A DNA stretch of 64,000 nucleotides from Catellatospora paridis (lineage in GTDB: Bacteria > Actinomycetota > Actinomycetes > Mycobacteriales > Micromonosporaceae): contig NZ_WBZD01000042.1 of the NCBI RefSeq assembly GCF_009720365.1, positions 1 through 64,000 of the forward strand. The letters run 5' to 3'. The position numbers and the translations under genes are program-made. How positions within the stretch are numbered: position 1 is the first letter of the stretch; each line of letters starts with the position of its first letter. Below, piece after piece: positions 1 to 64,000 of this stretch. Below the pieces are notes generated by a model. That model worked only from the letters and a program-made list of their open reading frames with translations. It ran no database searches and was not told where the DNA came from.

Positions 1-733
1 CCACCAGCTCCTTCAACCGCGTGCCGGCGGCGATGAAGTCCGGGGTGTCGAAGTTGTTGTCCTTCGCCGCCTGCTGAAGCGCTCCCAGACCACCGATGCG
101 CATAGCCAGGTACGCCCAGTAGAAGTGCCCCGGCCACTTCTCCTTACCGGCCAGAGCGATCGGCACGATGCCCTTGCTCTTGATGGTCGACACCGTGGTC
201 AGCAGCTCGGCCCAGCTGGTCGGCGTCGCCGTGATGCCCGCCTTGGCGAAAAGATCCTTGTTGTACCAGAAACCGACCATGCCCACGTCGAACGGGATGC
301 CGTAGATCTTCCCGTCGATCGTGAACGGCTGCACGGAGGCGGGCAGCAGCGTGCCGATCCACGGCTGCACCTGCTCGGTGATGTCCTTGACCAGGCCCGC
401 GTCGACCTGCTGCTGAAGCACGCCGCCGCCCCACGACTGGAACAGATCGGGTGGGGAGCCGGCCTGGGTCGCAGTGGTCAGCTTGGCCTTGAACGCCTCG
501 TTCTCCAGCGGCTGGATCACGACCTTCACGTTGCTGTGCGCGGTCTCGTACTCCTTGGCGATCGCCGCCCAGACCGGCAGCATCGGCTCGGTGTTCTGAA
601 TGTGCCACCAGTTGATCGTCTGCGGACCGTCGGGATTGGTGGGCTCGTCGCCGCCGCAGGCGCTGAGCAGGTAGGCGCCGGCGCCCGCACCGGCGATGCC
701 CAGCAGCGTTCTGCGGGAGAGGTGCGCTGTCAT
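1..733 (-). CDS. Sugar ABC transporter substrate-binding lipoprotein (3' end outside window)
   Basis: The frame opens at an ATG at 733 and runs off the left edge (244 codons visible), so the C-terminus is missing. The N-terminus has a twin-arginine-like motif (SRRTLLG), a Gly/Ala-rich hydrophobic stretch and a lipobox ending LLSAC, so it is an exported lipoprotein. The body has family 1 solute-binding signatures: an NWWHIQNTEP segment, PPDLFQSWGGG and a FWYNKDLFAKAGI stretch typical of oligosaccharide-binding proteins that feed MalFG-type permeases. It is divergent from a GH43 xylosidase-type gene, which suggests xylo- or arabino-oligosaccharides as ligand. The substrate is inference; the family is well supported. 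The matching permeases would lie left of the window. Confidence 0.9.
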   Translation of the reverse strand, partial: MTAHLSRRTLLGIAGAGAGAYLLSACGGDEPTNPDGPQTINWWHIQNTEPMLPVWAAIAKEYETAHSNVKVVIQPLENEAFKAKLTTATQAGSPPDLFQSWGGGVLQQQVDAGLVKDITEQVQPWIGTLLPASVQPFTIDGKIYGIPFDVGMVGFWYNKDLFAKAGITATPTSWAELLTTVSTIKSKGIVPIALAGKEKWPGHFYWAYLAMRIGGLGALQQAAKDNNFDTPDFIAAGTRLKELV

Positions 734-805
734 GAGGCGTCCCTTCGCGATACGAATCAGGTGCTCGGGTGTGCCGAACGAGTCGGCGGGAGGTGCCCGG
801 AGCCG

Positions 806-820
806 GCCCGAAAGTTTCTG
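806..820. promoter_or_regulatory. Possible LacI-type operator between divergent SBP and GH43 genes
   Basis: The 281-bp divergent intergenic region contains CGAAAGTTTC, a short odd-centred dyad (GAAA-G-TTTC at 810-818). It resembles the CGAA/TTCG half-sites bound by LacI-family regulators of xylan genes in actinomycetes. No regulator gene is present in the window beside it. The dyad is short enough to occur by chance. Confidence 0.3.
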
Positions 821-1014
821 CCCGGGGGCCGGTATTTTCGCTTGATGGCGCGCACGTTACGACGTGTGAACGCGGTAGGTCAAGGCCTGTCGCATCTCTA
901 CACGAACAGATACCGTGAGCGAGAATCTCGCCGCCCGTCGACCTCATATATCGGGCTGTTTCCGGAAGGTCGGCGGGATTGCCGGGAGTGACCAGGCGCA
1001 GCAGAGGAGAACAC

Positions 1015-2706
1015 ATGTCGACCGAGACCGCAGACGCGGAACGTGGGCAATCCCTTGGCGCGCCGCGGCAGCGGCTGTTCGACGGGACGAGCGACGCCGC
1101 CCCGGACTCCGCGGCCCGGTCGATCCGCAACCCCGTCCTGCCCGGGTTCCACCCGGACCCCTCGATCCTGCGCGTCGAAGACGACTACTACCTGGCCACC
1201 TCGACCTTCGAGTGGTACCCCGGCGTGCGCGTGCACCACTCCCGCGACCTGATCCACTGGCGCCCGCTGGGCGGCATCGTCACCGAACGCCGCCTGCTCG
1301 ACCTACGCGGCTGCGGCGACTCCAACGGCATCTGGGCACCCGACCTCACCTGGCACGACGGCCAGTTCCACCTCGTCTACAGCGACGTCGCCAGCTTCGC
1401 CAGCGGCTACTGGGACCCCCAGAACTACCTGATCACCGCCCTCGACATCACCGGCCCCTGGTCCGACCCGGTGCGGCTGCACGCCCACGGCTTCGACGCG
1501 TCGCTGTTCCACGACGAGGACGGCACGACCTGGCTGCTCAACATGAGCGCCGACTGGCGGCCCGGCCGCAACCGCTTCGGCGGCATCGAGATCCAGCAGT
1601 ACGACCGCACGTCGCGCCGCCTGGTCGGCGAGCGGCGCATCATCTTCACCGGCACGCCCGCGGGCCTGACCGAGGGCCCGCACCTGTACCGGCACGACGG
1701 CTGGTACTGGCTGGTCACCGCCGAGGGCGGGACGAGCTGGGACCATCAGGTGACCGTGGCGCGCTCCCGGGACCTGTTCGGGCCGTATGAGGTCGATCCG
1801 GCCGGGCCGCTGCTGACCTCGGTCGGGCGTCCCGACCTGACACTGCAGAAAGCCGGGCACGGCAGCCTCGTGCAGACCCAGCACGGCGACTGGTACCTCG
1901 CCCACCTCGTCGGCCGCCCCTACACACCCCTGGGCAACTGCGTCCTCGGCCGCGAAACCGCCATCCAGAAAGTCGACTGGACCCCCGGCGGCTGGCCCAG
2001 CATCCCCGGCGGCATCCCCGCCGACGAGATCGCCGCCCCCGGCCTGCCCGTGCACGCCTGGCCCGCCGAACCCGCCACCGACCACTTCGACGCGCCGGAG
2101 CTCGGCACGGCCTGGTCGACGCTGCGCCGCCCCGCGACGCCGGACTGGGTCGACCTGCGGTCGCGGCCTTCGCACCTGCGGATCTACGGCGGGCAGTCGC
2201 CGGTCGGCAAGCAGACCCCCAGCCTGGTCGCCCGCCGCGTCGGCGCGACCCACTGCTCGCTGGAGACCGTCATCGAGTTCGACCCCGCCGACCACCGGCA
2301 GCTCGCCGGGATCACCGGCTACTACAACACCCAGAACTGGTACTACGCCTACCTCACCCGCGCCGACGACGGCCGGCGCACGCTGGAAGTGCTCAGCTCG
2401 AACAGCGGCAAGCGCACGGCCCACCCGGAGCTGGCCGTCGACGTGACCGGGGTGGACCGGGTCGGCCTACGGGTGGTGTTCGACGGACCCGCGCTGCGTT
2501 TCGCGTACCACACGGGGGTCGGCTGGCAGGAGTTGCCGGCGACGTTCGACGCGACGATCCTGTCCGACGAGCACGCCGCCCGGGAGGTCGACGGCGAGCC
2601 CGCCGCCTGGGGCTTCACCGGCGCGTTCCTCGGCCTGTGGGTGCAGGACCTGGGCGCCGACGGCGCGTACGCCGACTTCGACCACGCCACCTACCGCGAG
2701 CACTGA
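1015..2706 (+). CDS. GH43 family glycoside hydrolase (beta-xylosidase / arabinofuranosidase type)
   Basis: 563 aa from ATG 1015, preceded by AGAGGAGA; an upstream in-frame TTG (979) lacks a ribosome site. The N-terminal five-bladed propeller has the GH43 catalytic set: general base Asp48 in GFHPDPS, the pKa-modulating Asp161 in FDASLF and the general acid Glu220 in TEGPHLY. The C-terminal ~200 residues form the beta-sandwich module found in two-domain xylosidases of the XynB type. There is no signal peptide, so it should act in the cytoplasm on imported xylo- or arabino-oligosaccharides, consistent with the divergent ABC binding protein. The family assignment is firm; xylosidase versus arabinofuranosidase specificity cannot be settled by eye. 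Confidence 0.93.
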   Translation: MSTETADAERGQSLGAPRQRLFDGTSDAAPDSAARSIRNPVLPGFHPDPSILRVEDDYYLATSTFEWYPGVRVHHSRDLIHWRPLGGIVTERRLLDLRGCGDSNGIWAPDLTWHDGQFHLVYSDVASFASGYWDPQNYLITALDITGPWSDPVRLHAHGFDASLFHDEDGTTWLLNMSADWRPGRNRFGGIEIQQYDRTSRRLVGERRIIFTGTPAGLTEGPHLYRHDGWYWLVTAEGGTSWDHQVTVARSRDLFGPYEVDPAGPLLTSVGRPDLTLQKAGHGSLVQTQHGDWYLAHLVGRPYTPLGNCVLGRETAIQKVDWTPGGWPSIPGGIPADEIAAPGLPVHAWPAEPATDHFDAPELGTAWSTLRRPATPDWVDLRSRPSHLRIYGGQSPVGKQTPSLVARRVGATHCSLETVIEFDPADHRQLAGITGYYNTQNWYYAYLTRADDGRRTLEVLSSNSGKRTAHPELAVDVTGVDRVGLRVVFDGPALRFAYHTGVGWQELPATFDATILSDEHAAREVDGEPAAWGFTGAFLGLWVQDLGADGAYADFDHATYREH

Positions 2707-2724
2707 CCGCTCGCGCGTCTTCCG

Positions 2725-3318
2725 TCAGCCGATGCGCAGGCCGAGGGATTGGGCGATGACGACGGCCTGCGCGGGGTCGATGACGGCGTCGCGGAGTTCG
2801 ACCTCGTTCGGGTGCAGCGCGGTCAGGTCGCTGCCGCGCAGGTCGCAGCGATTGAGCTTGGCCCGGGTCAGGTGCGCGCCGGACAGGTCCACCGCGCTGA
2901 TCGTCGCGCCGTCGCAGAGCGCGGAGGTCAGGTCGGCCTCGCGCATGCGTACGCCGGAGAAGGTGACGCCGCGCAGGTCGGCATCGGACAGGTTGACGAA
3001 CGACCAGTCGCCGCCGATCACCCGCAGCGGCCGCAGTGTGCACTGCTCGAACACGCTGCCGGTCAGCTTGCAGCCGGTGAACTCGGCCTCGAACAGGTTG
3101 CAGCGCAGGAACGAGCAACGCAGGAAGGCGCTGTCGGCGTGCCGGGAGGCGTTGAACTTGACGTTGCCGAACACGCACTCCTCGAACACGGCGTTCCGGC
3201 TGGACAGCTCGGTCATGTCGACGTCGCGGAACGTGCACCGCAGGAAGTGCCGATCCTCCAGCTCGTCGCCGTACCAGTCCTCGCCGGAGAAGCTCGCGTC
3301 CTCTGTCACCTCAGCCAC
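2725..3318 (-). CDS. Pentapeptide repeat protein
   Basis: 197 aa from GTG 3318. Through most of its length it shows the A(D/N)LXX-like five-residue periodicity of pentapeptide repeats, for example SDADLRGVTFSG, READLTSALCDG, SGAHLTRAKLNRC and DLRGSDLTALH. These fold as a right-handed quadrilateral beta-helix. There is no signal peptide or membrane segment. Some family members mimic DNA and protect gyrase from quinolones or toxins, but nothing here establishes that role. It stands alone, converging with the GH43 gene across only 18 bp. Confidence 0.9.
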   Translation of the reverse strand: MAEVTEDASFSGEDWYGDELEDRHFLRCTFRDVDMTELSSRNAVFEECVFGNVKFNASRHADSAFLRCSFLRCNLFEAEFTGCKLTGSVFEQCTLRPLRVIGGDWSFVNLSDADLRGVTFSGVRMREADLTSALCDGATISAVDLSGAHLTRAKLNRCDLRGSDLTALHPNEVELRDAVIDPAQAVVIAQSLGLRIG

Positions 3319-3385
3319 CCGGTCACCCTAACCGTCCGCCCTGCGGCGGCCGTGCCGCCGCCGAGATCGACGGCGGCATGGGATG

Positions 3386-4651
3386 TCACGCCGGGGCGGG
3401 AGCGGCTGCCGCGACGGGCGGCGCGACCGGGGCGGGCGCGCGCAGGTGACGGATCGACGGGACGGCGAGCAGGGCCAGCGCGACGGGCACAGCGAGCAGC
3501 GTCATCGCGTACAGCGTCGGGCGCAGGCCGAACGTCTGCGCGACCGGCCCGGCCACGGCGAGGCCCAGCGGCATCAGGCCCGCGGTCAGCAGGTAGTCGT
3601 AGGAGCTGACCCGCGACAGCGCGGCCTGCGGCACGTGTGCCTGCAGCGACGTCTCCCACAGCGTGAACGCCAGCGACACCGCGACGCCGGTGACCGCCTC
3701 CAGCGCGGCGATCACCGGGATGGTCGGACCCGCCCCGATGATCAGCGCCTGGCAGGACGCCACGGCCAGCGCGGCCGCGGCGATCACCAGCGGTCGGCTG
3801 ATGCGTACCCGCAGCGCCACCACGTCACCGACGATGGAGCCGACGCCGAACGCCGCCACCACCACCGACCAGGCCGCCGCCCCGCCGAACTCCTGCGCGG
3901 ACAGCACCGGCCCGAGCACGAACACCGACGGCAGCACCACCACGTGGTAGACCGACAGCGCGCCGAGCGTCGACCACACCCAGGTCCGGGACACGACCTC
4001 GGCGAAGCCCTCACGCAGCTGTGCGAAGAAGCCGCCCTGAGGCGCGTCCGCCGGGTCCGCGGCGCGCGGTGCGAGCCGGGCCAGGAAGGCCGCGCTGACC
4101 GCGAAGCTCAGCGCGTCGAGGGCGATCGCGCCACCCGGCCCGACCAGGAAGATCAGGCCGCCGGCCAGGGCCGGTCCGGCCACCAGGCCGCTCGACATCA
4201 CCAGACCGCGCAGCGCGTTGGCCTCCTGCAGCCGCTCGGGTCCGACGATCAGCGGCATCAGCCCGGCGGCCGCGGGCGCGAAGAACGCGTCGGCGGTGCC
4301 GAACACCGCCATCAGCACGACCAGGTGCCAGACCTGCGCGACCCCGCCCAACAGCAGTGCCGCGACCAGCGCCTGGGTCACGAACCGGACCAGGTCGGAG
4401 GCGAGCATGACCCGCTGCCGGGGCAGCCGGTCGGCCCATACGCCACCGGCGAGCGCGAACACCAGGAACGGCACCAGCGTCGCCGCGCTCACCAGGCCCA
4501 CCTCGGCTGGGCCCGCGCCGTCGATGGACAGCACGGCGAACGGGACCACGACGAAGCTGATCCGGTCGCCGACCATGGACAGCGCCTGGCCGTAGAAGTA
4601 GCGGGCGAACTGGCGTTCCTCGCGCAGCACGGCCGGAATCAGCGACCCCAT
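3386..4651 (-). CDS. MFS transporter (MFS_3 / EntS-like exporter)
   Basis: 421 aa from ATG 4651, with AGAGGG upstream; longer in-frame versions lack a ribosome site. The protein is a string of hydrophobic helices consistent with 12 membrane segments. It has the first-loop MFS motif, visible as GVWADRLPRQRVM after helix 2, and the EERQFARYFYGQALSMVGD start typical of the MFS_3 group (enterobactin exporter-like, macrolide/multidrug efflux). The likely role is proton-driven efflux of a small molecule. The substrate is unknown, and no biosynthetic or resistance partner sits beside it. Confidence 0.9.
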   Translation of the reverse strand: MGSLIPAVLREERQFARYFYGQALSMVGDRISFVVVPFAVLSIDGAGPAEVGLVSAATLVPFLVFALAGGVWADRLPRQRVMLASDLVRFVTQALVAALLLGGVAQVWHLVVLMAVFGTADAFFAPAAAGLMPLIVGPERLQEANALRGLVMSSGLVAGPALAGGLIFLVGPGGAIALDALSFAVSAAFLARLAPRAADPADAPQGGFFAQLREGFAEVVSRTWVWSTLGALSVYHVVVLPSVFVLGPVLSAQEFGGAAAWSVVVAAFGVGSIVGDVVALRVRISRPLVIAAAALAVASCQALIIGAGPTIPVIAALEAVTGVAVSLAFTLWETSLQAHVPQAALSRVSSYDYLLTAGLMPLGLAVAGPVAQTFGLRPTLYAMTLLAVPVALALLAVPSIRHLRAPAPVAPPVAAAAPAPA

Positions 4652-4826
4652 GACAACCCTCTTCTCAGCTTTCGAGGACGGGCGGAAACGGCCGCGTTCC
4701 TGCTGGTGACAGCCCAGGCTAGGAGCCCGCCGGGCGGCTCGGCAACGTATTTCCACCGGTCGCCGGGGGCCTTTGCACCGGTCGCAGGCCGTCGACCGGG
4801 GCGGGCACGCCGTCTACGATGCGACG

Positions 4827-5390
4827 ATGTCGTCCCGTCGACCTGGCCCGCGCCGCCCCGTGCTGACCGTCACCCTGGTGCTCGCTGCCGCAGTCGGCCT
4901 GGCCTGCGGCGTCAAGCCGCAGGAGTCGAACGTCACCGGCGGCACCCCGGCCGCATCCGCGCCGGCCGCCTCGCCCGAGTCGGCACCGACCGCGAAGCTC
5001 GGCCAGAGCATCGAGACCAGCGGCGGCCTCGGCGACAACCGTGTCGCGTACACCGTCGGCAAGCTGACCCGGCACACCGTCGCGCCCGACAGCGCGCTGG
5101 TGCGCCCGAAGAAGGGCGTCTTCGTCGCGATCACGGTCGAGGTGAAGGTCACCGCGGGCAAGACGTACGCCTGCTTCTGCGACTTCGCGCTGGTCGCCAC
5201 GGACGGCACGCTGTTCGAGCCGGTGCTGCCGTTCGGGTTCGACGCCGGCATGCAGTCGGTCACCCTCAACGCCGGTGAGAAGGCGGGCGGGTTGGTCGTG
5301 TTCGACCTGCCGAAGGACGCCGCCGATGGGGTACGCGTGCAGCTGCGACCCGACATCACCAACGACGTGCGCGGCTACTGGACCGCCTGA
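4827..5390 (+). CDS. Secreted/lipoprotein-like protein with DUF4352-type Ig fold
   Basis: 187 aa from ATG 4827; a longer TTG start is possible but poor. The basic N-terminus (SSRRPGPRRP) and a hydrophobic stretch end in GLACGV. The Cys suggests lipidation, although Gly at position -3 makes the lipobox non-canonical. A Pro/Ala/Ser linker follows, then a beta-rich domain with the pattern of DUF4352 proteins (VFVAITVEVKVTAGK, then a conserved aromatic/Cys strand and a VFDLPKD segment). Such domains are extracellular Ig-like modules of unknown ligand. Its 3' end overlaps the convergent PPOX gene by 16 bp. Confidence 0.75.
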   Translation: MSSRRPGPRRPVLTVTLVLAAAVGLACGVKPQESNVTGGTPAASAPAASPESAPTAKLGQSIETSGGLGDNRVAYTVGKLTRHTVAPDSALVRPKKGVFVAITVEVKVTAGKTYACFCDFALVATDGTLFEPVLPFGFDAGMQSVTLNAGEKAGGLVVFDLPKDAADGVRVQLRPDITNDVRGYWTA

Positions 5391-5911
5391 CCGCCGGCGG
5401 GATCGCGCCGCCAGAACTGGCGCGGGGCGTAGCCGTCACGGCGCAGCCAGTGCTCGGTGTACACGATGCGGTCGGCCTCGACGACCACCAGCGGCCCGGC
5501 GGGCGGCTCGTCGAGCGGGCGGGACCGCTCGACGTGGTCGTTCTGCCAGCGGAAAGCCTCCCAGTAGTGGTCGAACTCCGCATCGCCGCGCTCCAGCGAA
5601 CGGGCCTGCCCGAACACCTGCGCACCCCGGCTGCTGGCCTGCCCGACCAGTGGCGCGAACACGCCGACCGAGACCCGCGGGTCGGCGGCGAGGTTGCGCA
5701 TCTTCGGCGAGGTCGCCACGGCCGTGAACATCAGCGCGAAGTCCAGGTGGAAGTAGCGCACCGGGGTGGCCAGCGGGCCGTCCGGGCCGGTGGTCGCCAG
5801 CACGCACATGTTCTGCGAGGACAGCAGGTTGAGGATGCGCTCGGCCAGCCGCTCGCGCGGCAGTCGCTTGGTGGGAGGGGGTCCGGCCAGCCAGGGATTC
5901 GTCACAGCCAT
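5375..5911 (-). CDS. Pyridoxamine 5'-phosphate oxidase-like flavin/F420 split-barrel protein
   Basis: 178 aa from ATG 5911; a GTG at 5932 would give 185 aa. The order of strands is that of the FMN-binding split barrel: a short helix, NMCVLATTGPDGPLATPVRYF, MFTAVATSPKMRNLAADPRVSVGVFAP, then a central GAQVFGQAR strand. This places it in the PPOX/F420-dependent reductase superfamily. Many actinobacterial members reduce small molecules with F420H2, but FMN or heme binding is equally possible. It carries no signal peptide. No neighbour suggests a pathway. Confidence 0.85.
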   Translation of the reverse strand: MAVTNPWLAGPPPTKRLPRERLAERILNLLSSQNMCVLATTGPDGPLATPVRYFHLDFALMFTAVATSPKMRNLAADPRVSVGVFAPLVGQASSRGAQVFGQARSLERGDAEFDHYWEAFRWQNDHVERSRPLDEPPAGPLVVVEADRIVYTEHWLRRDGYAPRQFWRRDPAGGQAVQ

Positions 5912-5960
5912 GATCGAGTCTCGCACGGTCACCGATCCCGCCGGCGGGCGGTCTCACCGC

Positions 5961-6395
5961 TCATGGTCGCTTCTCGACACACGACTTGATCTTTCGGAGG
6001 TTCCCGGCGAGCTCGAAACCGTTGGTGAGCAGGATCATCGGGGCCAGCGCCCGGGTGAACCAGGTCAGCCGCAGGCTGCGCATCTCCCGGTGCAGTACGG
6101 TCGCGTCGCCGTCGGCTCGCAGCGTGAACGTCGACCGCCAATGGCCTGCGTCGCCTTCGGCCTCGTAGGCGAACCTGCGCTCCGGGTCGAGTTCGACCAC
6201 GGTGACGCGATCCAGATGGGTGCCGAGCCGGCGGCCCGTGGACTCCCAGGTCGAACCCACCCGCAGCGGCTCGCTCGACGTGAGGCAAATGGTCAGCGGG
6301 TTGCCCGCCCACTCCGGATGGCGGCCGACCTCGGTGAGGTAGCCGAACACCTGGGCGGCGGGCGCGTCGATCCGGATGCTCCGAACGGCGTGCAC
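5961..6395 (-). CDS. SRPBCC family protein (polyketide cyclase/START-like)
   Basis: 144 aa from GTG 6395, preceded by a GAGGAGAG purine run. It follows the SRPBCC helix-grip pattern: an N-terminal strand (AVRSIRIDAPAAQVFGYLTEV), RHPEWAGNP, central antiparallel strands, then a long C-terminal helix (NGFELAGNLRKIKSCVEKR). Members bind hydrophobic ligands in a deep pocket. This one resembles the stand-alone, coenzyme Q-binding/cyclase-like type with no recognisable catalytic residues. It is followed downstream by the PPOX gene on the same strand, but 49 bp separate them. Confidence 0.85.
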   Translation of the reverse strand: MHAVRSIRIDAPAAQVFGYLTEVGRHPEWAGNPLTICLTSSEPLRVGSTWESTGRRLGTHLDRVTVVELDPERRFAYEAEGDAGHWRSTFTLRADGDATVLHREMRSLRLTWFTRALAPMILLTNGFELAGNLRKIKSCVEKRP

Positions 6396-6521
6396 GGCGG
6401 CTCTCCTCTCCCCACGCCGTGCTGCTCACGGCTATGCGGGGGACGCTACGCAGCGCACCGTTCCCAAACCGTTCCCAGCCGGCGCCGGCGACGCGTGCCC
6501 GGCGGATCCGGGCGCCAGGAG

Positions 6522-8228
6522 TCAGACCCGCGCTGCGGCGCTGCGGCAGCGGGCTTCGTCGGCCGCGCGCTGGGCCCTGGCGTATTCATCGGCGGCCTCG
6601 CGCAGCAGGGCGGCGGCCTGGGCCGGCCGCCCCTCGGCTTGGCGCAGGGCGGCACGCGCCTCCCACACCGCGGCCGCCGACGGGCCGCCCTGCCACAGGC
6701 CGGAGATCCGTTCCGCGTCGACGAGGTGCCGCCGCGCCCGGACCAGCTCACCAGCGCCCGCGCAGGTGATGCTCGCCTGCACTCGGAAGTTCAGCGAGCA
6801 GGGCTCGCAGACCCGCGTGGCGTCGGCCAGCTCCCGTTCGGCCCTGCCCACGGCGGCCAGCGCGTGAGGCGTATGACGGGCTGCCTGGACGTCGACCCCG
6901 AGCAGCCGCACGACCAGATGCGACCGCAGCGGTGCGTCGCGGGCCAGCGGGAACGCACTGGCCAGCAGCCTGTCTGCGCGGTCGTTGTCGGCGAGTGCCA
7001 ATTCGGTCTGCGCGAGCCGTTCCAGTGACACGCACCTGCTCGAGGTGGCCCGCGCGGCAGTGTTGGTGTCGACGGCGCGGCGCAGCTGGTCCCGGGCAAG
7101 GGTGAACTGTCCCGACGACATGAGCGCCTCACCGACCATCAGCTCGGCCATACCTCGTCCCGGCACCGAGCCCGCAGAGGTAGCCAGCTCAAGGAGCTCG
7201 CCGGCGAATGCGTGGGCCTCGGGTGCCGGGGCAGCCCCGGCGAGGTGGTATTCGGCGAAGCACAGATTCGCGTCGATGGTGGCGGCGCTGCTGTCCGGGC
7301 TGAGCCGGAGCGACTCGGTGAACTCCTGTCGGAAGACCTCATGCCAGCGGCCGGTGAACGAGGCGACAAGCGCCAGCAAGGTGCTCGCGTCGCCTAGTTC
7401 GTGCGCGAGTTCGGCACCGATCGCCAGGTCGCGGGCCTGCCGGGCGAGCTGCTCCGCCTCGGCGAGCTCGTTGCGGTTGAGGTGCACCAGTCCGGTGGCG
7501 ATCAGCGCCGCGGCACGGTGCGCCGATCCGACGACCGGGGCACCGTCGGCGGCGAGGACCTGCTCGTAGAGCGCGATCGTCTCCCGGTCCGGTCCCACGC
7601 CGACGAACTCCCGCAGCGCGTCGCGCAGGCGCTCGAACTGGCGGATCGCCTCGCGCCGCCGGCCCGACTCGAAGTGCCCGCGCAGCAGCTCGCGATGGGA
7701 CTCCTCGTCGGTGGGATCGAGTTCGAGGACCCGCTCGAACTGGCGCGCGCCCTTGAGCACCGCAAGGTGCTGCGCGCGCAGCCGGGCTCGCGGCTGTGCC
7801 GCCCATGGCTCGTACCGGTCGGCCGGCAGGGCGTCCCCGTCGTAGAGGTCCGCGGCGAGTTTGCACTGCTGCGCGTCCCCGGCGGCCACCGCGGCGGCCG
7901 CGGCCGCGGTGAAGCGGGCGGCGTCCACCGTGACCTCACCGCCCCACAGCGACAGCATTCCGGCCCTGCCCTGCACCGCATCGTCCGAGCCCATCGCCCG
8001 GCGCGCGTGGTGAATGGCCTTGCGCAGGTTCGCGCCCGCGGCGTCCGGGCCCAGCTCCGGCCAGAGCAGCTCCATCACCTGTTCACGGTGCAGAGCGTGC
8101 GACGGCTCCAGCGCGAGGATCTTCACCAGGTCCGCGGCGCGGCGGCCGCGCCACGCCTCGGCCGGCACGGCCTGCCCGTCGACGGCGACGTCGAACCGGG
8201 CAAAGAGCCAGACCCTGCATCGCACCAT
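6522..8228 (-). CDS. BTAD-domain (SARP/AfsR-like) transcriptional regulator with TPR region
   Basis: 568 aa from ATG 8228. The first ~95 residues form an OmpR-like winged helix (RGRRAADLVKILALEP, REQVMELLWPEL, ANLRKAIHHAR). A bacterial transcriptional activator (BTAD) domain follows (DALPADRYEPWAAQPRARLR, then RQFERVLELDPTDEESHRELLRGH). The remaining ~330 residues are Ala/Leu-rich helices with TPR character. Unlike AfsR there is no NB-ARC ATPase. Family members activate secondary-metabolite or stress genes by binding direct heptameric repeats. No biosynthetic cluster is adjacent, so its targets are unknown. Confidence 0.88.
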   Translation of the reverse strand: MVRCRVWLFARFDVAVDGQAVPAEAWRGRRAADLVKILALEPSHALHREQVMELLWPELGPDAAGANLRKAIHHARRAMGSDDAVQGRAGMLSLWGGEVTVDAARFTAAAAAAVAAGDAQQCKLAADLYDGDALPADRYEPWAAQPRARLRAQHLAVLKGARQFERVLELDPTDEESHRELLRGHFESGRRREAIRQFERLRDALREFVGVGPDRETIALYEQVLAADGAPVVGSAHRAAALIATGLVHLNRNELAEAEQLARQARDLAIGAELAHELGDASTLLALVASFTGRWHEVFRQEFTESLRLSPDSSAATIDANLCFAEYHLAGAAPAPEAHAFAGELLELATSAGSVPGRGMAELMVGEALMSSGQFTLARDQLRRAVDTNTAARATSSRCVSLERLAQTELALADNDRADRLLASAFPLARDAPLRSHLVVRLLGVDVQAARHTPHALAAVGRAERELADATRVCEPCSLNFRVQASITCAGAGELVRARRHLVDAERISGLWQGGPSAAAVWEARAALRQAEGRPAQAAALLREAADEYARAQRAADEARCRSAAARV

Positions 8229-8390
8229 GGCGAGAACTTACCGTGGGCGACAGTTGCGTGCCGTTTCCGCCGAGACGGCAACCGCCGCACGATCGGTCAG
8301 CCGACGTCGTGACCATGAACGCGGCGGCCGATGCACGCCCGCACCGGCATGTCCTCACCAGCAACCTGGCATGGCGATCTGCGCCGTTCG

Positions 8391-8975
8391 TCAGGCGAGG
8401 CCGGTGAGGATGGCCAGGCCGATGAGGATGAAGACGGCGGGGACCAGCCAGTGGCCGTAACGCTCGATGGCGGTGACGACCCTGGGGTGGGAGCCCAGCC
8501 ATGAGGCGGCGGCGCACCAGACGGCCACGAGCACGGCGAAGACCGCGATGGTGAGCAGGCTGTCGGTCAGGCCGATGGTGCGGAACACGGGCGTGTAGAC
8601 GGCGATGTTGTCCGCGCCGTTGGCGACGGTCACCCCGGCCACGGCCAGCGCCGTGGTCGCCACGGCAGGCGGGGGGCCGCCGTCGCCCCGGGACCGCAGC
8701 GTCTGGATCAGGGCGCGTACGCCCAGCAGGAGGGGGACCAGGCCGAGCAGGCCGACCCACCGCTCGGGCACCACCGCCAGACCTGCGGCGACCAGCGCCG
8801 ACGCGGCGACCAGGGCGGCGATGCCGGCGTACTGGCCGGCCCAGATCTCCCACCGGCGCGGGCGGCCGGCGGTGCGGCTGCTCAGGAACAGCACGGTGAG
8901 CACTATCAGGTCGTCGACGTTGGTGCCCGCGAACAGCGCCACCGCGGCGCCGAGCGTCGCTGCCAGGTGATCCAC
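8391..8975 (-). CDS. CadD-like cadmium resistance / cation transporter family protein
   Basis: 194 aa from GTG 8975; an in-frame ATG at 9029 would add 18 residues without membrane character. The protein is almost entirely hydrophobic, with five or six predicted membrane segments. It has the family signature of the first helix ([16 protein letters not shown]) and an internal [18 protein letters not shown] segment; the paired Asn-Asp residues in membrane helices are typical of CadD and LysE-like permeases. Family members confer cadmium tolerance or export cations. The actual substrate is unproven. It diverges from the M28 peptidase gene. Confidence 0.85.
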
Positions 8976-9108
8976 GCCCGGAAGCCTACGGCCATCGGTC
9001 GACCCGGCACCCAGCGTGTCGAGTTCCACCTATTCAAATCTATCTACTTCACGTTCTATCCTCCTCAGGACCGGCAACCCCGGCGCACTCGATCCCGAGG
9101 AGTACGGC

Positions 9109-11067
9109 GTGAGAAGCAACCCCATCATCCGCGGCATTCTCGTCCTGTCCATGGCGCTCGTCGGAGCCGTGGCCATCCCGGCCGCCCCGGCCGTGGCCCT
9201 GGCCCCGCCCGACATCTCGCTGACCGACATCCGCACGCACCTGCAGCAGTTCCAGACGATCGCGAGCAGCAACGGCGGCAACCGCCGCTCCAACACCGCC
9301 GGGTACACCGCGTCGGTGAACTACGTCTTCAACGCGCTGACCGCGGCCGGTTACAACGTCGTCAAGCAGAACTGCACCTCCGGCTGCACCAGCGGCGCGG
9401 GGCCGAACGTGATCGCGGACTGGCCGGGCGGGGACGCCAACCAGGTGCTCATGCTGGGCGCGCACCTCGACGGCGTGGCCGCGGGACCGGGCATCAACGA
9501 CAACGCCTCGGGCTCCTCGATGCTGCTGGAGCTGGCGCTGACGCTGGCCGAGCAGAACCCGACGATGGTCAAGCACGTGCGCTTCGGCTGGTGGACCGAC
9601 GAGGAGCAGGGCCTCAACGGGTCCGAGTTCTACGTCAACTCGCTGTCGTCGGCCGACCGCGCGAAGATCACCGGGTATCTGAACTTCGACATGGTCGCCT
9701 CCACCAACGGCGGCTACTTCATCAACCGGATCACCTCCAGCCTCGGCCAGACCATCAAGGCTTACTACGACGCGAACTTCCCCGGCCTGAACCCGGAGGA
9801 GAACGTCGAGGGTGCCGGGCGCTCCGACGACGCCTCGTTCAACGCCGCCGGCATCCAGACCAGCGGCATCGCGGCCGGCGCGAGCGCCAACAAGACCTCG
9901 GCCCAGGTGACCAAGTGGGGCGGCACGACCGGCGACTACGACCCCTGCTACCACGCCTCCTGCGACACGTTCCCGAGCAACATCAGCGACACGGTGCTGA
10001 ACCGGGCGGCCGATGCGGCCGCGTACGCGGTGTGGACGCTGGCCGTGGGCACGCCCGCGGGCAACGACTTCTCGATGGCCGCCAGCCCCGCCTCCGGCAG
10101 CACCACGGCCGGCGGCTCGGTGACCTCCACCATCGGCACCACCGTCACCAACGGAAGCGCCCAGTCGGTCGCGCTGTCCGCGTCCGGCCTGCCCAGCGGG
10201 GCGACCGCGTCGTTCAGCCCGTCCACGATCACCTCGGGCGGCTCGTCGACGCTGACCATCGCGACCAGCGCGAGCACGCCGGTCGGCACGTACACGGTGA
10301 CCGTCACCGGCACCGGCAGCGCAGCGACCCGGACCACCACGTTCGCGCTGACCATCGCCGGGCCGCCCGGCTGCTCGGCGACCAACCCGACCGACGTCAC
10401 CATCATCGACCAGGGCACCGTCGAGTCGTCGATCGCGATCACCGGCTGCACCGGCAACGCCGGCTCGGCCAGCACGGTCGAGGTGCACATCGTGCACACG
10501 TACGTCGGTGACCTGATCGTCAGCCTCGTCGCGCCCGACGGCACCCTCTACACACTGCGCAACAAGACCGGCGGCAGCGCCGACAACATCGACCAGACGT
10601 TCACCGTGAACCTGTCGAGCGAGGTCGCCAACGGCACCTGGAAGCTGCGGGTGCAGGACGCCGGACCGTCGGACGTCGGCTACATCAACAGCTGGACGCT
10701 GAACCTGGGCGGGGCGCTCCCGCCGGGCTGCGGCGGCACCAACGCCACCGACGTGACCATCGTGGACCTGGGCACCGTCAACAGCCCGATCACCGTGTCC
10801 GGCTGCACCGGCAACGCGTCGGCGACGTCCACCGCCGAGGTGCACATCGTGCACACGTACAAGGGCGACCTCGTGGTCACCCTCGTCGCCCCGGACGGCA
10901 GCACCTACGTGCTGCACAACCGGGCCGGCGGCAGTGCCGACAACATCGACCAGACGTACACCGTCAACCTGTCGACCGAGGTGCGCAACGGCACCTGGAA
11001 CCTGCGGGTCCAGGACGCCGCGTCCAACGACGTCGGCTACGTCAACAGCTGGACGCTGACCCTGTGA
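9109..11067 (+). CDS. Secreted M28 family zinc aminopeptidase with Ig-like and two proprotein-convertase P domains
   Basis: 652 aa from GTG 9109 (GAGGAG at 9097-9102). A signal peptide is followed by a peptidase related to the Streptomyces griseus aminopeptidase. All metal and catalytic elements are visible: [15 protein letters not shown], a DEEQG pair (Glu base and Glu ligand), LNFDMV and YHASCDT. Next comes a Ser/Thr/Gly-rich Ig-like module of about 90 residues. Two tandem P domains follow, each beginning PPGC and containing HIVHTY, LVAPDG and NSWTL. The enzyme should remove N-terminal residues from peptides outside the cell; P domains probably aid folding or substrate binding. The two copies look like an internal duplication. 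Confidence 0.94.
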
Positions 11068-11088
11068 CCGCGGCCGGCTGAGGAACTC

Positions 11089-11121
11089 CGCTGCCCCGGG
11101 CCCGCACCGCCCGGGGCAGCG
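11089..11121. terminator. Intrinsic-type terminator hairpin after the M28 peptidase
   Basis: A perfect 13-bp stem (CGCTGCCCCGGGC with its complement) and 7-nt loop begin 22 bp after the stop codon. There is no U tract, as usual for actinomycetes. Confidence 0.75.
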
Positions 11122-11133
11122 GCGCCCCCGACA

Positions 11134-11167
11134 GGACACGGCGCCACCCCCAGGCGCCGCCGTGTCC
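11134..11167. terminator. Second hairpin, probably bidirectional, between peptidase and conservon
   Basis: GGACACGGCG pairs with CGCCGTGTCC (10 bp), and inner bases can extend the stem. It lies between the convergent peptidase gene and conservon operon and may serve both. Confidence 0.6.
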
Positions 11168-11242
11168 CGTCACCACGGGCGCGGCAGACGACCGACCCGG
11201 CGCGCCGCCCCTCCTGCGGCGCGTCGGGCGGCCGACCGCCGC

Positions 11243-11827
11243 CTAGCCCGCGTGCACCCCCTGTGCCATCACCTGCTCCAGCAGGGTGACCAGGACGTCC
11301 TTGACCGACTCGCGGCGGCGCGCGTCGCACAGCCGCACCGGCACGTGCGGATCCAGGTTGAGCGCCTGCTCGACCTCCTGCGCCTGGTACACCCGCGCGC
11401 CGTCGAAGCAGTTCACCGCCACCACGAACGGGGTGCCGCGCTGCTCGAAGTAGTCGATGGAGCCGAACGCGTCCTCCAGCCGCCGGGTGTCGGCCAGCAC
11501 CACCGCGCCGATGGCCCCGTAAGCCAGCTCGTCCCAGACGAACATGAAGCGCTCCTGCCCGGGCGTGCCGAACAGGTAGAGCACCAGGTCGTCGTTGATG
11601 GTGATGCGGCCGAAGTCGAGCGCGACCGTGGTCGTCGACTTGGTCTCCACCCCGACGGTGTCGTCGACGCCGATGCTCTCGTCGGTGAGCAGCTCCTCGG
11701 TCAGCAGCGGCGAGATCTCGCTGACCGCGCCGACGAGCGTGGTCTTGCCGACGCCGAACCCGCCCGCGACCAGGATCTTGAAGGCGGAGGGGATGCCGCC
11801 TTCGTCGTCATAGGGCTCGGATGCCAT
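11243..11827 (-). CDS. Conservon GTPase (CvnD-like, Ras/Arf-like ATP/GTP-binding protein)
   Basis: 194 aa from ATG 11827, fourth gene of a conservon. It has the P-loop AGGFGVGKTT (residues 21-30), a switch/Walker B region in LYLFGTPGQERF and the base-recognition element VAVNCFDGA. These match the small GTPase-like CvnD proteins of actinomycetes. In characterised conservons the four proteins form a membrane-associated complex resembling eukaryotic G-protein signalling and influence development, metabolism or motility. Its start overlaps the preceding DUF742 gene by 20 bp. Confidence 0.93.
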   Translation of the reverse strand: MASEPYDDEGGIPSAFKILVAGGFGVGKTTLVGAVSEISPLLTEELLTDESIGVDDTVGVETKSTTTVALDFGRITINDDLVLYLFGTPGQERFMFVWDELAYGAIGAVVLADTRRLEDAFGSIDYFEQRGTPFVVAVNCFDGARVYQAQEVEQALNLDPHVPVRLCDARRRESVKDVLVTLLEQVMAQGVHAG

Positions 11828-12212
11828 CGATGACCGCCTTGAGAATGTCCGGGCTGGGTAGCTGGTTGACGTTGACGGGGGCGCGCCGCCGGAGCAGCCG
11901 GCGTTCGAGCAGGTCGCTGAGCAGCACCCGGACCGTGCCGGCGGGCAGCCGGAGGTAGGAGGCGATCTCGGCCACCGACACGGGCCGCTGGCACACCGCC
12001 ATGATCTCGGCGTACACCGAGCCCAGGCCGCCGTCGGAGGGCAGCGTGGGCCGGGTGGCCATGACGACCGCGATCAGGTCGAGGTCGCCGCCGTGGCGCG
12101 GCCTGGTGCGGCCGGAGGTCATCGCGTACGGGCGGATCAGCGGCCCGGCCTCGTCGTCGACCCACAGCAGCCCGTCATGCGGGTCGTCCGGCGCCGGTCG
12201 TGCCACGCTCAC
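11808..12212 (-). CDS. Conservon DUF742 protein (CvnC-like)
   Basis: 134 aa from GTG 12212, overlapping the upstream stop as GTGA. The DUF742 pattern is clear: GPLIRPYAMTSGRTRP near the N-terminus, then a winged-helix-like part (MAVCQRPVSVAEIASYLRLPAGTVRVLLSDLLERRLL). Members are third components of conservons. The helix-turn-helix-like segment suggests DNA or protein contact, but the biochemical role is not established. Confidence 0.93.
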   Translation of the reverse strand: MSVARPAPDDPHDGLLWVDDEAGPLIRPYAMTSGRTRPRHGGDLDLIAVVMATRPTLPSDGGLGSVYAEIMAVCQRPVSVAEIASYLRLPAGTVRVLLSDLLERRLLRRRAPVNVNQLPSPDILKAVIDGIRAL

Positions 12213-12622
12213 GGGTGGCTGCCGCGGGCCGGTGCGGTCAGATACTGGCCCACCCGCACCACGAGCATCGCCATCTCGTATGCCACCAGGCCCGCGTCGG
12301 CGTCCTTGCCCGCCACCACGGCCAGGCAGGCACCGTTGCCCGCGGCCGTGACGAACAGGAAGCCGCCGTCCATCTCGATGATCGCCTGCCGGGCCTTGCC
12401 CTTGCCGAAGCGCCGCCCCGCCCCGCGGGCCAGGCCGAACAGGCTGGCGGCGACGGCGGCGAGGTGCTCGGCGTCCTCCCGGCTGAGCTCCGCGGACGCG
12501 GCCATGAGCAGGCCGTCGGCGGACAGCACGATGGCCTTCTGAGCCTGCGCCACCCTTTCGACGAAATCGTCGGCGAGCCAGGCCAGGTCAGCGGCTGCTC
12601 TCGTCTTCTGCTCCACGGTCAT
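12209..12622 (-). CDS. Roadblock/LC7 domain protein (CvnB-like)
   Basis: 137 aa from ATG 12622, coupled to the upstream kinase gene by ATGA. It has the single roadblock/LC7 fold: WLADDFVERVAQAQKAIVLSADG, then AEHLAAVAASLFGLARGAG and IIEMDGGFLFVTAAGNGACLAVV. In conservons, CvnB dimers act as regulators of the partner GTPase, by analogy with MglB. Confidence 0.93.
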   Translation of the reverse strand: MTVEQKTRAAADLAWLADDFVERVAQAQKAIVLSADGLLMAASAELSREDAEHLAAVAASLFGLARGAGRRFGKGKARQAIIEMDGGFLFVTAAGNGACLAVVAGKDADAGLVAYEMAMLVVRVGQYLTAPARGSHP

Positions 12623-15459
12623 TCCCCTTCGCCTTGCCCTTCCTCGTGCCGCGGCGCTGTGCGCGGGCTCGGCCGTCGCGGCAGTGCTGGCCGGTCCTCG
12701 GGCTCCGGCTCGGGCTCGCCCGGGCCGCGGGGTTCGGTGGCGAGCTGTTCGGCGGCGATCCGGCCCCGCCGGCTCCCCTGCTGGTATGCCGCGATCAGGC
12801 TGTACACCTGCGACGCAGGGCGCTCGGCGGGTCCGGGTGCGACGTCGCCGGGCACGCCCCCGGGCTCCGCGATCACGGGCGCGGGCTGGTGCGCCGCGCC
12901 GGTGGTCAGCCGGAGCTCCACGCCCGGCGCCACATCCGGGGGTTCCTCCTCGACGTGCACCGCCTCGGCGCGATGGTCCGCCAGGGGCACCGCGGGCACC
13001 GCCGGTCGGGCCCGCACCGGCAGGCCCGACGGGGTGTAGACGGTGCCCTCGACCGGCCCGCGCGGTGCGGGCACCACGGAGCCTCCGGTCAGACCGGCGT
13101 CCGAGGTCGAGCCGTTGACCCTGGCGGGGGCCGCGGTGGCGGCGGGGACGGCGGCGGCTGGGGTCGCGGCGACGGCGGGCGCGGGTACGGCGGCCGGGCC
13201 GGCCGGGGACGGCGCGGTCTCGGCTGCTGGTTCGTCCCCAGGCGAGGTGGCTGACGGATGCTCGGGTTCGGCCCCCTCGCCCACCGGGGGCTCACGGTCA
13301 GGCAGTTCTGCCGCCGGGATCTCGCGCTGCGGCGTCCGGGCCGCCTCGAGTTCGGGGTGCGGCGGCTCGGTGGCGGCCGCTTCGCCGTGGGACACCGCGG
13401 TGGCGGCGGGCACCCGGCGGGGCACCCGGACGGGCAGGTCCGATGTCGGCCGGGGCGATGCCGCGGTGCCGACCCGGGGCTCGTCGTCGATGGCGCGAAC
13501 GGGCAGGGCCGCGGCCGGCTGCGGCGACGTGGTCGTGGCGACGACGCGGTGCTCGCCGCTGTCGCTGCCGGACACCGGCGTCCAGGCGTCGGAGACCAGG
13601 CTCGACGGGAGCAGCACGATCGCGGTGGTGCCGCCGCCCGCGGAGGGTTGCAGCCGCACCTTGATGTGGTGGCGCTCGGCGAGCCGGCCGACGACGTACA
13701 GGCCGAGCCGCGGGGTGCCGGTGAGCAGGAACTCGGCGGGTTCGTGCAGCTGGGCATTGGCCTGTTCCAGGTCGGCGGCGGTCATCCCCAGGCCGTGGTC
13801 CTCGACCTCGATCACGTACCCGGCGCCGACCGCGGAGCCCCCGACGTTGACCAGGGTGTGCCGGGGCGAGAAGGCCAGCGCGTTCTCCATCAGCTCGGCG
13901 AGCAGGTGCACCACGTCGCCGACGGCGTGCCCGGCCAGCCCGGCGGCCTCGCTGGGCAGCACGTTGACCCGGGGGTACTCCTCCACCTCGGCGACCGCGG
14001 CGCGGATCACGTCGACGACCGGGATGGTGCGCCGCCAGCCGCGGCCGGGCACGGCGCCGGCCAGCACGATCAGGTTCTCGGCGTTGCGGCGCATGCGGGT
14101 GGCCAGGTGGTCGACCCGGAACAGCTCGTCGAGCTCGGCGGCGTCGGTGGCCCGGCGTTCCATGGCGTCGAGCATGGTGAGCTGGCGGTGCACCAGGGTC
14201 TGGCTGCGCCGGGCCAGGCTCAGGAACAGGTCGCGCACGCTGCGGCGCAGCTCGGCCTGCTCGACGGTGGCCCGGATCGCGGTCTCCTGTACGGCGTTGA
14301 ACGCCTGGCCGACCTGGCCGATCTCGTCGTTGCCGAACGCCAGCGGCGGCGCCTCGGCGACGACGTCGACCTCCTCCCCGGCCCGCAGCCGCCGTACGAC
14401 GCCGGGCAATCGCGCCGTGGCCAGGTCGTCGGCGGCGTCACGCAACAGCCGCAACTGGGTCACGATGGCCCTGGCCGTGGTGATGGACAGCACGATCGAG
14501 GCGATGACCGCGATGAGGCCCAGGCCGGCGGCCAGGATCAGCCGGACGATGACCAGGATGGTCGGGCCCTTCGCGCGGGCGATGGTCGCCTCGGCGAGGT
14601 CGATGTCGAGCTGCGCCAGCGCGGCCAGGGCGGGGTCGAACGCGGCCCGCCAGTCGGCGGCGCTGACCGGCGGCGCCTCGTTGGGCCTCGCCCGGGCGAC
14701 GACCAGGTCCTCGGTCTGCGTCAGCCGGGTCAGCGCGGGGCCCTCCAGGACCGGCTGGTAGACGGCCTTGTCGTCGGGCAGCCCTTCCAGGCCGGTGGCG
14801 CGGATGTTGCGCTGCGCGCCGACCAGCTGGGCGAACTCGGCGGCGTCGGTCGCGGAGAAGCGGCCCGCGGCGAGCACGCCCGACATCAGCGCGTCCTCCT
14901 GCGACAGCAGCTCCCGCCCCCGGGACATGATCAGCAGATGGCTGAGCTGGTCGTTGATGGCCTGATCATCGAAGCTGGCGATGGTCGCGAAGATGCGGTA
15001 TCCGACGCCGATGGTCTGCGTGTAGTAGGCGACCGCAGCCGCCCGCTCGCCGGTGCGCTGGTCGACGTCGGCGCGCACCGGACCGAGTCCGTCGAGCATC
15101 CGGCCCAGCTCGGCGATGTTGGTCTCGGCGATCGGGGTGGCGGCCCAGCCCGCGGTGGTGCCGCGGACCGACTCGCGGAAGCGGGCGGCGGCGGCGTCGG
15201 TGGTGGCCCGGGCGGTGGCGAGTTCGTCGCGGTGGGCGCTGTCGCCCGCGGCCAGCACCACGGCGGAGATGCGGCGCTCGGCCTGCAGCGCGGCGACGAG
15301 CGAGTCGGTGGGCCGGCCGACCTCCTGGTCGAGGGTGCTGATCCAGAACAGGTTGAGGCCTTCGCGCATGGTCACGAAAGCGGCGAAGGCCCACAGTGCG
15401 GCGAGCGAGGCGAGCAGGAAGGCGATCTTCGCCCGCAGGTTCGAGGTCCGGGAGCTCAT
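12619..15459 (-). CDS. Conservon sensor histidine kinase-like protein (CvnA-like, NIT domain)
   Basis: 946 aa from ATG 15459; in-frame GTG codons extend it to 974 aa at 15543. Layout: a first membrane helix (~13-32), an extracytoplasmic NIT (nitrate/nitrite-sensor-like) four-helix domain (~45-300), a second membrane helix (~306-330), a HAMP-like region, a helical dimerisation region and a HATPase_c domain. That domain has the N box ELMENALAFSP (~523), the G1 motif DHGLGM (~556) and GTPRLGLYVVG (~583). A classic phospho-accepting His box is not obvious, and no response regulator is linked. The last ~320 residues are low-complexity Pro/Ala/Glu-rich sequence, probably disordered. It is the first gene of the four-gene operon. 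Confidence 0.92.
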   Translation of the reverse strand: MSSRTSNLRAKIAFLLASLAALWAFAAFVTMREGLNLFWISTLDQEVGRPTDSLVAALQAERRISAVVLAAGDSAHRDELATARATTDAAAARFRESVRGTTAGWAATPIAETNIAELGRMLDGLGPVRADVDQRTGERAAAVAYYTQTIGVGYRIFATIASFDDQAINDQLSHLLIMSRGRELLSQEDALMSGVLAAGRFSATDAAEFAQLVGAQRNIRATGLEGLPDDKAVYQPVLEGPALTRLTQTEDLVVARARPNEAPPVSAADWRAAFDPALAALAQLDIDLAEATIARAKGPTILVIVRLILAAGLGLIAVIASIVLSITTARAIVTQLRLLRDAADDLATARLPGVVRRLRAGEEVDVVAEAPPLAFGNDEIGQVGQAFNAVQETAIRATVEQAELRRSVRDLFLSLARRSQTLVHRQLTMLDAMERRATDAAELDELFRVDHLATRMRRNAENLIVLAGAVPGRGWRRTIPVVDVIRAAVAEVEEYPRVNVLPSEAAGLAGHAVGDVVHLLAELMENALAFSPRHTLVNVGGSAVGAGYVIEVEDHGLGMTAADLEQANAQLHEPAEFLLTGTPRLGLYVVGRLAERHHIKVRLQPSAGGGTTAIVLLPSSLVSDAWTPVSGSDSGEHRVVATTTSPQPAAALPVRAIDDEPRVGTAASPRPTSDLPVRVPRRVPAATAVSHGEAAATEPPHPELEAARTPQREIPAAELPDREPPVGEGAEPEHPSATSPGDEPAAETAPSPAGPAAVPAPAVAATPAAAVPAATAAPARVNGSTSDAGLTGGSVVPAPRGPVEGTVYTPSGLPVRARPAVPAVPLADHRAEAVHVEEEPPDVAPGVELRLTTGAAHQPAPVIAEPGGVPGDVAPGPAERPASQVYSLIAAYQQGSRRGRIAAEQLATEPRGPGEPEPEPEDRPALPRRPSPRTAPRHEEGQGEGE

Positions 15460-15633
15460 CACTTTCCCACCGACGCTAGAGGGTGCCGACCGCGACGGTC
15501 CGCGCCTGTCGGTGCTATGACCGCCACGCAAGGTGACTGACACCCAGCACTCAACACGACGCGGCCGCCACGTCGTCGCACCCCGTGTGCGACTCGTCAG
15601 ATCAGCGGCGGTGAACCCTCCTAAACAGACGTC

Positions 15634-16884
15634 CTAACGCGACAGACGCCGCCAGGCCAGCTCGGCCAGCAGCACCGCGCCGTCGGGCACCACCGCGTCG
15701 TCGTAGTGCGCCTGCGCCGCGTGGTTGAGCGGCGCGGTCATCGGGTCCAGGCCCGGCGGGCAGGCGCCCAGGTTGACGAACGCCCCCGGCACCCGCTCCA
15801 GCACATACGACATGTCCTCGGCGCCCGCCTCCGGGTTGGCCATCCAGGCGAAGCGGTCCTCGCCGAACAACTCCGTCGCGGTGCTCGCGGCGAACTCGGC
15901 CTCACCGCCGTCGTTCACCGTCACCGGGTAGCCGGGCATGTAGTCGGCGTCGGCGGTGAGCCCGTGCGCGGCGGCGATGCCGTGCACCACGTCCAGCACG
16001 CCCTGGCGCACCCGTTCCCGGGTGGCCGGCGAGAAGGAGCGCAGCGTCGCGGCGAACTCGGCCTGCGCCGGGATGACGTTCTCGGCCGTGCCGGCGTGGA
16101 AGCTGCCCACCGTGATGACGGCAGGGTCGAAGATGTCGATGCTGCGGGTGACGAACGTCTGCAGGGCGGTCACCATCTCGCACGCGGCCGGGATCGGGTC
16201 CTTGGCGAACTGCGGCGCGCTGCCGTGGCCGCCCGCGCCGCGCACGGTCACCTTCAGCGTGTCCGCGGCCGCCAGCATCGGCCCGCGCCGGGTGGAGAAG
16301 CGCCCGAAAGGCTCGATCGCCGACAGCACGTGGATGCAGTAAGCCGCGACCGGGTGCTCGCCCGCGGCCGCCAGCAGGCCCTCGGCGATCATCGGCTCGG
16401 CCCCGCCGGGGCCCTCCTCGCCCGGCTGGAACATGAAGATCACGCTCCCGGGCAGCCGGTCGCACACCCCGCTCAGCAGCCGGGCCGCGCCCACCAGCAT
16501 CGCCACGTGCAGGTCGTGCCCGCAGGCGTGCATGACTCCGGCCACCTCTGAGGCGTACTCCAGCCCGGTGAGCTCGGTCACCGGCAGCGCGTCCATGTCG
16601 CCGCGCAGCAGCACCACCGGCCCGGGCAGTCCGCCGCGCAGCACCGCGACCACCGAGCTGAGCGAGCGTCCGGTGGTGACCTCCAGCGGCAGGCCGTCGA
16701 GCGCCGCCAGCACGGTGGCCTGGGTCTGCGGCAGGTGCAGCCCGATCTCCGGCCGGCGGTGCACGGCTCGGCGCAGCGCGATGAGGTCGTCGGCATGATC
16801 GCGCACGGCGGCGCGGAAGCCGGAGTCGGCGGGCGTGGAGTCGGCGGCGCCCGTGGTGGTGGCGGGCGAGGCTAGGGTCGACAT
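15634..16884 (-). CDS. M20 family amidohydrolase/carboxypeptidase
   Basis: 416 aa from ATG 16884. It is a typical M20D amidohydrolase (hippurate hydrolase / N-acyl-amino-acid amidohydrolase / IAA-amino acid hydrolase type). The N-terminal LIALRRAVHRRPEIGLHLPQTQ segment, RGDMDALPV, HACGHDLHVAML, FQPGEEGPGGAEPMI and the dimerisation-domain motif GAGGHGSAPQ are all present, as are C-terminal AEDMSYVL and a late His (PLNHAAQAHYDD). It should be a cytosolic di-metal amidase releasing an amino acid or carboxylate from an N-acyl compound. The physiological substrate cannot be read from sequence. Confidence 0.93.
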   Translation of the reverse strand: MSTLASPATTTGAADSTPADSGFRAAVRDHADDLIALRRAVHRRPEIGLHLPQTQATVLAALDGLPLEVTTGRSLSSVVAVLRGGLPGPVVLLRGDMDALPVTELTGLEYASEVAGVMHACGHDLHVAMLVGAARLLSGVCDRLPGSVIFMFQPGEEGPGGAEPMIAEGLLAAAGEHPVAAYCIHVLSAIEPFGRFSTRRGPMLAAADTLKVTVRGAGGHGSAPQFAKDPIPAACEMVTALQTFVTRSIDIFDPAVITVGSFHAGTAENVIPAQAEFAATLRSFSPATRERVRQGVLDVVHGIAAAHGLTADADYMPGYPVTVNDGGEAEFAASTATELFGEDRFAWMANPEAGAEDMSYVLERVPGAFVNLGACPPGLDPMTAPLNHAAQAHYDDAVVPDGAVLLAELAWRRLSR

Positions 16885-16952
16885 GGCCGCACGCTATCGG
16901 ACCCCGGCCGTGCGCGACAGATCTCCCGCACCGGCCTCTGCCGACCCGAGGC

Positions 16953-17009
16953 TAGGTAACGGGCCGCATGGCCGTAGACCAGTTACCTACCGGTTGGGTA
17001 GGGTTACCT
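16953..17009 (+). promoter_or_regulatory. Repeated TAGGTAAC/GTTACCTA half-sites upstream of the antiporter operon
   Basis: TAGGTAAC (16953-16960) and GTTACCTA (16982-16989) form a perfect 8-bp inverted repeat with a 21-bp spacer. A third partial copy (GTTACCT, 17003-17009) follows just before the ribosome site. The arrangement suggests an operator or an RNA structure controlling the antiporter operon. No binding protein is known from this window. Confidence 0.45.
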
Positions 17010-17037
17010 CAGTCGATCACGCACAGGAGGTTGAGCC

Positions 17038-17520
17038 TTGGACGTCGAGCGCACCGCGTTACCGGGCATCGGGTTGCGGCACGAGTTCCAGACCAAACGG
17101 GGACAGCACGCGGCAGTGGTGTCGCACGTCTCGGGCCGGCGGGACATCGTGATCTACCACCCTGACGATCCCGATACCGCCGTGGCGACGTTGTCGCTCA
17201 ACACCGACGAGGCCAACGGCGTCGCCGAACTGCTGGGCACCTCCCGGATCGTGGAGCGCCTGGCCGATCTGCGCCGCCAGGTCGTCGGCCTGCTGACCGT
17301 GCAGGTGCCCGTCATCGCGGGCTCCCCGTTCGACGGGCGCACCCTCGGCGACACCCAGGCCCGCACGCGCACGGGCGCGTCCATCGTCGCGGTCATCCGC
17401 GGCGGCGAGATCCTCGCCAGCCCCCGCCCCGACTTCGTGTTCCACCCCGGCGACCTCGCCGTCGCGGTGGGCACGGCCGAGGGCACCGACGCGGTCACCG
17501 ACATCCTCAACAACGGCTGA
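17038..17520 (+). CDS. Cation:proton antiporter regulatory subunit (TrkA-C / RCK_C domain)
   Basis: 160 aa from TTG 17038, which has an excellent AGGAGG at 17025-17030. The C-terminal half (QVPVIAGSPFDGRTLGDTQARTRTGASIVAVIRGGEILASPRPDFVFHPGDLAVAVGT) is a TrkA-C domain, the ligand-binding regulatory module of KhtT and of K+ channels. The N-terminal half resembles the KhtT-type partner domain. It lies 5 bp upstream of the antiporter gene, so it is almost certainly the cytoplasmic regulator of that transporter. In related systems TrkA-C domains respond to c-di-AMP or pH; that is not shown here. Confidence 0.93.
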   Translation: MDVERTALPGIGLRHEFQTKRGQHAAVVSHVSGRRDIVIYHPDDPDTAVATLSLNTDEANGVAELLGTSRIVERLADLRRQVVGLLTVQVPVIAGSPFDGRTLGDTQARTRTGASIVAVIRGGEILASPRPDFVFHPGDLAVAVGTAEGTDAVTDILNNG

Positions 17521-17525
17521 CGCGT

Positions 17526-18773
17526 ATGCACGGAGCCCTCGTACTGATCGAAATCGGCGCGGTCATCCTCGCCCTGGGCCTGCTCGGCGCGGTGTCGCTG
17601 CGGGTCGGCATCTCCCCCATCCCTCTCTACCTGCTCGCCGGCCTCGCCTTCGGCAAGGGCGGGCTGCTGCCCATCGACGAGGCGGGCGACTTCGCCGCCA
17701 CCGGCGCCGAGATCGGCGTCATCCTGCTGCTGTTCACCATGGGCCTGGAGTACACCGCGCCCGAACTGGTCAGCACGCTGCGCCACAACGCCCCGGCCGG
17801 CCTGGTCGACCTGGTCCTGAACTCCGCGCCCGGCGTCATCGTCGCGTTCCTGCTGGGCTGGGGACCGGTCGCCGCGGTCGCGCTCGGCGGCATCACCTAC
17901 GTCACCTCGTCCGGCATCACGGCGAAGGTGCTGGCGGACCTGAACTGGCTGGGCAACCGCGAGGTGCCCATCGTGCTGTCGCTGCTGGTCTTCGAAGACC
18001 TGACCATGGCGATGTACCTGCCGATCCTGACCGCGATGCTGGCCGGCGCGAGCTTCGCGACCGGACTGACCACGCTGGGCATCGCGGGCCTCACCATCAC
18101 CGTCATCCTCATCATCGCGCTGAAGTTCGGCCGGTACGTGGAGAAGTTCGTCGCCTCGCCCAGCTCCGAGGTGCTGCTGCTCAAGGTGCTCGGCCTGACC
18201 GTGCTGGTCGCCGGCGTCGCCCAGCAGCTGCAGGTCTCCGCCGCGGTCGGCGCGTTCCTGGTCGGCATCGCACTGTCCGGGCCGCTCGCGCACACCGCAC
18301 GGGAGCTGCTCACGCCCCTGCGCGACGTGTTCGCGGCGGTGTTCTTCGTCTTCTTCGGGTTGCAGACCGACCCGACGGCGCTGCCGCCGGTCGCCGGCAT
18401 CGCCATCCTGCTGGCGCTGGCCGGCATCGCGACGAAGATGGCGACGGGCTGGTGGGCCGCCAAACGGGCGCACATCAGCGTCGCGGGCCGGCTGCGCGCC
18501 GGGGTGGCGCTGCTGCCGCGCGGTGAGTTCAACATCGTCATCGCCGGTCTGGCCGTCGCGGCGGGCATCGAACCGCAGCTCGGCCCGCTGGCGGCGGCGT
18601 ACGTGCTGATGCTGGCCGTGCTCGGCCCGCTCACCGCCCGCGGCGTCGAACCGCTGATCAACCGGATCAGCCGCCGTCGCCGCCGCACCTCCGACGCGGC
18701 CACGGCCACCCACCCCGAACCCGCCCACCTGCCCACCCAACGCGGCACCGACCCCGACGCCGCCCACGCCTGA
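17526..18773 (+). CDS. CPA2-family cation:proton antiporter (KhtU/KefB-like)
   Basis: 415 aa. It is a multi-spanning Na+/H+ exchanger-type membrane protein with about 12 hydrophobic helices. Family landmarks are LYLLAGLAFGKGG, the GVILLLFTMGLEY segment, an interrupted-helix region ITYVTSSGITAKVL, VPIVLSLLVFEDLTMAMYLP with the transport-site acidic pair region, and the late LLPRGEFNIVIAGLA motif. It ends in a charged, Pro-rich cytoplasmic tail. Together with the TrkA-C protein just upstream it forms a KhtTU-like potassium/proton efflux system for pH or osmotic homeostasis. Confidence 0.93.
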   Translation: MHGALVLIEIGAVILALGLLGAVSLRVGISPIPLYLLAGLAFGKGGLLPIDEAGDFAATGAEIGVILLLFTMGLEYTAPELVSTLRHNAPAGLVDLVLNSAPGVIVAFLLGWGPVAAVALGGITYVTSSGITAKVLADLNWLGNREVPIVLSLLVFEDLTMAMYLPILTAMLAGASFATGLTTLGIAGLTITVILIIALKFGRYVEKFVASPSSEVLLLKVLGLTVLVAGVAQQLQVSAAVGAFLVGIALSGPLAHTARELLTPLRDVFAAVFFVFFGLQTDPTALPPVAGIAILLALAGIATKMATGWWAAKRAHISVAGRLRAGVALLPRGEFNIVIAGLAVAAGIEPQLGPLAAAYVLMLAVLGPLTARGVEPLINRISRRRRRTSDAATATHPEPAHLPTQRGTDPDAAHA

Positions 18774-18832
18774 CCCACCCGACGCGCAGGCGCGGGCTCG
18801 ACAGCACGCCGTCCCCGCCACGATTTTCATAG

Positions 18833-18889
18833 ACGCTGGCCTATCTGATCGAGTGAATCGAGATCGAACTCGATCAGATAGGCCAGCGT
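18833..18889. terminator. Perfect 22-bp inverted repeat, bidirectional terminator
   Basis: Left arm 18833-18854 (beginning ACGCTGGCCTATCTGATCG) is exactly complementary to right arm 18868-18889, with a 13-nt spacer. It lies between the convergent antiporter and DinB genes. The length and perfection of the stem are unusual, and its AT content is higher than the surroundings. Confidence 0.8.
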
Positions 18890-18929
18890 TGTCAGGTCAG
18901 GCGGCACGACGGCCGGCCGGCGGGCCGGT

Positions 18930-19445
18930 TCACTCCCACAGGTAGGCGTGCCAGGGGCCGACCTCGGCGGTGTAGCGGGTGGCCAGGGCCTGCGTGATCT
19001 GTCCCAGGTGGACGTGGTCGTGGGTGGTCCAGGTCGCCAGCAGCTGGCCCAGGGTGACCGGGCCGAAGGCCGGGTGCGCGCCCTCCCGGTCGAAGTCGTC
19101 GTCGGTCAGCTCGAACCCGCGCAGCGCGGCGACGTTCTCCGCGCGCAGGGTGCGGAACAGGTCGAGCAGCTCGGCGGTGCTGCGGTCGGCGGCGATCGCG
19201 ACGTGGCCGTCCCGGTCGAACGGCGTGAACGGCGTCGACGTGCCGTGGTCGAGGATGATGCGGGCGCGCGGGATCCAGTCGGTGCGCTCACCGTGGATGA
19301 AGTGGCCGAGCACGTCGTGCGCGCTCCACTCGCCGTCGGCGGGCCGGTGCCGGGTCCATCCGTCGCCGAGGTCGCCGAGCAGGGCGTCGAGCACATCGGG
19401 CGTACGGCTCAGCGCGGCGATCGCGTCAGGCAGCTGGAACGTCAT
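18930..19445 (-). CDS. DinB family protein
   Basis: 171 aa from ATG 19445; an in-frame TTG lies two codons earlier. It shows the DinB four-helix-bundle pattern with three metal-binding His positions: first-helix region then GEWSAHDVLGHFIHGE, and the late TWTTHDHVHLGQI. DinB proteins bind divalent metals; some are mycothiol- or bacillithiol-dependent S-transferases, most are uncharacterised. There is no operon partner. Confidence 0.88.
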   Translation of the reverse strand: MTFQLPDAIAALSRTPDVLDALLGDLGDGWTRHRPADGEWSAHDVLGHFIHGERTDWIPRARIILDHGTSTPFTPFDRDGHVAIAADRSTAELLDLFRTLRAENVAALRGFELTDDDFDREGAHPAFGPVTLGQLLATWTTHDHVHLGQITQALATRYTAEVGPWHAYLWE

Positions 19446-19467
19446 GGTCAACAGCGTAAGGGAGCGC

Positions 19468-20136
19468 TCATTTGACCCGCAGCCGCTGATCGATCTGGAT
19501 CAGGTCCGGGTCGGTGATCACCGGATTGAGCTTCACCAGGGCGGGCACGGTCGTCTTGTAGCGCCCGGCGATCGCGGTGAGGGTGTCCCCTGCCTGCACC
19601 CTGTGGTACGCGGCGGCGGGCAGGGACTTCTTCGGCGTGGCCGCCTTCTTGGCCGCCTTGCGCGGCGCGCGCTTGCGGGCGGGCGCTGGGGCCGCGCCGC
19701 CGGTCTTGTCGGCCAGCCGGGCCAGCGCCTTGGCCACCTGGGCCGCGGACATGGCCAGGTGCACGTGGTCGGCGTGGGCGGCGTCGGTGGCCGCGCCGTA
19801 CGAGGCGAGCTTCTTGCCGTTCTTGACGTAGAAACCGTCGTCGTCGGCGAACGGCGTGGTGTGGATCAGCTCGACGCACAGGTCGCCGAACTCGTCCTCG
19901 ATCCACCTGGCCAGGTCGCGGCCCATCCGCGCGTTCGCGCCGACGCCGAAGTCGATCGCGGCGGTCGGCGAGCCGCGGTGGTGCAGCCCGTAGTGGTGGC
20001 TGACCTTGCCGTGGTCGCCGTCCATGCCGGAGGTCACGTAGACCTCGGCGCGCTTGGGGTAGTACCGCTCGACGAGGTCCAGGATGCCGTCGCCGGTCGG
20101 CCCGGTGCGGACCGCCGACCATCGCCGCAGCGCCAC
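19468..20136 (-). CDS. M15-like zinc peptidase-type domain with C-terminal LysM
   Basis: 222 aa from GTG 20136, which has GGGGAGG 7 nt upstream; longer frames run into the preceding gene. The N-terminal ~130 residues carry SHHYGLHHRGSPTAAIDFG and a later HADHVHLAM. The spaced His...Asp...His-x-His is the zinc-ligand arrangement of VanY/M15-type peptidoglycan peptidases and phage endolysins. A Lys/Ala/Pro-rich linker follows, then a LysM domain (YHRVQAGDTLTAIAGRYKT) that binds peptidoglycan. I see no clear signal peptide, so how it would reach the wall is unexplained. Confidence 0.8.
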   Translation of the reverse strand: MALRRWSAVRTGPTGDGILDLVERYYPKRAEVYVTSGMDGDHGKVSHHYGLHHRGSPTAAIDFGVGANARMGRDLARWIEDEFGDLCVELIHTTPFADDDGFYVKNGKKLASYGAATDAAHADHVHLAMSAAQVAKALARLADKTGGAAPAPARKRAPRKAAKKAATPKKSLPAAAYHRVQAGDTLTAIAGRYKTTVPALVKLNPVITDPDLIQIDQRLRVK

Positions 20137-20219
20137 CGCGACACCTCCCCTGGTGCCGGGGACCGGCCGGAGCCGGTCCCGCACGTCCCATGGTAGGCGG
20201 CACGGCGGCGCCTGCGGCG

Positions 20220-20441
20220 TCAGTCGACCGAGGCCAGCACCTTCTCGATTTTGCCGACGCGGGCCTGGAGGTCGGTCAGCTGCGCGGCGATCGCTGTGAG
20301 CTGGTCGGCGGCGGGCGACTGCGCCGCCTTGGCCTTCTGGTCCTGCCTGCGGTGCCACAGCAGCAGGCCGGTGATCGAGATGGCCAGCATGCCGACGATC
20401 CAGATCGTGCCCATGCTCATGGCCCAGGACGAGTTGCCCAT
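20220..20441 (-). CDS. Small membrane-anchored coiled-coil protein
   Basis: 73 aa from ATG 20441, which shares one base with the upstream stop (TGATG). There is one membrane helix (TIWIVGMLAISITGLLLW), a basic patch (HRRQDQKAKA) and then a heptad-like helix (LTAIAAQLTDLQARVGKIEKVL). I do not recognise a named family. Translational coupling to an ArsR-type regulator suggests it may be the regulator's target or partner at the membrane. Confidence 0.75.
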   Translation of the reverse strand: MGNSSWAMSMGTIWIVGMLAISITGLLLWHRRQDQKAKAAQSPAADQLTAIAAQLTDLQARVGKIEKVLASVD

Positions 20442-20764
20442 CAGCTGTCTCCTTCCTCAGTGGTGAGCGTCCGCGCGGCCAGCGCGATGCTCTGCGGGGT
20501 GAGCGTCACGGCGAACGGCACCGTGTCGTAGTACTTCATGGCCTTGCCGTCGGCGGACAGCTCGAACGCGGCGGTGACCAGCCCCGCCGCCTCAAGCTTG
20601 GCCAGGTGCAGCTGCAGCAGCGGCCGGCTGATGCCCAACTCGCGGGCCAGCGCGCTCACGTAGTTGCGTTCGTGCGCCAGGGCCGCGATGACACGCATGC
20701 GGTGCGGGTTGGCCAGTGTCGCCAGGATCCGTGCCAGTTCGTCGCCGTTGTGCGACGTCTCCAT
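20441..20764 (-). CDS. ArsR/winged-helix transcriptional regulator
   Basis: 107 aa from ATG 20764. It is a compact winged helix: ARILATLANPHRMRVIAALA, YVSALARELGISRPLLQLHL as the helix-turn-helix, AKLEAAGLVTAAFEL as wing. No Cys-based metal site of the classical ArsR type is visible, so it probably does not sense arsenic or cadmium. It is coupled to the downstream membrane protein. Confidence 0.85.
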   Translation of the reverse strand: METSHNGDELARILATLANPHRMRVIAALAHERNYVSALARELGISRPLLQLHLAKLEAAGLVTAAFELSADGKAMKYYDTVPFAVTLTPQSIALAARTLTTEEGDS

Positions 20765-20856
20765 CAGGCCCCCTAGCTTCGACTTTCACCTGCAAGAAAA
20801 AACTAGCATGTGCCCGCATGCGTTGTCGAGTGCAATAAACGACAGCGGAATCCGGC

Positions 20857-21657
20857 TCAGCGGGCGGCGCGCAGGGCGCGCGGGGACAGGCCGAACTCGC
20901 GCCGGCAGGCCTTGTTGAACGCCTGCAGGTCGGCGATGCCGACCGAGGCGGCGACCGCCGGGATCGACAGCGTCGAGCGGCGCAGCAGGTGCTCGGCCCG
21001 CGCCAGGCGGCGGCGGCGCAGATAACCCACCACGGTGTCCCCGGTCTCTGCGCGGAACAGCCGGGTCAGGTGGTTGTGCGAGACCCCCGCGTGCCGGGCG
21101 ATGTCCGGCACCGACACCGGCTCGGCCAGCCGCGACTCCAGGTATGCCATCGCCGCGGCGACCGCCCGGTGCGGCTCGCCGGAGCGGGCGTCCGGCACGG
21201 CGCGCGGCAGCTGGGCCACCCGCCACAGCACCGCCCACACCTCCGCCGCGGACTGACTCGTCGGGCGCGGCGAGGCCGCCACCGCCTGGCGCAGCATCGT
21301 CGACAGCCCCGCGGCCGACGGTCCGGCGTCCTGCATCACCGGCACGGACAGCGGCGTGCCCGAACGCGGGATGCGCAGGTGCGCGTAGAGGTGCTCGGAG
21401 CGGCCCCGGTAGTCGAAGCGCACCTCGACCCCGGGCGGGATCAGGCTGACGTGTCCCGGACGGATCGGGTAAGTGACCCCGCCCGCGGTGAGTTCGCCCT
21501 GGTAGCCGTACAGGTGCAGCTGCCACAGCTCGGGCAGCAGGAACGACTCGCGGGCCACCGTCGTGCCGTGCACACCGACGCCGATGTTGGCCACCTGCGG
21601 CGGGGTGTCCAGGTGCAGGCGCACGCTCCGGCCGCCGGACTCCAGCTGCGCCGACAT
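20857..21657 (-). CDS. AraC family transcriptional regulator
   Basis: 266 aa. The N-terminal cupin-like sensing domain includes IRPGHVSLIPPGVEVRFDYRG. The C-terminal pair of helix-turn-helix motifs is seen as VSVPDIARHAGVSHNHLTRLF and STLSIPAVAASVGIADLQAF, ending in the AraC signature FNKACRREFGLSPRALR. It diverges from the GH29 alpha-L-fucosidase gene with about 100 bp between the starts, so it is the likely sugar-responsive activator of that gene. Confidence 0.92.
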   Translation of the reverse strand: MSAQLESGGRSVRLHLDTPPQVANIGVGVHGTTVARESFLLPELWQLHLYGYQGELTAGGVTYPIRPGHVSLIPPGVEVRFDYRGRSEHLYAHLRIPRSGTPLSVPVMQDAGPSAAGLSTMLRQAVAASPRPTSQSAAEVWAVLWRVAQLPRAVPDARSGEPHRAVAAAMAYLESRLAEPVSVPDIARHAGVSHNHLTRLFRAETGDTVVGYLRRRRLARAEHLLRRSTLSIPAVAASVGIADLQAFNKACRREFGLSPRALRAAR

Positions 21658-21764
21658 GGTGAAAACCTACCAGTAATGGTGAGCAAGACCCACGCGCTGC
21701 CAGGCGATCGGGCCATAGCCTTACCCACCGTTGACCAGAAGTGACAGTCAAGGAGCACACCACC

Positions 21765-23036
21765 GTGGCAATGCAGCCCTGGTTCGCCGAGGCCAAACTC
21801 GGCATCTTCGTCCACTGGGGGATCTACGCCGTCGACGGCACCGCGGAGTCGTGGGCCTTCTACGCCGGCGAGGTCCCGCACGAGCAGTACATGCGCCAGC
21901 AGGACGGCTTCGCGGGCGAGAACTACGACCCGAAGGCCTGGGCCGACCTGTTCGCCCGGGTCGGCGCGCGCTACGCGGTGCTGACCGCCCGCCACCACGA
22001 CGGCATCGCGCTGTGGGACTCCGCGCAGGGCGGCCGCAACGTCGTCGAGCACACCCCGGCCGGGCGCGACCTGATCGGCCCGTACGCGCAGGCGCTGCGC
22101 GAGCGCGGCCTCAAGGTCGGCCTCTACTACTCGCACTCGGACTGGAACCACCCCGACTACCCGTCGGTACGCAGCCAGGGCGAGGCCCAGCACGTCAACG
22201 ACAGCCAGTGGGTCGCCCCGCAGGACGGCAGGCCCGACGACCCGCAGGCCTGGACCCGCTACCTGTCCTACCGCGACGGGCAGGTCGGCGAGCTGATCGA
22301 CCGCTACCGCCCGGACCTGCTCTGGTTCGACGGCGAGTGGGAGCGCAGCGAGCAGCAGTGGCGCATGCGGGAGCTGTCCGAGCAGATCCTGGCCGCCAAC
22401 CCGGAGACCGTCCTGAACGCGCGGATGATGTCCTACGGCGACTATGCGACCCCGGAGCAGGGCATCCCGATGCAGTCGCCGGACGGGCCGTGGGAGCTGT
22501 GCCTGACCGTCAACGACTCGTGGGGCTACCGCCACAGCGACACCAACCAGAAGTCCGTGGGCCAGCTGGTGCGCTACTTCACCGAGACCATCGGCATGGG
22601 CGGCAACCTGCTGCTCGACGTCGGCCCGCGGGCCGACGGCACGATCCCGGCCGAGCAGGTCGAGCGGCTGGAGGGCCTGGGCGCGTGGATCGCGCGGCAC
22701 GAGCCCGCGGTGTTCGGCACCGTCGCCGGGCTGCCCGCGGGCCACCACTACGGCCCGAGCACGCTGTCCGCCGACCGGCGCACCCTCTACCTGGTCTGCT
22801 TCGGCGCGCCCGGCGAGACCATCGCGCTCAAGGGCCTGCGCACCCCGATCAAGCGGGCGTACGTGTTGGGCTCCGGCGCCGAACTCGGTCACCGGGTGAC
22901 CGGCGGGCTGGGCGAGGTGCCGGGTGTGACCTGGCTCGACGCCCCGGCCGCAGCGGATCTGGACCCGCACGCCACGGTGGTCGCCGTCGAGCTGGACGGC
23001 GAACTGGACCTCTACCGGGGCAAGGGCCGCGACTGA
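21765..23036 (+). CDS. GH29 alpha-L-fucosidase
   Basis: 423 aa from GTG 21765, with AAGGAG at 21750-21755; an upstream in-frame GTG at 21741 has no ribosome site. GH29 hallmarks: WFAEAKLGIFVHWGIYAV at the N-terminus, YAVLTARHHDGIALWDS, a GLYYSHSDWNHPDY strand, and DLLWFDGEWE with the catalytic nucleophile Asp near residue 190. NLLLDVGPRADGTIP marks the end of the barrel, followed by a small beta domain. It has no signal peptide, so it should be cytoplasmic and cleave imported fucosylated oligosaccharides. Probably controlled by the divergent AraC regulator. Confidence 0.95.
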   Translation: MAMQPWFAEAKLGIFVHWGIYAVDGTAESWAFYAGEVPHEQYMRQQDGFAGENYDPKAWADLFARVGARYAVLTARHHDGIALWDSAQGGRNVVEHTPAGRDLIGPYAQALRERGLKVGLYYSHSDWNHPDYPSVRSQGEAQHVNDSQWVAPQDGRPDDPQAWTRYLSYRDGQVGELIDRYRPDLLWFDGEWERSEQQWRMRELSEQILAANPETVLNARMMSYGDYATPEQGIPMQSPDGPWELCLTVNDSWGYRHSDTNQKSVGQLVRYFTETIGMGGNLLLDVGPRADGTIPAEQVERLEGLGAWIARHEPAVFGTVAGLPAGHHYGPSTLSADRRTLYLVCFGAPGETIALKGLRTPIKRAYVLGSGAELGHRVTGGLGEVPGVTWLDAPAAADLDPHATVVAVELDGELDLYRGKGRD

Positions 23037-23039
23037 GCA

Positions 23040-23070
23040 CCGGCCGCCCCGGCTTCGGCCGGGCGGCCGG
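23040..23070 (+). terminator. Terminator hairpin after the fucosidase gene
   Basis: CCGGCCGCCC pairs with GGGCGGCCGG, and an inner GGC-TTCG-GCC tetraloop stem is possible. It starts 4 bp after the stop codon. Confidence 0.75.
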
Positions 23071-23227
23071 CTCCCTGTCGGCACGCCGCGCGGCCACCGC
23101 TGCACCGGGCGCGGCGAACCGGCCGCGATCATGCTGTGACGGCCGTCTCGCGAGGCGACGGGCGGGGCTCGCCCGGTGCTACGGTGGCCCGCCCTCGAAT
23201 GTCCGACTCGCACGGAAATGAACGACG

Positions 23228-23854
23228 ATGCTGGCTCTCCTGCACACCTCGCAGGCCCACGTGCTCACCTTCGACCGGCTCCGCAACGAGGAGGCGCCGA
23301 CGCTGACGCTGTACCACATCGTCGCCGAGCACCTGCTCGACGAGGCGCGCCGCCACGGTGTGCCGGCCGTCGCCGACCAGGTCGCCCAGCAGATCGGCCT
23401 CGCCGCGGAGGCCGGCGCGCGGGCCGTGTTGTGCACCTGCTCCACCATCGGCGCGCTCGCCGAGCAGGCGGCCGCGCGGGCAGGCATCCCCGTGCTGCGC
23501 GTCGACCGGCCGATGGCCGCCGCGGCCGTGGCCGCCGGGCCGCGCATCACGGTGCTGGCCGCGCTCGCCACCACGCTCGCACCCACCACGGCACTGATCG
23601 AGGAGGAGGCCGCCCGTGCGGGCCGCCCCGTCACCGTGTCCGCGCAGATGATCTGCGGCGCCTGGGACCGCCTCGAGGCCGGTGACCTCGACGGCTACCT
23701 CGACCGGGTCGCCGCCGCGCTGGCCGGGGTCACCGACGCCGACGTGGTCGTGCTCGCCCAGGCCTCGATGGCTCCCGTCACCGAGCGCGGCGTGACAGAC
23801 ATCGCGGTGCTGGCCTCACCGCGCCTGGGCCTGCGCGCCGCCGCGGCGCTCTGA
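23228..23854 (+). CDS. Aspartate/glutamate racemase family protein
   Basis: 208 aa from ATG 23228. Two catalytic-type segments are spaced as in the Asp/Glu/hydantoin racemase superfamily: RAVLCTCSTIGALAE (Cys-containing, first half) and VVVLAQASMAPV (second half). The second active-site Cys is replaced by Ala-Ser, so classical two-Cys racemisation is doubtful; some relatives are decarboxylases or isomerases that use one Cys. It is not adjacent to peptidoglycan genes. Function inferred at fold level only. Confidence 0.78.
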   Translation: MLALLHTSQAHVLTFDRLRNEEAPTLTLYHIVAEHLLDEARRHGVPAVADQVAQQIGLAAEAGARAVLCTCSTIGALAEQAAARAGIPVLRVDRPMAAAAVAAGPRITVLAALATTLAPTTALIEEEAARAGRPVTVSAQMICGAWDRLEAGDLDGYLDRVAAALAGVTDADVVVLAQASMAPVTERGVTDIAVLASPRLGLRAAAAL

Positions 23855-23959
23855 ACTTTCGCAGCCGCCGGCCGCGTGTCTTAGGCCGGTTGCGGGGGCG
23901 TGCCGACAATGGAGGTGCGCCCGCTGTCCGGCCGGGCGACGCCACGGGAGGAGAAGCCC

Positions 23960-24196
23960 ATGACGCAGCCGCACGAGCAGCCTGAGACGTGTGCCCAGTG
24001 CGGCCACCCGTTCGATCCGCACGCGCTCGTCACGACGGCCGACGATCCGGCCGACGGCGGCATCATGCTGTGCCCGGTGGCCGGCTGCGAGTGCTTCTCC
24101 ACCTGGGGCATGGAGGGCATGCCCACGGTGCGGGTGCCCGACCGATTCGAGATCGCCTCGATCCGCGAGAAGATCCAGGCCCAGGAGCAGGACTGA
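23960..24196 (+). CDS. Small Cys-rich (zinc-ribbon-like) protein
   Basis: 78 aa from ATG 23960, preceded by GGAGGAG. It contains CAQCGHPFDPHAL and then LCPVAGCECFSTW, giving several Cys and His residues suited to one zinc site. There is no membrane segment. I do not recognise a named family. It converges with the PARG-like gene, 7 bp apart. Confidence 0.75.
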   Translation: MTQPHEQPETCAQCGHPFDPHALVTTADDPADGGIMLCPVAGCECFSTWGMEGMPTVRVPDRFEIASIREKIQAQEQD

Positions 24197-24203
24197 ACGC
24201 CGG

Positions 24204-25004
24204 TCAGCCGGCGAACACTCGCGCGAACGCCGCATGCACCGGGGTGTCGGGCAGGTTGTCGTAGATCGCGAAGACGACCCGGTCGAAGCGGTCCACGGTG
24301 TGCAGCGCGTCGGCGAAGGCCTGCGCGACCACGGCCGGGTCGTTGCGGAACACGCCGCAGCCCCATGCGCCGAGCACGAGCGTGCGATGCCCGTGCGCGG
24401 CGGCCACCTCGAGCACCCGGGTCGCCCTGCGCAGCAGGACCGCGGGCACGTCCGGCAGGTCGGCGGCCTGGTTGCGGGCGATCGCGCCCAGATTGGGCGC
24501 GGCCGAGGTCAGAAACGAGGTCCGGTACGCCTCGTCGAGCAGGTTGCCCTTGTCGTCCCGGAAGACCGGCACGCCCGGTGAGTAGATCACCCGGTCGCTG
24601 TAGCGCAGGTCGCGCTGCCCGCGGTGGTACGCGTAGAAGTCCGGCGCGGCCAGCAGGCTCGGGTAGAGGGCCGACGCCCGGGCGATGCTCTCCTCCTGCG
24701 CCTTCGCGCCGCCGAGGAAGCCGCCGCCCGGGTTCTTCGCCGAGGCGAACACCAGGCAGGCCGCCTCCGGACCCGCACGCCGGGCCGCGGCCAGCGTCGA
24801 CTCGCGGGTCACCTCGATCACCGGCTGCGGGTTGCGCGCGCCGGTCAGGGTCAGCTGGTCGTCCGGTTCGTGGTGGCGGGTGCCCGCGACCGCCGCCCGC
24901 ACCGCGGCTCCGATCACGATCTGCACGCCCGTCGCGTTGCGGAAGTCGCCGCGCTCCGCGATCTCCACCGTCTGCCGTGCGATCTCCCGCAGCCGCCCGC
25001 TCAT
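24204..25004 (-). CDS. TIGR02452 family protein, microbial-type PARG (DUF2263)
   Basis: 266 aa from ATG 25004, with GGAG just upstream; the open frame extends further upstream but without coding character. The catalytic loop of microbial poly(ADP-ribose) glycohydrolases is present: NPGGGFLGGAKAQEE, with GGG at 93-95 and the QEE carrying the catalytic Glu pair at 103-105. Other macrodomain elements are ACLVFASAKN and LVLGAWGCGVFRNDP. It should remove ADP-ribose from proteins or nucleic acids, or bind its derivatives. An ADP-ribosyltransferase partner is not visible nearby. Confidence 0.9.
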   Translation of the reverse strand: MSGRLREIARQTVEIAERGDFRNATGVQIVIGAAVRAAVAGTRHHEPDDQLTLTGARNPQPVIEVTRESTLAAARRAGPEAACLVFASAKNPGGGFLGGAKAQEESIARASALYPSLLAAPDFYAYHRGQRDLRYSDRVIYSPGVPVFRDDKGNLLDEAYRTSFLTSAAPNLGAIARNQAADLPDVPAVLLRRATRVLEVAAAHGHRTLVLGAWGCGVFRNDPAVVAQAFADALHTVDRFDRVVFAIYDNLPDTPVHAAFARVFAG

Positions 25005-25109
25005 ATCCCCACTCCGTCCGTCTTCGACACGACGGCAACGGTGACAGCCGCAGCCAGGCGCGGCAACCGTATTGCCGCCCCGCCAGGCTGCCGGTGGAAG
25101 GCGGTGAGA

Positions 25110-25149
25110 CCGGTGTGCCGCAGCGGTGGCACCCGCTGCGGCACACCGG
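25110..25149 (-). terminator. Strong terminator hairpin after the aldo/keto reductase gene
   Basis: A 17-bp perfect stem (CCGGTGTGCCGCAGCGG and its complement) with a 6-nt loop lies 7 bp beyond the stop codon of the minus-strand gene. Confidence 0.8.
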
Positions 25150-25156
25150 ACGGGTG

Positions 25157-26155
25157 TCAGCCGCGCAGGTCGGCCAGCAGGGACTCGACCTCGGCGAAGG
25201 CGTCGGCGGGCAGCGGGGTGCGGGCGAGCGGGGCGAAGTTCTCCTCGGCCTGGGCGACGGTGCGGCAGCCGGGGATGGGCAGGTTGTGCGGGCTGCGGGC
25301 GAGCAGCCAGCCCAGCGCGCCCTGGGTGAGGGTGCGGCCGTCGGCGGTGAGCGCCGCGCGGACCCGGTCGACCCGCTGCGCCCACTCCGGGGTCGGCACA
25401 CCGTCGGTGAACCAGCGCAGCCACTCCGGGTTCCTGCCCCGCACGTCGTCGCCGCCGAGCGCTCCGGCGGCGCCGTGGTACTTGCCGGTGAGCAGGCCCA
25501 TCGCGAGCGGACCGCGGTTGAGCCCGGCCAGGTCCCAGGTGGCCAGCACGTCGACCATGGCGGCATTGTCGTTCAGCACCGAGGTGTCGTACTGCACGGC
25601 CGTGCAGTGCGCCCCGGCCTTGGCGAAGGCGGCGGCTCGCTCCGGGTCGTCGGTGCTCCAGCCGTATGCCCGGATGCGACCCTGGGCGACCAGGTGTTCA
25701 AGGGTCTCCACCAGGTCGAGGGCCTGGTCGGTGGGCAGGCCGCCCAGGTGCAGCTGGTAGAGGTCGAGGTGGTCGGTGCCGAGCCGGTCGAGGATGCCGT
25801 CGAGGCAGCTGACCGCGTACGCGGCGGAAGCGTCCTCGCCGGTGGACAGCCGGGTCTGCTCCTCGACGGTGTACCCGAACTTACTGGCGATGACCGCGCT
25901 GTCCCGCCGCCCGCGAAGGGCCTGGCCGAGCACCCGCTCGCTGTGGCCCGCGCCGTAGTTGCTGGAGGTGTCGAACAGAGTGATGCCCAGGTCGAGGGCG
26001 GCGTGCACGGTGCGGATCGACTCCGCGTCGTCGACCTCGCCCCAGCCGAAGGGCTGTCCGTCGTCGCCCCAGAGCGGGCCGCCGATCGCCCAGCAGCCCA
26101 TGCCGAGCGCGCTGACCTCGATCCCGCTGCGGCCCAGTGTCCGTGTCGTCGTCAT
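25157..26155 (-). CDS. Aldo/keto reductase
   Basis: 332 aa. The (beta/alpha)8 AKR pattern is clear: RTLGRSGIEVSALGMGCWAIGG, GITLFDTSSNYGAGHSE (catalytic Asp and Tyr), VIASKFG (Lys), LYQLHLGG (His), and the cofactor-binding end IPGCRTVAQAEENFAPLA. It should reduce carbonyl compounds with NADPH in the cytosol. It is divergent from a MerR regulator and shares its operator, so it is the likely target gene of that regulator, perhaps for a reactive electrophile or drug. Confidence 0.93.
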   Translation of the reverse strand: MTTTRTLGRSGIEVSALGMGCWAIGGPLWGDDGQPFGWGEVDDAESIRTVHAALDLGITLFDTSSNYGAGHSERVLGQALRGRRDSAVIASKFGYTVEEQTRLSTGEDASAAYAVSCLDGILDRLGTDHLDLYQLHLGGLPTDQALDLVETLEHLVAQGRIRAYGWSTDDPERAAAFAKAGAHCTAVQYDTSVLNDNAAMVDVLATWDLAGLNRGPLAMGLLTGKYHGAAGALGGDDVRGRNPEWLRWFTDGVPTPEWAQRVDRVRAALTADGRTLTQGALGWLLARSPHNLPIPGCRTVAQAEENFAPLARTPLPADAFAEVESLLADLRG

Positions 26156-26170
26156 GCGGGCCAGCCTGAC

Positions 26171-26190
26171 ACCTGGAGCGCGCTCCAGGT
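26171..26190. promoter_or_regulatory. Perfect 20-bp palindromic MerR-type operator
   Basis: ACCTGGAGCGCGCTCCAGGT is fully palindromic and lies between the divergent aldo/keto reductase and MerR genes. On the minus strand, TTGACC (from 26193) immediately precedes it and CAGGCT follows with a 19-bp spacer. This elongated spacing is characteristic of MerR-activated promoters. Confidence 0.75.
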
Positions 26191-26207
26191 CAAGCTATCG
26201 TGGTCGA

Positions 26208-26579
26208 ATGAGCGCCTACACCCCTTCCGAGACGTCCCGGCGCAGCGGCTTCAGCCTGGACACGCTGCGCTACTACGAGCGCATCGGCCTGCTCAGCGAG
26301 GTCGACCGCACGCCCGGCGGGCAGCGGGTCTTCTCCGATGACGACCTGGGCTGGCTCGGGCTGCTGCGCTGCCTGCGCGACACCGGCATGCCGATCAACC
26401 AGATGTGCCGCTTCGCGGAGCTGGCCCGCACCGGGGACCGGACCGTCGCCGACCGCGTCGAGCTGCTGCGCGCCCACGCCGAGGCGGTCGAGGAGCAGAT
26501 GGCGCTGCTGGAGCGGCAGTACGGGCACCTGCGCGAGAAGATCCGCTACTACGAGCGCGAGCTGGCCGCTCAGGCGTGA
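26208..26579 (+). CDS. MerR family transcriptional regulator
   Basis: 123 aa from ATG 26208. The N-terminal MerR winged helix is seen in SGFSLDTLRYYERIGLLSEVDRT and QRVFSDDDLGWLGLLRCLRDTG. A long dimerisation helix follows (RVELLRAHAEAVEEQMALLERQYGHLREKIRYYERELAAQ). There are no C-terminal Cys residues of metal sensors, so it belongs with the regulators of aldehyde, redox or drug responses often found beside aldo/keto reductases. It probably regulates itself and the divergent reductase through the palindrome at 26171-26190. Confidence 0.93.
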   Translation: MSAYTPSETSRRSGFSLDTLRYYERIGLLSEVDRTPGGQRVFSDDDLGWLGLLRCLRDTGMPINQMCRFAELARTGDRTVADRVELLRAHAEAVEEQMALLERQYGHLREKIRYYERELAAQA

Positions 26580-26630
26580 CACCGCAGACGGCGGCGAGCG
26601 CCGGGCCGACAGCGGCGCCGGCCTGCGCGG

Positions 26631-27380
26631 TCAGCGAGGCGGCGCGCCCCACTGCACCGACACCTGGTGCACGGTGCGCTCGGCGCGGACCTGCATCAGC
26701 CCGCCCGCGAGCACGGCCCGGTCGACGACGCCGACCGCGCCGTCGCGGGTGCGGGTCACCCGGTCGCTGACCAGCACCGGGCTGTCCGCGCTCTGCTGCA
26801 GCAGGGCCGCGCCCGCCTCGCCCAGCGTGGCGGCGGCGATGCGCTCGGAGGCCGAGGCGATCTCCATGCCGGCGTCGGCGAGCGCCGCGTACAGCGCCGT
26901 GGCGGTGAAGTCGACGCCGCGCACCAGCTGCGCGTACGGCTGGTCCACCCAGGACACCTGGTGGATCGCGGGCACGCCGTCGAGCAGCCGCAGCCGTTCC
27001 AGCCGCAGCGCCTTTGCCGTGCCGTCGACGCGTTCGCCCCACAGCTGCGCGACCCAGGCCGGCATGGCGCGTTGCGAGCAGGAGACGACCTCGGTGGTGA
27101 CCTGGTGCCCCTGGTCGCGCAGATCGTCGACGAAGCTGCGCAGCGTGTCCAGCCGGTACGCGGGCCGCGCGGGCGCGACGAAGGTGCCCCGGCCCGCCTC
27201 GACCACGATCAGCCCGTCGTCGATCAGGGCCTGCAAAGCCTGCCGGGCCGTCGCCAGCGCCACGTCGTAGCGCGCGCTCAGCTCACGCTGCGCGGGCAGC
27301 GCGGTGCCCGGCGGGTACTCCCCGGCGCGGATGCGCTCGGCGAGGTCGGCGGCGATGACCCGGTAGCGGGGGCCGGCCAT
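26631..27380 (-). CDS. GntR family transcriptional regulator with UTRA domain (HutC subfamily)
   Basis: 249 aa from ATG 27380. It has an N-terminal winged helix (YRVIAADLAERIRAGEYPPGTALPAQRELSARYDVALATARQALQALIDDGLIVVEAGRGTFV) and a C-terminal UTRA ligand domain (RLERLRLLDGVPAIHQVSW, PVLVSDRVTRTRDG). It follows trpBA on the same strand but a hairpin separates them. The effector and targets are unknown; the palindrome upstream of trpB is one site worth testing. Confidence 0.92.
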   Translation of the reverse strand: MAGPRYRVIAADLAERIRAGEYPPGTALPAQRELSARYDVALATARQALQALIDDGLIVVEAGRGTFVAPARPAYRLDTLRSFVDDLRDQGHQVTTEVVSCSQRAMPAWVAQLWGERVDGTAKALRLERLRLLDGVPAIHQVSWVDQPYAQLVRGVDFTATALYAALADAGMEIASASERIAAATLGEAGAALLQQSADSPVLVSDRVTRTRDGAVGVVDRAVLAGGLMQVRAERTVHQVSVQWGAPPR

Positions 27381-27402
27381 GCGGTGGCTCCTGTCGGTCG
27401 GC

Positions 27403-27434
27403 GGCGGGATCGCTCCAGTATCGGCGATCCCGCC
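27403..27434 (-). terminator. Hairpin between trpA and the GntR gene
   Basis: GGCGGGATCG pairs with CGATCCCGCC over a 12-nt loop. It is ~100 bp after the trpA stop and 22 bp before the GntR start, so it could be a trp terminator or a regulatory element of the GntR leader. Confidence 0.5.
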
Positions 27435-27531
27435 ACCGGCCCGTCAGCCGTGGGCCGTTCCCCGCGCGGCCCGCGGCGTGCCGCCACCGCCGCCGCAGCC
27501 CGGCGCAAGGGGGGCGAACCCCGGTGCCGTA

Positions 27532-28335
27532 TCAGCCGTGGGCCTCGTCCATTGCGGCGCGCAGGGCGCGGACCTGGGCGCCGGCCTCGGCCGGTGTCGC
27601 CCCGTCGAGCAGTCGCCGCATCAGCGCCGCGCCGACCACGACACCGTCGGCGGCGCGCGCACCGGCCGCCGCGTGCTCGGGCGTGGAGATGCCGAAGCCG
27701 AGCACCACCGGCAGGTCGCCGTGCGCCCTCAGCCGGGTCGCGAACTCGCCGGCCGAGGCGGGCAGCTCGGCCCGTTCCCCGGTGGTGACCATGGCGGTCA
27801 TGGCGTAGACGAAGCCGCGGCTGCGTGTCGCGATCTCCCGCAGCCGCGACGGCGCACAGCTGGGCGCGGCGACCAGGATCAGGTCCACGTCCGCCACGGC
27901 CGCGGCCTGCTCCAGCCCGGCCAGCTCGTCCAGCGGCAGGTCGGGCACGATCAGGCCGCGCACCCCGGCCTCGGCCAGCGCCGCGCAGAACTCCGCATGG
28001 CCCTCGCGGGCCACCAGGTGGTAGTAGGTCATCACGATGAGCGGCACGTCGACCCGCACCGCCCGCAGGTCGGCGAGGATGCCGCGCACCGTCGCGCCCC
28101 GGTGCAGGGCCCGCTCGGAGGCTTCCTGCACGGTCGGCCCGTCGATCATCGGGTCGGAGAACGGCAGTCCGATCTCGACGGCGTCGGCTCCGGCATCGGC
28201 GTACGCCCGGAGGTAGTCGGTCCAGTCGGCGCTGACGCCGCCGGTCACGTAGGGCACGAGCAGTTTGCGTCCGGCGTCGCGGCGCTCGCGCAGGCGCGGG
28301 CCGACGGCCGTGCCGGTGACGGTGGTCGTGGTCAC
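27532..28335 (-). CDS. trpA: Tryptophan synthase alpha subunit
   Basis: 267 aa from GTG 28335, which overlaps the trpB stop as GTGA, fixing the start. Catalytic residues are in place: Glu54 in AVEIGLPFSDP and Asp65 in PMIDGPTVQ. Phosphate-binding segments near the C-terminus include VLGFGISTPEH and VVVGAALMRRL. It cleaves indole-3-glycerol phosphate and passes indole to the beta subunit. No trpC/D/E genes are in the window, so the pair is separated from the rest of the pathway. Confidence 0.96.
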   Translation of the reverse strand: MTTTTVTGTAVGPRLRERRDAGRKLLVPYVTGGVSADWTDYLRAYADAGADAVEIGLPFSDPMIDGPTVQEASERALHRGATVRGILADLRAVRVDVPLIVMTYYHLVAREGHAEFCAALAEAGVRGLIVPDLPLDELAGLEQAAAVADVDLILVAAPSCAPSRLREIATRSRGFVYAMTAMVTTGERAELPASAGEFATRLRAHGDLPVVLGFGISTPEHAAAGARAADGVVVGAALMRRLLDGATPAEAGAQVRALRAAMDEAHG

Positions 28336-29543
28336 GAGATCTCCATCAGGGTCGTCATGTCCTTGTCGCCGCGGCCGGACAGGGTGACCAGCACGGTCGC
28401 GCCCGGTGGCAGCTCGCCGTCGCGGGCCGCGCGCAGCACCCACGCGATCGCGTGCGCCGACTCCAGCGCGGGCAGGATGCCCTCGCTGCGGGCCAGCCGC
28501 CGCACCGCGTCGATCACCTCGTCGTCGGTGACGGTGACGTAGCGGGCCCGGCCGAGGTCGTGCAGGTGGGCGTGCTCGGGGCCGATGCCCGGGTAGTCCA
28601 GGCCCGCGGCGACCGACTCGGCCTCCAGGATCTGGCCGTGCTCGTCCTGGATCGCGTACGACCGGTGTCCGTGCATGACCGCGACCTTGCCGCCCGAGAT
28701 GGCCGCGCCGCCCGCGGCCTCGACGCCGACCAGCTTCGCGGCGGTGCCGGCGAACCCGGCGAAGGTGCCCGCGGCGTTGGAGCCGCCGCCGACGCAGGCC
28801 ACGACGTAGTCGGGGATCGCGGCGGGCAGTTCGGCGGCGCACTGGGCGCGGGCCTCCTCGCCGATGACGCGCTGGAACTCGCGCACCATCCACGGGTACG
28901 GGTGCGGTCCCATCACCGAGCCGAGGCAGTAGTAGGCCTCGTCGACGCAGGTCACCCAGTGCCGCATCGCCTCGCTGGTGGCGTCCTTGAGGGTGCGGCT
29001 GCCGCCGGTGACCTCGACCACCTCCGCGCCGAGCAGGCGCATCCGGTGCACGTTGAGCGCCTGGCGGGCCATGTCCTTCTGCCCCATGAACACGGTCGCC
29101 GACAGGCCGAGCAGCGCGGCGGCGGTGGCGGTGGCCACGCCGTGCTGGCCCGCGCCGGTCTCGGCGAGCAGCCGGGTGCGGCCCATCCGGCGGGCCAGCA
29201 GCGCCTGGCCGAGCACGTTGTTGATTTTGTGGCTGCCGGTGTGGGCCAGGTCCTCACGCTTGAGCAGCACGGTGATCCCGAGTTCGGCGGAGAGGTTCCA
29301 GGCCGGGGTGAGCGCGGTGGGCCGCCCGGCGTACACGGTCAGCAGGCGGTCGAGGTCGCGCCGGAAGCCCGCGTCGGCCCAGGCGGCGCGGAAGGCCTCC
29401 TCGACCTCGGCGCAGGCCGGGATGAGCGCTTCGGGCACGTAGCGTCCCCCGAAGTCGCCGAACCGGCCGGTGGTGCCCGGGTCGTGCATCAGCCCTGCGG
29501 CGGGCAGCAGCGCGGGCAGGCCCGCGGCGGTGATGGCACCCAC
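28332..29543 (-). CDS. trpB: Tryptophan synthase beta subunit
   Basis: 403 aa from GTG 29543 with a GGAGG ribosome site. The PLP Lys106 sits in HTGSHKINN. Other TrpB1 markers are REDLAHTG, LLAETGAGQHGVATA, VGGGSNAAGTFAGF and the C-terminal LVTLSGRGDKD. Overlap with trpA by 4 nt indicates coupled translation of the two subunits. The first 20 residues (MGAITAAGLPALLPAAGLMH) are Ala/Leu-rich and are not conserved in most TrpB; translation could instead begin nearer DPGTTGRFGDFGG, although the best ribosome site supports the start given. Confidence 0.96.
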   Translation of the reverse strand: MGAITAAGLPALLPAAGLMHDPGTTGRFGDFGGRYVPEALIPACAEVEEAFRAAWADAGFRRDLDRLLTVYAGRPTALTPAWNLSAELGITVLLKREDLAHTGSHKINNVLGQALLARRMGRTRLLAETGAGQHGVATATAAALLGLSATVFMGQKDMARQALNVHRMRLLGAEVVEVTGGSRTLKDATSEAMRHWVTCVDEAYYCLGSVMGPHPYPWMVREFQRVIGEEARAQCAAELPAAIPDYVVACVGGGSNAAGTFAGFAGTAAKLVGVEAAGGAAISGGKVAVMHGHRSYAIQDEHGQILEAESVAAGLDYPGIGPEHAHLHDLGRARYVTVTDDEVIDAVRRLARSEGILPALESAHAIAWVLRAARDGELPPGATVLVTLSGRGDKDMTTLMEIS

Positions 29544-29551
29544 AGTTCCTC

Positions 29552-29571
29552 CAACTGTTCTAGAACTGTTG
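29552..29571 (-). promoter_or_regulatory. Palindrome immediately upstream of the trpB ribosome site
   Basis: CAACTGTTCTAGAACTGTTG is palindromic at 18 of 20 positions around GTTCTAGAAC. It lies 9-28 nt before the trpB start, partly touching the GGAGG. The position suits a repressor site or a leader control element for trpBA. The regulator is unknown; a HutC-type GntR gene lies downstream. Confidence 0.5.
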
Positions 29572-29589
29572 CCATAGTGGCACAGCGAA

Positions 29590-29620
29590 GGGCCGCCCCG
29601 CCAGTCGGCCGGGGCGGCCC
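29590..29620 (-). terminator. Terminator hairpin between the ATPase operon and trpBA
   Basis: GGGCCGCCCCG pairs with CGGGGCGGCCC (11 bp, 9-nt loop), 19 bp past the ATPase stop codon. It separates the three-gene operon from trpBA. Confidence 0.75.
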
Positions 29621-29638
29621 GTCACATCTGGAGATCGC

Positions 29639-32600
29639 CTATCGCTGGGCGCGCTCGACGACCTCCTCCGTCGTCAGCGGGCTCTTCGGGTGGTGGCTCA
29701 GGCACAGCGATCCGCGCATCTTGCGGAACGCGAAACCCTCCCCCGAGGCATAGAACTCGCCGGTGCCCAGCCGCGAGATGTCCGGCACGTCCGCGCCCTT
29801 GGCCCGCGCCATCTCCCGCGCCGCCTCGATCTGCGCCGGGGCGTTGAGCAGCCCGAAGAACTGCGTCGCGGCGTTGCCCGAGATCCGGTTGTGCAGGCCC
29901 TTGGGCGCCTGCGTGGCGAAGACCAGGCCCAGGCCGTACTTGCGCGCCTGCGAGGCCAGCGCCAGCGTGCTCTGCGTGCACGCGGTCATCGGCCCGGACG
30001 GGGCCAGGGTCTGCGCCTCGTCCATCACCAGCAGCCCGCCCAGCGGCCGGTCGCCGGCCGGGTTCTTCTTGATCCAGGCGAACAGCGCCAGTTGCAACTG
30101 GTTGACGAAGCCCTGCCGCTGCTGCTCCGACGGCAGCCCGACCAGGCTGATCACCGACACTCGGGCGCGCTTGCCGGGCGCGGGTGTCAGCAGCAGACCC
30201 GGGTCGGCCGGCGCGCCGCCGCCACCGAACAGGGCGTCGGTCACCATCGCCGCGGTCAGGTTCTGCGACAGCTCGAACGCGATCTTCTCGGCGTCCTCCA
30301 GCTGGCTCACCCCGTCCGGCAGGGAGCTGAGCACCCCGACGAATGCCCGGATGCCCTCGCCGCCGCTGCGGGCGAAGTGCCGCAGCGCCTCGTTGAGCAC
30401 CGCCTGCCCGCGCAGCGCCTTCGCGGTGGTGCCGTCCACCTTCGCCCGCGGCGCGAGGCTGGCCACCGCGGCGTCGATGGCCGCGCCGAACTCGTCGGCG
30501 TCGTCGCGGATGGTCGCGAACTCCGGCAGCGGCTGGAAGCTCAGCGGACGCCCCGACTCCCGCCGCGGCGTCCACACCACCACGTCGGTGTGCGCCAGGT
30601 ACTCCGCCGAGCGCGCCGCGTCGCCGTCCGACCAGCCCGCGGGCGGCTCGGGCCAGGCGTCGCCGAGCCGGGCCAGGTCGTTGTTGGGATCCAGCACGAT
30701 CGTGGACACGCCGGCCAGCGCGCACTCCTCGATCAGCCTCCGGATCAGCACGGTCTTGCCGGACCCGGAACCGGCGAAGATCGCCGTGTGCTTGCGCAAC
30801 GACTCCAGATCCAGCCGGACCGGCTCCCCGTCGTCGAACCCGCTGCCCAGGGTGATCGTGTGCACCGAATCAGCAGCTCCCGGCTGCGCCGCGGCATCCC
30901 GCTCGACCTCCACGTCGTCCGCGTCGCGCACGGGCGTCAGGTGGACCGCACGCCCCCGGCGGCGTTCAGCGGTCTCCCCGGCCGCCGCTATCTCGGCCAC
31001 GATCTCGCCGAGCACGGTACGCAGCAGCATCGTGCGGCCCGCCGGGCGGCGCGCGGCCAGCCAGCCGGCCAGCCCGGAGTCCCGCTCGGCCAGCAACTGC
31101 CGCAGCGCGGCGAAGGTGCGCAGGTCGTCCTCGCCGATGCTGAGGCGCGTGCCGCCGTCCAGCGCGAACGCCTTCAGGGCCTCCTGCGTCTTGGCGCCCT
31201 TGTTCCAGTCGGCGTTGCGCAGCAGGAACAGCTTGCGCTTGCCGATGCCCCGGCTCAGGCCCGCGCTGGTACGGGCCGCCTGCAGGCGCGACAGCGCGGC
31301 GATCGCGTTGGTGTGCGCGATCGCCCGGAACGACCAGTGCTGCTCGTCCTCGGTGGCCTCATCCAGGCTGCGGCGCAGCCGGGCGTGCAGCGGCACCTTG
31401 CCACCCTGCGGCGGATCGACCCGAAACGCCCGCCCGGCCTCGCCCAGCTCCTCGATCCAGGCGGACAGCCCCGCGGTGAGCAGCGCGGGCATCTCGCCGT
31501 CCTCGGTGGCACCGGCCAGCGCCGCGGCGACGTCGACGGACTCGCGCAGCTCCGCGAAGCGCCGGTCCAGCTTGTCGTCCAGCACCTCGTCGGCGACCAG
31601 CACCGCGACCGGGTTCTCGGGCTCGGTGAAGCCCGCCAGCTCGCGCACCGCGCCCTCGCGCAGGCAGGCCTGCACGTGGTCGTTGATCCGGTTGATGAGC
31701 AGCCGCGGGGTGAACACCGTCGCCTCGGCGAACGCCGACTCCCGCACCGGCCACGTGGCATACGGCGGGATGAAGCCGTGCTCGGCGAAGCGCACCGCGA
31801 AACGCTTGGCGACGATGTCGCGGGCGATGTCGGCGCTGGCGATGCCCTTGAGCGTGACCGGCTCGCGGAACCGGTCGGCGACCGACTTGGTGGCCCGGGT
31901 ACGGATCAGCGTCCACGTCGACGGCAGGCAGGCCAGCACGGTCAGCGTGCGCCGGGTGGTCTGGCGCAGCGCCATCAGCCCGTCCGCGATCTGGTTGATC
32001 AGCTGGGTCTGCTCGGCGCTCTCCTGGCCCAGCTCCTTGCCCGCGGCCGTGTTCCACAGCTGGGCGACCAGCGTGTCGATCTGGTCGATGGCCACCACCG
32101 TCGGACCGGTCAGCGCCAGCAGCTGCGACATCTCCTGCATGACCAGCTGCGGCGGCTTCTGCACCGGGTGGATGCCCCACTGCTGCCGCTCCCCCGGCTC
32201 CATCTCCTGCATCGACTGCAGGTACGTATAGCCGACGTCCTGCGCGGCCGGATCATCGGCCGCCCCGAGCAGCGCGAGCGCCCGCGCGGTGTGGTGGCAG
32301 GCCATGCCGACGGGGCCGTCGAAGCGCCGCAGCGCGGCGGCGAACTCGTCGAGGTGGGCCCGGGTCAGCGGGGCACGGCCGGTGACCGCCGACGCGGTCG
32401 CCTCGGGGACCTCGGCCGCGGTGCACAGCCGGTCCAGGAACACCGACAGCTGGCTGCCCTGGCCGAGGTGGTCGCGTTGCAGGCCGTTGACCACGGCCAG
32501 GGTGGCGCTGTGCCAGAACGCCGCCCCGTCCAGCAACCCGACGAGGAAGAAGTAGCCGCCGCCGCGCTGGGTCTGCTCGCGGACCCAGCCCAGCAGGTGC

Positions 32601-32812
32601 GTCTTGCCCGATCCCGGCTGCCCCTGCATGGCGATGCCGATGGGGCTGCCGTCGGGGCTGCGCCGGGCATCGTCGAGGCCGTGCAGGATGTGCCGCACCA
32701 CGTCGTCGTGCAGGGCTTCGACGTGGAAGGGCGAGCCGCGCCAGACGTCGTCGGGCACCGGGGCGACGTCGAACCGCAGGTTCGACAGCGCCCGGCGCTC
32801 GTCGGGATTCAC
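29639..32812 (-). CDS. Dual ATPase: N-terminal AAA/ORC-like module plus C-terminal HerA/FtsK-like module
   Basis: 1057 aa. The N-terminal module has Walker A GQPGSGKT (64-71) and Walker B TVVAIDQID (~239), followed by helical and winged-helix-like sequence as in ORC/STAND-type ATPases. After a middle region of ~300 residues, a second module begins with DLESLRKHTAIFAGSGSGKT (Walker A ~682-689), then STIVLDPNNDLARLG, Walker B LLVMDEAQTL (~929) and the HerA/VirB4-type LGLVFATQAPKGLHNRIS. That combination predicts a DNA-translocating or DNA-remodelling machine with a separate switch ATPase. It is the last gene of a three-gene operon and overlaps the previous stop by 4 nt. I cannot name a characterised family for the full length. 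Confidence 0.88.
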   Translation of the reverse strand: MNPDERRALSNLRFDVAPVPDDVWRGSPFHVEALHDDVVRHILHGLDDARRSPDGSPIGIAMQGQPGSGKTHLLGWVREQTQRGGGYFFLVGLLDGAAFWHSATLAVVNGLQRDHLGQGSQLSVFLDRLCTAAEVPEATASAVTGRAPLTRAHLDEFAAALRRFDGPVGMACHHTARALALLGAADDPAAQDVGYTYLQSMQEMEPGERQQWGIHPVQKPPQLVMQEMSQLLALTGPTVVAIDQIDTLVAQLWNTAAGKELGQESAEQTQLINQIADGLMALRQTTRRTLTVLACLPSTWTLIRTRATKSVADRFREPVTLKGIASADIARDIVAKRFAVRFAEHGFIPPYATWPVRESAFAEATVFTPRLLINRINDHVQACLREGAVRELAGFTEPENPVAVLVADEVLDDKLDRRFAELRESVDVAAALAGATEDGEMPALLTAGLSAWIEELGEAGRAFRVDPPQGGKVPLHARLRRSLDEATEDEQHWSFRAIAHTNAIAALSRLQAARTSAGLSRGIGKRKLFLLRNADWNKGAKTQEALKAFALDGGTRLSIGEDDLRTFAALRQLLAERDSGLAGWLAARRPAGRTMLLRTVLGEIVAEIAAAGETAERRRGRAVHLTPVRDADDVEVERDAAAQPGAADSVHTITLGSGFDDGEPVRLDLESLRKHTAIFAGSGSGKTVLIRRLIEECALAGVSTIVLDPNNDLARLGDAWPEPPAGWSDGDAARSAEYLAHTDVVVWTPRRESGRPLSFQPLPEFATIRDDADEFGAAIDAAVASLAPRAKVDGTTAKALRGQAVLNEALRHFARSGGEGIRAFVGVLSSLPDGVSQLEDAEKIAFELSQNLTAAMVTDALFGGGGAPADPGLLLTPAPGKRARVSVISLVGLPSEQQRQGFVNQLQLALFAWIKKNPAGDRPLGGLLVMDEAQTLAPSGPMTACTQSTLALASQARKYGLGLVFATQAPKGLHNRISGNAATQFFGLLNAPAQIEAAREMARAKGADVPDISRLGTGEFYASGEGFAFRKMRGSLCLSHHPKSPLTTEEVVERAQR

Positions 32813-33471
32813 TCGGCCTCGATCGACAGCAGGTGCTTGTCCTCACCACCGATGTGGATCGCGGCGGCGCGGTCCTCGTCGGTCAGGGTCTTCTGGTTGT
32901 CCTCGGGCACCAGCACGATGGTGCGCGCCACCGCCATCTTCATCAGCGCCGCGTCGACCTCCGCCGCCGACGCCCCGGACAGCTCCCGGCGCAGGTCGGT
33001 GAGGCTGACCCAGGCCTGCGGCTGATCAGCGAGCTTGTCGTACGCGGTCCGCACCCGCTTCTCCAGCCCGCGCTTGACCACCGGCTTGATCTTGGTCACC
33101 GGCTGCGGGGCGGGCGGCGGGGTGCTGGCGGTGAACAGGTCGGGCAGGCTCAGCTCGGCCCGGCGCAGGTAGCGGTCGACCGCGCCGAGCAGCGCGTGCA
33201 GCGCCGGGTAGGCCGGGCCCGCACCCTTGACGAACTCCGCGTCCAGCTCCCGCTTGCACTGCGCCCAGCCCTCGTCGGTCAGCTCGTGCACCAGCGCGCC
33301 CTTGGCGCCCTTGCGCTTGGTGGCGAACCCGTTCTCGACCAGGGCTCGGCTGTCCGCACCCTGGATCGAGAAGCCGTCATAGCGCTCGCGCAGCTCGGTG
33401 TTGGAGACTTCACGGGCCTCCGACATGAGCAGCAGCAGGCACGCCTTCTCCGAGGGCTTGAGCTTGGTCAT
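32809..33471 (-). CDS. Winged-helix-like protein of the ATPase/nuclease operon
   Basis: 220 aa from ATG 33471 (AAGGAGA upstream), overlapping both neighbours by ATGA. The first ~85 residues look like a winged helix: KLKPSEKACLLLLMSEAREVSNTELRERY, ADSRALVENGFATKRKGAKGALVHELTDEGW. A Pro-rich linker (TPPPAPQPV) leads to a second helical domain (AYDKLADQPQAWVSLTDLRREL, AEVDAALMKMAVARTIVLVPEDNQKTLTDEDR) that also resembles a winged helix. There are no catalytic motifs. It may bind DNA or bridge the ATPase and the nuclease candidate. Confidence 0.85.
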   Translation of the reverse strand: MTKLKPSEKACLLLLMSEAREVSNTELRERYDGFSIQGADSRALVENGFATKRKGAKGALVHELTDEGWAQCKRELDAEFVKGAGPAYPALHALLGAVDRYLRRAELSLPDLFTASTPPPAPQPVTKIKPVVKRGLEKRVRTAYDKLADQPQAWVSLTDLRRELSGASAAEVDAALMKMAVARTIVLVPEDNQKTLTDEDRAAAIHIGGEDKHLLSIEAE

Positions 33472-34634
33472 TTGTTCTCCTTGTGCGCGTCGGTGCGTCG
33501 GGATCGGAGGTACTGCTCCAGGTGTGCCAGCACCTGGCCGAGTTCGGTGAGGACCTGGCGGTTGGTGAACCGCAGCACGGCGAAGCCGTCGAGCTGCAGC
33601 AGCACGTCGCGCCGTCGGTCGTGGGCGAACTTGTGGGGTCCGCGGTGGTCGTCGCCGTCGATCTCGACCGCGCACCGCTCGCCGGGCCAGACCAGGTCGA
33701 TGATGTAGTGCGGGCGGGCCGCGTACCGGCGGTTCCAGACCCGGCCCGCGGCCCAGGCCGCCTGCACCAGCGCCGCCTCCAGCGCGGTCTCGGCGGCGCT
33801 GTCCGCCCGCGGGCGACCCTCGACCGGCGGATACGTCAGCGTCGCCGGGGCGGGCCCGATGGCCGGACCGTCGCCTGCCGCGACGTCGCCTGCCGTGTCG
33901 CCGCCCGACGTGGCGACCAGCTCCACGACATGCTCGGGCAGCCGCACCGGGTACGCCGTGACGCGTCCCGCCGCGGGCAGGTCGGCTCCGGCCAGCCACA
34001 CCGTGAAGCCGCCGTGCGCGGCCAGCCACTCCCCCGCGGCGGCCAGTGCCCGCTGCCGCCCCGGGTCCAGCCCGTGGGGCACGTCGACCAGCAGCGCCGC
34101 GCCCGCCCGCCGGTAGCTCTCGGCGACGACCCGGGCCAGCCCGGCCGCGCGCACCTCGGGGGCGAAGCGGACCGCGATCGGCCTTCGGCGTGCTCCGCCA
34201 TCCGCCGACTGCCGCTCGACACCGGGCCGGGCCGCCTCCCGCTGGGCGGCGGACTCGGAACCCGGCACCGGGGACCCTTGCCGGTCGCGCAGTGCCTGCT
34301 CGGCGAGGTCGGCGAGGAACGGGCCGAAGTGGCGGGTGGTGGCGGCCAGCTCCAGCGCCAGGGCGCGCACCGCGGGCACGCCCGCCCCACCCGGCCCTTC
34401 GAGGTGCTCGGCCGCGGGCAGCCAGGCCGGGAACAGCCGCAGCGCGGCCGCCTCCAGCTCGTCCAGGGCGCAGGCGACGACCTCGGCGGCGGTCGCCGCC
34501 AGCGGGGGGCGGAAGGTCACCACCGCGGGTGCGTCGGCGGGCAGCGGGGTCAGCGCGAGCTCGATCACCTCCGTGGACGCGCCCCGCAGGCGGGTGACCC
34601 GGCCTGCCGGCGTATGCGTCCAATGTGGTGTCAT
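33468..34634 (-). CDS. Protein with C-terminal DUF559/Vsr-like PD-(D/E)xK endonuclease domain
   Basis: 388 aa from ATG 34634. The N-terminal ~280 residues are Ala-rich and unrecognised, with a central part (YRRAGAALLVDVPHGLDPGRQRALA) that may be a Rossmann-like fold. The C-terminal ~90 residues look like the DUF559/very-short-patch-repair-like nuclease fold: ETALEAALVQAAW, YIIDLVWPGERCAVEIDGDDH, then DRRRDVLLQLDGFAVLRFTNRQVL. Asp and Glu-Ile-Asp fit the metal-binding PD-(D/E)xK positions. It is the first gene of the operon with the winged-helix and dual-ATPase genes, so it is the probable effector or strand-cutting component. Nuclease activity is inference. Confidence 0.82.
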   Translation of the reverse strand: MTPHWTHTPAGRVTRLRGASTEVIELALTPLPADAPAVVTFRPPLAATAAEVVACALDELEAAALRLFPAWLPAAEHLEGPGGAGVPAVRALALELAATTRHFGPFLADLAEQALRDRQGSPVPGSESAAQREAARPGVERQSADGGARRRPIAVRFAPEVRAAGLARVVAESYRRAGAALLVDVPHGLDPGRQRALAAAGEWLAAHGGFTVWLAGADLPAAGRVTAYPVRLPEHVVELVATSGGDTAGDVAAGDGPAIGPAPATLTYPPVEGRPRADSAAETALEAALVQAAWAAGRVWNRRYAARPHYIIDLVWPGERCAVEIDGDDHRGPHKFAHDRRRDVLLQLDGFAVLRFTNRQVLTELGQVLAHLEQYLRSRRTDAHKENK

Positions 34635-34704
34635 GCCCAGAGATCTCCCAGCTGCGACTCCTGGTGATTCTGTCGCTGCACTGGGTAGACGGCAACCCGA
34701 CATT

Positions 34705-34730
34705 CGGCCCGAGACAACGCTGTCGGGCCG
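34705..34730 (-). terminator. Hairpin separating the upstream gene from the three-gene operon
   Basis: CGGCCCGA at 34705-34712 pairs with TCGGGCCG at 34723-34730; a GACA/TGTC inner stem is an alternative. It lies 20 bp after the stop at 34750 and suggests that the upstream gene is a separate transcript. Confidence 0.6.
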
Positions 34731-34749
34731 TGAAGACTGCCGGTTCGTC

Positions 34750-35640
34750 CTATCCCGAACCGGTGGACAGCTGTCCGATGAGCGCGCGCGACCACGGCTG
34801 AGCCATCGCGGGCTCACCGGTCATCGCGCGAACCAGCGCCCGCCGCGCCCGCCCCGAACGACCTAGTTCGACCAGCGCGAACGCCTCGGCCAGGGCGAGC
34901 CGGGTCGACTCGTCCCGCTGCGGGCCGGGCGCCTGCGCGAGCCAGTGCGGCGGCTGGAACGTCCGGGTCAGCTTTACCTGACTGTCGCCGAGGTAGGACC
35001 ACACCCACGCGTCGAGCGACACGTTGCGCACCGATCGCGCGGGCAGCTCGCGGGTCCAGTCGGCGTGCTGCTGCCAGCGCCAGGTCTTCGGACTGGTGGC
35101 GCGGCGCGAGGTGACCCCGACGAACCGCAGCTTCTGCCGGATCACCCCCCACGGCTCCCGCTCGCGCTCGATCCACGACCGCAGCAGCGCGTAGAGCTCA
35201 CCGAAGGTGTCCCCGCCGTGGACGACGTCGACGAAGGCCACCGGCCGGGCACGCCGGGCGAGCGCGTGCGGGCTGAGGCCCAGCTGGTCGAGGATCAGGC
35301 GCGCCTGCGCCAGCTGCGGTCCGCTGATCCGCCTCGGCCGGAACCGGCGCCCGTCCCACCGGCCGCCGGCGTTGAAGGACAGCGGCAACCGGTGCGTGCG
35401 GTCCCGCCAGGAGGTGCCCGCCAGCGCTCCGCCCAGCAGGTCGTACATCGAGTCCAGGGACCGGCCGACGAAGATCAGGTCGGCGTCGCCGCTGCGGGCG
35501 ATGACCCGGCCCGTGCAGGCGAGCAGGTCGTCGGCATACCACAGCGGCGGCGGCTCGACCCCGTCGAGCAGTCGCCCGATCTGGTCCGGGGTCACCACGT
35601 CCCAGCGGAAGGGCAGGTTCGGCGCATGCACGGCGGCCAT
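34750..35640 (-). CDS. Unrecognised protein with phosphoribosyltransferase-like motif
   Basis: 296 aa from ATG 35640. I do not recognise a named family. DADLIFVGRSLDSMYDLLGGAL and, later, PVAFVDVVHGGDTFGELYALL resemble respectively the first glycine-rich strand and the PRPP-binding loop (hydrophobics, acidic residues, G-G-x-T) of type I phosphoribosyltransferases. The C-terminal part is rich in Trp, Arg and Leu without clear motifs. It has no signal peptide or membrane helix. It precedes the nuclease/ATPase operon on the same strand by 115 bp with a hairpin between, so a functional link is possible but not shown. Confidence 0.7.
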   Translation of the reverse strand: MAAVHAPNLPFRWDVVTPDQIGRLLDGVEPPPLWYADDLLACTGRVIARSGDADLIFVGRSLDSMYDLLGGALAGTSWRDRTHRLPLSFNAGGRWDGRRFRPRRISGPQLAQARLILDQLGLSPHALARRARPVAFVDVVHGGDTFGELYALLRSWIEREREPWGVIRQKLRFVGVTSRRATSPKTWRWQQHADWTRELPARSVRNVSLDAWVWSYLGDSQVKLTRTFQPPHWLAQAPGPQRDESTRLALAEAFALVELGRSGRARRALVRAMTGEPAMAQPWSRALIGQLSTGSG

Positions 35641-35742
35641 GTTAGGCGCGGCGGCCACGCGCGGCACCCCGGTTTCCGCCCAGCCCGATCTCCCGAGGAT
35701 TACCCTGAAATCGGACGAAATTCTACGGTGGAGATGTCCGGT

Positions 35743-38550
35743 ATGAATCCGGTCCATGGGCTGTACGGTCGGCGCGCCGAGTGCGACATGCTCGACCGGC
35801 TGCTGGAGGATGTCCACGAGGGCAGGCACGCGGTCCTGGTGGTACGCGGTGAGCCCGGCGAGGGCAAGACCGCACTGCTGGACTATGTGGCCGATAAAGC
35901 AGCGAATAGTCGAATCATCCGGATATCAGGCGTGCAGCCGGAGATGGAATTGGCCTACGCGGGCCTGCATCAGCTCTGCATGTCGATGCTCGACCACATC
36001 GACGGCCTGCCGGTGCCGCAGCGTGACGCGCTGCGCAGCGCGTTCGGGCTCGCCGAGGGGTCTGCCCCGGATCGTTTCCTGGTGGGGCTGGCGGCCTTGA
36101 CCCTGCTGTCCGAAGTGGCGGACACCCGGACACTCGTCTGCCTCGTCGACGACTTCCAGTGGCTGGACCGGGCCTCCGCGCAGGCCCTGGCCTTCGTCGC
36201 GCGACGGCTGATGGCCGACCCGATCGCCCTGGTGTTCGTGGTGCGTACCACCGACGGCGAACCTGAGCCCGATGACGGTGAGCTGGTCGGCCTGCCGGAA
36301 CTGACCCTGACGGGGCTCGATGATCGCGACGCGCGCTCGCTGCTGGCGTCGGCGATCCCCGGACCGCTGGACGAGCGCGTCCGCGAGCGGATCCTGGAGG
36401 AGTCCCGCGGCAACCCACTGGCCCTGCTGGAGTTGCCGACCGACCTCACTTTGCCGGAACTGGCCGGCGGATTCGGCTTGCCCACGAGTCGGTCGCCGAC
36501 CAGCCGGACCAGCCGGATCGAGCGGTGCTATCTGCGCCGCCTAGGCACACTGCCCCCGCAGACCAGGCAGTTGCTGCTGGTGGCCGCCGCTGACCCGGTG
36601 GGTGATCCGGCCCTGCTGTGGCGTGCCGCAGCCGGCCTGGGCCTTACCACCGATGCGGCGGCGCCGGCGGAGGCGGCCAGGTTGCTCACGGTGGGCACCC
36701 GGGTGCGTTTCGCCCACCCGCTCGTGCGCTCCACCGTCTACCGGTCCGCGTCGCCGGACGAGCGGCAACGGGTGCACCTCGCGCTGGCCGAGGCGACCGA
36801 TCGCCAGGTGGACCCGGACCGGTACGCCTGGCACCTCGCGGCCGCGACGGCGAGTCCGGACGAATCGGTGGCCGAGGACCTGGAGCGCTCAGCCGCGCGG
36901 GCGCAGTCCCGCGGCGGCGCCGCGGCCGCCGCGGCGTTCCTGCGGCGGGCCGCCGAACTCACGCCCGACCTCAGCCTGCGGGGCGGGCGGGCCGTGACCG
37001 CCGCCCAGGCGGCGTTCACGGCCGGAGCGTTCGACATGGCCTACGAGATGCTCTCCACAGCACAGATGAGTCCACTCGACCGGCTCCAGCAGGCGCGGCT
37101 GGAACGCCTGCGCGCGCAGTTGGCGTTCGCCCTCAGCCGTGGCAGTGACGCGCCGGGCCTGCTGCTGCACGCCGCCCAGCGGCTGACCCCGCTCGGCCTC
37201 CCGCTGGCTCGGGAGACCTATCTGGAGGCGCTGATGGCGGCGATCTTCGCCGGTGCCGGGCGGCTGGAACCCGAGTTCGGGGCGCGTGCGGTGGCCGAGG
37301 CTGCTCGCTCGGCACCCGCCGAACCCGGCTCCCTGGATCCCGTGGACCTCCTGCTCGACGGACTGTCGGCACAGTTCACCGAGGGATACGCCGCGGCGGC
37401 GCCCACCCTGCGGCGGGCGCTGGAGGCCCACTGGACCAGCACCGAGGGCCTCACCTGGGTCTGCCTGACCGCATCGCTGGTCGCGGCGGAGTTGTGGGAT
37501 AACGCGGCATGGCTGGACCTGCTCGACACCCAGGTCAAGGCGGCCCGTACGGCGGGGACGCTGAACCGGCTGCCGCTGGCGCTGGACTATCTCGGCAGCT
37601 ACTACGTCCAGGCGGGAGACTTCACCGCCGCGGCGGCATTGATCGAGGAGGCCGCCGCATTCGACGCCGCCGTCCGGGTGGCACCCCCGCCCTACACGCC
37701 GACCATCCTGGCCGCTTGGCAGGGCGACCAGCCCCGCACCGCGAAACTGACCCAGGACGGCATCCAGGACGCATTCCCCCGGGGGGAGGGCAGCGCTCTC
37801 GTGCTGACGGAGTACGCCGGCGCAGTGCTGGACAACGGGCTGGCCCGCTACTCCTCCGCGCTGGGCGCCGCACAGCGGGCGACCGCCGGTGACAATCTGG
37901 TGGCCCGGTCGTGGACGCTGCCGGAACTGGTCGAGGCCGCCGCCCGGGCGGAGCGGCCGGGCATCGCGGGGCAGGCGCTGGAGGAGCTCACCGAGCGGAC
38001 GCAGGCCAGCGGCACGCAGTGGGCGCTGGGCACCGAGGCCCGTTCGCGAGCGCTGCTGAGCGAGGGCGCGGCGGCCGAGGAGCTCTACCGGGAGGCGATC
38101 CACCGGCTGACGGCCTGCCACATGAACGCGCACCTGGCCCGGGCGCATCTGGTGTACGGGGAATGGCTGCGCCGCGAGAACCGCCGGGCGGACGCCCGCG
38201 AGCACCTGCGCCGCGCCCACGACATGCTCACGCTCATGGGCGCCGAGGCGTTCGGCGAGCGCGCCCGCAACGAACTGCTGGCGACCGGTGAGACGGTCCG
38301 CAGGCGCACCGCGGATTCGGCGCTCGATCTGACGCCGCAGGAGGCGCTGATCGCGTCACTGGCCCGGGACGGGCGCACCAACACCGAGATCGGGGCCGAG
38401 CTGTTCATCAGCCCCCGTACGGTCGAGTGGCACCTGCGCAAGGTGTACACCAAGCTGGCCATCAACTCGCGCCGGGAGCTGCGCGACGCGACGATCGACG
38501 CCGGGCTCGACACGGTGTGGGTGCCTTCGCAAGCCGGTTCACCCGGCTGA
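35743..38550 (+). CDS. LuxR family regulator of the LAL type (AAA ATPase plus HTH)
   Basis: 935 aa from ATG 35743, GGTGGAG ending 9 nt upstream; an ATG at 35734 is too close to it. The N-terminal AAA domain has YGRRAECDMLDRLL, Walker A GEPGEGKTALLD (36-47) and Walker B VCLVDDFQWLD (~130), followed by GNPLALLELP. A long helical TPR-like region spans the middle. The C-terminal LuxR HTH is LTPQEALIASLARDGRTNTEIGAELFISPRTVEWHLRKVYTKL. These large ATP-binding regulators control secondary metabolism or carbon use. It diverges from the PRTase-like gene; its target is not apparent. Confidence 0.93.
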   Translation: MNPVHGLYGRRAECDMLDRLLEDVHEGRHAVLVVRGEPGEGKTALLDYVADKAANSRIIRISGVQPEMELAYAGLHQLCMSMLDHIDGLPVPQRDALRSAFGLAEGSAPDRFLVGLAALTLLSEVADTRTLVCLVDDFQWLDRASAQALAFVARRLMADPIALVFVVRTTDGEPEPDDGELVGLPELTLTGLDDRDARSLLASAIPGPLDERVRERILEESRGNPLALLELPTDLTLPELAGGFGLPTSRSPTSRTSRIERCYLRRLGTLPPQTRQLLLVAAADPVGDPALLWRAAAGLGLTTDAAAPAEAARLLTVGTRVRFAHPLVRSTVYRSASPDERQRVHLALAEATDRQVDPDRYAWHLAAATASPDESVAEDLERSAARAQSRGGAAAAAAFLRRAAELTPDLSLRGGRAVTAAQAAFTAGAFDMAYEMLSTAQMSPLDRLQQARLERLRAQLAFALSRGSDAPGLLLHAAQRLTPLGLPLARETYLEALMAAIFAGAGRLEPEFGARAVAEAARSAPAEPGSLDPVDLLLDGLSAQFTEGYAAAAPTLRRALEAHWTSTEGLTWVCLTASLVAAELWDNAAWLDLLDTQVKAARTAGTLNRLPLALDYLGSYYVQAGDFTAAAALIEEAAAFDAAVRVAPPPYTPTILAAWQGDQPRTAKLTQDGIQDAFPRGEGSALVLTEYAGAVLDNGLARYSSALGAAQRATAGDNLVARSWTLPELVEAAARAERPGIAGQALEELTERTQASGTQWALGTEARSRALLSEGAAAEELYREAIHRLTACHMNAHLARAHLVYGEWLRRENRRADAREHLRRAHDMLTLMGAEAFGERARNELLATGETVRRRTADSALDLTPQEALIASLARDGRTNTEIGAELFISPRTVEWHLRKVYTKLAINSRRELRDATIDAGLDTVWVPSQAGSPG

Positions 38551-38766
38551 CAGGGTCACCGGGCGCCCCTGGAATCGGACACCCGGGCCGAATCCGGGAC
38601 GGGGCCCGGTCCCGGCCCGGGTACCCGGGAAACCGACCAGTGCCCCTCGACCGGGGTTGCGCACCGGCTCGACCGCACTGCCCGGGACGCGATAGTTGGG
38701 CATGTCCTCGCCGAGGAGGACGTCCGGCGGAACCCGCCGAGCTTGCCCGACAGGAGCCTGCACGTG

Positions 38767-39621
38767 ATGACCTACGACCCGATGACCTCCTTCCCCAGCA
38801 CCGCCGATGCCTACACGCTGGGACCGCCTGCCGGCGATGGACCGGCCGACCCGGCCCGCGTGGCCGGCCGCACCGTCGCCCAGGCCGTCGCCCACGGCGA
38901 GTTGCGGCTGCTCTACCAGCCCATCGTGCGGGTCGCCGATCGCGCGGTGGTCGCGGTCGAGGCCCTGGTGCGCTGGCAGCACCCGACGCTGGGCCTGATC
39001 AGCCCCGACCGGTTCCTGCCCGCCGCCGAGCACGGCGGTCACCTGCCGCTGCTCGACCGCTGGGTGCTGGATCGCGCCTGCCGCGACATGGTCGAACTCG
39101 ACGCCGCGCTGGGTGAGGCGGTGCCCGCCCACGTCAACGTCAACCTGTCCGCGCCGACCCTGGCGACCGACTTCACCGAACTGGTCACCGCCGCCCTGCG
39201 CCGCGCCGGGCTGGCCGCGCGGCGGCTGCGGCTGGAGCTGTCCGAGGGCGCCGACCTGAAGACGCTCATCGACGCCCGGCCGCGGCTGGAGAAACTGATC
39301 GAGCGCGGCATCGGGGTGGCGCTCGACGACATGGGCGCGGGCGCGACCGACCTGCGCTACCTGTCCCGCCTGGCCATCCAGGGCATCAAGATAGACAAGG
39401 AGTTCGTGGCGGGCATGCTGCACAACCCGCGTGATCACGCCATCGTCCGGATGCTCGCCGAACTGGCCCGGAGCCTCGGCCTGCACGTCACCGCCGAAGG
39501 CGTCGAGACCGGCGACCAGTTCGCCGCCCTGGCCCGGTTGGGCGTGTCCTATGCGCAGGGCTACCACCTCGCCATGCCGCTCACCCTCGCCGCGCTGACC
39601 GGCACTCTGCTCGCCGCGTGA
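38767..39621 (+). CDS. EAL domain protein (cyclic-di-GMP phosphodiesterase or degenerate relative)
   Basis: 284 aa from ATG 38767; GTG 38764 just before it is equally placed relative to AGGAG. It contains the EAL signature as VEALVRWQHP, then NVNLSAPTL, LELSEGAD, VALDDMGAGATDL (in place of DDFGTG), IKIDKEFV and TAEGVET. Most metal- and substrate-binding residues (E of EAL, N, the DD pair, K, E of EGVE) are retained, while the loop-6 motif is changed (DDMGAG), which can weaken activity. There is no GGDEF or sensor domain and no membrane segment, so it is a soluble stand-alone EAL protein. Confidence 0.9.
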   Translation: MTYDPMTSFPSTADAYTLGPPAGDGPADPARVAGRTVAQAVAHGELRLLYQPIVRVADRAVVAVEALVRWQHPTLGLISPDRFLPAAEHGGHLPLLDRWVLDRACRDMVELDAALGEAVPAHVNVNLSAPTLATDFTELVTAALRRAGLAARRLRLELSEGADLKTLIDARPRLEKLIERGIGVALDDMGAGATDLRYLSRLAIQGIKIDKEFVAGMLHNPRDHAIVRMLAELARSLGLHVTAEGVETGDQFAALARLGVSYAQGYHLAMPLTLAALTGTLLAA

Positions 39622-39635
39622 ACGGCGGTCCCGCC

Positions 39636-39663
39636 GGCGGCGGGGTGCCGACCGCCCGCCGCC
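39636..39663. terminator. Bidirectional hairpin between convergent genes
   Basis: GGCGGCGGG pairs with CCCGCCGCC (9 bp, 10-nt loop), between the EAL gene and the convergent large gene. Confidence 0.6.
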
Positions 39664-39685
39664 GCACGCCGTGGCCGCTCCTGCC

Positions 39686-42600
39686 TCACTCCTCGAAGTA
39701 GTGCACGGCCGACGGTCGCGGCGCGTCCGGCAGCTGCCGCAGCACGGCCGTCACCCCGGCGAGCAGTTCGAGCTGCTCGGGCACCTGGATCGACACCCAT
39801 TCCGGGGCCAGTCCGGCGACGACCGGCAGCAGCCCGTGCGCGACGGGCACCCACTGCTCGTACACCCGGCCGGCCTTCTCGCTGCGGTAGGTGGCCGCCC
39901 GGTAGGCGCTGCCGTCCGGGAAGGACAGCTCCAGCCACAGCCCTTCGGCGAACCGGGCCGCCGCGGACCCGGCGGGCGCGTCGTGGGCGAGGTGCACCCG
40001 CAGCCGGTACGGCGAGACCGGGAAGAACTGCCCGGTGCCGAAGATTCCCAGGTGGTATCGGTCGACCTTGGCGGAGCGGGCGATCGGGTCGAGATCGTGG
40101 GCGTCGATCACGTAGCCCTCGTCGGGGCAGAACGGCGTCACCGCCAGGTATTCCAGCACCCGGGTGAAGGCGTCGATCTCCACGTCGAAGGTCACCGGCC
40201 CCTCGGCGGTGGCCACGGCGACCCGCTGCGACAGGTAGCGGGTGCCCTTGCCGAAGAAGCCGTACTGGAAGCGCACCAGCGGGAAGGCTCGCCGAGCGCG
40301 GCAGCGGTGACGGGATGCCCGGCGGCGCGCCGGGCCTCGGGCCGGTAGGAGCCGATCGCGTCCTCGCGCGCGGGCAGCCGTTCGGCCAGCTCCGCCGCCT
40401 GGGCGCGCAGCTCCCGCAACCGTGGTGCGAACTGCTGCCGCCGGGTCTCGTACAGATCCTTCGGCCGCCGTTCGAAGCGGCTGCGGCGCTCGCCGGTGTG
40501 CCGGCGGATGGTCTCGAAGTCGGCCGGGTCGGGCAGCACCGCGCCCATGGCCGGGGCGACCCGCCGCGCGATCTCCTCGCTTACGTACAGGTAGCGGTCG
40601 TCGTCGTGGGTGCTGTCCGGTTTGGACCAGCGGAACCAGCGCCGGTGGGCGTGGTCGAGGGCCGACCGGGTGGGCCAGTCGACCATCGTGTACCACTTGG
40701 CATCGTCATCGGCCGCGGCGTACAACCGGATCCGTTCGGGTGCGAGCCGGGCCGCCTTCGCGCTCCAGCCCCGGCCGCTGGCGGTCACCCTGACCAGCTG
40801 GTAGCCGCGCTCGGTGAGCTGTGCGTAGACCCGCTCGGCGGTGAACGGCTCGGTGTCGAACACCAGCGCGATCTCCTCGCCGAACGACACCCGCGCCACG
40901 TACCGGTAGCCGGTGAGCTGCTCGACCCGCTCGCTGAGCCGCGTGCCCGGCGACCGGTGCGGCGCGGCGGGCCGGCGCGGGGGCGGCTGCTCCTCCGGGG
41001 CCGCCTGCTCCAGGCAGAGCAGCTGCCGTCCGGTGGTCAGCAGGTAGAGCCGGCGGTCGGCGGCGGTCATCGCCCGGATGCCGAATCCTTCGTCGCCGAG
41101 GTCCGCGGGGTAGCGGTCCGGGCGGGCGCCGCCGTCGCCGAGCAGGTCCTCCAGCCGCACCTCCCAGCACAGCATGCCGTCGGCGGCCACGGCTCGCACG
41201 GCGGTGCCGGCGGCGTGGTAGGTCAGCGCACCGGCCCGGCACTCGGCCTGCACGACGAGACCGTCGTGCGAGCGCAGCGGCGGCGGCGCGGGAACCGGGC
41301 CGGGCGACGGACGGCCGGAGACCTCGGCGTCGGTGATGACGTCGACCTGGTACGGCAGGTCGAACGACTCGGCGTGCACGGTGCGGTCGGCGTACCCGAG
41401 GAGACGGCCGTGGCCGCGGCGGCGGGTGCGGCCGCTGTCCGGGTCGTACGGCTGGTGGCCGCGCTGGCCGTCGCGCCAGACGAGCAGCCCGTGCCCGTTG
41501 ACGATGATGCCGGGCGGCGCGTCGGCGGGGTTGCCGTGCTCGGTGTGCGCGACCTGCCAGCGCAGCACGGGCACGCCGCTGATCGGCGTGAGGTCGGCGT
41601 CGCCGGCCGGCCAGCGTACGGTCGCGCCGATCGGCCACCGGCAGCCGCTGTCGGCCGTGGCCTGCCAGGCGGCGGCGAGCCAGTCGGCGGGCAGGCCGTG
41701 CCGCGCCCCGTGCAGCCCGAGCGCCCGCAGGCCTTCGGCCAGGTCCGGCTCGGCCGCGAACGCGCCCTCCCAGGGGTTGCCCAGCAGCCGCCCGTTGACC
41801 TCGCGCACCGCGGCGGCGGCCCGGCTCGCGGCGCGACCGCACAGCACCGCCGCGTAGGCCAGCAGGTCGCCGTCGTCCTCCTGCGGATGCACGTGGCACG
41901 CCGACACGACCCGGTCCGGCTCGACCGGCTCCGGCAGGGCTGCCGCGACCTCCCGGGCGAGCCTGCCGCGGTGGGTGCGGTAGGGGTCGGCCTTGTCCGC
42001 GGCCGTGGTCAGCACCCGCGACAGGTAGCGGGCCAACTGCTCGGCCGACGCCGGGTAGAGGCGGCCGAGCAGGTCGTCGGACGGCGGCGCGGTCGGTTGC
42101 CGCGGGGCGAGCACACCGGCCGCACCGAGACTGCGGTGACCGCCGGAGCGGGGCGTCGGTGGACCGCCCAGGTCGGTCAGCAGCGCGGCGCGGTCGTGCT
42201 GGAGATGCCGGGCGGCCACGGCCAGCACGGTGTCGTCGTCGATGCCCGGGAACAGGTAGCCCAGGGCCACCCCGCCCGCCCACTGCGCGTCGACCAGCAG
42301 CCGTGCGGTCGTGAGCAGCCCGGCATCGGTCTCGGCGTCGGCCGCGTGCGCGGCGGCCGTGACGGCCCGGCACCGCGCCAGCGCCAGATGTGCCCAGTCC
42401 AGCGCGGGCCGGCTGTCGGTGGGGCGGCTGCGCCGGGTGACCGGCGGTTCCGGCACGGGCGGGGCCGCTCCCTCCGCCACGGTCCGGGCGGCCGGGTCGG
42501 CCAGGGCGCGCAGCTCCTGCATGCGCCCCCAGAGCGCGTCCGCGCGCGCGACGAGGGCGGCGCAGCGGCCGGACCGCTGCACCGGGGTGAGTGCCGCGAC

Positions 42601-43338
42601 CGCCTGGGCCAGCGCCTGCTCCCAGCCGGACTCGGCCGCGGGCGTGGGACCGGCGGGCCGGATGTCCGCCGGCGGCGGGCCGGGGTCGACGTCGAGCACG
42701 GGCGGCTGCCCGCCGCGGCGCAGCGCGCGGATCACGGCCAGCGGCCAGGCCCGGGCGTTGGTGAGCCGCCGGTGCAGGGCGGGGTCGCAGCCGGCGGCCG
42801 CGTACAGCTCAGCGGTGACCTCCCGCCAGCCGACGCCGGTCGTGTACCGGTCGATGACCTGCTCCTGCAGGCCTTTCGCGCCCGCGCCGAGCCGGTGCTG
42901 CAGGGCGAGCCGCCGCTGCGGGACGGTCCACCCCGCCGTGTCGGCGTGTTCGCGCAGCCTGCTCGCCGACGCGGCCAGCCGCAGCGCGTGGCCGCGCAGG
43001 CGCAGCAGGGCGATCGTCTCCCGGCCGGGCGGTCCGGCGGCCCGCAGGATGACCGGTTCGGCCGGGTCGGTGCCCGTGTACCAGGTACGCAGCGCATCGG
43101 CGGCCACCCGCAGCGGGTGGTCCGGGGCGAGCACCGTGCCCAGGCGGAGCCGGTCGGCGCGTTCGGCGGCCGGGTGCAGTTCGGCGACGGTGTGCCGCAG
43201 CCAGCGGTCGAACTGCGCGGGGTCGAGTTCCAGCAGCAGGTTCGCCAGGTCGTCGGCGCCGGGCTCGGGCGCCCCGGGGTAGGGCGTGGCCGCCCGTTCG
43301 GCGATCAGCCGGTCGACGCCTGCCCACTCCCCCGCCAT
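39686..43338 (-). pseudogene. Very large unrecognised protein gene interrupted by a one-base frameshift
   Basis: Reading starts at ATG 43338 (MAGEWAGVDRLIAER) and is open for ~1017 codons to about 40288. Coding character then continues in the next frame (FPLVRFQYGFFGKGTRYL) to a stop at 39686, adding ~199 codons. The two frames join if one base is missing near 40286. The product would be ~1217 aa. The N-terminal two thirds are Ala/Arg-rich and helical; the region around residues 640-800 has WxVxLED and LYLLTTGRQLLCLE stretches like beta-propeller blades. I recognise no family. It may be a sequencing error, a recent mutation or a real pseudogene; coding quality on both sides argues that the full gene was functional recently. 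Confidence 0.75.
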
Positions 43339-43379
43339 CGCGGCAGTGTAACGATCACGCGCCAGGGCCGGCGCGGTCG

Positions 43380-44084
43380 TCAGGAGCCGTAGACCTCTTC
43401 GAGTTCGAGTTCGAAGTCGACGCCGTGCTTCTTGAACCAGGTGATCGGGTCGTGCGCGACGCCGTCGACGTGGATCTCCAGGTGCAGGTGGGTTCCGTAC
43501 GAGTAGCCGGTGTTGCCCGTCATGCCGATGACGTCACCGGCCTGGACCCGGTCGCCCGGCTTGACCAGCACGCGGCTGGAGTGCCCGTACAGCGTCTGCA
43601 GGCCGTGGCCGTGGTCGACGATGATCGAGTTGCCGTAGCCGCCGTTCCAGCCGGCCTGAACCACCACCCCGCCGCGCACCGCCATGTACGGCGTGCCCTC
43701 GGGCAGCCCGGCCAGGTCGAGTCCGCGGTGCGGCCGCCCCCAGCGGATGCCGTAGCGGGAGCTCAGCGTGTAGTCGTGCAGCGGCAGCACCCACGCGTCG
43801 GGGGCCTCCTGGCTGATCGACGTGCTGAGCTGGCGGTCGCCGCGGTTGGGGCGGGCGGCGATGTCAGCGCGGGCCGCCTCGCTGAACGCCGCCATGTGGT
43901 CGCCGGGGGCGTCGGCCTTGGCGTCGGGCACGACGGCCGCGGCGCCGAAGGCCACGATGCCCGCACCCGCGGCGGCGGTGGCCAGCACCGTGGCGTACCT
44001 GCTGCGCGATGGCGTGCCCGCGCGGCGCCGCCCGCAGTAGCGGTCCGCCTCCCTGACCAGCTCTGGCCGATAGCGCACGACCAC
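43380..44084 (-). CDS. M23 family metallopeptidase (LytM-like)
   Basis: 234 aa from GTG 44084. A basic N-terminus precedes one hydrophobic segment (TVLATAAAGAGIVAFGAAAVV) that acts as signal anchor or signal peptide. The C-terminal ~120 residues are an M23 domain: SSRYGIRWGRPHRGLDLAG (first His and Asp ligands), NSIIVDHGHGLQTLYGH, and GTHLHLEIHVDG (HxH). It should cut peptide cross-links in peptidoglycan outside the membrane. The gene is monocistronic with a long, partly AT-rich leader. Confidence 0.93.
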   Translation of the reverse strand: MVVRYRPELVREADRYCGRRRAGTPSRSRYATVLATAAAGAGIVAFGAAAVVPDAKADAPGDHMAAFSEAARADIAARPNRGDRQLSTSISQEAPDAWVLPLHDYTLSSRYGIRWGRPHRGLDLAGLPEGTPYMAVRGGVVVQAGWNGGYGNSIIVDHGHGLQTLYGHSSRVLVKPGDRVQAGDVIGMTGNTGYSYGTHLHLEIHVDGVAHDPITWFKKHGVDFELELEEVYGS

Positions 44085-44772
44085 ACCCTTCGGTCACGTC
44101 GGGCGCCGGACCGTCCGGAGCCCCTTTTCAGGCGAGTCGCCCTCGCCAGGGATGGCACTGCAGGACAACGTAACCAAATCGGGCACTAGACACAAGTCAC
44201 TAGACATGCCAAAAACCTCTCTAAATCCCCAAATCGTCTCACGTTCATGTTTCGCGTCTGCGGCGTCGCGCTCCCGGCGAACCCGACCGCGGGCGGGACG
44301 GGCGGTGGGCATCGGCGTGCCGTACGCCCGATGTAGACGGTCGGGACAGACTCCCCGCCGATCGGTCGAACGTGACCGGGTTCGGGCGAGCGGGCGGCAC
44401 CCGGCTCCGGGTGCGGTCCGCCGAGAACCGGTCAGTGGGCTGTATCACCGGACCGGACAGCCCGCCCTCACCGGAACAGGTGGCCGGCACGCCTGCCACA
44501 CCCTCGACCTGCCACGACTTCTCGGGACCCATCGGGCATTTCGGCTCGCCCTGCCCCGCGTCCGCCGCAGCCGCCGGGCGCGCGGCGGGCAGGATAACGC
44601 GACCGCGCCAGTCTCCAGGTTCGGCGTTCAGCGAAAGCTCAGACATGCGACGCACGATGGCCACGCTTCACCCGAAACCGCAGAGCCCGGCATCCGTTGT
44701 CTCGCTTAGCAACGGAGGTTTGGCCGACGGTGGCATCGGGAAGCAACGATGCACCGAGACAGTGGAGGCATG
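44085..44772. other. Gene-poor region between the M23 and TraR/DksA genes
   Basis: About 690 bp holding the divergent promoters of both neighbours. The part nearest the M23 gene (44160-44250) is AT-richer than its surroundings and contains a 9-bp direct repeat, CACTAGACA, at 44184-44192 and 44198-44206. Open frames exist in it (for example 44245-44646, minus), but their third-position GC and composition do not look coding. No RNA gene or known riboswitch pattern was recognised. Confidence 0.5.
44184..44206 (-). repeat. Direct repeat CACTAGACA x2 upstream of the M23 gene
   Basis: Two identical 9-mers with a 14-bp period lie 100-122 bp before the M23 start. The spacing is suited to a dimeric activator binding near -35, but the regulator is unknown. 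Confidence 0.4.
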
Positions 44773-45144
44773 ATGACAACGCTGGAAGGCACGCTCGACC
44801 AGGCACAGCTCGGCGTGCTGTTGAAGGCACGCTACGAAGAGGCCGCCGAGCAGTTGCGGGTGCAGAGCGAGTCGGTCCGGCAGCTGCGGCGCTCCGGCGA
44901 CCAGGGCCCCGGCGACGTCGCCGACGCGGGCACCATGGTCTCCGACACCGAGCAGCAGGACCTGCTGACCGCGGCGCTCGACGACCACATGCGCAAGCTG
45001 TCCGACGCGCTGGCCCGGTTCGAGGGCGGCTCGCTGGGCACCTGCGACGGCTGCGGGCAGCAGATCCCGCCCGCGCGCATGGAGATCATGCCCTGGTCGA
45101 CCCACTGCGTGAAGTGCCAGGCGGCCGCCGAGCGCTGGCGCTGA
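44773..45144 (+). CDS. TraR/DksA-type C4 zinc finger protein
   Basis: 123 aa from ATG 44773, 4 nt after GGAGG; ATGs at 44770 and 44749 are in the same frame. A helical N-terminal region (LGVLLKARYEEAAEQLRVQSESVRQL, ALDDHMRKLSDALARFEGGSLG) is followed by a zinc finger with Cys pairs in GTCDGCGQQIP and THCVKCQ. In DksA/TraR proteins the coiled coil enters the RNA polymerase secondary channel. Actinobacterial homologues are small and mostly uncharacterised. Confidence 0.9.
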   Translation: MTTLEGTLDQAQLGVLLKARYEEAAEQLRVQSESVRQLRRSGDQGPGDVADAGTMVSDTEQQDLLTAALDDHMRKLSDALARFEGGSLGTCDGCGQQIPPARMEIMPWSTHCVKCQAAAERWR

Positions 45145-45158
45145 CCGTCCCCTGACGT

Positions 45159-45188
45159 GAAGGCCCGTCCCCGCGGGGACGGGCCTTC
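45159..45188. terminator. Bidirectional terminator between TraR/DksA gene and ABC importer operon
   Basis: GAAGGCCCGTCCCC pairs perfectly with GGGGACGGGCCTTC over a 2-nt centre. It lies between the two convergent stop codons. Confidence 0.85.
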
Positions 45189-45196
45189 GTCGTCGG

Positions 45197-46705
45197 TCAG
45201 ACCGGCGCGGGCGCGGCGTGGATGAGGCGGATGACGCGCTGGCTCACCGCGTCGTAGTCGTGGTCGTTGACCAGCTCGCCGCGCACCTGCGCGTCGCCCA
45301 TCACGGCGATCCGGTCGGCCAGCGTGACGATCTCCGGCAGGTCCGACGAGATCAGCAGGATGGCCATGCCCTGTCCGGCCAGCCGGGCGATCAGCTCGTG
45401 GAACGCGGCCTTGGTGCGCACGTCGATGCCGACCGTCGGCTCGTCCACGATGAGGATGTCGCAGCTCGCGGCGAGCCACTTGGCGAGGCTGACCTTCTGC
45501 TGGTTGCCGCCGGAAAGCTGGCCGGCGAGCTGGTTCGGCGAGGCGGCCCGGATGCCGAGCAGCTCGGTGTACTCGGCGACCACGTCGCGTTCGGCCTTGT
45601 CGGGGATGAGGCCGAAGCGGGCCAGCCGCCGCCAGACCGTCACCCCGACGTTGCGGGTGATCGGCTGCTCCAGGAACAGGCCCTCGCCCTTGCGGTCCTC
45701 GGGCACGTAGCCGATCCGGTGGCGGCGCAGCGCCTCGCCCACGTCCCGGATGCGCACCGGCGTGCCATGCACGCGGACCTCGCCGCCGGTGATCGCGTCG
45801 AGGCCCAGCAAAGCCTTGGCCAGCTCGGTGCGCCCGGCGCCGACCAGGCCGTAGAGGCCGAGGATCTCGCCACGGGCGACGGTGAGCGAGACGTCGCGGT
45901 GGCCGTGGCGGGTGTCGAGCCCGGCCAGTTCCAGCGCCGGGGTCGCGTCGCGGTCCACGGTGCGGGCGGTGAGTTCGACCGAGGCGTACGCCCGGCCGAC
46001 CATCAGGTCCACGATCTCGTCGCGGGTGTACCCCGACAGCGGCTGCGCCTGCGCGACGCTGCGCCCGTCGCGCAGCACGGTCACCGTGTCGGCGACCGCG
46101 AACACCTCCTCGAGCTTGTGGCTGACCAGCACCACGGCGTGCCCGGTGGCGGTCAGCTTGCGCACGATGGCGTAGAGCCGGTCGGCCTCGTCGCCGGTGA
46201 GCGACGCGGTCGGTTCGTCGAGCAGCAGCACCCGGGTGTCCACGGACAGCGCCTTGGCGATCTCGACCAGCTGTGCCTGGGCCACCGACAGCTCCGCGAC
46301 CCGGGTGTCCGGGTCCAGGTCGAGGTCGAGCAGGCCCAGGCAGCGGCGCGCCTCGGCGCGCATCCGGGCCCGGTCGACCATGCCGAGGCGGTTGGGCAGG
46401 TGCTGCAGAGCGATGTTCTCCGCGATGGAGAACTCGGGCACCAGGTTGCGTTCCTGGTGCACGACCCCGATGCCGGCGTGCAGCGCTTCGAGCGGGCTGC
46501 CGAAGTGGACGTCGTCCCCGTCGAGCACGACCCGGCCGGCGTCGGGGCGGTACACCCCCGTCAGGATCTTCACCAGGGTGCTCTTGCCCGCGCCGTTCTC
46601 GCCGAGCAGCGCGTGCACGCTGCCCGCGGCGAGCTGCAGCGTCACGCCGTCCAGCGCGCGTACGCCGGGAAACGACTTGCTGAGGCCTTCGGCCAGCAGT
46701 ATCAC
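45197..46705 (-). CDS. CUT2-type sugar ABC transporter, double ATP-binding protein (RbsA/MglA-like)
   Basis: 502 aa from GTG 46705, overlapping the upstream permease stop by GTGA. Two ABC domains are fused. The first has Walker A GENGAGKST, signature LSVAQAQLVEIAKAL and Walker B VLLLDEPTASL. The second has the degenerate Walker A GLVGAGRTELAKA, signature LSGGNQQKVSLAKWL and DILIVDEPTVG. This is the CUT2 pattern for monosaccharides (ribose, galactose, xylose and related). It is the last gene of the importer operon binding protein - permease - permease - ATPase. Confidence 0.96.
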   Translation of the reverse strand: MILLAEGLSKSFPGVRALDGVTLQLAAGSVHALLGENGAGKSTLVKILTGVYRPDAGRVVLDGDDVHFGSPLEALHAGIGVVHQERNLVPEFSIAENIALQHLPNRLGMVDRARMRAEARRCLGLLDLDLDPDTRVAELSVAQAQLVEIAKALSVDTRVLLLDEPTASLTGDEADRLYAIVRKLTATGHAVVLVSHKLEEVFAVADTVTVLRDGRSVAQAQPLSGYTRDEIVDLMVGRAYASVELTARTVDRDATPALELAGLDTRHGHRDVSLTVARGEILGLYGLVGAGRTELAKALLGLDAITGGEVRVHGTPVRIRDVGEALRRHRIGYVPEDRKGEGLFLEQPITRNVGVTVWRRLARFGLIPDKAERDVVAEYTELLGIRAASPNQLAGQLSGGNQQKVSLAKWLAASCDILIVDEPTVGIDVRTKAAFHELIARLAGQGMAILLISSDLPEIVTLADRIAVMGDAQVRGELVNDHDYDAVSQRVIRLIHAAPAPV

Positions 46706-47718
46706 GACGACCTCCGGGAGAGCTTGGTCCGGATCGCGCCGGACAGCACCACGCCGAGCACCACCGCGCCGACGATGAGATCGACCCAGCGCCGGTTGAT
46801 GGCGAACTGGGCCTGGGCCACGTCGACCAGCCGCACGATGAACGCGGCCAGGCTGGTGCCCAGCACGCTGACCACGCCGCCGGCCAGCGCGACGCCGCCG
46901 ATGATCGGCGCGGCGAAGCTGGGCAGCAGCAGGTCGTCGCCGATGGTGGCGTTCACCGAGCCGGACTGGGCCAGGGTGAGCACCGCGGCGACCCCGGCCA
47001 GCAGCCCGGACAGCGCGTGCGCGAGCACGATGGAGCGGTCGTTGGACACGCCGGACAGCCGGGCGGCGAACGGGCTGCCGCCGCTGGCCAGCAGGTGCCG
47101 GCCGGGCACGGTACGGGCGAAGAAGAACCAGACCATGGCGGCGACCGCGCAGGCGATGAGGAACACCACGGGCAGCCCGAACAGCGACGCCTGCCCGAGT
47201 TCCTCGAGCCCGGCGGAGTAGTCCTGGTAGGTGCCGGGGCCGTTGACGCCGTACCGGAGCCCGTCGATGATCGTCATGGTCGCCAGCGTCACGATGAACG
47301 CGTTGATCCTGGTGAACACGACCAGCAGCCCGTTGCCCAGGCCGACGGCCGCGCCGAGCAGCATCGCCCCGGCCACCGCGAGCGGTGCGGGCAGCCCGGC
47401 CTCCAGCATGGCCCAGGCGGCGACCATGGCGCAGAAGCCGGTGAGCACGCCGACCGACAGGTTCATCTGGCCGATGGCCAGCACGACCATCTGCGCCAAC
47501 CCGATGATCATCGGTACGGCGAGGAAGCGGAAGAACGCCGCCAGGGTGCCCGCGGACAGCATGTTGCCGTCGGTGGTCAGCGTCAGCGCGACGAAGCCGA
47601 TGACCGCGAGCGCGACCAGGGTGAACTCCGAGGTGCGCACGGTGCGCCGCAGCCGGCTCGGGGCCGCGGCGGGCGTGGTGGCGGCCCGGGTGGGGGTGGA
47701 TTCGACGGTGCTGGTCAT
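46702..47718 (-). CDS. CUT2-type sugar ABC transporter permease 2
   Basis: 338 aa from ATG 47718, overlapping the upstream permease by ATGA. It has about ten membrane helices and the BPD_transp_2 pattern: IIGLAQMVVLAIGQMNLSVG, FTRINAFIVTLATMTIIDGLRYG, SVNATIGDDLLLPSFAAPIIGGVALAGG. It pairs with the upstream permease to form a heterodimeric channel. Confidence 0.95.
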   Translation of the reverse strand: MTSTVESTPTRAATTPAAAPSRLRRTVRTSEFTLVALAVIGFVALTLTTDGNMLSAGTLAAFFRFLAVPMIIGLAQMVVLAIGQMNLSVGVLTGFCAMVAAWAMLEAGLPAPLAVAGAMLLGAAVGLGNGLLVVFTRINAFIVTLATMTIIDGLRYGVNGPGTYQDYSAGLEELGQASLFGLPVVFLIACAVAAMVWFFFARTVPGRHLLASGGSPFAARLSGVSNDRSIVLAHALSGLLAGVAAVLTLAQSGSVNATIGDDLLLPSFAAPIIGGVALAGGVVSVLGTSLAAFIVRLVDVAQAQFAINRRWVDLIVGAVVLGVVLSGAIRTKLSRRSS

Positions 47719-48764
47719 GCCGGCACCCCCCGCCGCTCGGCGAGCACGTGGCGCAGCCGGTCCAGCGACAGCGCGGCCAGCAGCACCAGCCCGATGTAGA
47801 GCTTGAGCTCGTCGACCTGGAACTGCAGCAGGTTGAGGCCCTTGTAGATGACCTGGGTGATGGCGGTGCCGAGCACCGTGCCGAGCACGCTCACCGCGCC
47901 GCCGACCAGCAGCGTGCCGCCGAGCACCGGGGCGAGGAACGACGGCAGCAGGAAGCCGTCGCCGACGCCCGCGGAGAAGGCGCCGTTGTTGGCCGACAGC
48001 AGGAACCCGGCCAGCCCGGCGAGCAGGCCGGACAGCGCGTGCGCCTGGATCGTGCGCAGCCGCACCGGGATGCCCGACAGCTCGGCGGCCTTGGCGTTGG
48101 AGCCGGCCATCAGCACCTCGCGGCCGGTCCGGGACCACCGGAACAGCAGTCCCACCACGAGGACCGCGACGAGCGCGATCGGGGCGAGCAGCGGGATCTC
48201 CGGCCCGCACACGTCGCCGGCGCAGTAGTCGGCGAAGGTGTCGGTGCGCAGTGCGGACATGCCCGCGGGCAGGCCGTTGAAGGCCACACCGTCGGTGAAG
48301 CTGGCGTAGAGCAGCGAGACCAGGCCGATCAGGGCGAAGTCCAGGGCCAGGGTGACCACGAACGAGTTCACGCCGGTGCGCGAGATGATGAGCCCGGCCA
48401 GCGCGCCGAGCAGCGCGCCCATGGCCAGGCCCCCGGCGAGCGCCAGGATCAGCGGCGCGTCGAGGCGGTCGTGCAGCAGGCCGGAGGCGAAGGCGCTCAT
48501 CGCGGCCATACGGCCCACGGCCATGTTCATGTGGCCCAGGGAGAGCACGGCGAGCTGGGAGAGCCCGACCACGGCGTACACGCTGATGTCGGCCTGCATG
48601 GGCACCAGCGTCAGCTGGGTGTTGAGGAAGGCGGGGCGCAGCGTGGTGAACAGCGCGATGAGCGCGATCAGCAGCACGACGAGCCCGATCCGGGGGTTGG
48701 CCCACAGCGGCAGCCGCGCGGGCGGCCGCGGCTGCTCGGGGGTGGTGGTGTCCTCTTGCTTCAC
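47715..48764 (-). CDS. CUT2-type sugar ABC transporter permease 1
   Basis: 349 aa from GTG 48764 with GGAGAG upstream. It has the same BPD_transp_2 architecture: VYAVVGLSQLAVLSLGHMNMAVG, RTGVNSFVVTLALDFALIGLVSLLY, GAFSAGVGDGFLLPSFLAPVLGGTLLVGGAVSVLG. The N-terminus is short and cytoplasmic. Two strong hairpins lie between it and the binding-protein gene, a common way to keep permease expression below that of the binding protein. Confidence 0.95.
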   Translation of the reverse strand: MKQEDTTTPEQPRPPARLPLWANPRIGLVVLLIALIALFTTLRPAFLNTQLTLVPMQADISVYAVVGLSQLAVLSLGHMNMAVGRMAAMSAFASGLLHDRLDAPLILALAGGLAMGALLGALAGLIISRTGVNSFVVTLALDFALIGLVSLLYASFTDGVAFNGLPAGMSALRTDTFADYCAGDVCGPEIPLLAPIALVAVLVVGLLFRWSRTGREVLMAGSNAKAAELSGIPVRLRTIQAHALSGLLAGLAGFLLSANNGAFSAGVGDGFLLPSFLAPVLGGTLLVGGAVSVLGTVLGTAITQVIYKGLNLLQFQVDELKLYIGLVLLAALSLDRLRHVLAERRGVPA

Positions 48765-48802
48765 TGCACTCTCCGGGGGTGTGGCGCGTCGCGATCGGCG
48801 CG

Positions 48803-48841
48803 AACGCGCCCCGGCCGCGTGGGGTGAGGCCGGGGCGCGTT
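48803..48841 (-). terminator. Hairpin 2 between binding-protein and permease genes
   Basis: AACGCGCCCCGGCC pairs with GGCCGGGGCGCGTT (14 bp, 11-nt loop). It probably causes partial termination or stabilises the upstream transcript. Confidence 0.7.
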
Positions 48842-48848
48842 CCGCGGT

Positions 48849-48877
48849 GGCCGGGGCGGATGCGGCTCGCCCCGGCC
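48849..48877 (-). terminator. Hairpin 1 after the binding-protein gene
   Basis: GGCCGGGGCG pairs with CGCCCCGGCC (10 bp, 9-nt loop), 9 bp past the stop codon of the binding-protein gene. Confidence 0.7.
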
Positions 48878-48886
48878 GTCAGCGTG

Positions 48887-49936
48887 TTACTTGGCGCAGG
48901 TGAGGTACTTGCTGTCGAAGTCGGACTTGAGCGAGGTGGTCTTGGCCGCCCGGTCGTTGTCGTAGGTGGCGACGTTGGCCGTGGTGACCACGAACGAACC
49001 GGAGTCGATGATGACACCCGGGGTGGCCATGGTGCAGCCCTCGGACAGCTTCACCAGTGCGTACGAACCGACGTAGGCCTGCCCGACCGGATTCTGCAGC
49101 ACGGTCGCGGCGACCTCGCCGGCCTTGATACCCGCGATGATGGTCGGGTCGTCGTCGATGGCGATCACCTTGATCGGCAGCTTGGCCTGCTTGACGCCGC
49201 CCGCCGCGGCCACGGCCGGGTTGTAGGCGGTGGTGACGATCGCGTTGACCTGGCTGCCCTTGGCGGCCAGCAGGTCGGCGACGGCCTTCTGCGCGGTCTG
49301 CAGGTCCTTGTCGATGTCGGTGATGGTGTCCAGCAGCTTGACCTTGCCGCCGGTCTCGTCGACGGCCTTCTGCACGCCCGCGATGCGGCGCTGGGTGTTG
49401 GAGTCGACCTTGTTGCCGGTCAGGTGGACCAGGTTGCCCGCGCCGCCCATGGCGTCGACGGCCGCCTTCGCCGCCTTGTACGCCGCCTCCTGCACGTCGG
49501 TGGACAGGCAGAAGTCGGCCAGGTTCTTGTCGCCCGCGGGGCAGGACGCCAGCGAGCCGACGTGGAAGCCCTGCTTCTTGAGGTTCTCGAAGGTGGAGTT
49601 GATGCTCTCCGGCGCGACGCCGAAGATGCCGAAGGCGTTGTAGCCCTGGGCGGCCAGCGAGGTGAGCACGTCGTTCTGCTTGGTCTGGTCCCAGCCGGCG
49701 GTCTCGTTGAAGGTGACGTCGCCGAAGGCGAAGTCGGTCTTGGCCTTGCCGCCGGCGTCCTTCCACGGCTGGAAGTACGGGTGCGCGCCGCCGGGGACCA
49801 GCGCCACCTTCACCTGGGCGGCGGTGAGGGCGCTCGTGCCGCCCTCGGGGGTGTCTTCCTTCTTGGTGCAGGCCGACGCCGCGATCACCACAGCGAGCAC
49901 GCCGACGATGGAGCCCAGTCGAACAAACGGCCTCAT
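48887..49936 (-). CDS. Sugar ABC transporter substrate-binding lipoprotein (Peripla_BP_4 type)
   Basis: 349 aa from ATG 49936. The signal peptide ends in ASACTKKEDTP, a lipoprotein site. The mature protein has the two-lobe periplasmic-binding-protein 2 layout of CUT2 systems: QVKVALVPGGAHPYFQPW, VLTSLAAQGYNAFGIFGV, VNAIVTTAYNPAVAAAGG, VIAIDDDPTIIAGIKAGEVAATVLQNP. It delivers a sugar to the two permeases downstream. The ligand is unknown; the GH99/GH95-like neighbours suggest a product of glycan breakdown. Confidence 0.95.
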   Translation of the reverse strand: MRPFVRLGSIVGVLAVVIAASACTKKEDTPEGGTSALTAAQVKVALVPGGAHPYFQPWKDAGGKAKTDFAFGDVTFNETAGWDQTKQNDVLTSLAAQGYNAFGIFGVAPESINSTFENLKKQGFHVGSLASCPAGDKNLADFCLSTDVQEAAYKAAKAAVDAMGGAGNLVHLTGNKVDSNTQRRIAGVQKAVDETGGKVKLLDTITDIDKDLQTAQKAVADLLAAKGSQVNAIVTTAYNPAVAAAGGVKQAKLPIKVIAIDDDPTIIAGIKAGEVAATVLQNPVGQAYVGSYALVKLSEGCTMATPGVIIDSGSFVVTTANVATYDNDRAAKTTSLKSDFDSKYLTCAK

Positions 49937-49976
49937 GCCGAGTTCCTTCCCTAGTCAGGCACTTCGAGCTATCGAA

Positions 49977-49988
49977 ATCCTATAGGAT
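49977..49988 (-). promoter_or_regulatory. Palindromic operator ATCCTATAGGAT at the importer promoter
   Basis: This perfect 12-bp palindrome lies 41 bp before the binding-protein start. On the minus strand its second half, TAGGAT, would serve as a -10 box with GTAAAC 17 bp upstream as a -35. The same palindrome occurs at 63586-63597 before the GH95-like gene. Confidence 0.65.
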
Positions 49989-50066
49989 ATTTCCTAGATG
50001 TTTACTCGGTCGCGTTGCCGCAGTCAACCCCTGATCCGTAACGACACTGACCGAACATGGAAATAT

Positions 50067-50078
50067 GAAAACGCTTTC
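50067..50078 (-). promoter_or_regulatory. LacI/GalR-type operator-like site
   Basis: GAAAACGCTTTC has the GAAA-x-CG-x-TTTC form with central CpG that is characteristic of LacI-family operators. It is ~130 bp upstream of the importer's first gene and just past the GH99 stop. Confidence 0.45.
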
Positions 50079-50134
50079 TACGCAAGGCTTCGCCGCCGCC
50101 GCGTAACATCCGCGGCGACGGCGAAGTCCACTGT

Positions 50135-50172
50135 GGTGGACGGAGCGGGTCGAGGCCTCCACTCCGTCCACC
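50135..50172 (-). terminator. Terminator hairpin after the GH99 gene
   Basis: GGTGGACGGAG pairs with CTCCGTCCACC (11 bp). It lies 4 bp after the GH99 stop codon. Confidence 0.75.
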
Positions 50173-50175
50173 GGG

Positions 50176-51669
50176 TCAACTGGGGATGATGTCGAACTTC
50201 TCCCATCCGCCGATGGCGGCGCGGTTGGCGATCAGCGCCGCCGCGCCCGCGTTCTCGGCTGAGACGTACCGGTTGTTCGCCGTGGCCAGCAGGCTGACGC
50301 TGCCGTCGCTGTTGGCCACCACCCGGAACGTCTCCCACGCGCCGGACGCCGTCGCGTTCGCGATCAGCGGTGCGGTGTTGTCGGCGTGTACGAACCGGCT
50401 GTTCACCCGGGCGCGCAGCGCGATGAGGCCGCCGCCGAGGTCCACCCGGTCGAACTGCTCCCACGGGCCGACGGCGGTGCGATTGGCGATGAGCGGGGCC
50501 GCGCCCGCGTTCTCCGCCGCCACGTACCGGTTGTTGACCCGGGCGCGCAGGCCCACCACCGACGACGGCGCCGGCGGGTTGTAGCGGTCCACCCAGTATT
50601 TCGTGCGGGTGAGGTAGGCCGTCTCGGCCGCGGCCCCGGTGAGGCCGTACGCACCCGAGAAGGTCTGGTAACCGTTACCGCCCGGCGGAGCGGCGCTCGC
50701 CGGTTCGATGACCGAGCCCTCGTGCCACTCGTTGAACGAGGTGATCGACACCCAGGCCGGCGGGCCGCCGTTGGCCGCGGCCAGGGCGTTGCCCCACTCG
50801 CGGTCGTACGTCGCCCCGTTGTCGCGCCCGAGCGTCGGGGTGGTGTTGCCGGGCACCGCCCGGTCGTCGATGTAGCCGGGTCCGACGGACGGGGCCCAGA
50901 CCAGCCCGTTGGCCTTGCAGAAGGCACTCGCGTTGGCCCACCCCGGCGCGCTCGCTCCGGCGATCGCGTCGTAGGTGTACATCCCGCCGAAGTTGGCCAC
51001 CTTCGAGGTGTCGGTGGTCTGCGCGAGGATGATGTTGCTGCTCCGCAGCGGCGCGATCGGGGCCCAGTCGGTGATGCGCAGGCTCTCGAACACGTAGAAC
51101 GCGGGCCGGTTGCCGTGCGCGGCGTCGCGGTAGTACGCCGCGTGCGAGCCGTACCGGCTGTTGAGGTAGTTGACGTCGGCGACGGTGGACGCCGCGGTGC
51201 GCCCGGCGTAGGGCTCCAGGTGCCAGGCGACCTTGATGCCGTGCTGGTTGGCGGCGTTGAGCACCCCGGGGACCAGGCGGTCCTCGTAGGAGTTCTGACC
51301 CCACCAGCTGTAGACGATCACGCCTACCCCGGCCTGGGCGATCCAGGCCATGTGCTGGTTGACGGCCCCGGCATAGTCGCCGGAGTCGTACGCGCCGAGC
51401 TTCGGGTACAGGTTGGCCCCGATCGCGTTGGGCGGGGTGAAACCGCCCTGCTGCCAGTGCCGGTAGGAGCCGTTCACGGCCGGGCTGCCGTACCAGGAGT
51501 AGTAGAAGATGTGCACGTTGGACGCCAGCGGCGCGGCGGCCGCCTGGGCAGCCGCGGTGACGGGTGCCGCCACCGGCGGGGGCGCCGACGCCGCGGGTGA
51601 CCCCGCGAGCGCCAGCGCCAGCCCGACGGCCGGCAGCAGGACGGACCAGGTCCGCCTGATGCGTTTCAT
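50176..51669 (-). CDS. Secreted GH99-like endo-alpha-mannosidase/mannanase with fascin-like domain
   Basis: 497 aa from ATG 51669. A signal peptide (RTWSVLLPAVGLALALAGSPAASA) is followed by a GH99-type (beta/alpha)8 domain: VHIFYYSWYGSPAVNGSYRHW at its start, VGVIVYSWWGQNSYED, and ITSFNEWHEGSVIEPA near its end. The two Glu of NEWHEG are the conserved GH99 active-site pair. Residues ~370-497 are a beta-trefoil of the fascin-like type with repeats such as LRARVNNRYVAAENAGAAPL. Known GH99 enzymes cut internal alpha-1,2-mannosidic bonds in N-glycans or yeast mannan; exact specificity here is inferred. Only 28 bp separate it from the preceding gene, so it may be co-transcribed. Confidence 0.88.
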   Translation of the reverse strand: MKRIRRTWSVLLPAVGLALALAGSPAASAPPPVAAPVTAAAQAAAAPLASNVHIFYYSWYGSPAVNGSYRHWQQGGFTPPNAIGANLYPKLGAYDSGDYAGAVNQHMAWIAQAGVGVIVYSWWGQNSYEDRLVPGVLNAANQHGIKVAWHLEPYAGRTAASTVADVNYLNSRYGSHAAYYRDAAHGNRPAFYVFESLRITDWAPIAPLRSSNIILAQTTDTSKVANFGGMYTYDAIAGASAPGWANASAFCKANGLVWAPSVGPGYIDDRAVPGNTTPTLGRDNGATYDREWGNALAAANGGPPAWVSITSFNEWHEGSVIEPASAAPPGGNGYQTFSGAYGLTGAAAETAYLTRTKYWVDRYNPPAPSSVVGLRARVNNRYVAAENAGAAPLIANRTAVGPWEQFDRVDLGGGLIALRARVNSRFVHADNTAPLIANATASGAWETFRVVANSDGSVSLLATANNRYVSAENAGAAALIANRAAIGGWEKFDIIPS

Positions 51670-51697
51670 GATCTTTTCCCTTCCGGGTCGATCAGGT

Positions 51698-54535
51698 TCA
51701 CTGCGTGACGAGGTCGAACTTCTCCCAGGGGCCGATGGCGGCCCGGTTGGCGATGAGCGGCTCGGCCCCGTTGTTCTCGGCGACCACGTACATGCCGTTG
51801 ACGTTCGCGCGCAGGCTGACACTGCCGTCGGAGTTGTTGACCAGCGTGAACGTCTCCCAGGCCCCGGCTGAGGCCCGGTTGGCGAGCAACGCGGCCGCGC
51901 CGCCGTTCTCCGCGCAGACGAACATGTTGTTGGCCTTGGAACGCAGGGCGTAGTTGGTGCCGCCCAGGCTGACCAGGTCGTACTGCTGCGTGGTCCCGAT
52001 GGTGGTGGAGTTGGCGATCAGCGCCGTGGTGGCGTTGGCCGCGGTGACGTACCGGGTGTTGGCCCGGGCCCGCCACGCGACCACCGGGTTGGCCGGCGGC
52101 GTGCCGCCGGTGGTGAAGGTGAACGAGTCGACGTCGAACAGGTTGCCCGCGCCGCCCTTGAACACCAGGTACAGCGTGGTCGAGCCGGACGGCGCGCCAG
52201 ACAGCGCGGCGGTGACGCTGGTGAACGTCTCCCAGCTGCCGGTCACCGGCACGGTGACCGTGCCGAGCAGGGTGCCGGTCGCCGAGCCGGTGCGCACCTC
52301 GATGGTGCCGCCCGCGCCCGCCGAGGAGGCCCGCACGCTGATCTGGGTCGCGTTGCCCACGATGTACGGGTTGTAGGCGATCCAGTCGTTGTTCTCGATG
52401 TAGCCGGCGGTGCGCCCGCCCTCGGCCGCCGCGTGGGTGGCCGGCTGCACGCCCGAGGTCGTGGCGTAGTGCTCGCCCTGGCGCTTCTTCGGCTGCAGGG
52501 TGCGGGTGCTGCGCGAGGTCAGCCCGCCGTTGTCGGTGTAGCTGGCGTCGATGACGCCGAAGATGTTCGCCGCGGCGTCGTGCTCGCCGTCGACCGGGAT
52601 GGTGATGGTGCCCGAGCAGCCCGTCTTCGAGGTGATCTGGTGGGCGTGGCTGTCGTGGCCGAGCGAGTACGTCACCGTCACCCGGGCGCAGTTGATCGCG
52701 CCGTCCTCCGGGTCGCTGACGCTGACGTTGAACGACACCGTGTCACCGAAGTTGAACAGCTGGCCGTTGCCCGGGGTGGTCAGGTTGATCGTCGGGGCGG
52801 CGTTGCCGACCGTGACGACCAGGCTCGCCGTGCCGGACAGACCGCCCGGGTCGGTGACCTTCAGGGTCGGCGTGAACGTGCCGTTGGTGTTGTACGTCTT
52901 GGTCGGGTTGGCCGCCGTCGACGTGGTGCCGTCGCCGAACGTCCACAGGTAGGTCAGCGCCCCGCCCTCCGGGTCGGAGCTGCCCGCCGAGGAGAAGTTG
53001 ATGGCCAGCGGGCTCGGGCCGGAGGTCTTGTTGGCCGAGGCCACCGCGACCGGGCTGCGGTTGCCGCCGCCGATGTACTCGACCCGGAACAGCCCCTGGT
53101 TGTTGGAGCCGGTGCCGTAGTCGAGCACGTACAGCGCCCCGTCGGGGCCGAACGCCATGTCCATGACCTGGGTGCCGGTCCACGGGAACGCCGAGATCTC
53201 CCCGGGCGTGCCGTCGCCGTTGACCGCGATCGCCTTGATCCAGCGGCGGCCGTACTCACCGGCGAAGTAGCGCCCGTCCATGGACTGCGGGAACTTCACC
53301 GTCGAGGTCGACGACGCGTTGAACCGGTACACCGGGCCGCCCATCGGCGACTCGGAGCCGCCGCCGAACTCCGGCGGGGTGCCCGCGTCGCCGCCGTAGC
53401 GGATCCAGCTGGCGCGGGCCGCGGGCAGCGTGGCCTGGCCGGTGTTGCGGAACGAGTTGTTGGCCGGGCCGCCGGCGCAGTTGTACTTCGGGCCGGTGGC
53501 GTTCGTGCTGAAGTTCCACTCGTTGTACGTCTCGCTGGTGGTGTTGGTGCCGGTGCAGTACGGCCAGCCGTAGTTGCCCGCCGACGTGATCCGGTTGAAC
53601 TCGACCTGCCCGTTGGGGCCGCGGTTGGCGTCGGTGGTGCCCGCGTCGGGGCCGTAGTCGCCGAGGTAGACGACACCGGTGGCCTTGTCGACGCTCATCC
53701 GGAACGGGTTGCGGAAGCCCATCGCGTAGATCTCGGGACGGGTGTTGGCGGTGCCCGGCGCGAACAGGTTGCCCGACGGGACGGTGTAGCTGCCGTCGGC
53801 CTGCGGCTTGATGCGCAGCAGCTTGCCGCGCAGGTCGTTGGTGTTGCCCGAGGACCGCTGCGCGTCGAACTGCGGGTTGCGGTTGGTGCGCTCGTCGATC
53901 GGGCTGTAGCCGGCCGACTCGAACGGGTTCGTGTCGTCGCCGGTGGTCAGGTACAGGTTGCCGGCGCTGTCGAAGTCGATGTCGCCGCCCACGTGGCAGC
54001 ACTGGCCACGGTCGTTGTCGACCTGCAGCGTGATGCGCTCGCTGCCGACGTTGACGGTGTCGTCGGTGTTGAGCGTGAACCGGGACAGCCGCAGGTGGCC
54101 CTTCCACGGCGCGAAGTCCGCCGCGGTGCCGGTGACCGGGGCGTCGCCGCCGGGGGTGGTCAGCGGCGGCGAGTAGTAGACCCAGATGTAGCGGTTGGTG
54201 GCGAAGTTCGGGTCGACCGCGATGCCCTGCAGACCCTCCTCGTCGTGGGTGTACACGGACAGCTTGGCGGCCTGCTTGGTGTTGCCGTTGACGTCGGTGA
54301 CCCGGATCGTGCCGTCACGCGCCGTGTGGATCACCGAGCGGTTGGGCAGCACTGCCAGCGACATCGGCTCGCCCAGCTCGGCCGAGCCGGTGGCCAGCGA
54401 CACCTGCTGGTAGTCGGCGGCCGGGATCGGCGCGGCCTGGGCGGCGGGGGCGGCCGCCGTGACGGACACCGCGACGCTCGCGGCGAGGGTGGCGGTGGCG
54501 GTGAGCCACAGCCGCCACCGTGGGATCTTCCTCAT
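51698..54535 (-). CDS. Secreted quinoprotein-type sugar dehydrogenase with PKD, CBM6-like and fascin-like domains
   Basis: 945 aa from ATG 54535 (GGAAGG upstream). After a signal peptide, residues ~40-485 form a glucose/sorbosone dehydrogenase-type six-bladed propeller (PMSLAVLPNRSVIHTARDG, EGLQGIAVDPNF, GNLYLTTGDDTNPFES, DERTNRNPQFDAQRSSGNTN, PEIYAMGFRNPFRMSVD). The catalytic His position is in CCHVGGD (Cys179-Cys180-His181). A PKD domain (~492-579) follows, then a Cys-containing Ig-like part, a CBM6-like domain (~688-810) and a fascin-like beta-trefoil (~817-945). It should oxidise sugars outside the cell with PQQ or a related cofactor. Cofactor use is not proven; some relatives lack it. 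Confidence 0.88.
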   Translation of the reverse strand: MRKIPRWRLWLTATATLAASVAVSVTAAAPAAQAAPIPAADYQQVSLATGSAELGEPMSLAVLPNRSVIHTARDGTIRVTDVNGNTKQAAKLSVYTHDEEGLQGIAVDPNFATNRYIWVYYSPPLTTPGGDAPVTGTAADFAPWKGHLRLSRFTLNTDDTVNVGSERITLQVDNDRGQCCHVGGDIDFDSAGNLYLTTGDDTNPFESAGYSPIDERTNRNPQFDAQRSSGNTNDLRGKLLRIKPQADGSYTVPSGNLFAPGTANTRPEIYAMGFRNPFRMSVDKATGVVYLGDYGPDAGTTDANRGPNGQVEFNRITSAGNYGWPYCTGTNTTSETYNEWNFSTNATGPKYNCAGGPANNSFRNTGQATLPAARASWIRYGGDAGTPPEFGGGSESPMGGPVYRFNASSTSTVKFPQSMDGRYFAGEYGRRWIKAIAVNGDGTPGEISAFPWTGTQVMDMAFGPDGALYVLDYGTGSNNQGLFRVEYIGGGNRSPVAVASANKTSGPSPLAINFSSAGSSDPEGGALTYLWTFGDGTTSTAANPTKTYNTNGTFTPTLKVTDPGGLSGTASLVVTVGNAAPTINLTTPGNGQLFNFGDTVSFNVSVSDPEDGAINCARVTVTYSLGHDSHAHQITSKTGCSGTITIPVDGEHDAAANIFGVIDASYTDNGGLTSRSTRTLQPKKRQGEHYATTSGVQPATHAAAEGGRTAGYIENNDWIAYNPYIVGNATQISVRASSAGAGGTIEVRTGSATGTLLGTVTVPVTGSWETFTSVTAALSGAPSGSTTLYLVFKGGAGNLFDVDSFTFTTGGTPPANPVVAWRARANTRYVTAANATTALIANSTTIGTTQQYDLVSLGGTNYALRSKANNMFVCAENGGAAALLANRASAGAWETFTLVNNSDGSVSLRANVNGMYVVAENNGAEPLIANRAAIGPWEKFDLVTQ

Positions 54536-54559
54536 GAGCTTCCTTCCGGGGTGGGGGTG

Positions 54560-54591
54560 CCCCCGGCGCGCGGGGGCTTGCGCGCCGGGGG
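54560..54591 (-). terminator. Hairpin between ThuA-DUF1080 and quinoprotein genes
   Basis: CCCCCGGCGCGC pairs with GCGCGCCGGGGG (12 bp, 8-nt loop), 20 bp after the upstream stop codon. Confidence 0.75.
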
Positions 54592-54611
54592 GGTGGAGCG
54601 GGGAGCTTCGG

Positions 54612-56726
54612 TCAGTTGCCGTAGACGTCGAGCTCCCAGATCGAGTAGCCGTACTGGGTGAGGGCGCGCTGGGTGCCGTTGACGCGCACGTAGCGGCCGG
54701 TGCCGGTGACGTTCACGTCGTCGACGCCGCCGTCGCTCGTGGTGGTGGAGTGGACGGTGGTCCAGGTGGCGTTGTCCGGGGACGTCTGGATCTGGTACGC
54801 CCGGCCGTAGGCGGCCTCCCAGCTGATCCGGACCCGGCTGATGGTCTTGCTCGCGCCGAGGTCGACCGAGATCCACTGCGGGTCGGCGTAGGCGCTGCCC
54901 CAGCGGGTGCCGGTGTTGCCATCCACGGCGTTCGCGCCGTTGTGCGCGCTGCCGGGCTCCACGCTGGACACCGTCACCGGGCGGTTGCGCGACAGCAGGA
55001 CCGGGCCGGTCCCGGCGGGGGTGCCGTAGACGTTGAAGTCCCACAGCGAGTAGCCCCACTGGGTGGCCCGCGCCGTGCCGTTCATGCGCACGTAGCGGCC
55101 GGCGCCGGTGAGGGTCACGTCGTCCACGCCGCCGTCTCCGGTGGTCGTGGAGTAGACGGTGGTCCAGGTGCTGTTGTCGGGCGAGGTCTGGAGCTGGTAC
55201 GCCCGGCCGTAGGCGGTCTCCCAGTTCAGCCGTACGCGGGTGAGGTTGTGCGACTGGCCGAGGTCCACGGTGATCCACTGCGGGTCGGCGTACAGGCTGC
55301 CCCAGCGGGTGGCGGCGTTGCCGTCGACCGCGTTGGCCGCGACGTTGCCGCCGGCCTCGGTGCTGGAGACGGTGACCGGCTTGCCCTGTGCGACGTCGGT
55401 GGCCGGCGGCTGGCTGCCGTCGGTCTTGATCCGGATGTTGCGGTAGTTGATGTCCGCGCCCGTGCCGTCGTTCTGCACGCCGATGTAGCCGGTGGCGATG
55501 GCCCGGGTGCTGTTGTAATCGTTGATCTTCACGCCGTTGAGCCAGATCTCGACCCGCTGGCCGTGCAGCCCGATCTCGTAGGTGTTCCACTGCCCCGGCG
55601 GGTTGAGCGCGGCCGCGCGGGCGGTGGTGTTGGGCGCCTGGAAGCTGTACACGCTGCCGGTGGTGCGGCTCGGGTCGGCGTCGGTGGCGTCGATCTGGAT
55701 CTCGTGACCGGCGTTGACCGGCCCCCACGGGTCGTTGAGCGGGTCCGGGAAGCCGATGAACACCCCGCCGTTGTCGTCGCCCGGCATCATCCAGTCGACC
55801 TTCAGCGAGTAGTTGCTGTAGGTGCGCACCGGGAACCACAGCAGGCCCATGCCGCCGAACGAGGTCAGCGTCTCGTTGGCCAGGGTGAACCCGCCGGGTC
55901 CGGCCATCCGCCACTGGTTGAGGCTGTTCTGCGTGCCGTCGAAGATCGCCGTGTAGCCGGTCTCCGGGCGGCAGTCGGCGGGCTTGGACCCGGCCGCGAT
56001 CTGGATGCCGCCGAGCAGCATGGTGCGGAAGTTCGCGTCGGTGTACGTCTCCTCGGTGTGGCCGAGGCCGGTGTACCAGGAGCGCCCGCCGCCGTAGTTC
56101 TGGCACCAGGTGATCGGGTGGTCGCCCATGGTGCCGCCGGTGTACGACGACTCGACCAGGCTCGCGAGGACCTTGACGTTGGCCCGCGGGTTGGCGCGGT
56201 AGTTGTACCACTCGTCGGTGCGGGTCCAGGTCGGCGGCAGGTGCGAGGTGGAGATGTTGGACCGGTCCTCGACCCGGATGGTCGCCTGCTGGGTCGCCGG
56301 GTGCGAGGAGAAGTACGCCCCGACGAGCCCCCCGTACCAGGCCCAGTCGTACTCGGTGTCGGCCGCGGCGTGCACGCCGACGTAGCCGCCGCCGGAGGCG
56401 ATGTAGCTCTGGAACGCGGCCTCCTGCGTCGCGTTGAGCACGTCGCCGGTGGTCGACAGCCAGATGACGGCCTGATACTGGGCCAGGTTGGCGGTGGTGA
56501 ACTGGGCGGCGTCCTCGGTCGCGGTGACCGTGAAGCCGTTGGCGGTGCCCAGCGCCTGGATCGCGGCGATGCCGTTGGGGATGGCGGAGTGGCGGAAGCC
56601 GGCCGTCTTGGAGAAGACCAGCACCTTGGTCAGCGGCGCCGCCTGCGCCGTGGCAGGCAGCGCCAGCGCCGCCGACCCGACCGCCAGGGCCAGGCCGGTG
56701 AGCAGGGACAGAAACCTTCTGCGCAT
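54612..56726 (-). CDS. Secreted ThuA - DUF1080 (3-keto-glycoside hydrolase type) fusion with two F5/8C domains
   Basis: 704 aa from ATG 56726 (AAGGAG 6 nt upstream). After a signal peptide comes a ThuA-like domain (~32-250: KVLVFSKTAGFRHSAIPNGI, YQAVIWLSTTGDVL, GGGYVGVHAAADTEYDW, HPITWCQNYGGGRSWYTGLGHT). A DUF1080 jelly-roll follows (~252-435: ETGYTAIFDGTQNSLNQW, DNGGVFIGFPDP, GHEIQIDATD, WNTYEIGLHGQRVEIWLNG), then two F5/8 type C (CBM32-like) domains (~444-568, ~574-704). DUF1080 proteins include 3-keto-disaccharide hydrolases/lyases. Together with the adjacent sugar dehydrogenases, this suggests oxidation-assisted glycoside cleavage outside the cell. The fusion is seen; the pathway is inference. 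Confidence 0.9.
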   Translation of the reverse strand: MRRRFLSLLTGLALAVGSAALALPATAQAAPLTKVLVFSKTAGFRHSAIPNGIAAIQALGTANGFTVTATEDAAQFTTANLAQYQAVIWLSTTGDVLNATQEAAFQSYIASGGGYVGVHAAADTEYDWAWYGGLVGAYFSSHPATQQATIRVEDRSNISTSHLPPTWTRTDEWYNYRANPRANVKVLASLVESSYTGGTMGDHPITWCQNYGGGRSWYTGLGHTEETYTDANFRTMLLGGIQIAAGSKPADCRPETGYTAIFDGTQNSLNQWRMAGPGGFTLANETLTSFGGMGLLWFPVRTYSNYSLKVDWMMPGDDNGGVFIGFPDPLNDPWGPVNAGHEIQIDATDADPSRTTGSVYSFQAPNTTARAAALNPPGQWNTYEIGLHGQRVEIWLNGVKINDYNSTRAIATGYIGVQNDGTGADINYRNIRIKTDGSQPPATDVAQGKPVTVSSTEAGGNVAANAVDGNAATRWGSLYADPQWITVDLGQSHNLTRVRLNWETAYGRAYQLQTSPDNSTWTTVYSTTTGDGGVDDVTLTGAGRYVRMNGTARATQWGYSLWDFNVYGTPAGTGPVLLSRNRPVTVSSVEPGSAHNGANAVDGNTGTRWGSAYADPQWISVDLGASKTISRVRISWEAAYGRAYQIQTSPDNATWTTVHSTTTSDGGVDDVNVTGTGRYVRVNGTQRALTQYGYSIWELDVYGN

Positions 56727-56745
56727 CGTTGCTCCTTCGAAGTGA

Positions 56746-56776
56746 CGCCGGAGGCGACGGACGGTCGCCTCCGGCG
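56746..56776 (-). terminator. Terminator hairpin between the two large secreted-protein genes
   Basis: CGCCGGAGGCGAC pairs with GTCGCCTCCGGCG (13 bp, 5-nt loop), 9 bp past the stop codon at 56785. Confidence 0.8.
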
Positions 56777-56784
56777 CGAGAGGG

Positions 56785-59700
56785 TCAGGACCCGTAGACG
56801 TCGAACTCCCACAGCGAGTAGCCCCACTGGGTGGCGCGCGCCGTGCCGTTGATCCGCACGTAGCGGCCGGAGCCGGTGACGGCCAGGTCGTCCACGCCGC
56901 CGTTGCCGGTGGTGGTGGACGAGACCGTGGTCCAGCTGCTGTTGTCGTTGGAGACCTGCACCTGGTAGGCGGTGGCGTACGCGGTCTCCCAGTTCAGGAC
57001 CACCCGGCTGACGTTGCGGGTCTGGCCGAGGTCCACGGTGATCCACTGCGGGTCGGCGTACAGGCTGCTCCACCGGGTCGTGGTGCTGCCGTCGACGACG
57101 TTGGCGGGGACGTTGGCCCCGGCCTCGCTGCTGGACGCCGTCACCGGCCGGTTGCGCGACAGCAGGGCCGCGCCACTGGCCGGGGACCCGTAGACGTTCA
57201 GGTCGAACAGCGAGTAGCCGTACTGGGTCAGGCCGCGCTGGGTGCCGTATACGCGCACGTAGCGGCCGGTGCCGGTGACGGTGAGGTCGTCGACCCCGCC
57301 GTCGCCGGTGGCCGTCGAGAAGACCGACGTCCACGTGTTGTTGTCCGGCGACACCTCGACCCGGTAGGCCCGGCCGAAGGCGGCCTCCCAGTTGATCCGG
57401 ACCCGGTTGACGTTGTACGAGGCGCCCAGGTCCACGGCGATCCACTGCGGGTCGGCGTAGAGGCTGCTCCAGCGGGTGGCGGCGTTGCCGTCGACCGCGT
57501 TCGCGGCCACGTTGGCCCCGGCCTCGGTGCTGGAGGCGGTCACCGGGCGGCCCTGCGCCAGGTCCTGGCCACCGCCGGGCGGGGTGGAGCCGACGCCGCT
57601 GCCGATGAACGTGTAGCTGTCCACGTCGTACAGCGCGCCGGTGCCGGTCCCGGTGAACACCAGGTACAGGTCGTGCGTGCCGTCGTCGGGCTTGGTGACC
57701 GGGGCGGTGACCTCGGTGTAGTTGTCCCAGCCGCCGGTGCCCGGCACGGTGATCCGGGCGACCTCGGGGCCGGTCGTGGAGTCGTACCGGAACGACAGCA
57801 CGCCGCCCGCCCCGGCCGAGGAGACCCGCGCCTTGACGCTGGTGATGCCCTTCAGGCTGACGCCGTGGTGGCGTACGCTCTCGCCGTTCTGGATGTCGCC
57901 CAGGCGCTTGCCGCCCTCGGCCGCGGCCTGGTCGACCACCTTGGGCCCGTTGAGGGTCACGTAGTGCTCGGCCTGCCACTGCTTGGGCCACAGGGTGAGC
58001 TGCTGCTCGCCGGTCAGCGGCACGGTGCCGGTCGCGCCGCGGTCGGTGTAGCTGCCCCGGACCACGAAGAACTGCACCGCGTCGAGCCCGGCGTGGATCG
58101 GTCCGGTGTTGAAGGTGAAGCCGCAGCCGGTGCCCTGGCCCTCCTCGTGCGCGTGCTCCTGGTGCCCGAGCGCCACCCGGACGACGACGTTGCCGCAGGC
58201 GATGGTGCCGTCCTGCGCGTCGGTGGAGGCCGCGGTCGCAGTGACGTTGTCGCCCCAGCCGTAGATGCCGCCGTTAGGGATCGACCCGACCGTGGTCACC
58301 GGCCGGTTGTTGCCGACGACGATCGGGATGACCGTGGTGCCGGAGCGCCCGGTGCCGTCGTTGACGGTCAGCCGGGCCCGCTTGTCGCCGACCGTGGTGT
58401 ACGTGTAGCCCGGGTTGGCCGCGGTCGAGTCGGTGGTGCCGTTGTTGTCGAAGTCCCAGGCGTAGGTCAGCGGGTCGCCATCGGGGTCGTTGCTGCCCGC
58501 GCTGGAGAACGTCACCGCGAGCGGGGCCAGGCCGTTGTCGCGGTTGACCGTGGCCACGGCGGTCGGCGAGCGCCCGCCCGCCACGTAGTTGATTTTGTAC
58601 AGGCCCGCGGCGGCGTCGCCGGAGAAGTAGCCGTTGCCGTATTCGAGCAGGTAGAGCGAGCCGTCGGGGCCGAACTCCATGTCGATGGGGTGCACCAGCT
58701 GCATGCCGGACACCACGGGCTCGATGATCGTCGGGGTGCCGGTCACCGGGTTGCCGTTGTTGAACTGGACCTCCTTGATCCAGTTACGGCAGTACTCGGT
58801 GATGATCAGCTTGTTGTCGTAGTAGGCCGGCCACTTCACGTCCGAGACCAGGTTCGGGTTGTAGTGGTAGACCTCGGCGTGGTTGGGCGAGCCGCAGCCG
58901 CCCGGGTTGTCCAGCGCGGGCCAGTCGACGCTGCCGCCGTGCTGCTCCCAGACGAGGGCGCCCTTGGTCGGCGGGAGCTGCTGCAGGCCGGTGTTGCGCG
59001 GGGAGTTGTTGACCGGGCCGGTGCTGCCGCCGCACGGGAACCAGCCGCGCGGGGCGTTGGCCGCGAAGTCCCAGTCGTTGTAGGCGACGTTCGGGCCGCC
59101 GCAGTAGGGCCAGCCGTAGTTGCCGGGACCGGTGGCGCGGTTGTACTCGTCGTAGGCGGCGGGGCCCCGGTTGGCGATCGTCGCACCGGCGTCCGGGCCG
59201 ACCTCGCCCCAGTACAGGGTGTTGTTGGCCTGCTTGTCGACCCAGATGCGGTACGGGTTGCGGTTGCCCATGGTGTAGATCTCGGGCCGGGTGTTCGCCG
59301 TGCCCTGCGCGAACAGGTTGCCCGCCGGGATGGTGTAGGTCCCGTTGTTCTCCGGGTGGATCCGGTTGATCTTCCCGCGCAGGTCGTTGGTGTTGCCCGA
59401 GGTGCGCTGCGCGTCGTACTGCGCGTCGCGCGAGGTGCGCTCGTCGATGGGGGCCATGCCCGCGGAGTCGCCGCCGGAGTTGGTGTTGTCGCCCACCGCG
59501 AAGTAGAGGTTGTTGTTGCTGTCCCAGGTCATCGAGCCCGCGGAGTGGCAGCACAGCCGCCGCTCGGTGGGCCATTCGATGAGCTTGGTCTCGCTGGCCG
59601 CGTCCAGCACGTTGGTGGACGTGTTGAAGGTGAACCGGGAGATCCGGTTGACCAGCGGCGTGGCCACCGGGGAGTAGAACAGGTACACCCACCGGTTGGT

Positions 59701-60060
59701 CGCGAACTGCGGGTGCAGCGTGATGCCGATCAGGCCGTCCTCGAACCGGGCGTCGAGCTGCAGCGTCAGCGCCACCGTGGTGGAGCCGGTGGCCGGGTTG
59801 TAGAGCCGGACCTGCCCGCCGCCGGAGCTGGTGCCCCGGTTGATGTAGAGGACCTTGCCGTCGGGCAGCACGGACAGTTCGATCGGCTCGCCCATGGACA
59901 GCCCGCCGTCCAGCTTCACCTTCTCGAAGCTGGACGTCGGCGGCGGCGCCGCGGCCGCCGGGGCGGGGTCGGCGACGACGGTGACGGCTGCTGCCGCCAC
60001 GCTCGCGAGCATCATCAGGGCCAGGCCCGCGGCCAGGCGCGGGCGGGTACTTCGAGGCAT
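56785..60060 (-). CDS. Secreted quinoprotein-type sugar dehydrogenase with PKD, CBM6-like and two F5/8C domains
   Basis: 1091 aa from ATG 60060 (GGAGCG upstream). The signal peptide is followed by a glucose/sorbosone dehydrogenase-type propeller (~45-485: MGEPIELSVLPDGKVLYINRG, DGLIGITLHPQFATNRWVYL, LYFAVGDNTNSGGDSAGMAP, DERTSRDAQYDAQRTSGNTN, PEIYTMGNRNPYRIWVD). The catalytic His is again preceded by two Cys (Cys170-Cys171-His172). Next come a PKD domain (~493-583), an Ig-like part with HQEHAHEEG, a CBM6-like domain (~695-820) and two F5/8C domains (~833-957 and ~965-1091). It is a paralogue of the 51698-54535 product with a different C-terminal binding module. Confidence 0.88.
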   Translation of the reverse strand: MPRSTRPRLAAGLALMMLASVAAAAVTVVADPAPAAAAPPPTSSFEKVKLDGGLSMGEPIELSVLPDGKVLYINRGTSSGGGQVRLYNPATGSTTVALTLQLDARFEDGLIGITLHPQFATNRWVYLFYSPVATPLVNRISRFTFNTSTNVLDAASETKLIEWPTERRLCCHSAGSMTWDSNNNLYFAVGDNTNSGGDSAGMAPIDERTSRDAQYDAQRTSGNTNDLRGKINRIHPENNGTYTIPAGNLFAQGTANTRPEIYTMGNRNPYRIWVDKQANNTLYWGEVGPDAGATIANRGPAAYDEYNRATGPGNYGWPYCGGPNVAYNDWDFAANAPRGWFPCGGSTGPVNNSPRNTGLQQLPPTKGALVWEQHGGSVDWPALDNPGGCGSPNHAEVYHYNPNLVSDVKWPAYYDNKLIITEYCRNWIKEVQFNNGNPVTGTPTIIEPVVSGMQLVHPIDMEFGPDGSLYLLEYGNGYFSGDAAAGLYKINYVAGGRSPTAVATVNRDNGLAPLAVTFSSAGSNDPDGDPLTYAWDFDNNGTTDSTAANPGYTYTTVGDKRARLTVNDGTGRSGTTVIPIVVGNNRPVTTVGSIPNGGIYGWGDNVTATAASTDAQDGTIACGNVVVRVALGHQEHAHEEGQGTGCGFTFNTGPIHAGLDAVQFFVVRGSYTDRGATGTVPLTGEQQLTLWPKQWQAEHYVTLNGPKVVDQAAAEGGKRLGDIQNGESVRHHGVSLKGITSVKARVSSAGAGGVLSFRYDSTTGPEVARITVPGTGGWDNYTEVTAPVTKPDDGTHDLYLVFTGTGTGALYDVDSYTFIGSGVGSTPPGGGQDLAQGRPVTASSTEAGANVAANAVDGNAATRWSSLYADPQWIAVDLGASYNVNRVRINWEAAFGRAYRVEVSPDNNTWTSVFSTATGDGGVDDLTVTGTGRYVRVYGTQRGLTQYGYSLFDLNVYGSPASGAALLSRNRPVTASSSEAGANVPANVVDGSTTTRWSSLYADPQWITVDLGQTRNVSRVVLNWETAYATAYQVQVSNDNSSWTTVSSTTTGNGGVDDLAVTGSGRYVRINGTARATQWGYSLWEFDVYGS

Positions 60061-60379
60061 GGGTCGCTCCGGATCAGTGTCGGCTGGTGCGGGACGGGGA
60101 GCCGAAGGGGCGCACGACCGTCCCGGCGACCGGCCACTGATCAGGCGCGGAGCACGGTGGATCTCGGCGACGGGTGCCATGACGCGTTCCCTCGGGGTCG
60201 GGCGTCCGGGCGGTCCGCGACGTGCCGCCCGTGGAGGCGGAACGCCGGGTGCCGTCCGGGCCACCGGGCTCCCACGGGGTGCGGGATCCCGGACGGTCGG
60301 CTCGGAGCCGGGTCGCCGAATGCTCGGCTCCGAAGTGGCGTGGGCGGAGGGCCGGACCTGGTCCGGCCCCCCGCGACGG
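60061..60379. other. Intergenic region between GH95-like and quinoprotein genes
   Basis: It holds the terminator of the GH95-like gene at its right end and the promoter region of the 60060 gene. I see no credible gene or conserved palindrome here; in particular the ATCCTATAGGAT site is absent. Confidence 0.5.
60349..60369 (-). terminator. Terminator hairpin after the GH95-like gene
   Basis: GGGCCGGACC and GGTCCGGCCC form a near-continuous palindrome (functional stem ~7-8 bp with a short loop), 11 bp past the stop codon. Confidence 0.7.
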
Positions 60380-63300
60380 TCAGAGTGTGATCATTTCGAA
60401 CTTCTCCCAGGGGCCGATGGACGCGCGGTTGGCGATGAGCGAGCCCGCTCCGCCGTTCTCGGCCGTCACGTACTGGTTGTTGACGGTGGCCCGCAGGCTC
60501 ACCGTGTTGTCGGAGTTGCTGACCAGGGCGAAGGTCTCCCAGGAGCCGGCCGAGGCCCGGTTGGCCAGCAGCGGGTTGGCGCCCGCGTTCTCCGCGCAGA
60601 CGAACTGGCTGTTCGACCGGGCGCGCAGCGCGATGTTGCCGTTGCCGAGGTCGCTCACCTGGAACTGCTGCGCCGTGCCGACCGTGGTCGAGTTGGCGAT
60701 CAGTGCCGTGGTGGCGTTCGCGGCGGTGACGTACTGCCCGTTGGCCTGCGCCTTCAGCGCGACGTAGCCGGTCGGTGAGGTGCCGCCGGTGGTGATGCGC
60801 AGCGCGTCCACGATCGCCACGGCCGTGGCCTTGTTGACGATCCGGATGGTGTGCTGCCCGCTGCTCAGCCCGGTCTTCGACCAGACCACCGCCTGCGCCT
60901 GCCGGGCGCCGGAGACGTACAGGTTGACGTTGGCCTGGAACACGTTGTCCAGGTACACGTCCACGTTGCCCATGTCGCCGTTGCGCTCGGACAGGTACTC
61001 CACCCCGGTGCCGGTGAAGGTGTACGACGCCGCCGCGTTGACGGTGTTGGTGTGGTGGGTGTCGTCGTTGTAGTCGCCGTAACCCCGGGCGGTGGTGTGG
61101 TACCAGCCGGCGTCGTAGGTCAGGTCGGTGTCGTTGACCATCCCGCCGCCACCGCCGCCGCCGGGCGTGCCGAGACCCAGCGTCGAAGCCGTGTTGAGCA
61201 GCGACTTCTGGCCGTTGTTGGCGGTGCCGGTCAGCGTGGTCGCCGTGTAGTTCGTCAGCGGCTTGGCGGTGCGCTCGACCACGTACACCGTGTTGGCGGC
61301 GGTGGCGAAGCTGACCTCGGCGGCCGAGGAGGTGGTGATGATCGCGTTGTCGGAGGTGCGGCGCACCCGGACCTGCTGGGTGCCCCACGGGTTGACCACG
61401 GTGGCGTTCTTGCCGAACTGGCTGCGCAGCCCGACGTACTTGATCTCACCGGCCTCGCGCTCCGAGCTGACCAGGAAGCCGTCCTTGGCCAGCAGGGTGA
61501 ACTTGCCGACGAAGGAGGAGGCGGTGGGCGGCGCCGGGAACACCCTGATCTTGTCGTTGTAGCTCTGCAGCAGCGACTCGTTCATGGCGACCAGGTGGAT
61601 GCCGAGGTACTCGAACACCCCGTTGGTGTTGTTGGTCATGCCGTTGGGGTAGTTCTGGTAGCGCTGCAGCATGGTGCGCATACCGTTGAACGCCTGGTCG
61701 CCCAGGCCGAGGCGGGCCGCCTGCGCGTGGTCGTTGGCCCACACGTTGGCGTACGGGTTGGGCCGCACGTTCCACGTGTTGACCGCCGTGTTGTAGTCGG
61801 CGAAGCCGATGCCGGTGCGGTCGTACGGCCAGATCAGCTCGGCCGACACGTTCTCACCGTTGCGCACCTGCGACGACGGCGGGTCGTGCGGCAGGTAGGC
61901 GTTGTTGCTCAGCTGGTACGGCCAGAGGTTGTCGACCAGGTTCTGCCAGCCCGCGCGCAGCCCGCTGTCGAGGCCGAGCTGCGTGCTGACCTGGATGGTC
62001 AGCGGGGCGAGCAGCCGGACCGCGGCCAGGTCGGTGATCGCGTTGCGCACGTCCCAGTAGGTCTCGTGGGCGTTGCTGTTGACCATCTGGTACTTGCCGT
62101 TGATCAGCTGGAACCGGTTCTGGTAGAAGCGCAGCGCGTCCTTCATGTACGGGTACACGGTGTTCTGCAGGTACGCGGTGTCGTTGGTGTACCGGTACTG
62201 CAGGTACATGTTGTACGCGGCCTCGGTGCCGGTGGAGTAGATGTCGTTGACGTAGTCGCTGCCCACGGTGCCGCGGGCGTTGCCGTCCCAGCCCATCGTC
62301 TCGGGCACCCACAGCGAGTCGGTGCCGTACCTGGTCTGCGTGTACGCCTTCAACGCGGTGTAGTTGCGGCTGTAGAGCCGGTTGAACACCGCCATCATGT
62401 CGGCGTGGTTGCTGGCCAGGAACGAGTTGTAGACGTCGCGCTGGTTCCAGTACCAGTAGCCGTTGCTCCACTTGGTCTGGTCGCCGGTGGCCCGGAACAC
62501 GCCGTTGATGAAGTGCACCGGGTAGTTGCCGTACCCGCCCGCCGCGATCATGTACGTGGACAGGTAGTACACGTTCTCCAGGTAGTCGGCGTCGCCGGCG
62601 GAGTTCGAGTACTGCACGAACGACTTGCCCCAGAAGTTGTGCCACCAGTTCTTGTAGTTGGTGAACGTGGTGCTGTAACCGGTCGACTTGGCCGAGGCGA
62701 GCTGGTTCTTCGCCTGCGCGACGGAGTCGAGGTTCGGCGAGTTGATCCGGCTGGCCGCGGTGAACCAGATGGTGTAGCTCGACGTGGGCGTGATGCTCAG
62801 CCGCACCCGGGTGCCGTTGACCACCGAGGCGCTGTAGGACGCGCCCTCGACGGTGGCGGCGAAGGTGTAGCCGAAGTTGTTCGGATCGGCCTGGCCCCGG
62901 CTGAACCACGCCGCGGAGGCGTCGCTGCCGGTGGACACCGTGCGCCAGGTGGTCAGGTTGGGCACGTCGGCGCTGTTGGAGACCCCGTTCGGGTCCCACA
63001 GGCTCAGCTCCAGCGTCGCGGCCGACACCCCGCCACGGGTGTCGTCGACGTGGATGCCCATCACTTCGGAGTTGGGCGAGCCCATGATCGTGACGGTGCG
63101 GTTGCTGTCGTACTTCGTGGTCAGCGTGCCGTCGTAGAGCGACAGCCGCTGCTGGAAGGTGCTCGACCCGGCATCGATGGCCGGGCTGGTGTTGAAGTTG
63201 AGCATGCCGGCCGCGAACGCCGACTGCTGCGACAGGTCCACGCCGGAGACCTGGGCGGTGATCCCGTTCTGGGACCAGACCATGGCTCCGGTGCGGCCGT

Positions 63301-63520
63301 TGCCGACGGTCAGTCCGTGCAGCGGGTTGGTGTTCTGGCGGTTGTAGACGAGGTCGTGCTTGGACAGGTAGCCGGCGTAGTTGACGTTGAGGGCGCCGGT
63401 GGAGGAGTTGAAGGCGGCATCGGTCGGGGATGCCAGGGCGGGCGCGGCGGGGACGGCCGCGCCCAGGCCCGCGGCGAGTACCGCCGCCAGGGCCAGGCGT
63501 AACGACTTGCTGAGGTTCAT
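60380..63520 (-). CDS. Secreted GH95-like glycoside hydrolase with jelly-roll and fascin-like binding domains
   Basis: 1046 aa from ATG 63520 (GGAGG 9 nt upstream). After the signal peptide, an N-terminal beta-sandwich (~45-300) contains NPLHGLTVGNGRTGAMVW, the start typical of GH95/DUF5703-type enzymes. An (alpha/alpha)6 helical domain follows (~310-680: NVYYLSTYMIAAGGYGNYPVHFINGVF, ETYWDVRNAITDLA, FEYLGIHLVAMNESLLQSYNDKIRVFPA). A Gly-run linker leads to a jelly-roll module (~793-912) and a fascin-like trefoil (~920-1046). GH95 enzymes remove alpha-1,2-L-fucose or L-galactose. Specificity here is uncertain because the match is to the wider clan. A palindromic operator lies upstream. Confidence 0.87.
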   Translation of the reverse strand: MNLSKSLRLALAAVLAAGLGAAVPAAPALASPTDAAFNSSTGALNVNYAGYLSKHDLVYNRQNTNPLHGLTVGNGRTGAMVWSQNGITAQVSGVDLSQQSAFAAGMLNFNTSPAIDAGSSTFQQRLSLYDGTLTTKYDSNRTVTIMGSPNSEVMGIHVDDTRGGVSAATLELSLWDPNGVSNSADVPNLTTWRTVSTGSDASAAWFSRGQADPNNFGYTFAATVEGASYSASVVNGTRVRLSITPTSSYTIWFTAASRINSPNLDSVAQAKNQLASAKSTGYSTTFTNYKNWWHNFWGKSFVQYSNSAGDADYLENVYYLSTYMIAAGGYGNYPVHFINGVFRATGDQTKWSNGYWYWNQRDVYNSFLASNHADMMAVFNRLYSRNYTALKAYTQTRYGTDSLWVPETMGWDGNARGTVGSDYVNDIYSTGTEAAYNMYLQYRYTNDTAYLQNTVYPYMKDALRFYQNRFQLINGKYQMVNSNAHETYWDVRNAITDLAAVRLLAPLTIQVSTQLGLDSGLRAGWQNLVDNLWPYQLSNNAYLPHDPPSSQVRNGENVSAELIWPYDRTGIGFADYNTAVNTWNVRPNPYANVWANDHAQAARLGLGDQAFNGMRTMLQRYQNYPNGMTNNTNGVFEYLGIHLVAMNESLLQSYNDKIRVFPAPPTASSFVGKFTLLAKDGFLVSSEREAGEIKYVGLRSQFGKNATVVNPWGTQQVRVRRTSDNAIITTSSAAEVSFATAANTVYVVERTAKPLTNYTATTLTGTANNGQKSLLNTASTLGLGTPGGGGGGGMVNDTDLTYDAGWYHTTARGYGDYNDDTHHTNTVNAAASYTFTGTGVEYLSERNGDMGNVDVYLDNVFQANVNLYVSGARQAQAVVWSKTGLSSGQHTIRIVNKATAVAIVDALRITTGGTSPTGYVALKAQANGQYVTAANATTALIANSTTVGTAQQFQVSDLGNGNIALRARSNSQFVCAENAGANPLLANRASAGSWETFALVSNSDNTVSLRATVNNQYVTAENGGAGSLIANRASIGPWEKFEMITL

Positions 63521-63584
63521 GGGGGAAAACCTCCGCGAAATGTGGGGGCAGAGTTTCCGGCCTGTTACCAGACCGTGTATGAAA

Positions 63585-63598
63585 TATCCTATAGGATA
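63585..63598 (-). promoter_or_regulatory. Palindromic operator TATCCTATAGGATA at the GH95-like gene promoter
   Basis: The perfect 14-bp palindrome contains the same 12-bp core as the site before the importer operon. On the minus strand TAGGAT would be the -10 box, with TTAACC 18 bp upstream as the -35. A second small palindrome, AGACATGTCT, lies at 63615-63624. Confidence 0.65.
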
Positions 63599-63678
63599 GA
63601 TGAAGATCAGGTTAAGACATGTCTCTGCTTATATCGAAAATTGGTGACCTCAGTGGAAATGTGAGCGATCCTGTTGCC

Positions 63679-64000
63679 TTACACCGATCTGCTCGCCACG
63701 AAGTCGGCCAGCGCCCCCAGCGCCTGCCGCGACTCCTCCGCCACATCCAGGAATTCCAGCGCCCGCAGCGCTTCGGCGCGGGCCGCCTCGATCCGCTCCT
63801 CCACCGCCGCCAGCGCACCCGACTCCGCCATCACCGCACGCACCCGTGCCGCGCCCGCCTCGTCCAGACCTGCTTCTCCCACGTGTGCCGACAGCACCGC
63901 ACGCGATCGCACATCCCCGCGCGCGAACGCCTCCGCCAGCAGGGTCGTCGGCTTGGCCTGGCGCAGGTCGTCCAGCACCGACTTGCCGGTGCGCGCCGGG
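63679..64000 (-). CDS. Polyprenyl synthetase family protein, C-terminal part (5' end outside window)
   Basis: The visible 107 residues read PARTGKSVLDDLRQAKPTTLLAEAF and on to ALGALADFVASRSV before the stop at 63679. The GK-x2-xDDLR-x2-KPT segment follows the second Asp-rich motif in geranylgeranyl/farnesyl diphosphate synthases of actinomycetes, and the tail is the usual helical C-terminus. The enzyme condenses isopentenyl diphosphate units; chain length cannot be judged without the N-terminal part. It continues to the right, beyond the window. Confidence 0.88.
   Translation of the reverse strand, partial: PARTGKSVLDDLRQAKPTTLLAEAFARGDVRSRAVLSAHVGEAGLDEAGAARVRAVMAESGALAAVEERIEAARAEALRALEFLDVAEESRQALGALADFVASRSV

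What the first reader, a model, noticed from the sequence alone, without database searches (positions are those of the whole stretch)
29639..34634. Uncharacterised three-gene system: nuclease candidate, winged-helix protein and dual AAA + HerA/FtsK ATPase
Seen directly: three genes joined by 4-nt ATGA overlaps and closed by a hairpin terminator at 29590-29620. They encode a DUF559/Vsr-like PD-(D/E)xK candidate, a two-part winged-helix-like protein and a 1057-aa protein with two independent Walker A/B sets, the second of HerA/VirB4 type. From known families: HerA-type ATPases paired with nucleases recur in anti-phage systems, and ORC/STAND-like ATPases often act as sensors. Fusing both ATPases in one chain, with this nuclease and a DNA-binding-like bridge, matches no system I can name. 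I infer a DNA-processing, defence or plasmid-exclusion complex.
Basis: partly seen in the sequence, partly recalled or inferred. Interest (0 to 1): 0.75.

Follow-up and report, generated by a model that had tools for sequence, protein, structure and literature searches.

The report
Predicted DNA-capture defence gene trio
Three neighbouring genes in a soil actinomycete look like a self-contained machine that grips foreign DNA, threads it through a motor and cuts it; machines of this general kind were already predicted in print, but in some relatives the cutting part appears to be exchanged for a trypsin-like or another ATP-binding protein.

Summary
Three overlapping minus-strand genes (window 29639-34634, Catellatospora) encode a DUF559/PD-(D/E)xK nuclease, a winged-helix protein and a 1057-aa protein with an ORC/STAND-type AAA+ part and a HerA motor. 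The trio is a real unit: of 99 distinct relatives, 98 have the winged-helix homologue, 86 the nuclease, 85 both. It is patchy (159 of 250 sampled family genomes, 6 of 296 phylum genomes, own genome included), under purifying selection among close species, and a deletion scar in 2 of 11 sampled genus genomes. "Matches no system" is too strong: Rakesh, Aravind and Krishnan (PMC10853773) predicted "HerA/FtsK capture" systems coupling Orc/Cdc6 ATPases, REases, wHTH and HerA; I read this as a fused actinobacterial version. Apparently new: in two separate clades the nuclease is replaced, by a P-loop protein with weak TPR matches (6 loci), or by a divergent trypsin-like/WD40 gene (5 loci, 4 with a Trypco1 gene; one has lost the protease residues). 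Against: no more known defence families nearby than farther off, no experiment, and the inactive-REase insert, second winged helix and ORC assignment rest on topology or weak profile hits. No antiphage activity is shown.

The parts
33468..34634 (-). Gene 1: 388-aa protein, N-terminal region without known family, C-terminal DUF559 / Vsr-like PD-(D/E)xK nuclease domain (about residues 279-376)
   Evidence: Pfam DUF559 1.6e-12; family profile hits PDB 3hrl 'Endonuclease-Like Protein' 3.7e-14; S279, E282, D313, E324, D326, G327, H330, D339, R342, D343, R355 invariant in 35 of 35 aligned homologues including Desulfobacterium, Paludisphaera and Methylobacterium
32809..33471 (-). Gene 2: 220-aa winged-helix protein (one clear, one probable unit), predicted DNA-binding/recognition subunit
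29639..32812 (-). Gene 3: 1057-aa ORC/STAND-type AAA+ part (about 32-400), alpha/beta insert (about 437-557, candidate inactive REase), helical linker, HerA motor (about 650-1057)
29590..29620 (-). Hairpin after the operon, between it and trpB; possible terminator without T-run
   Evidence: sequence; fold, z -3.47

Best explanation
The cassette encodes a counter-invader DNA restriction complex of the HerA/FtsK 'capture' kind. Proposed steps: (1) the winged-helix protein and the ORC/STAND-like AAA+ part recognise or load on invading DNA (inferred); (2) the HerA part forms a ring and pumps the DNA using ATP (inferred from fold and intact Walker A/B; the fold is a model that matches solved HerA); (3) the DUF559 nuclease bound to the ring cuts the captured DNA (family and conserved acidic residues shown; activity and binding inferred). 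There is no methyltransferase in the three genes, so self/non-self discrimination would rest on DNA structure or state (for example replicating, transferring or unpackaged DNA), or the complex is normally held inactive and acts as a switch. The core pair (winged helix + AAA-HerA) is the constant part and the effector is the exchangeable part.
For: Conserved unit: of 99 distinct loci, 98 have gene 2 (95 of 98 within 30 nt of gene 3), 86 gene 1; of the 85 with both, 84 have gene 1 within 30 nt of gene 2. Invariant motifs in nuclease, AAA and HerA parts. HerA fold close to solved antiphage HerA complexes and DndH. Patchy: 159 of 250 family genomes at E <= 1e-30, 6 of 296 phylum genomes at 1e-60 (own genome counted in both), 9 of the 11 same-genus genomes shown. 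Two relatives keep the site but lost gene 3 and the nuclease core, with different junctions in gene 1, while gene 2 stays open. In two clades the nuclease is replaced, in one by trypsin-like/WD40 proteins, with Trypco1 in 4 of 5 loci; Trypco1 and trypsin-like peptidases are described in conflict systems in PMC7159879 (passages read). The same domain set is predicted to be counter-invader in PMC10853773.
Against: No experiment. No excess of PADLOC families within 2.5 kb of the cassette over genes 6-11 kb away. No hit in 50,697 phage records and only 3 of 72,556 plasmid records (one of these is an 11.9-Mb record, one carries ribosomal protein operons), so mobility is indirect. In four close Catellatospora species it is kept beside trpB. 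Two of 99 loci have neither nuclease nor a recognised replacement (L098, whose gene 3 is interrupted, and L103). Gene 2 is not the fastest-evolving part among close species: gene 1 is.
Confidence: 0.6

Rival explanations
1. Sensor-switch (abortive) reading: the core pair senses invader DNA or proteins and, instead of feeding DNA through a ring to the nuclease, switches on whichever effector is attached (nuclease, P-loop/TPR-like protein, or trypsin-like protein), harming the cell to stop spread.
For: Effector exchange on a constant core in two clades, each one group in the tree; NACHT matches in 37 of 39 and nSTAND_NTPase5 in 34 of 39 homologues at E <= 0.01; the clade-C partner has a Trypsin_2 match in 3 of 5 loci and WD40 repeats in the 4 of 5 scanned. 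Loss of nuclease core and gene 3 with gene 2 kept in two relatives would fit a costly effector.
Against: The invariant HerA motor motifs argue that DNA pumping itself matters; no toxicity data; one of the five trypsin-like domains has lost its catalytic His and Ser.
Confidence: 0.25
2. Housekeeping DNA repair or end resection like HerA-NurA, or chromosome segregation.
For: HerA of Sulfolobus and the Thermococcus HerA-NurA complex are among the best structural matches; kept at one chromosomal site within one species group.
Against: Not found in 290 of 296 sampled phylum genomes and 91 of 250 family genomes at the thresholds used; effector exchange; scars; DUF559 instead of NurA.
Confidence: 0.07
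3. A module serving a mobile element (stabilisation, exclusion of rival elements, or transfer) rather than the host.
For: In Mycobacteriales it sits in a variable interval inside the S10-spc ribosomal cluster, between rplN and rpsQ in 23 of 78 long loci; the HerA part also resembles VirB4 and TrwB.
Against: No neighbour cluster occurs in more than 17 of 78 loci, though the clusters were not annotated for mobile-element genes; rare on plasmid records, not found in phage records.
Confidence: 0.08

Closest known systems
HerA/FtsK capture systems, Orc/CDC6-coupled class (Rakesh, Aravind, Krishnan 2024, PMC10853773; section 22 and passages read)
   Same: ORC/STAND-type AAA+ part, HerA/FtsK motor, REase-fold nuclease, wHTH, candidate inactive REase after the AAA core, arrangements in one or several polypeptides; predicted counter-invader role
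   Different: ATPase, insert and HerA are fused in one chain; the nuclease is DUF559, whereas the main text names AbiJ-type as one of two REase families and does not contain the word DUF559; effector-exchanged clades. Its supplement could not be opened, so this very family may be listed there
BREX-related capture (BRC) systems (Rakesh and Krishnan 2026, PMC12839542; outline, abstract and passages read)
   Same: HerA/FtsK with ORC/Cdc6 ATPase and wHTH
   Different: BRC has seven components including PglZ, DUF6079, DUF4007, a STAND NTPase, GNAT and TGT; none matched in the three cassette proteins
DndFGH (DndH HerA domain)
   Different: No DndF or DndG family in the listing; PADLOC DndH model matches only 5 of 39 homologues at 0.001
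SIR2-HerA / DUF4297-HerA (solved antiphage complexes)
   Different: Effector is DUF559, not SIR2 or DUF4297; HerA is fused to an AAA+ part here
MADS (PADLOC mad8)
   Same: Best PADLOC score of the HerA part: mad8 5.1e-21, matched by 39 of 39 homologues
   Different: No other MADS component matched in the cassette proteins
Trypco1 / trypsin-like conflict systems (PMC7159879, passages read)
   Same: Clade-C loci carry a Trypco1 gene and a trypsin-like protein
   Different: There the pair accompanies VMAP ternary systems; here it faces a winged-helix + AAA-HerA pair

Membership tests
HerA/FtsK capture, Orc/CDC6 class | HerA/FtsK motor domain | tested here: met
HerA/FtsK capture, Orc/CDC6 class | Orc/CDC6-family AAA+ ATPase | tested here: inconclusive
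   AAA_16 38 of 39, NACHT 37 of 39, nSTAND_NTPase5 34 of 39, but ORC-CDC6-like only 3 of 39 at 0.01, and the place of the match was shown only for the window protein; a profile of residues 1-400 has no PDB hit better than E = 0.01
HerA/FtsK capture, Orc/CDC6 class | Inactive REase inserted between AAA core and C-terminal wHTH | tested here: inconclusive
   Model shows helix-strand-strand-strand-helix-strand-helix-strand at 437-557 and the strands carry no conserved D...ExK; the domain could not be searched alone, so the fold is my reading of topology
HerA/FtsK capture, Orc/CDC6 class | C-terminal wHTH of the ORC protein | tested here: inconclusive
   Three helices 561-619 after the insert but no wing strands in the model
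HerA/FtsK capture, Orc/CDC6 class | Active REase-fold nuclease | tested here: met
   DUF559 with invariant E282/D313/E324/D326/H330 in 35 of 35; activity not tested
[quoted passage not shown]
   First wHTH matched, second by topology only. Mean column identity 38-39% against 47-49% for gene 3 over wide alignments, but among close species gene 2 is more conserved than gene 3 in 2 of 4 comparisons. Relation to DndG/SspB not tested
BRC (BREX-related capture) | PglZ, DUF6079, DUF4007 present | tested here: not met
   No such match in the three cassette proteins
DndFGH | DndF, DndG and about 1700-aa DndH | tested here: not met
   No DndF/DndG hit; gene 3 is 1057 aa
MADS | Eight-gene set (recalled; no MADS paper was opened) | tested here: not met
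   Only mad8 matched among the cassette proteins
SIR2-HerA / DUF4297-HerA | SIR2 or DUF4297 partner | tested here: not met
   Partner is DUF559
HerA-NurA | NurA partner nuclease | tested here: not met
   No NurA hit; DUF559 instead
Any antiphage system | Protection shown by experiment | not testable with these tools
   needs phage or plasmid challenge

The most novel reading that the evidence does not exclude
The winged-helix + AAA-HerA pair is a general invader-DNA sensing core that has been re-coupled from its ancestral nuclease to protease-like and P-loop effectors: a DNA-pumping ATPase that triggers a trypsin-like/WD40 protein (with Trypco1), that is, a HerA machine signalling to proteolysis instead of cutting DNA.
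Probability: 0.3. Interest if true: 0.75.

Novelty: new variant of a known kind. Interest (0 to 1): 0.5.

Why it matters
In the papers I read, HerA-Orc capture systems are predictions from sequence. This cassette is compact (three genes, about 5 kb), found in 159 of 250 sampled genomes of its family, and has close relatives with natural deletions, so it would make the prediction directly testable. If the effector exchange is functional, it separates sensing/pumping from the harmful act and links a DNA motor to protease-type bacterial immunity.

Tried and rejected
Neighbourhood of known defence genes: not supported. Near genes (within 2.5 kb) and farther genes (6-11 kb) gave the same number of PADLOC protein-family matches at 1e-10: 19 among 150 and 19 among 145 (several families can match one protein). 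The sets were cluster representatives of 90-900 aa, 150 of 177 near clusters and 145 of 145 far clusters, without the plasmid loci L108-L110; at the ribosomal sites only genes inside the rplN-rpsQ interval were used; the far set comes from the same loci, so it is a weak control.

The winged-helix family profile against PDB gave calmodulin hits (1.5e-5 and weaker); rejected as spurious because the model is wHTH and wHTH chains (hsRosR, 1.3e-4) match residues 4-82. Foldseek for gene 2 gave no hit under 0.001 (best a MukBEF chain, 9gm9_D, 4.4e-3). A Zeta_toxin match (2.5e-5, above cut-off, residues 52-87) covers only the P-loop and was not followed.

Two alternatives to the exchange reading that I could not exclude: that the divergent trypsin-like/WD40 gene is merely a neighbour, and that clade-C nucleases lie elsewhere in those genomes (not searched).

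Paper searches without a match to this exact trio: (listings). PMC10853773 was read in section 22 and passages; PMC12839542 in outline, abstract and passages; PMC7159879, PMC8195603 and PMC10907252 in passages. One search (ribosomal-site insertions) gave a listing only.

Phylum searches centred on Planctomycetota and Desulfobacterota did not run, so other phyla are a lower bound.
Full report
What is there. The window lies in a Catellatospora genome (nearest named relatives; own genome 8.97 Mb). Three minus-strand genes overlap by four bases each (ATGA, then GTGA) and are followed by a strong hairpin without a T-run. trpB-like and trpA genes follow downstream (PALP 8.4e-51, Trp_syntA 4.5e-68).

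It is a unit. From 110 loci I dropped the distant second HerA of the own genome (L002), the window itself (L001) and nine double fetches, leaving 99. Gene 2 is found in 98 of 99 (the 99th, L109, has an unrecognised 227-residue frame in its place); 95 of 98 lie within 30 nt of gene 3. Gene 1 is found in 86 of 99; 85 have both, and in 84 of these gene 1 lies within 30 nt of gene 2. The three exceptions next to gene 3 are L070, where the best gene-2 match belongs to another copy upstream, and L098 and L105, where gene 3 is not one open frame.

It is patchy and dispensable. Gene 3 is in 159 of 250 sampled family genomes at E <= 1e-30 (several matches in some, of which some are pieces of one gene), in 6 of 296 sampled phylum genomes at 1e-60, the own genome counted in both, and in 9 of the 11 same-genus genomes shown. 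Four close species keep it beside trpB, with dN/dS 0.13-0.41; two more distant species give 0.39-0.63. In the two sampled Catellatospora without it (G071, G051) the same site carries remains: gene 3 is gone except for 29 residues in G071, gene 1 has lost its middle including D313, E324 and H330 with different junctions in the two, and gene 2 is open and 73-75% identical to the window's. Part of this loss may be one shared event. In C. tritici and strain KI3 the cassette is not beside trpBA, although the window's 21-23 kb block still lies some kilobases away. In Mycobacteriales it sits inside the S10-spc ribosomal cluster, between rplN and rpsQ in 23 of 78 loci held at more than 15 kb; 31 of 78 show at least one of the two markers.

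The effector is exchanged. Six loci (L045-L049, L084; two families) have in place of the nuclease a 615-743-aa protein with a P-loop read by eye (G-[GA]-S-S-[TA]-G-K-T) and at best weak Pfam matches: TPR in five of six, nSTAND3 at 0.04-0.08 in two, none in L049. Five loci (L090 and L021/L025/L028/L030, extended as L133-L136) have instead a divergent gene; in the four Pfam-scanned whole it is 1322-1350 aa with WD40 repeats (1.1e-57 to 3.7e-85), and the L090 gene is 55-60% identical to the L134 one. Its N-terminus matches Trypsin_2 above cut-off in 3 of 5 (L133 2e-9, L136 3.7e-11, L090 1.1e-8) and nothing in L134 and L135. His, Asp and the Ser of GxSG align in four; L135 lacks His and Ser, so it is probably inactive there (triad recalled). 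A Trypco1 gene lies next to it in four of five, again not in L135. Trypco1 is rare in these genomes: 1, 3, 2 and 3 copies in G023, G157, G181 and G205; in G023 its only copy lies within 1 kb of the cassette, in G205 none does, and G003 is probably a sixth case, by Trypco1 only. In a quick tree of 97 gene-3 rows (L003, L098, L105 left out; SH-aLRT only) each exchanged set is a single starred group within the Actinomycetota, and the rows on the other side of the midpoint root (Desulfobacterium, Paludisphaera, Methylobacterium) carry the nuclease; so 'nuclease first' is likely rather than shown. Trypco1 was named in PMC7159879 for genes that co-occur with trypsin-like peptidases in conflict systems (passages read).

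What is known. PMC10853773 (section 22 and passages read) predicts counter-invader 'HerA/FtsK capture' systems with Orc/CDC6 ATPase, inactive REase insert, active REase, HerA/FtsK and wHTH. PMC12839542 (abstract, outline, passages) repeats this and adds BRC systems. The present trio fits the class in its motor and nuclease, probably in its wHTH protein, and plausibly but not conclusively in its ATPase type and insert. The word trypsin does not occur in the main text of PMC10853773, and the one HerA mention in PMC7159879 is in its references; so I found no print of the trypsin-like exchange, within.

Mechanism. Most likely: recognition by winged helices and the AAA+ part, capture and pumping by a HerA ring, cutting by DUF559. 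Recognition, ring formation, pumping and cutting are all inferred; domains, invariant motifs, linkage, selection, loss and exchange of neighbours are shown. The exchange makes a sensor-switch reading a serious rival.

Results against. No local excess of known defence families, no phage carriage found, few plasmid records, one fixed site in the nearest species, two of 99 loci with no recognised effector, one inactive-looking protease among five, and no functional data.

Noticed in passing
L108:6928-16991 (Tsukamurella tyrosinosolvens record), and 22 further loci: The cassette interrupts the S10-spc ribosomal protein cluster between rplN and rpsQ, with variable cargo (in L108 VapB/PIN genes and a DEAD/DEAH helicase); an apparent insertion hotspot. 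The Tsukamurella record is labelled a plasmid yet carries the ribosomal cluster.
   Followed up: partly
window 34763-43380: The stretch upstream of the cassette (LuxR-type regulator, EAL-domain protein, an unassigned 1048-aa ORF) is missing in large part in close relatives L033, L038 and L059, and its 39.6-43.4 kb part in L032: a variable region beside the cassette.
   Followed up: partly
window 39686-40696 and 40192-43338 (-): Two overlapping ORFs in different frames, the larger (1048 aa) without any Pfam match; possibly one long gene with a frame change.
   Followed up: no
L128:18003-18662 and L130:9196-9855: In two Catellatospora genomes that lost gene 3 and the nuclease core, the winged-helix gene alone stays open (dN/dS 0.33 between them), as if it had a use of its own.
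   Followed up: partly
L135:4890-8903: The one clade-C locus without a Trypco1 neighbour is also the one whose trypsin-like domain lacks the catalytic His and Ser: one case only, but it fits Trypco1 going with an active protease.
   Followed up: partly
L080 (record titled Kitasatospora arboriphila): Its gene 3 is nearly identical to that of Williamsia muralis (L076) in the tree and the rpsQ marker lies beside it: recent transfer or a mislabelled genome.
   Followed up: no
L070:610-2366 and L070:5798-9579: Rhodococcus sp. IEGM 1381 holds what look like two cassettes or parts of them in tandem (two winged-helix genes, one nuclease gene).
   Followed up: no
window 34750-35829 (-): A 359-aa ORF without Pfam match ends 115 nt upstream of gene 1 on the same strand.
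   Followed up: no
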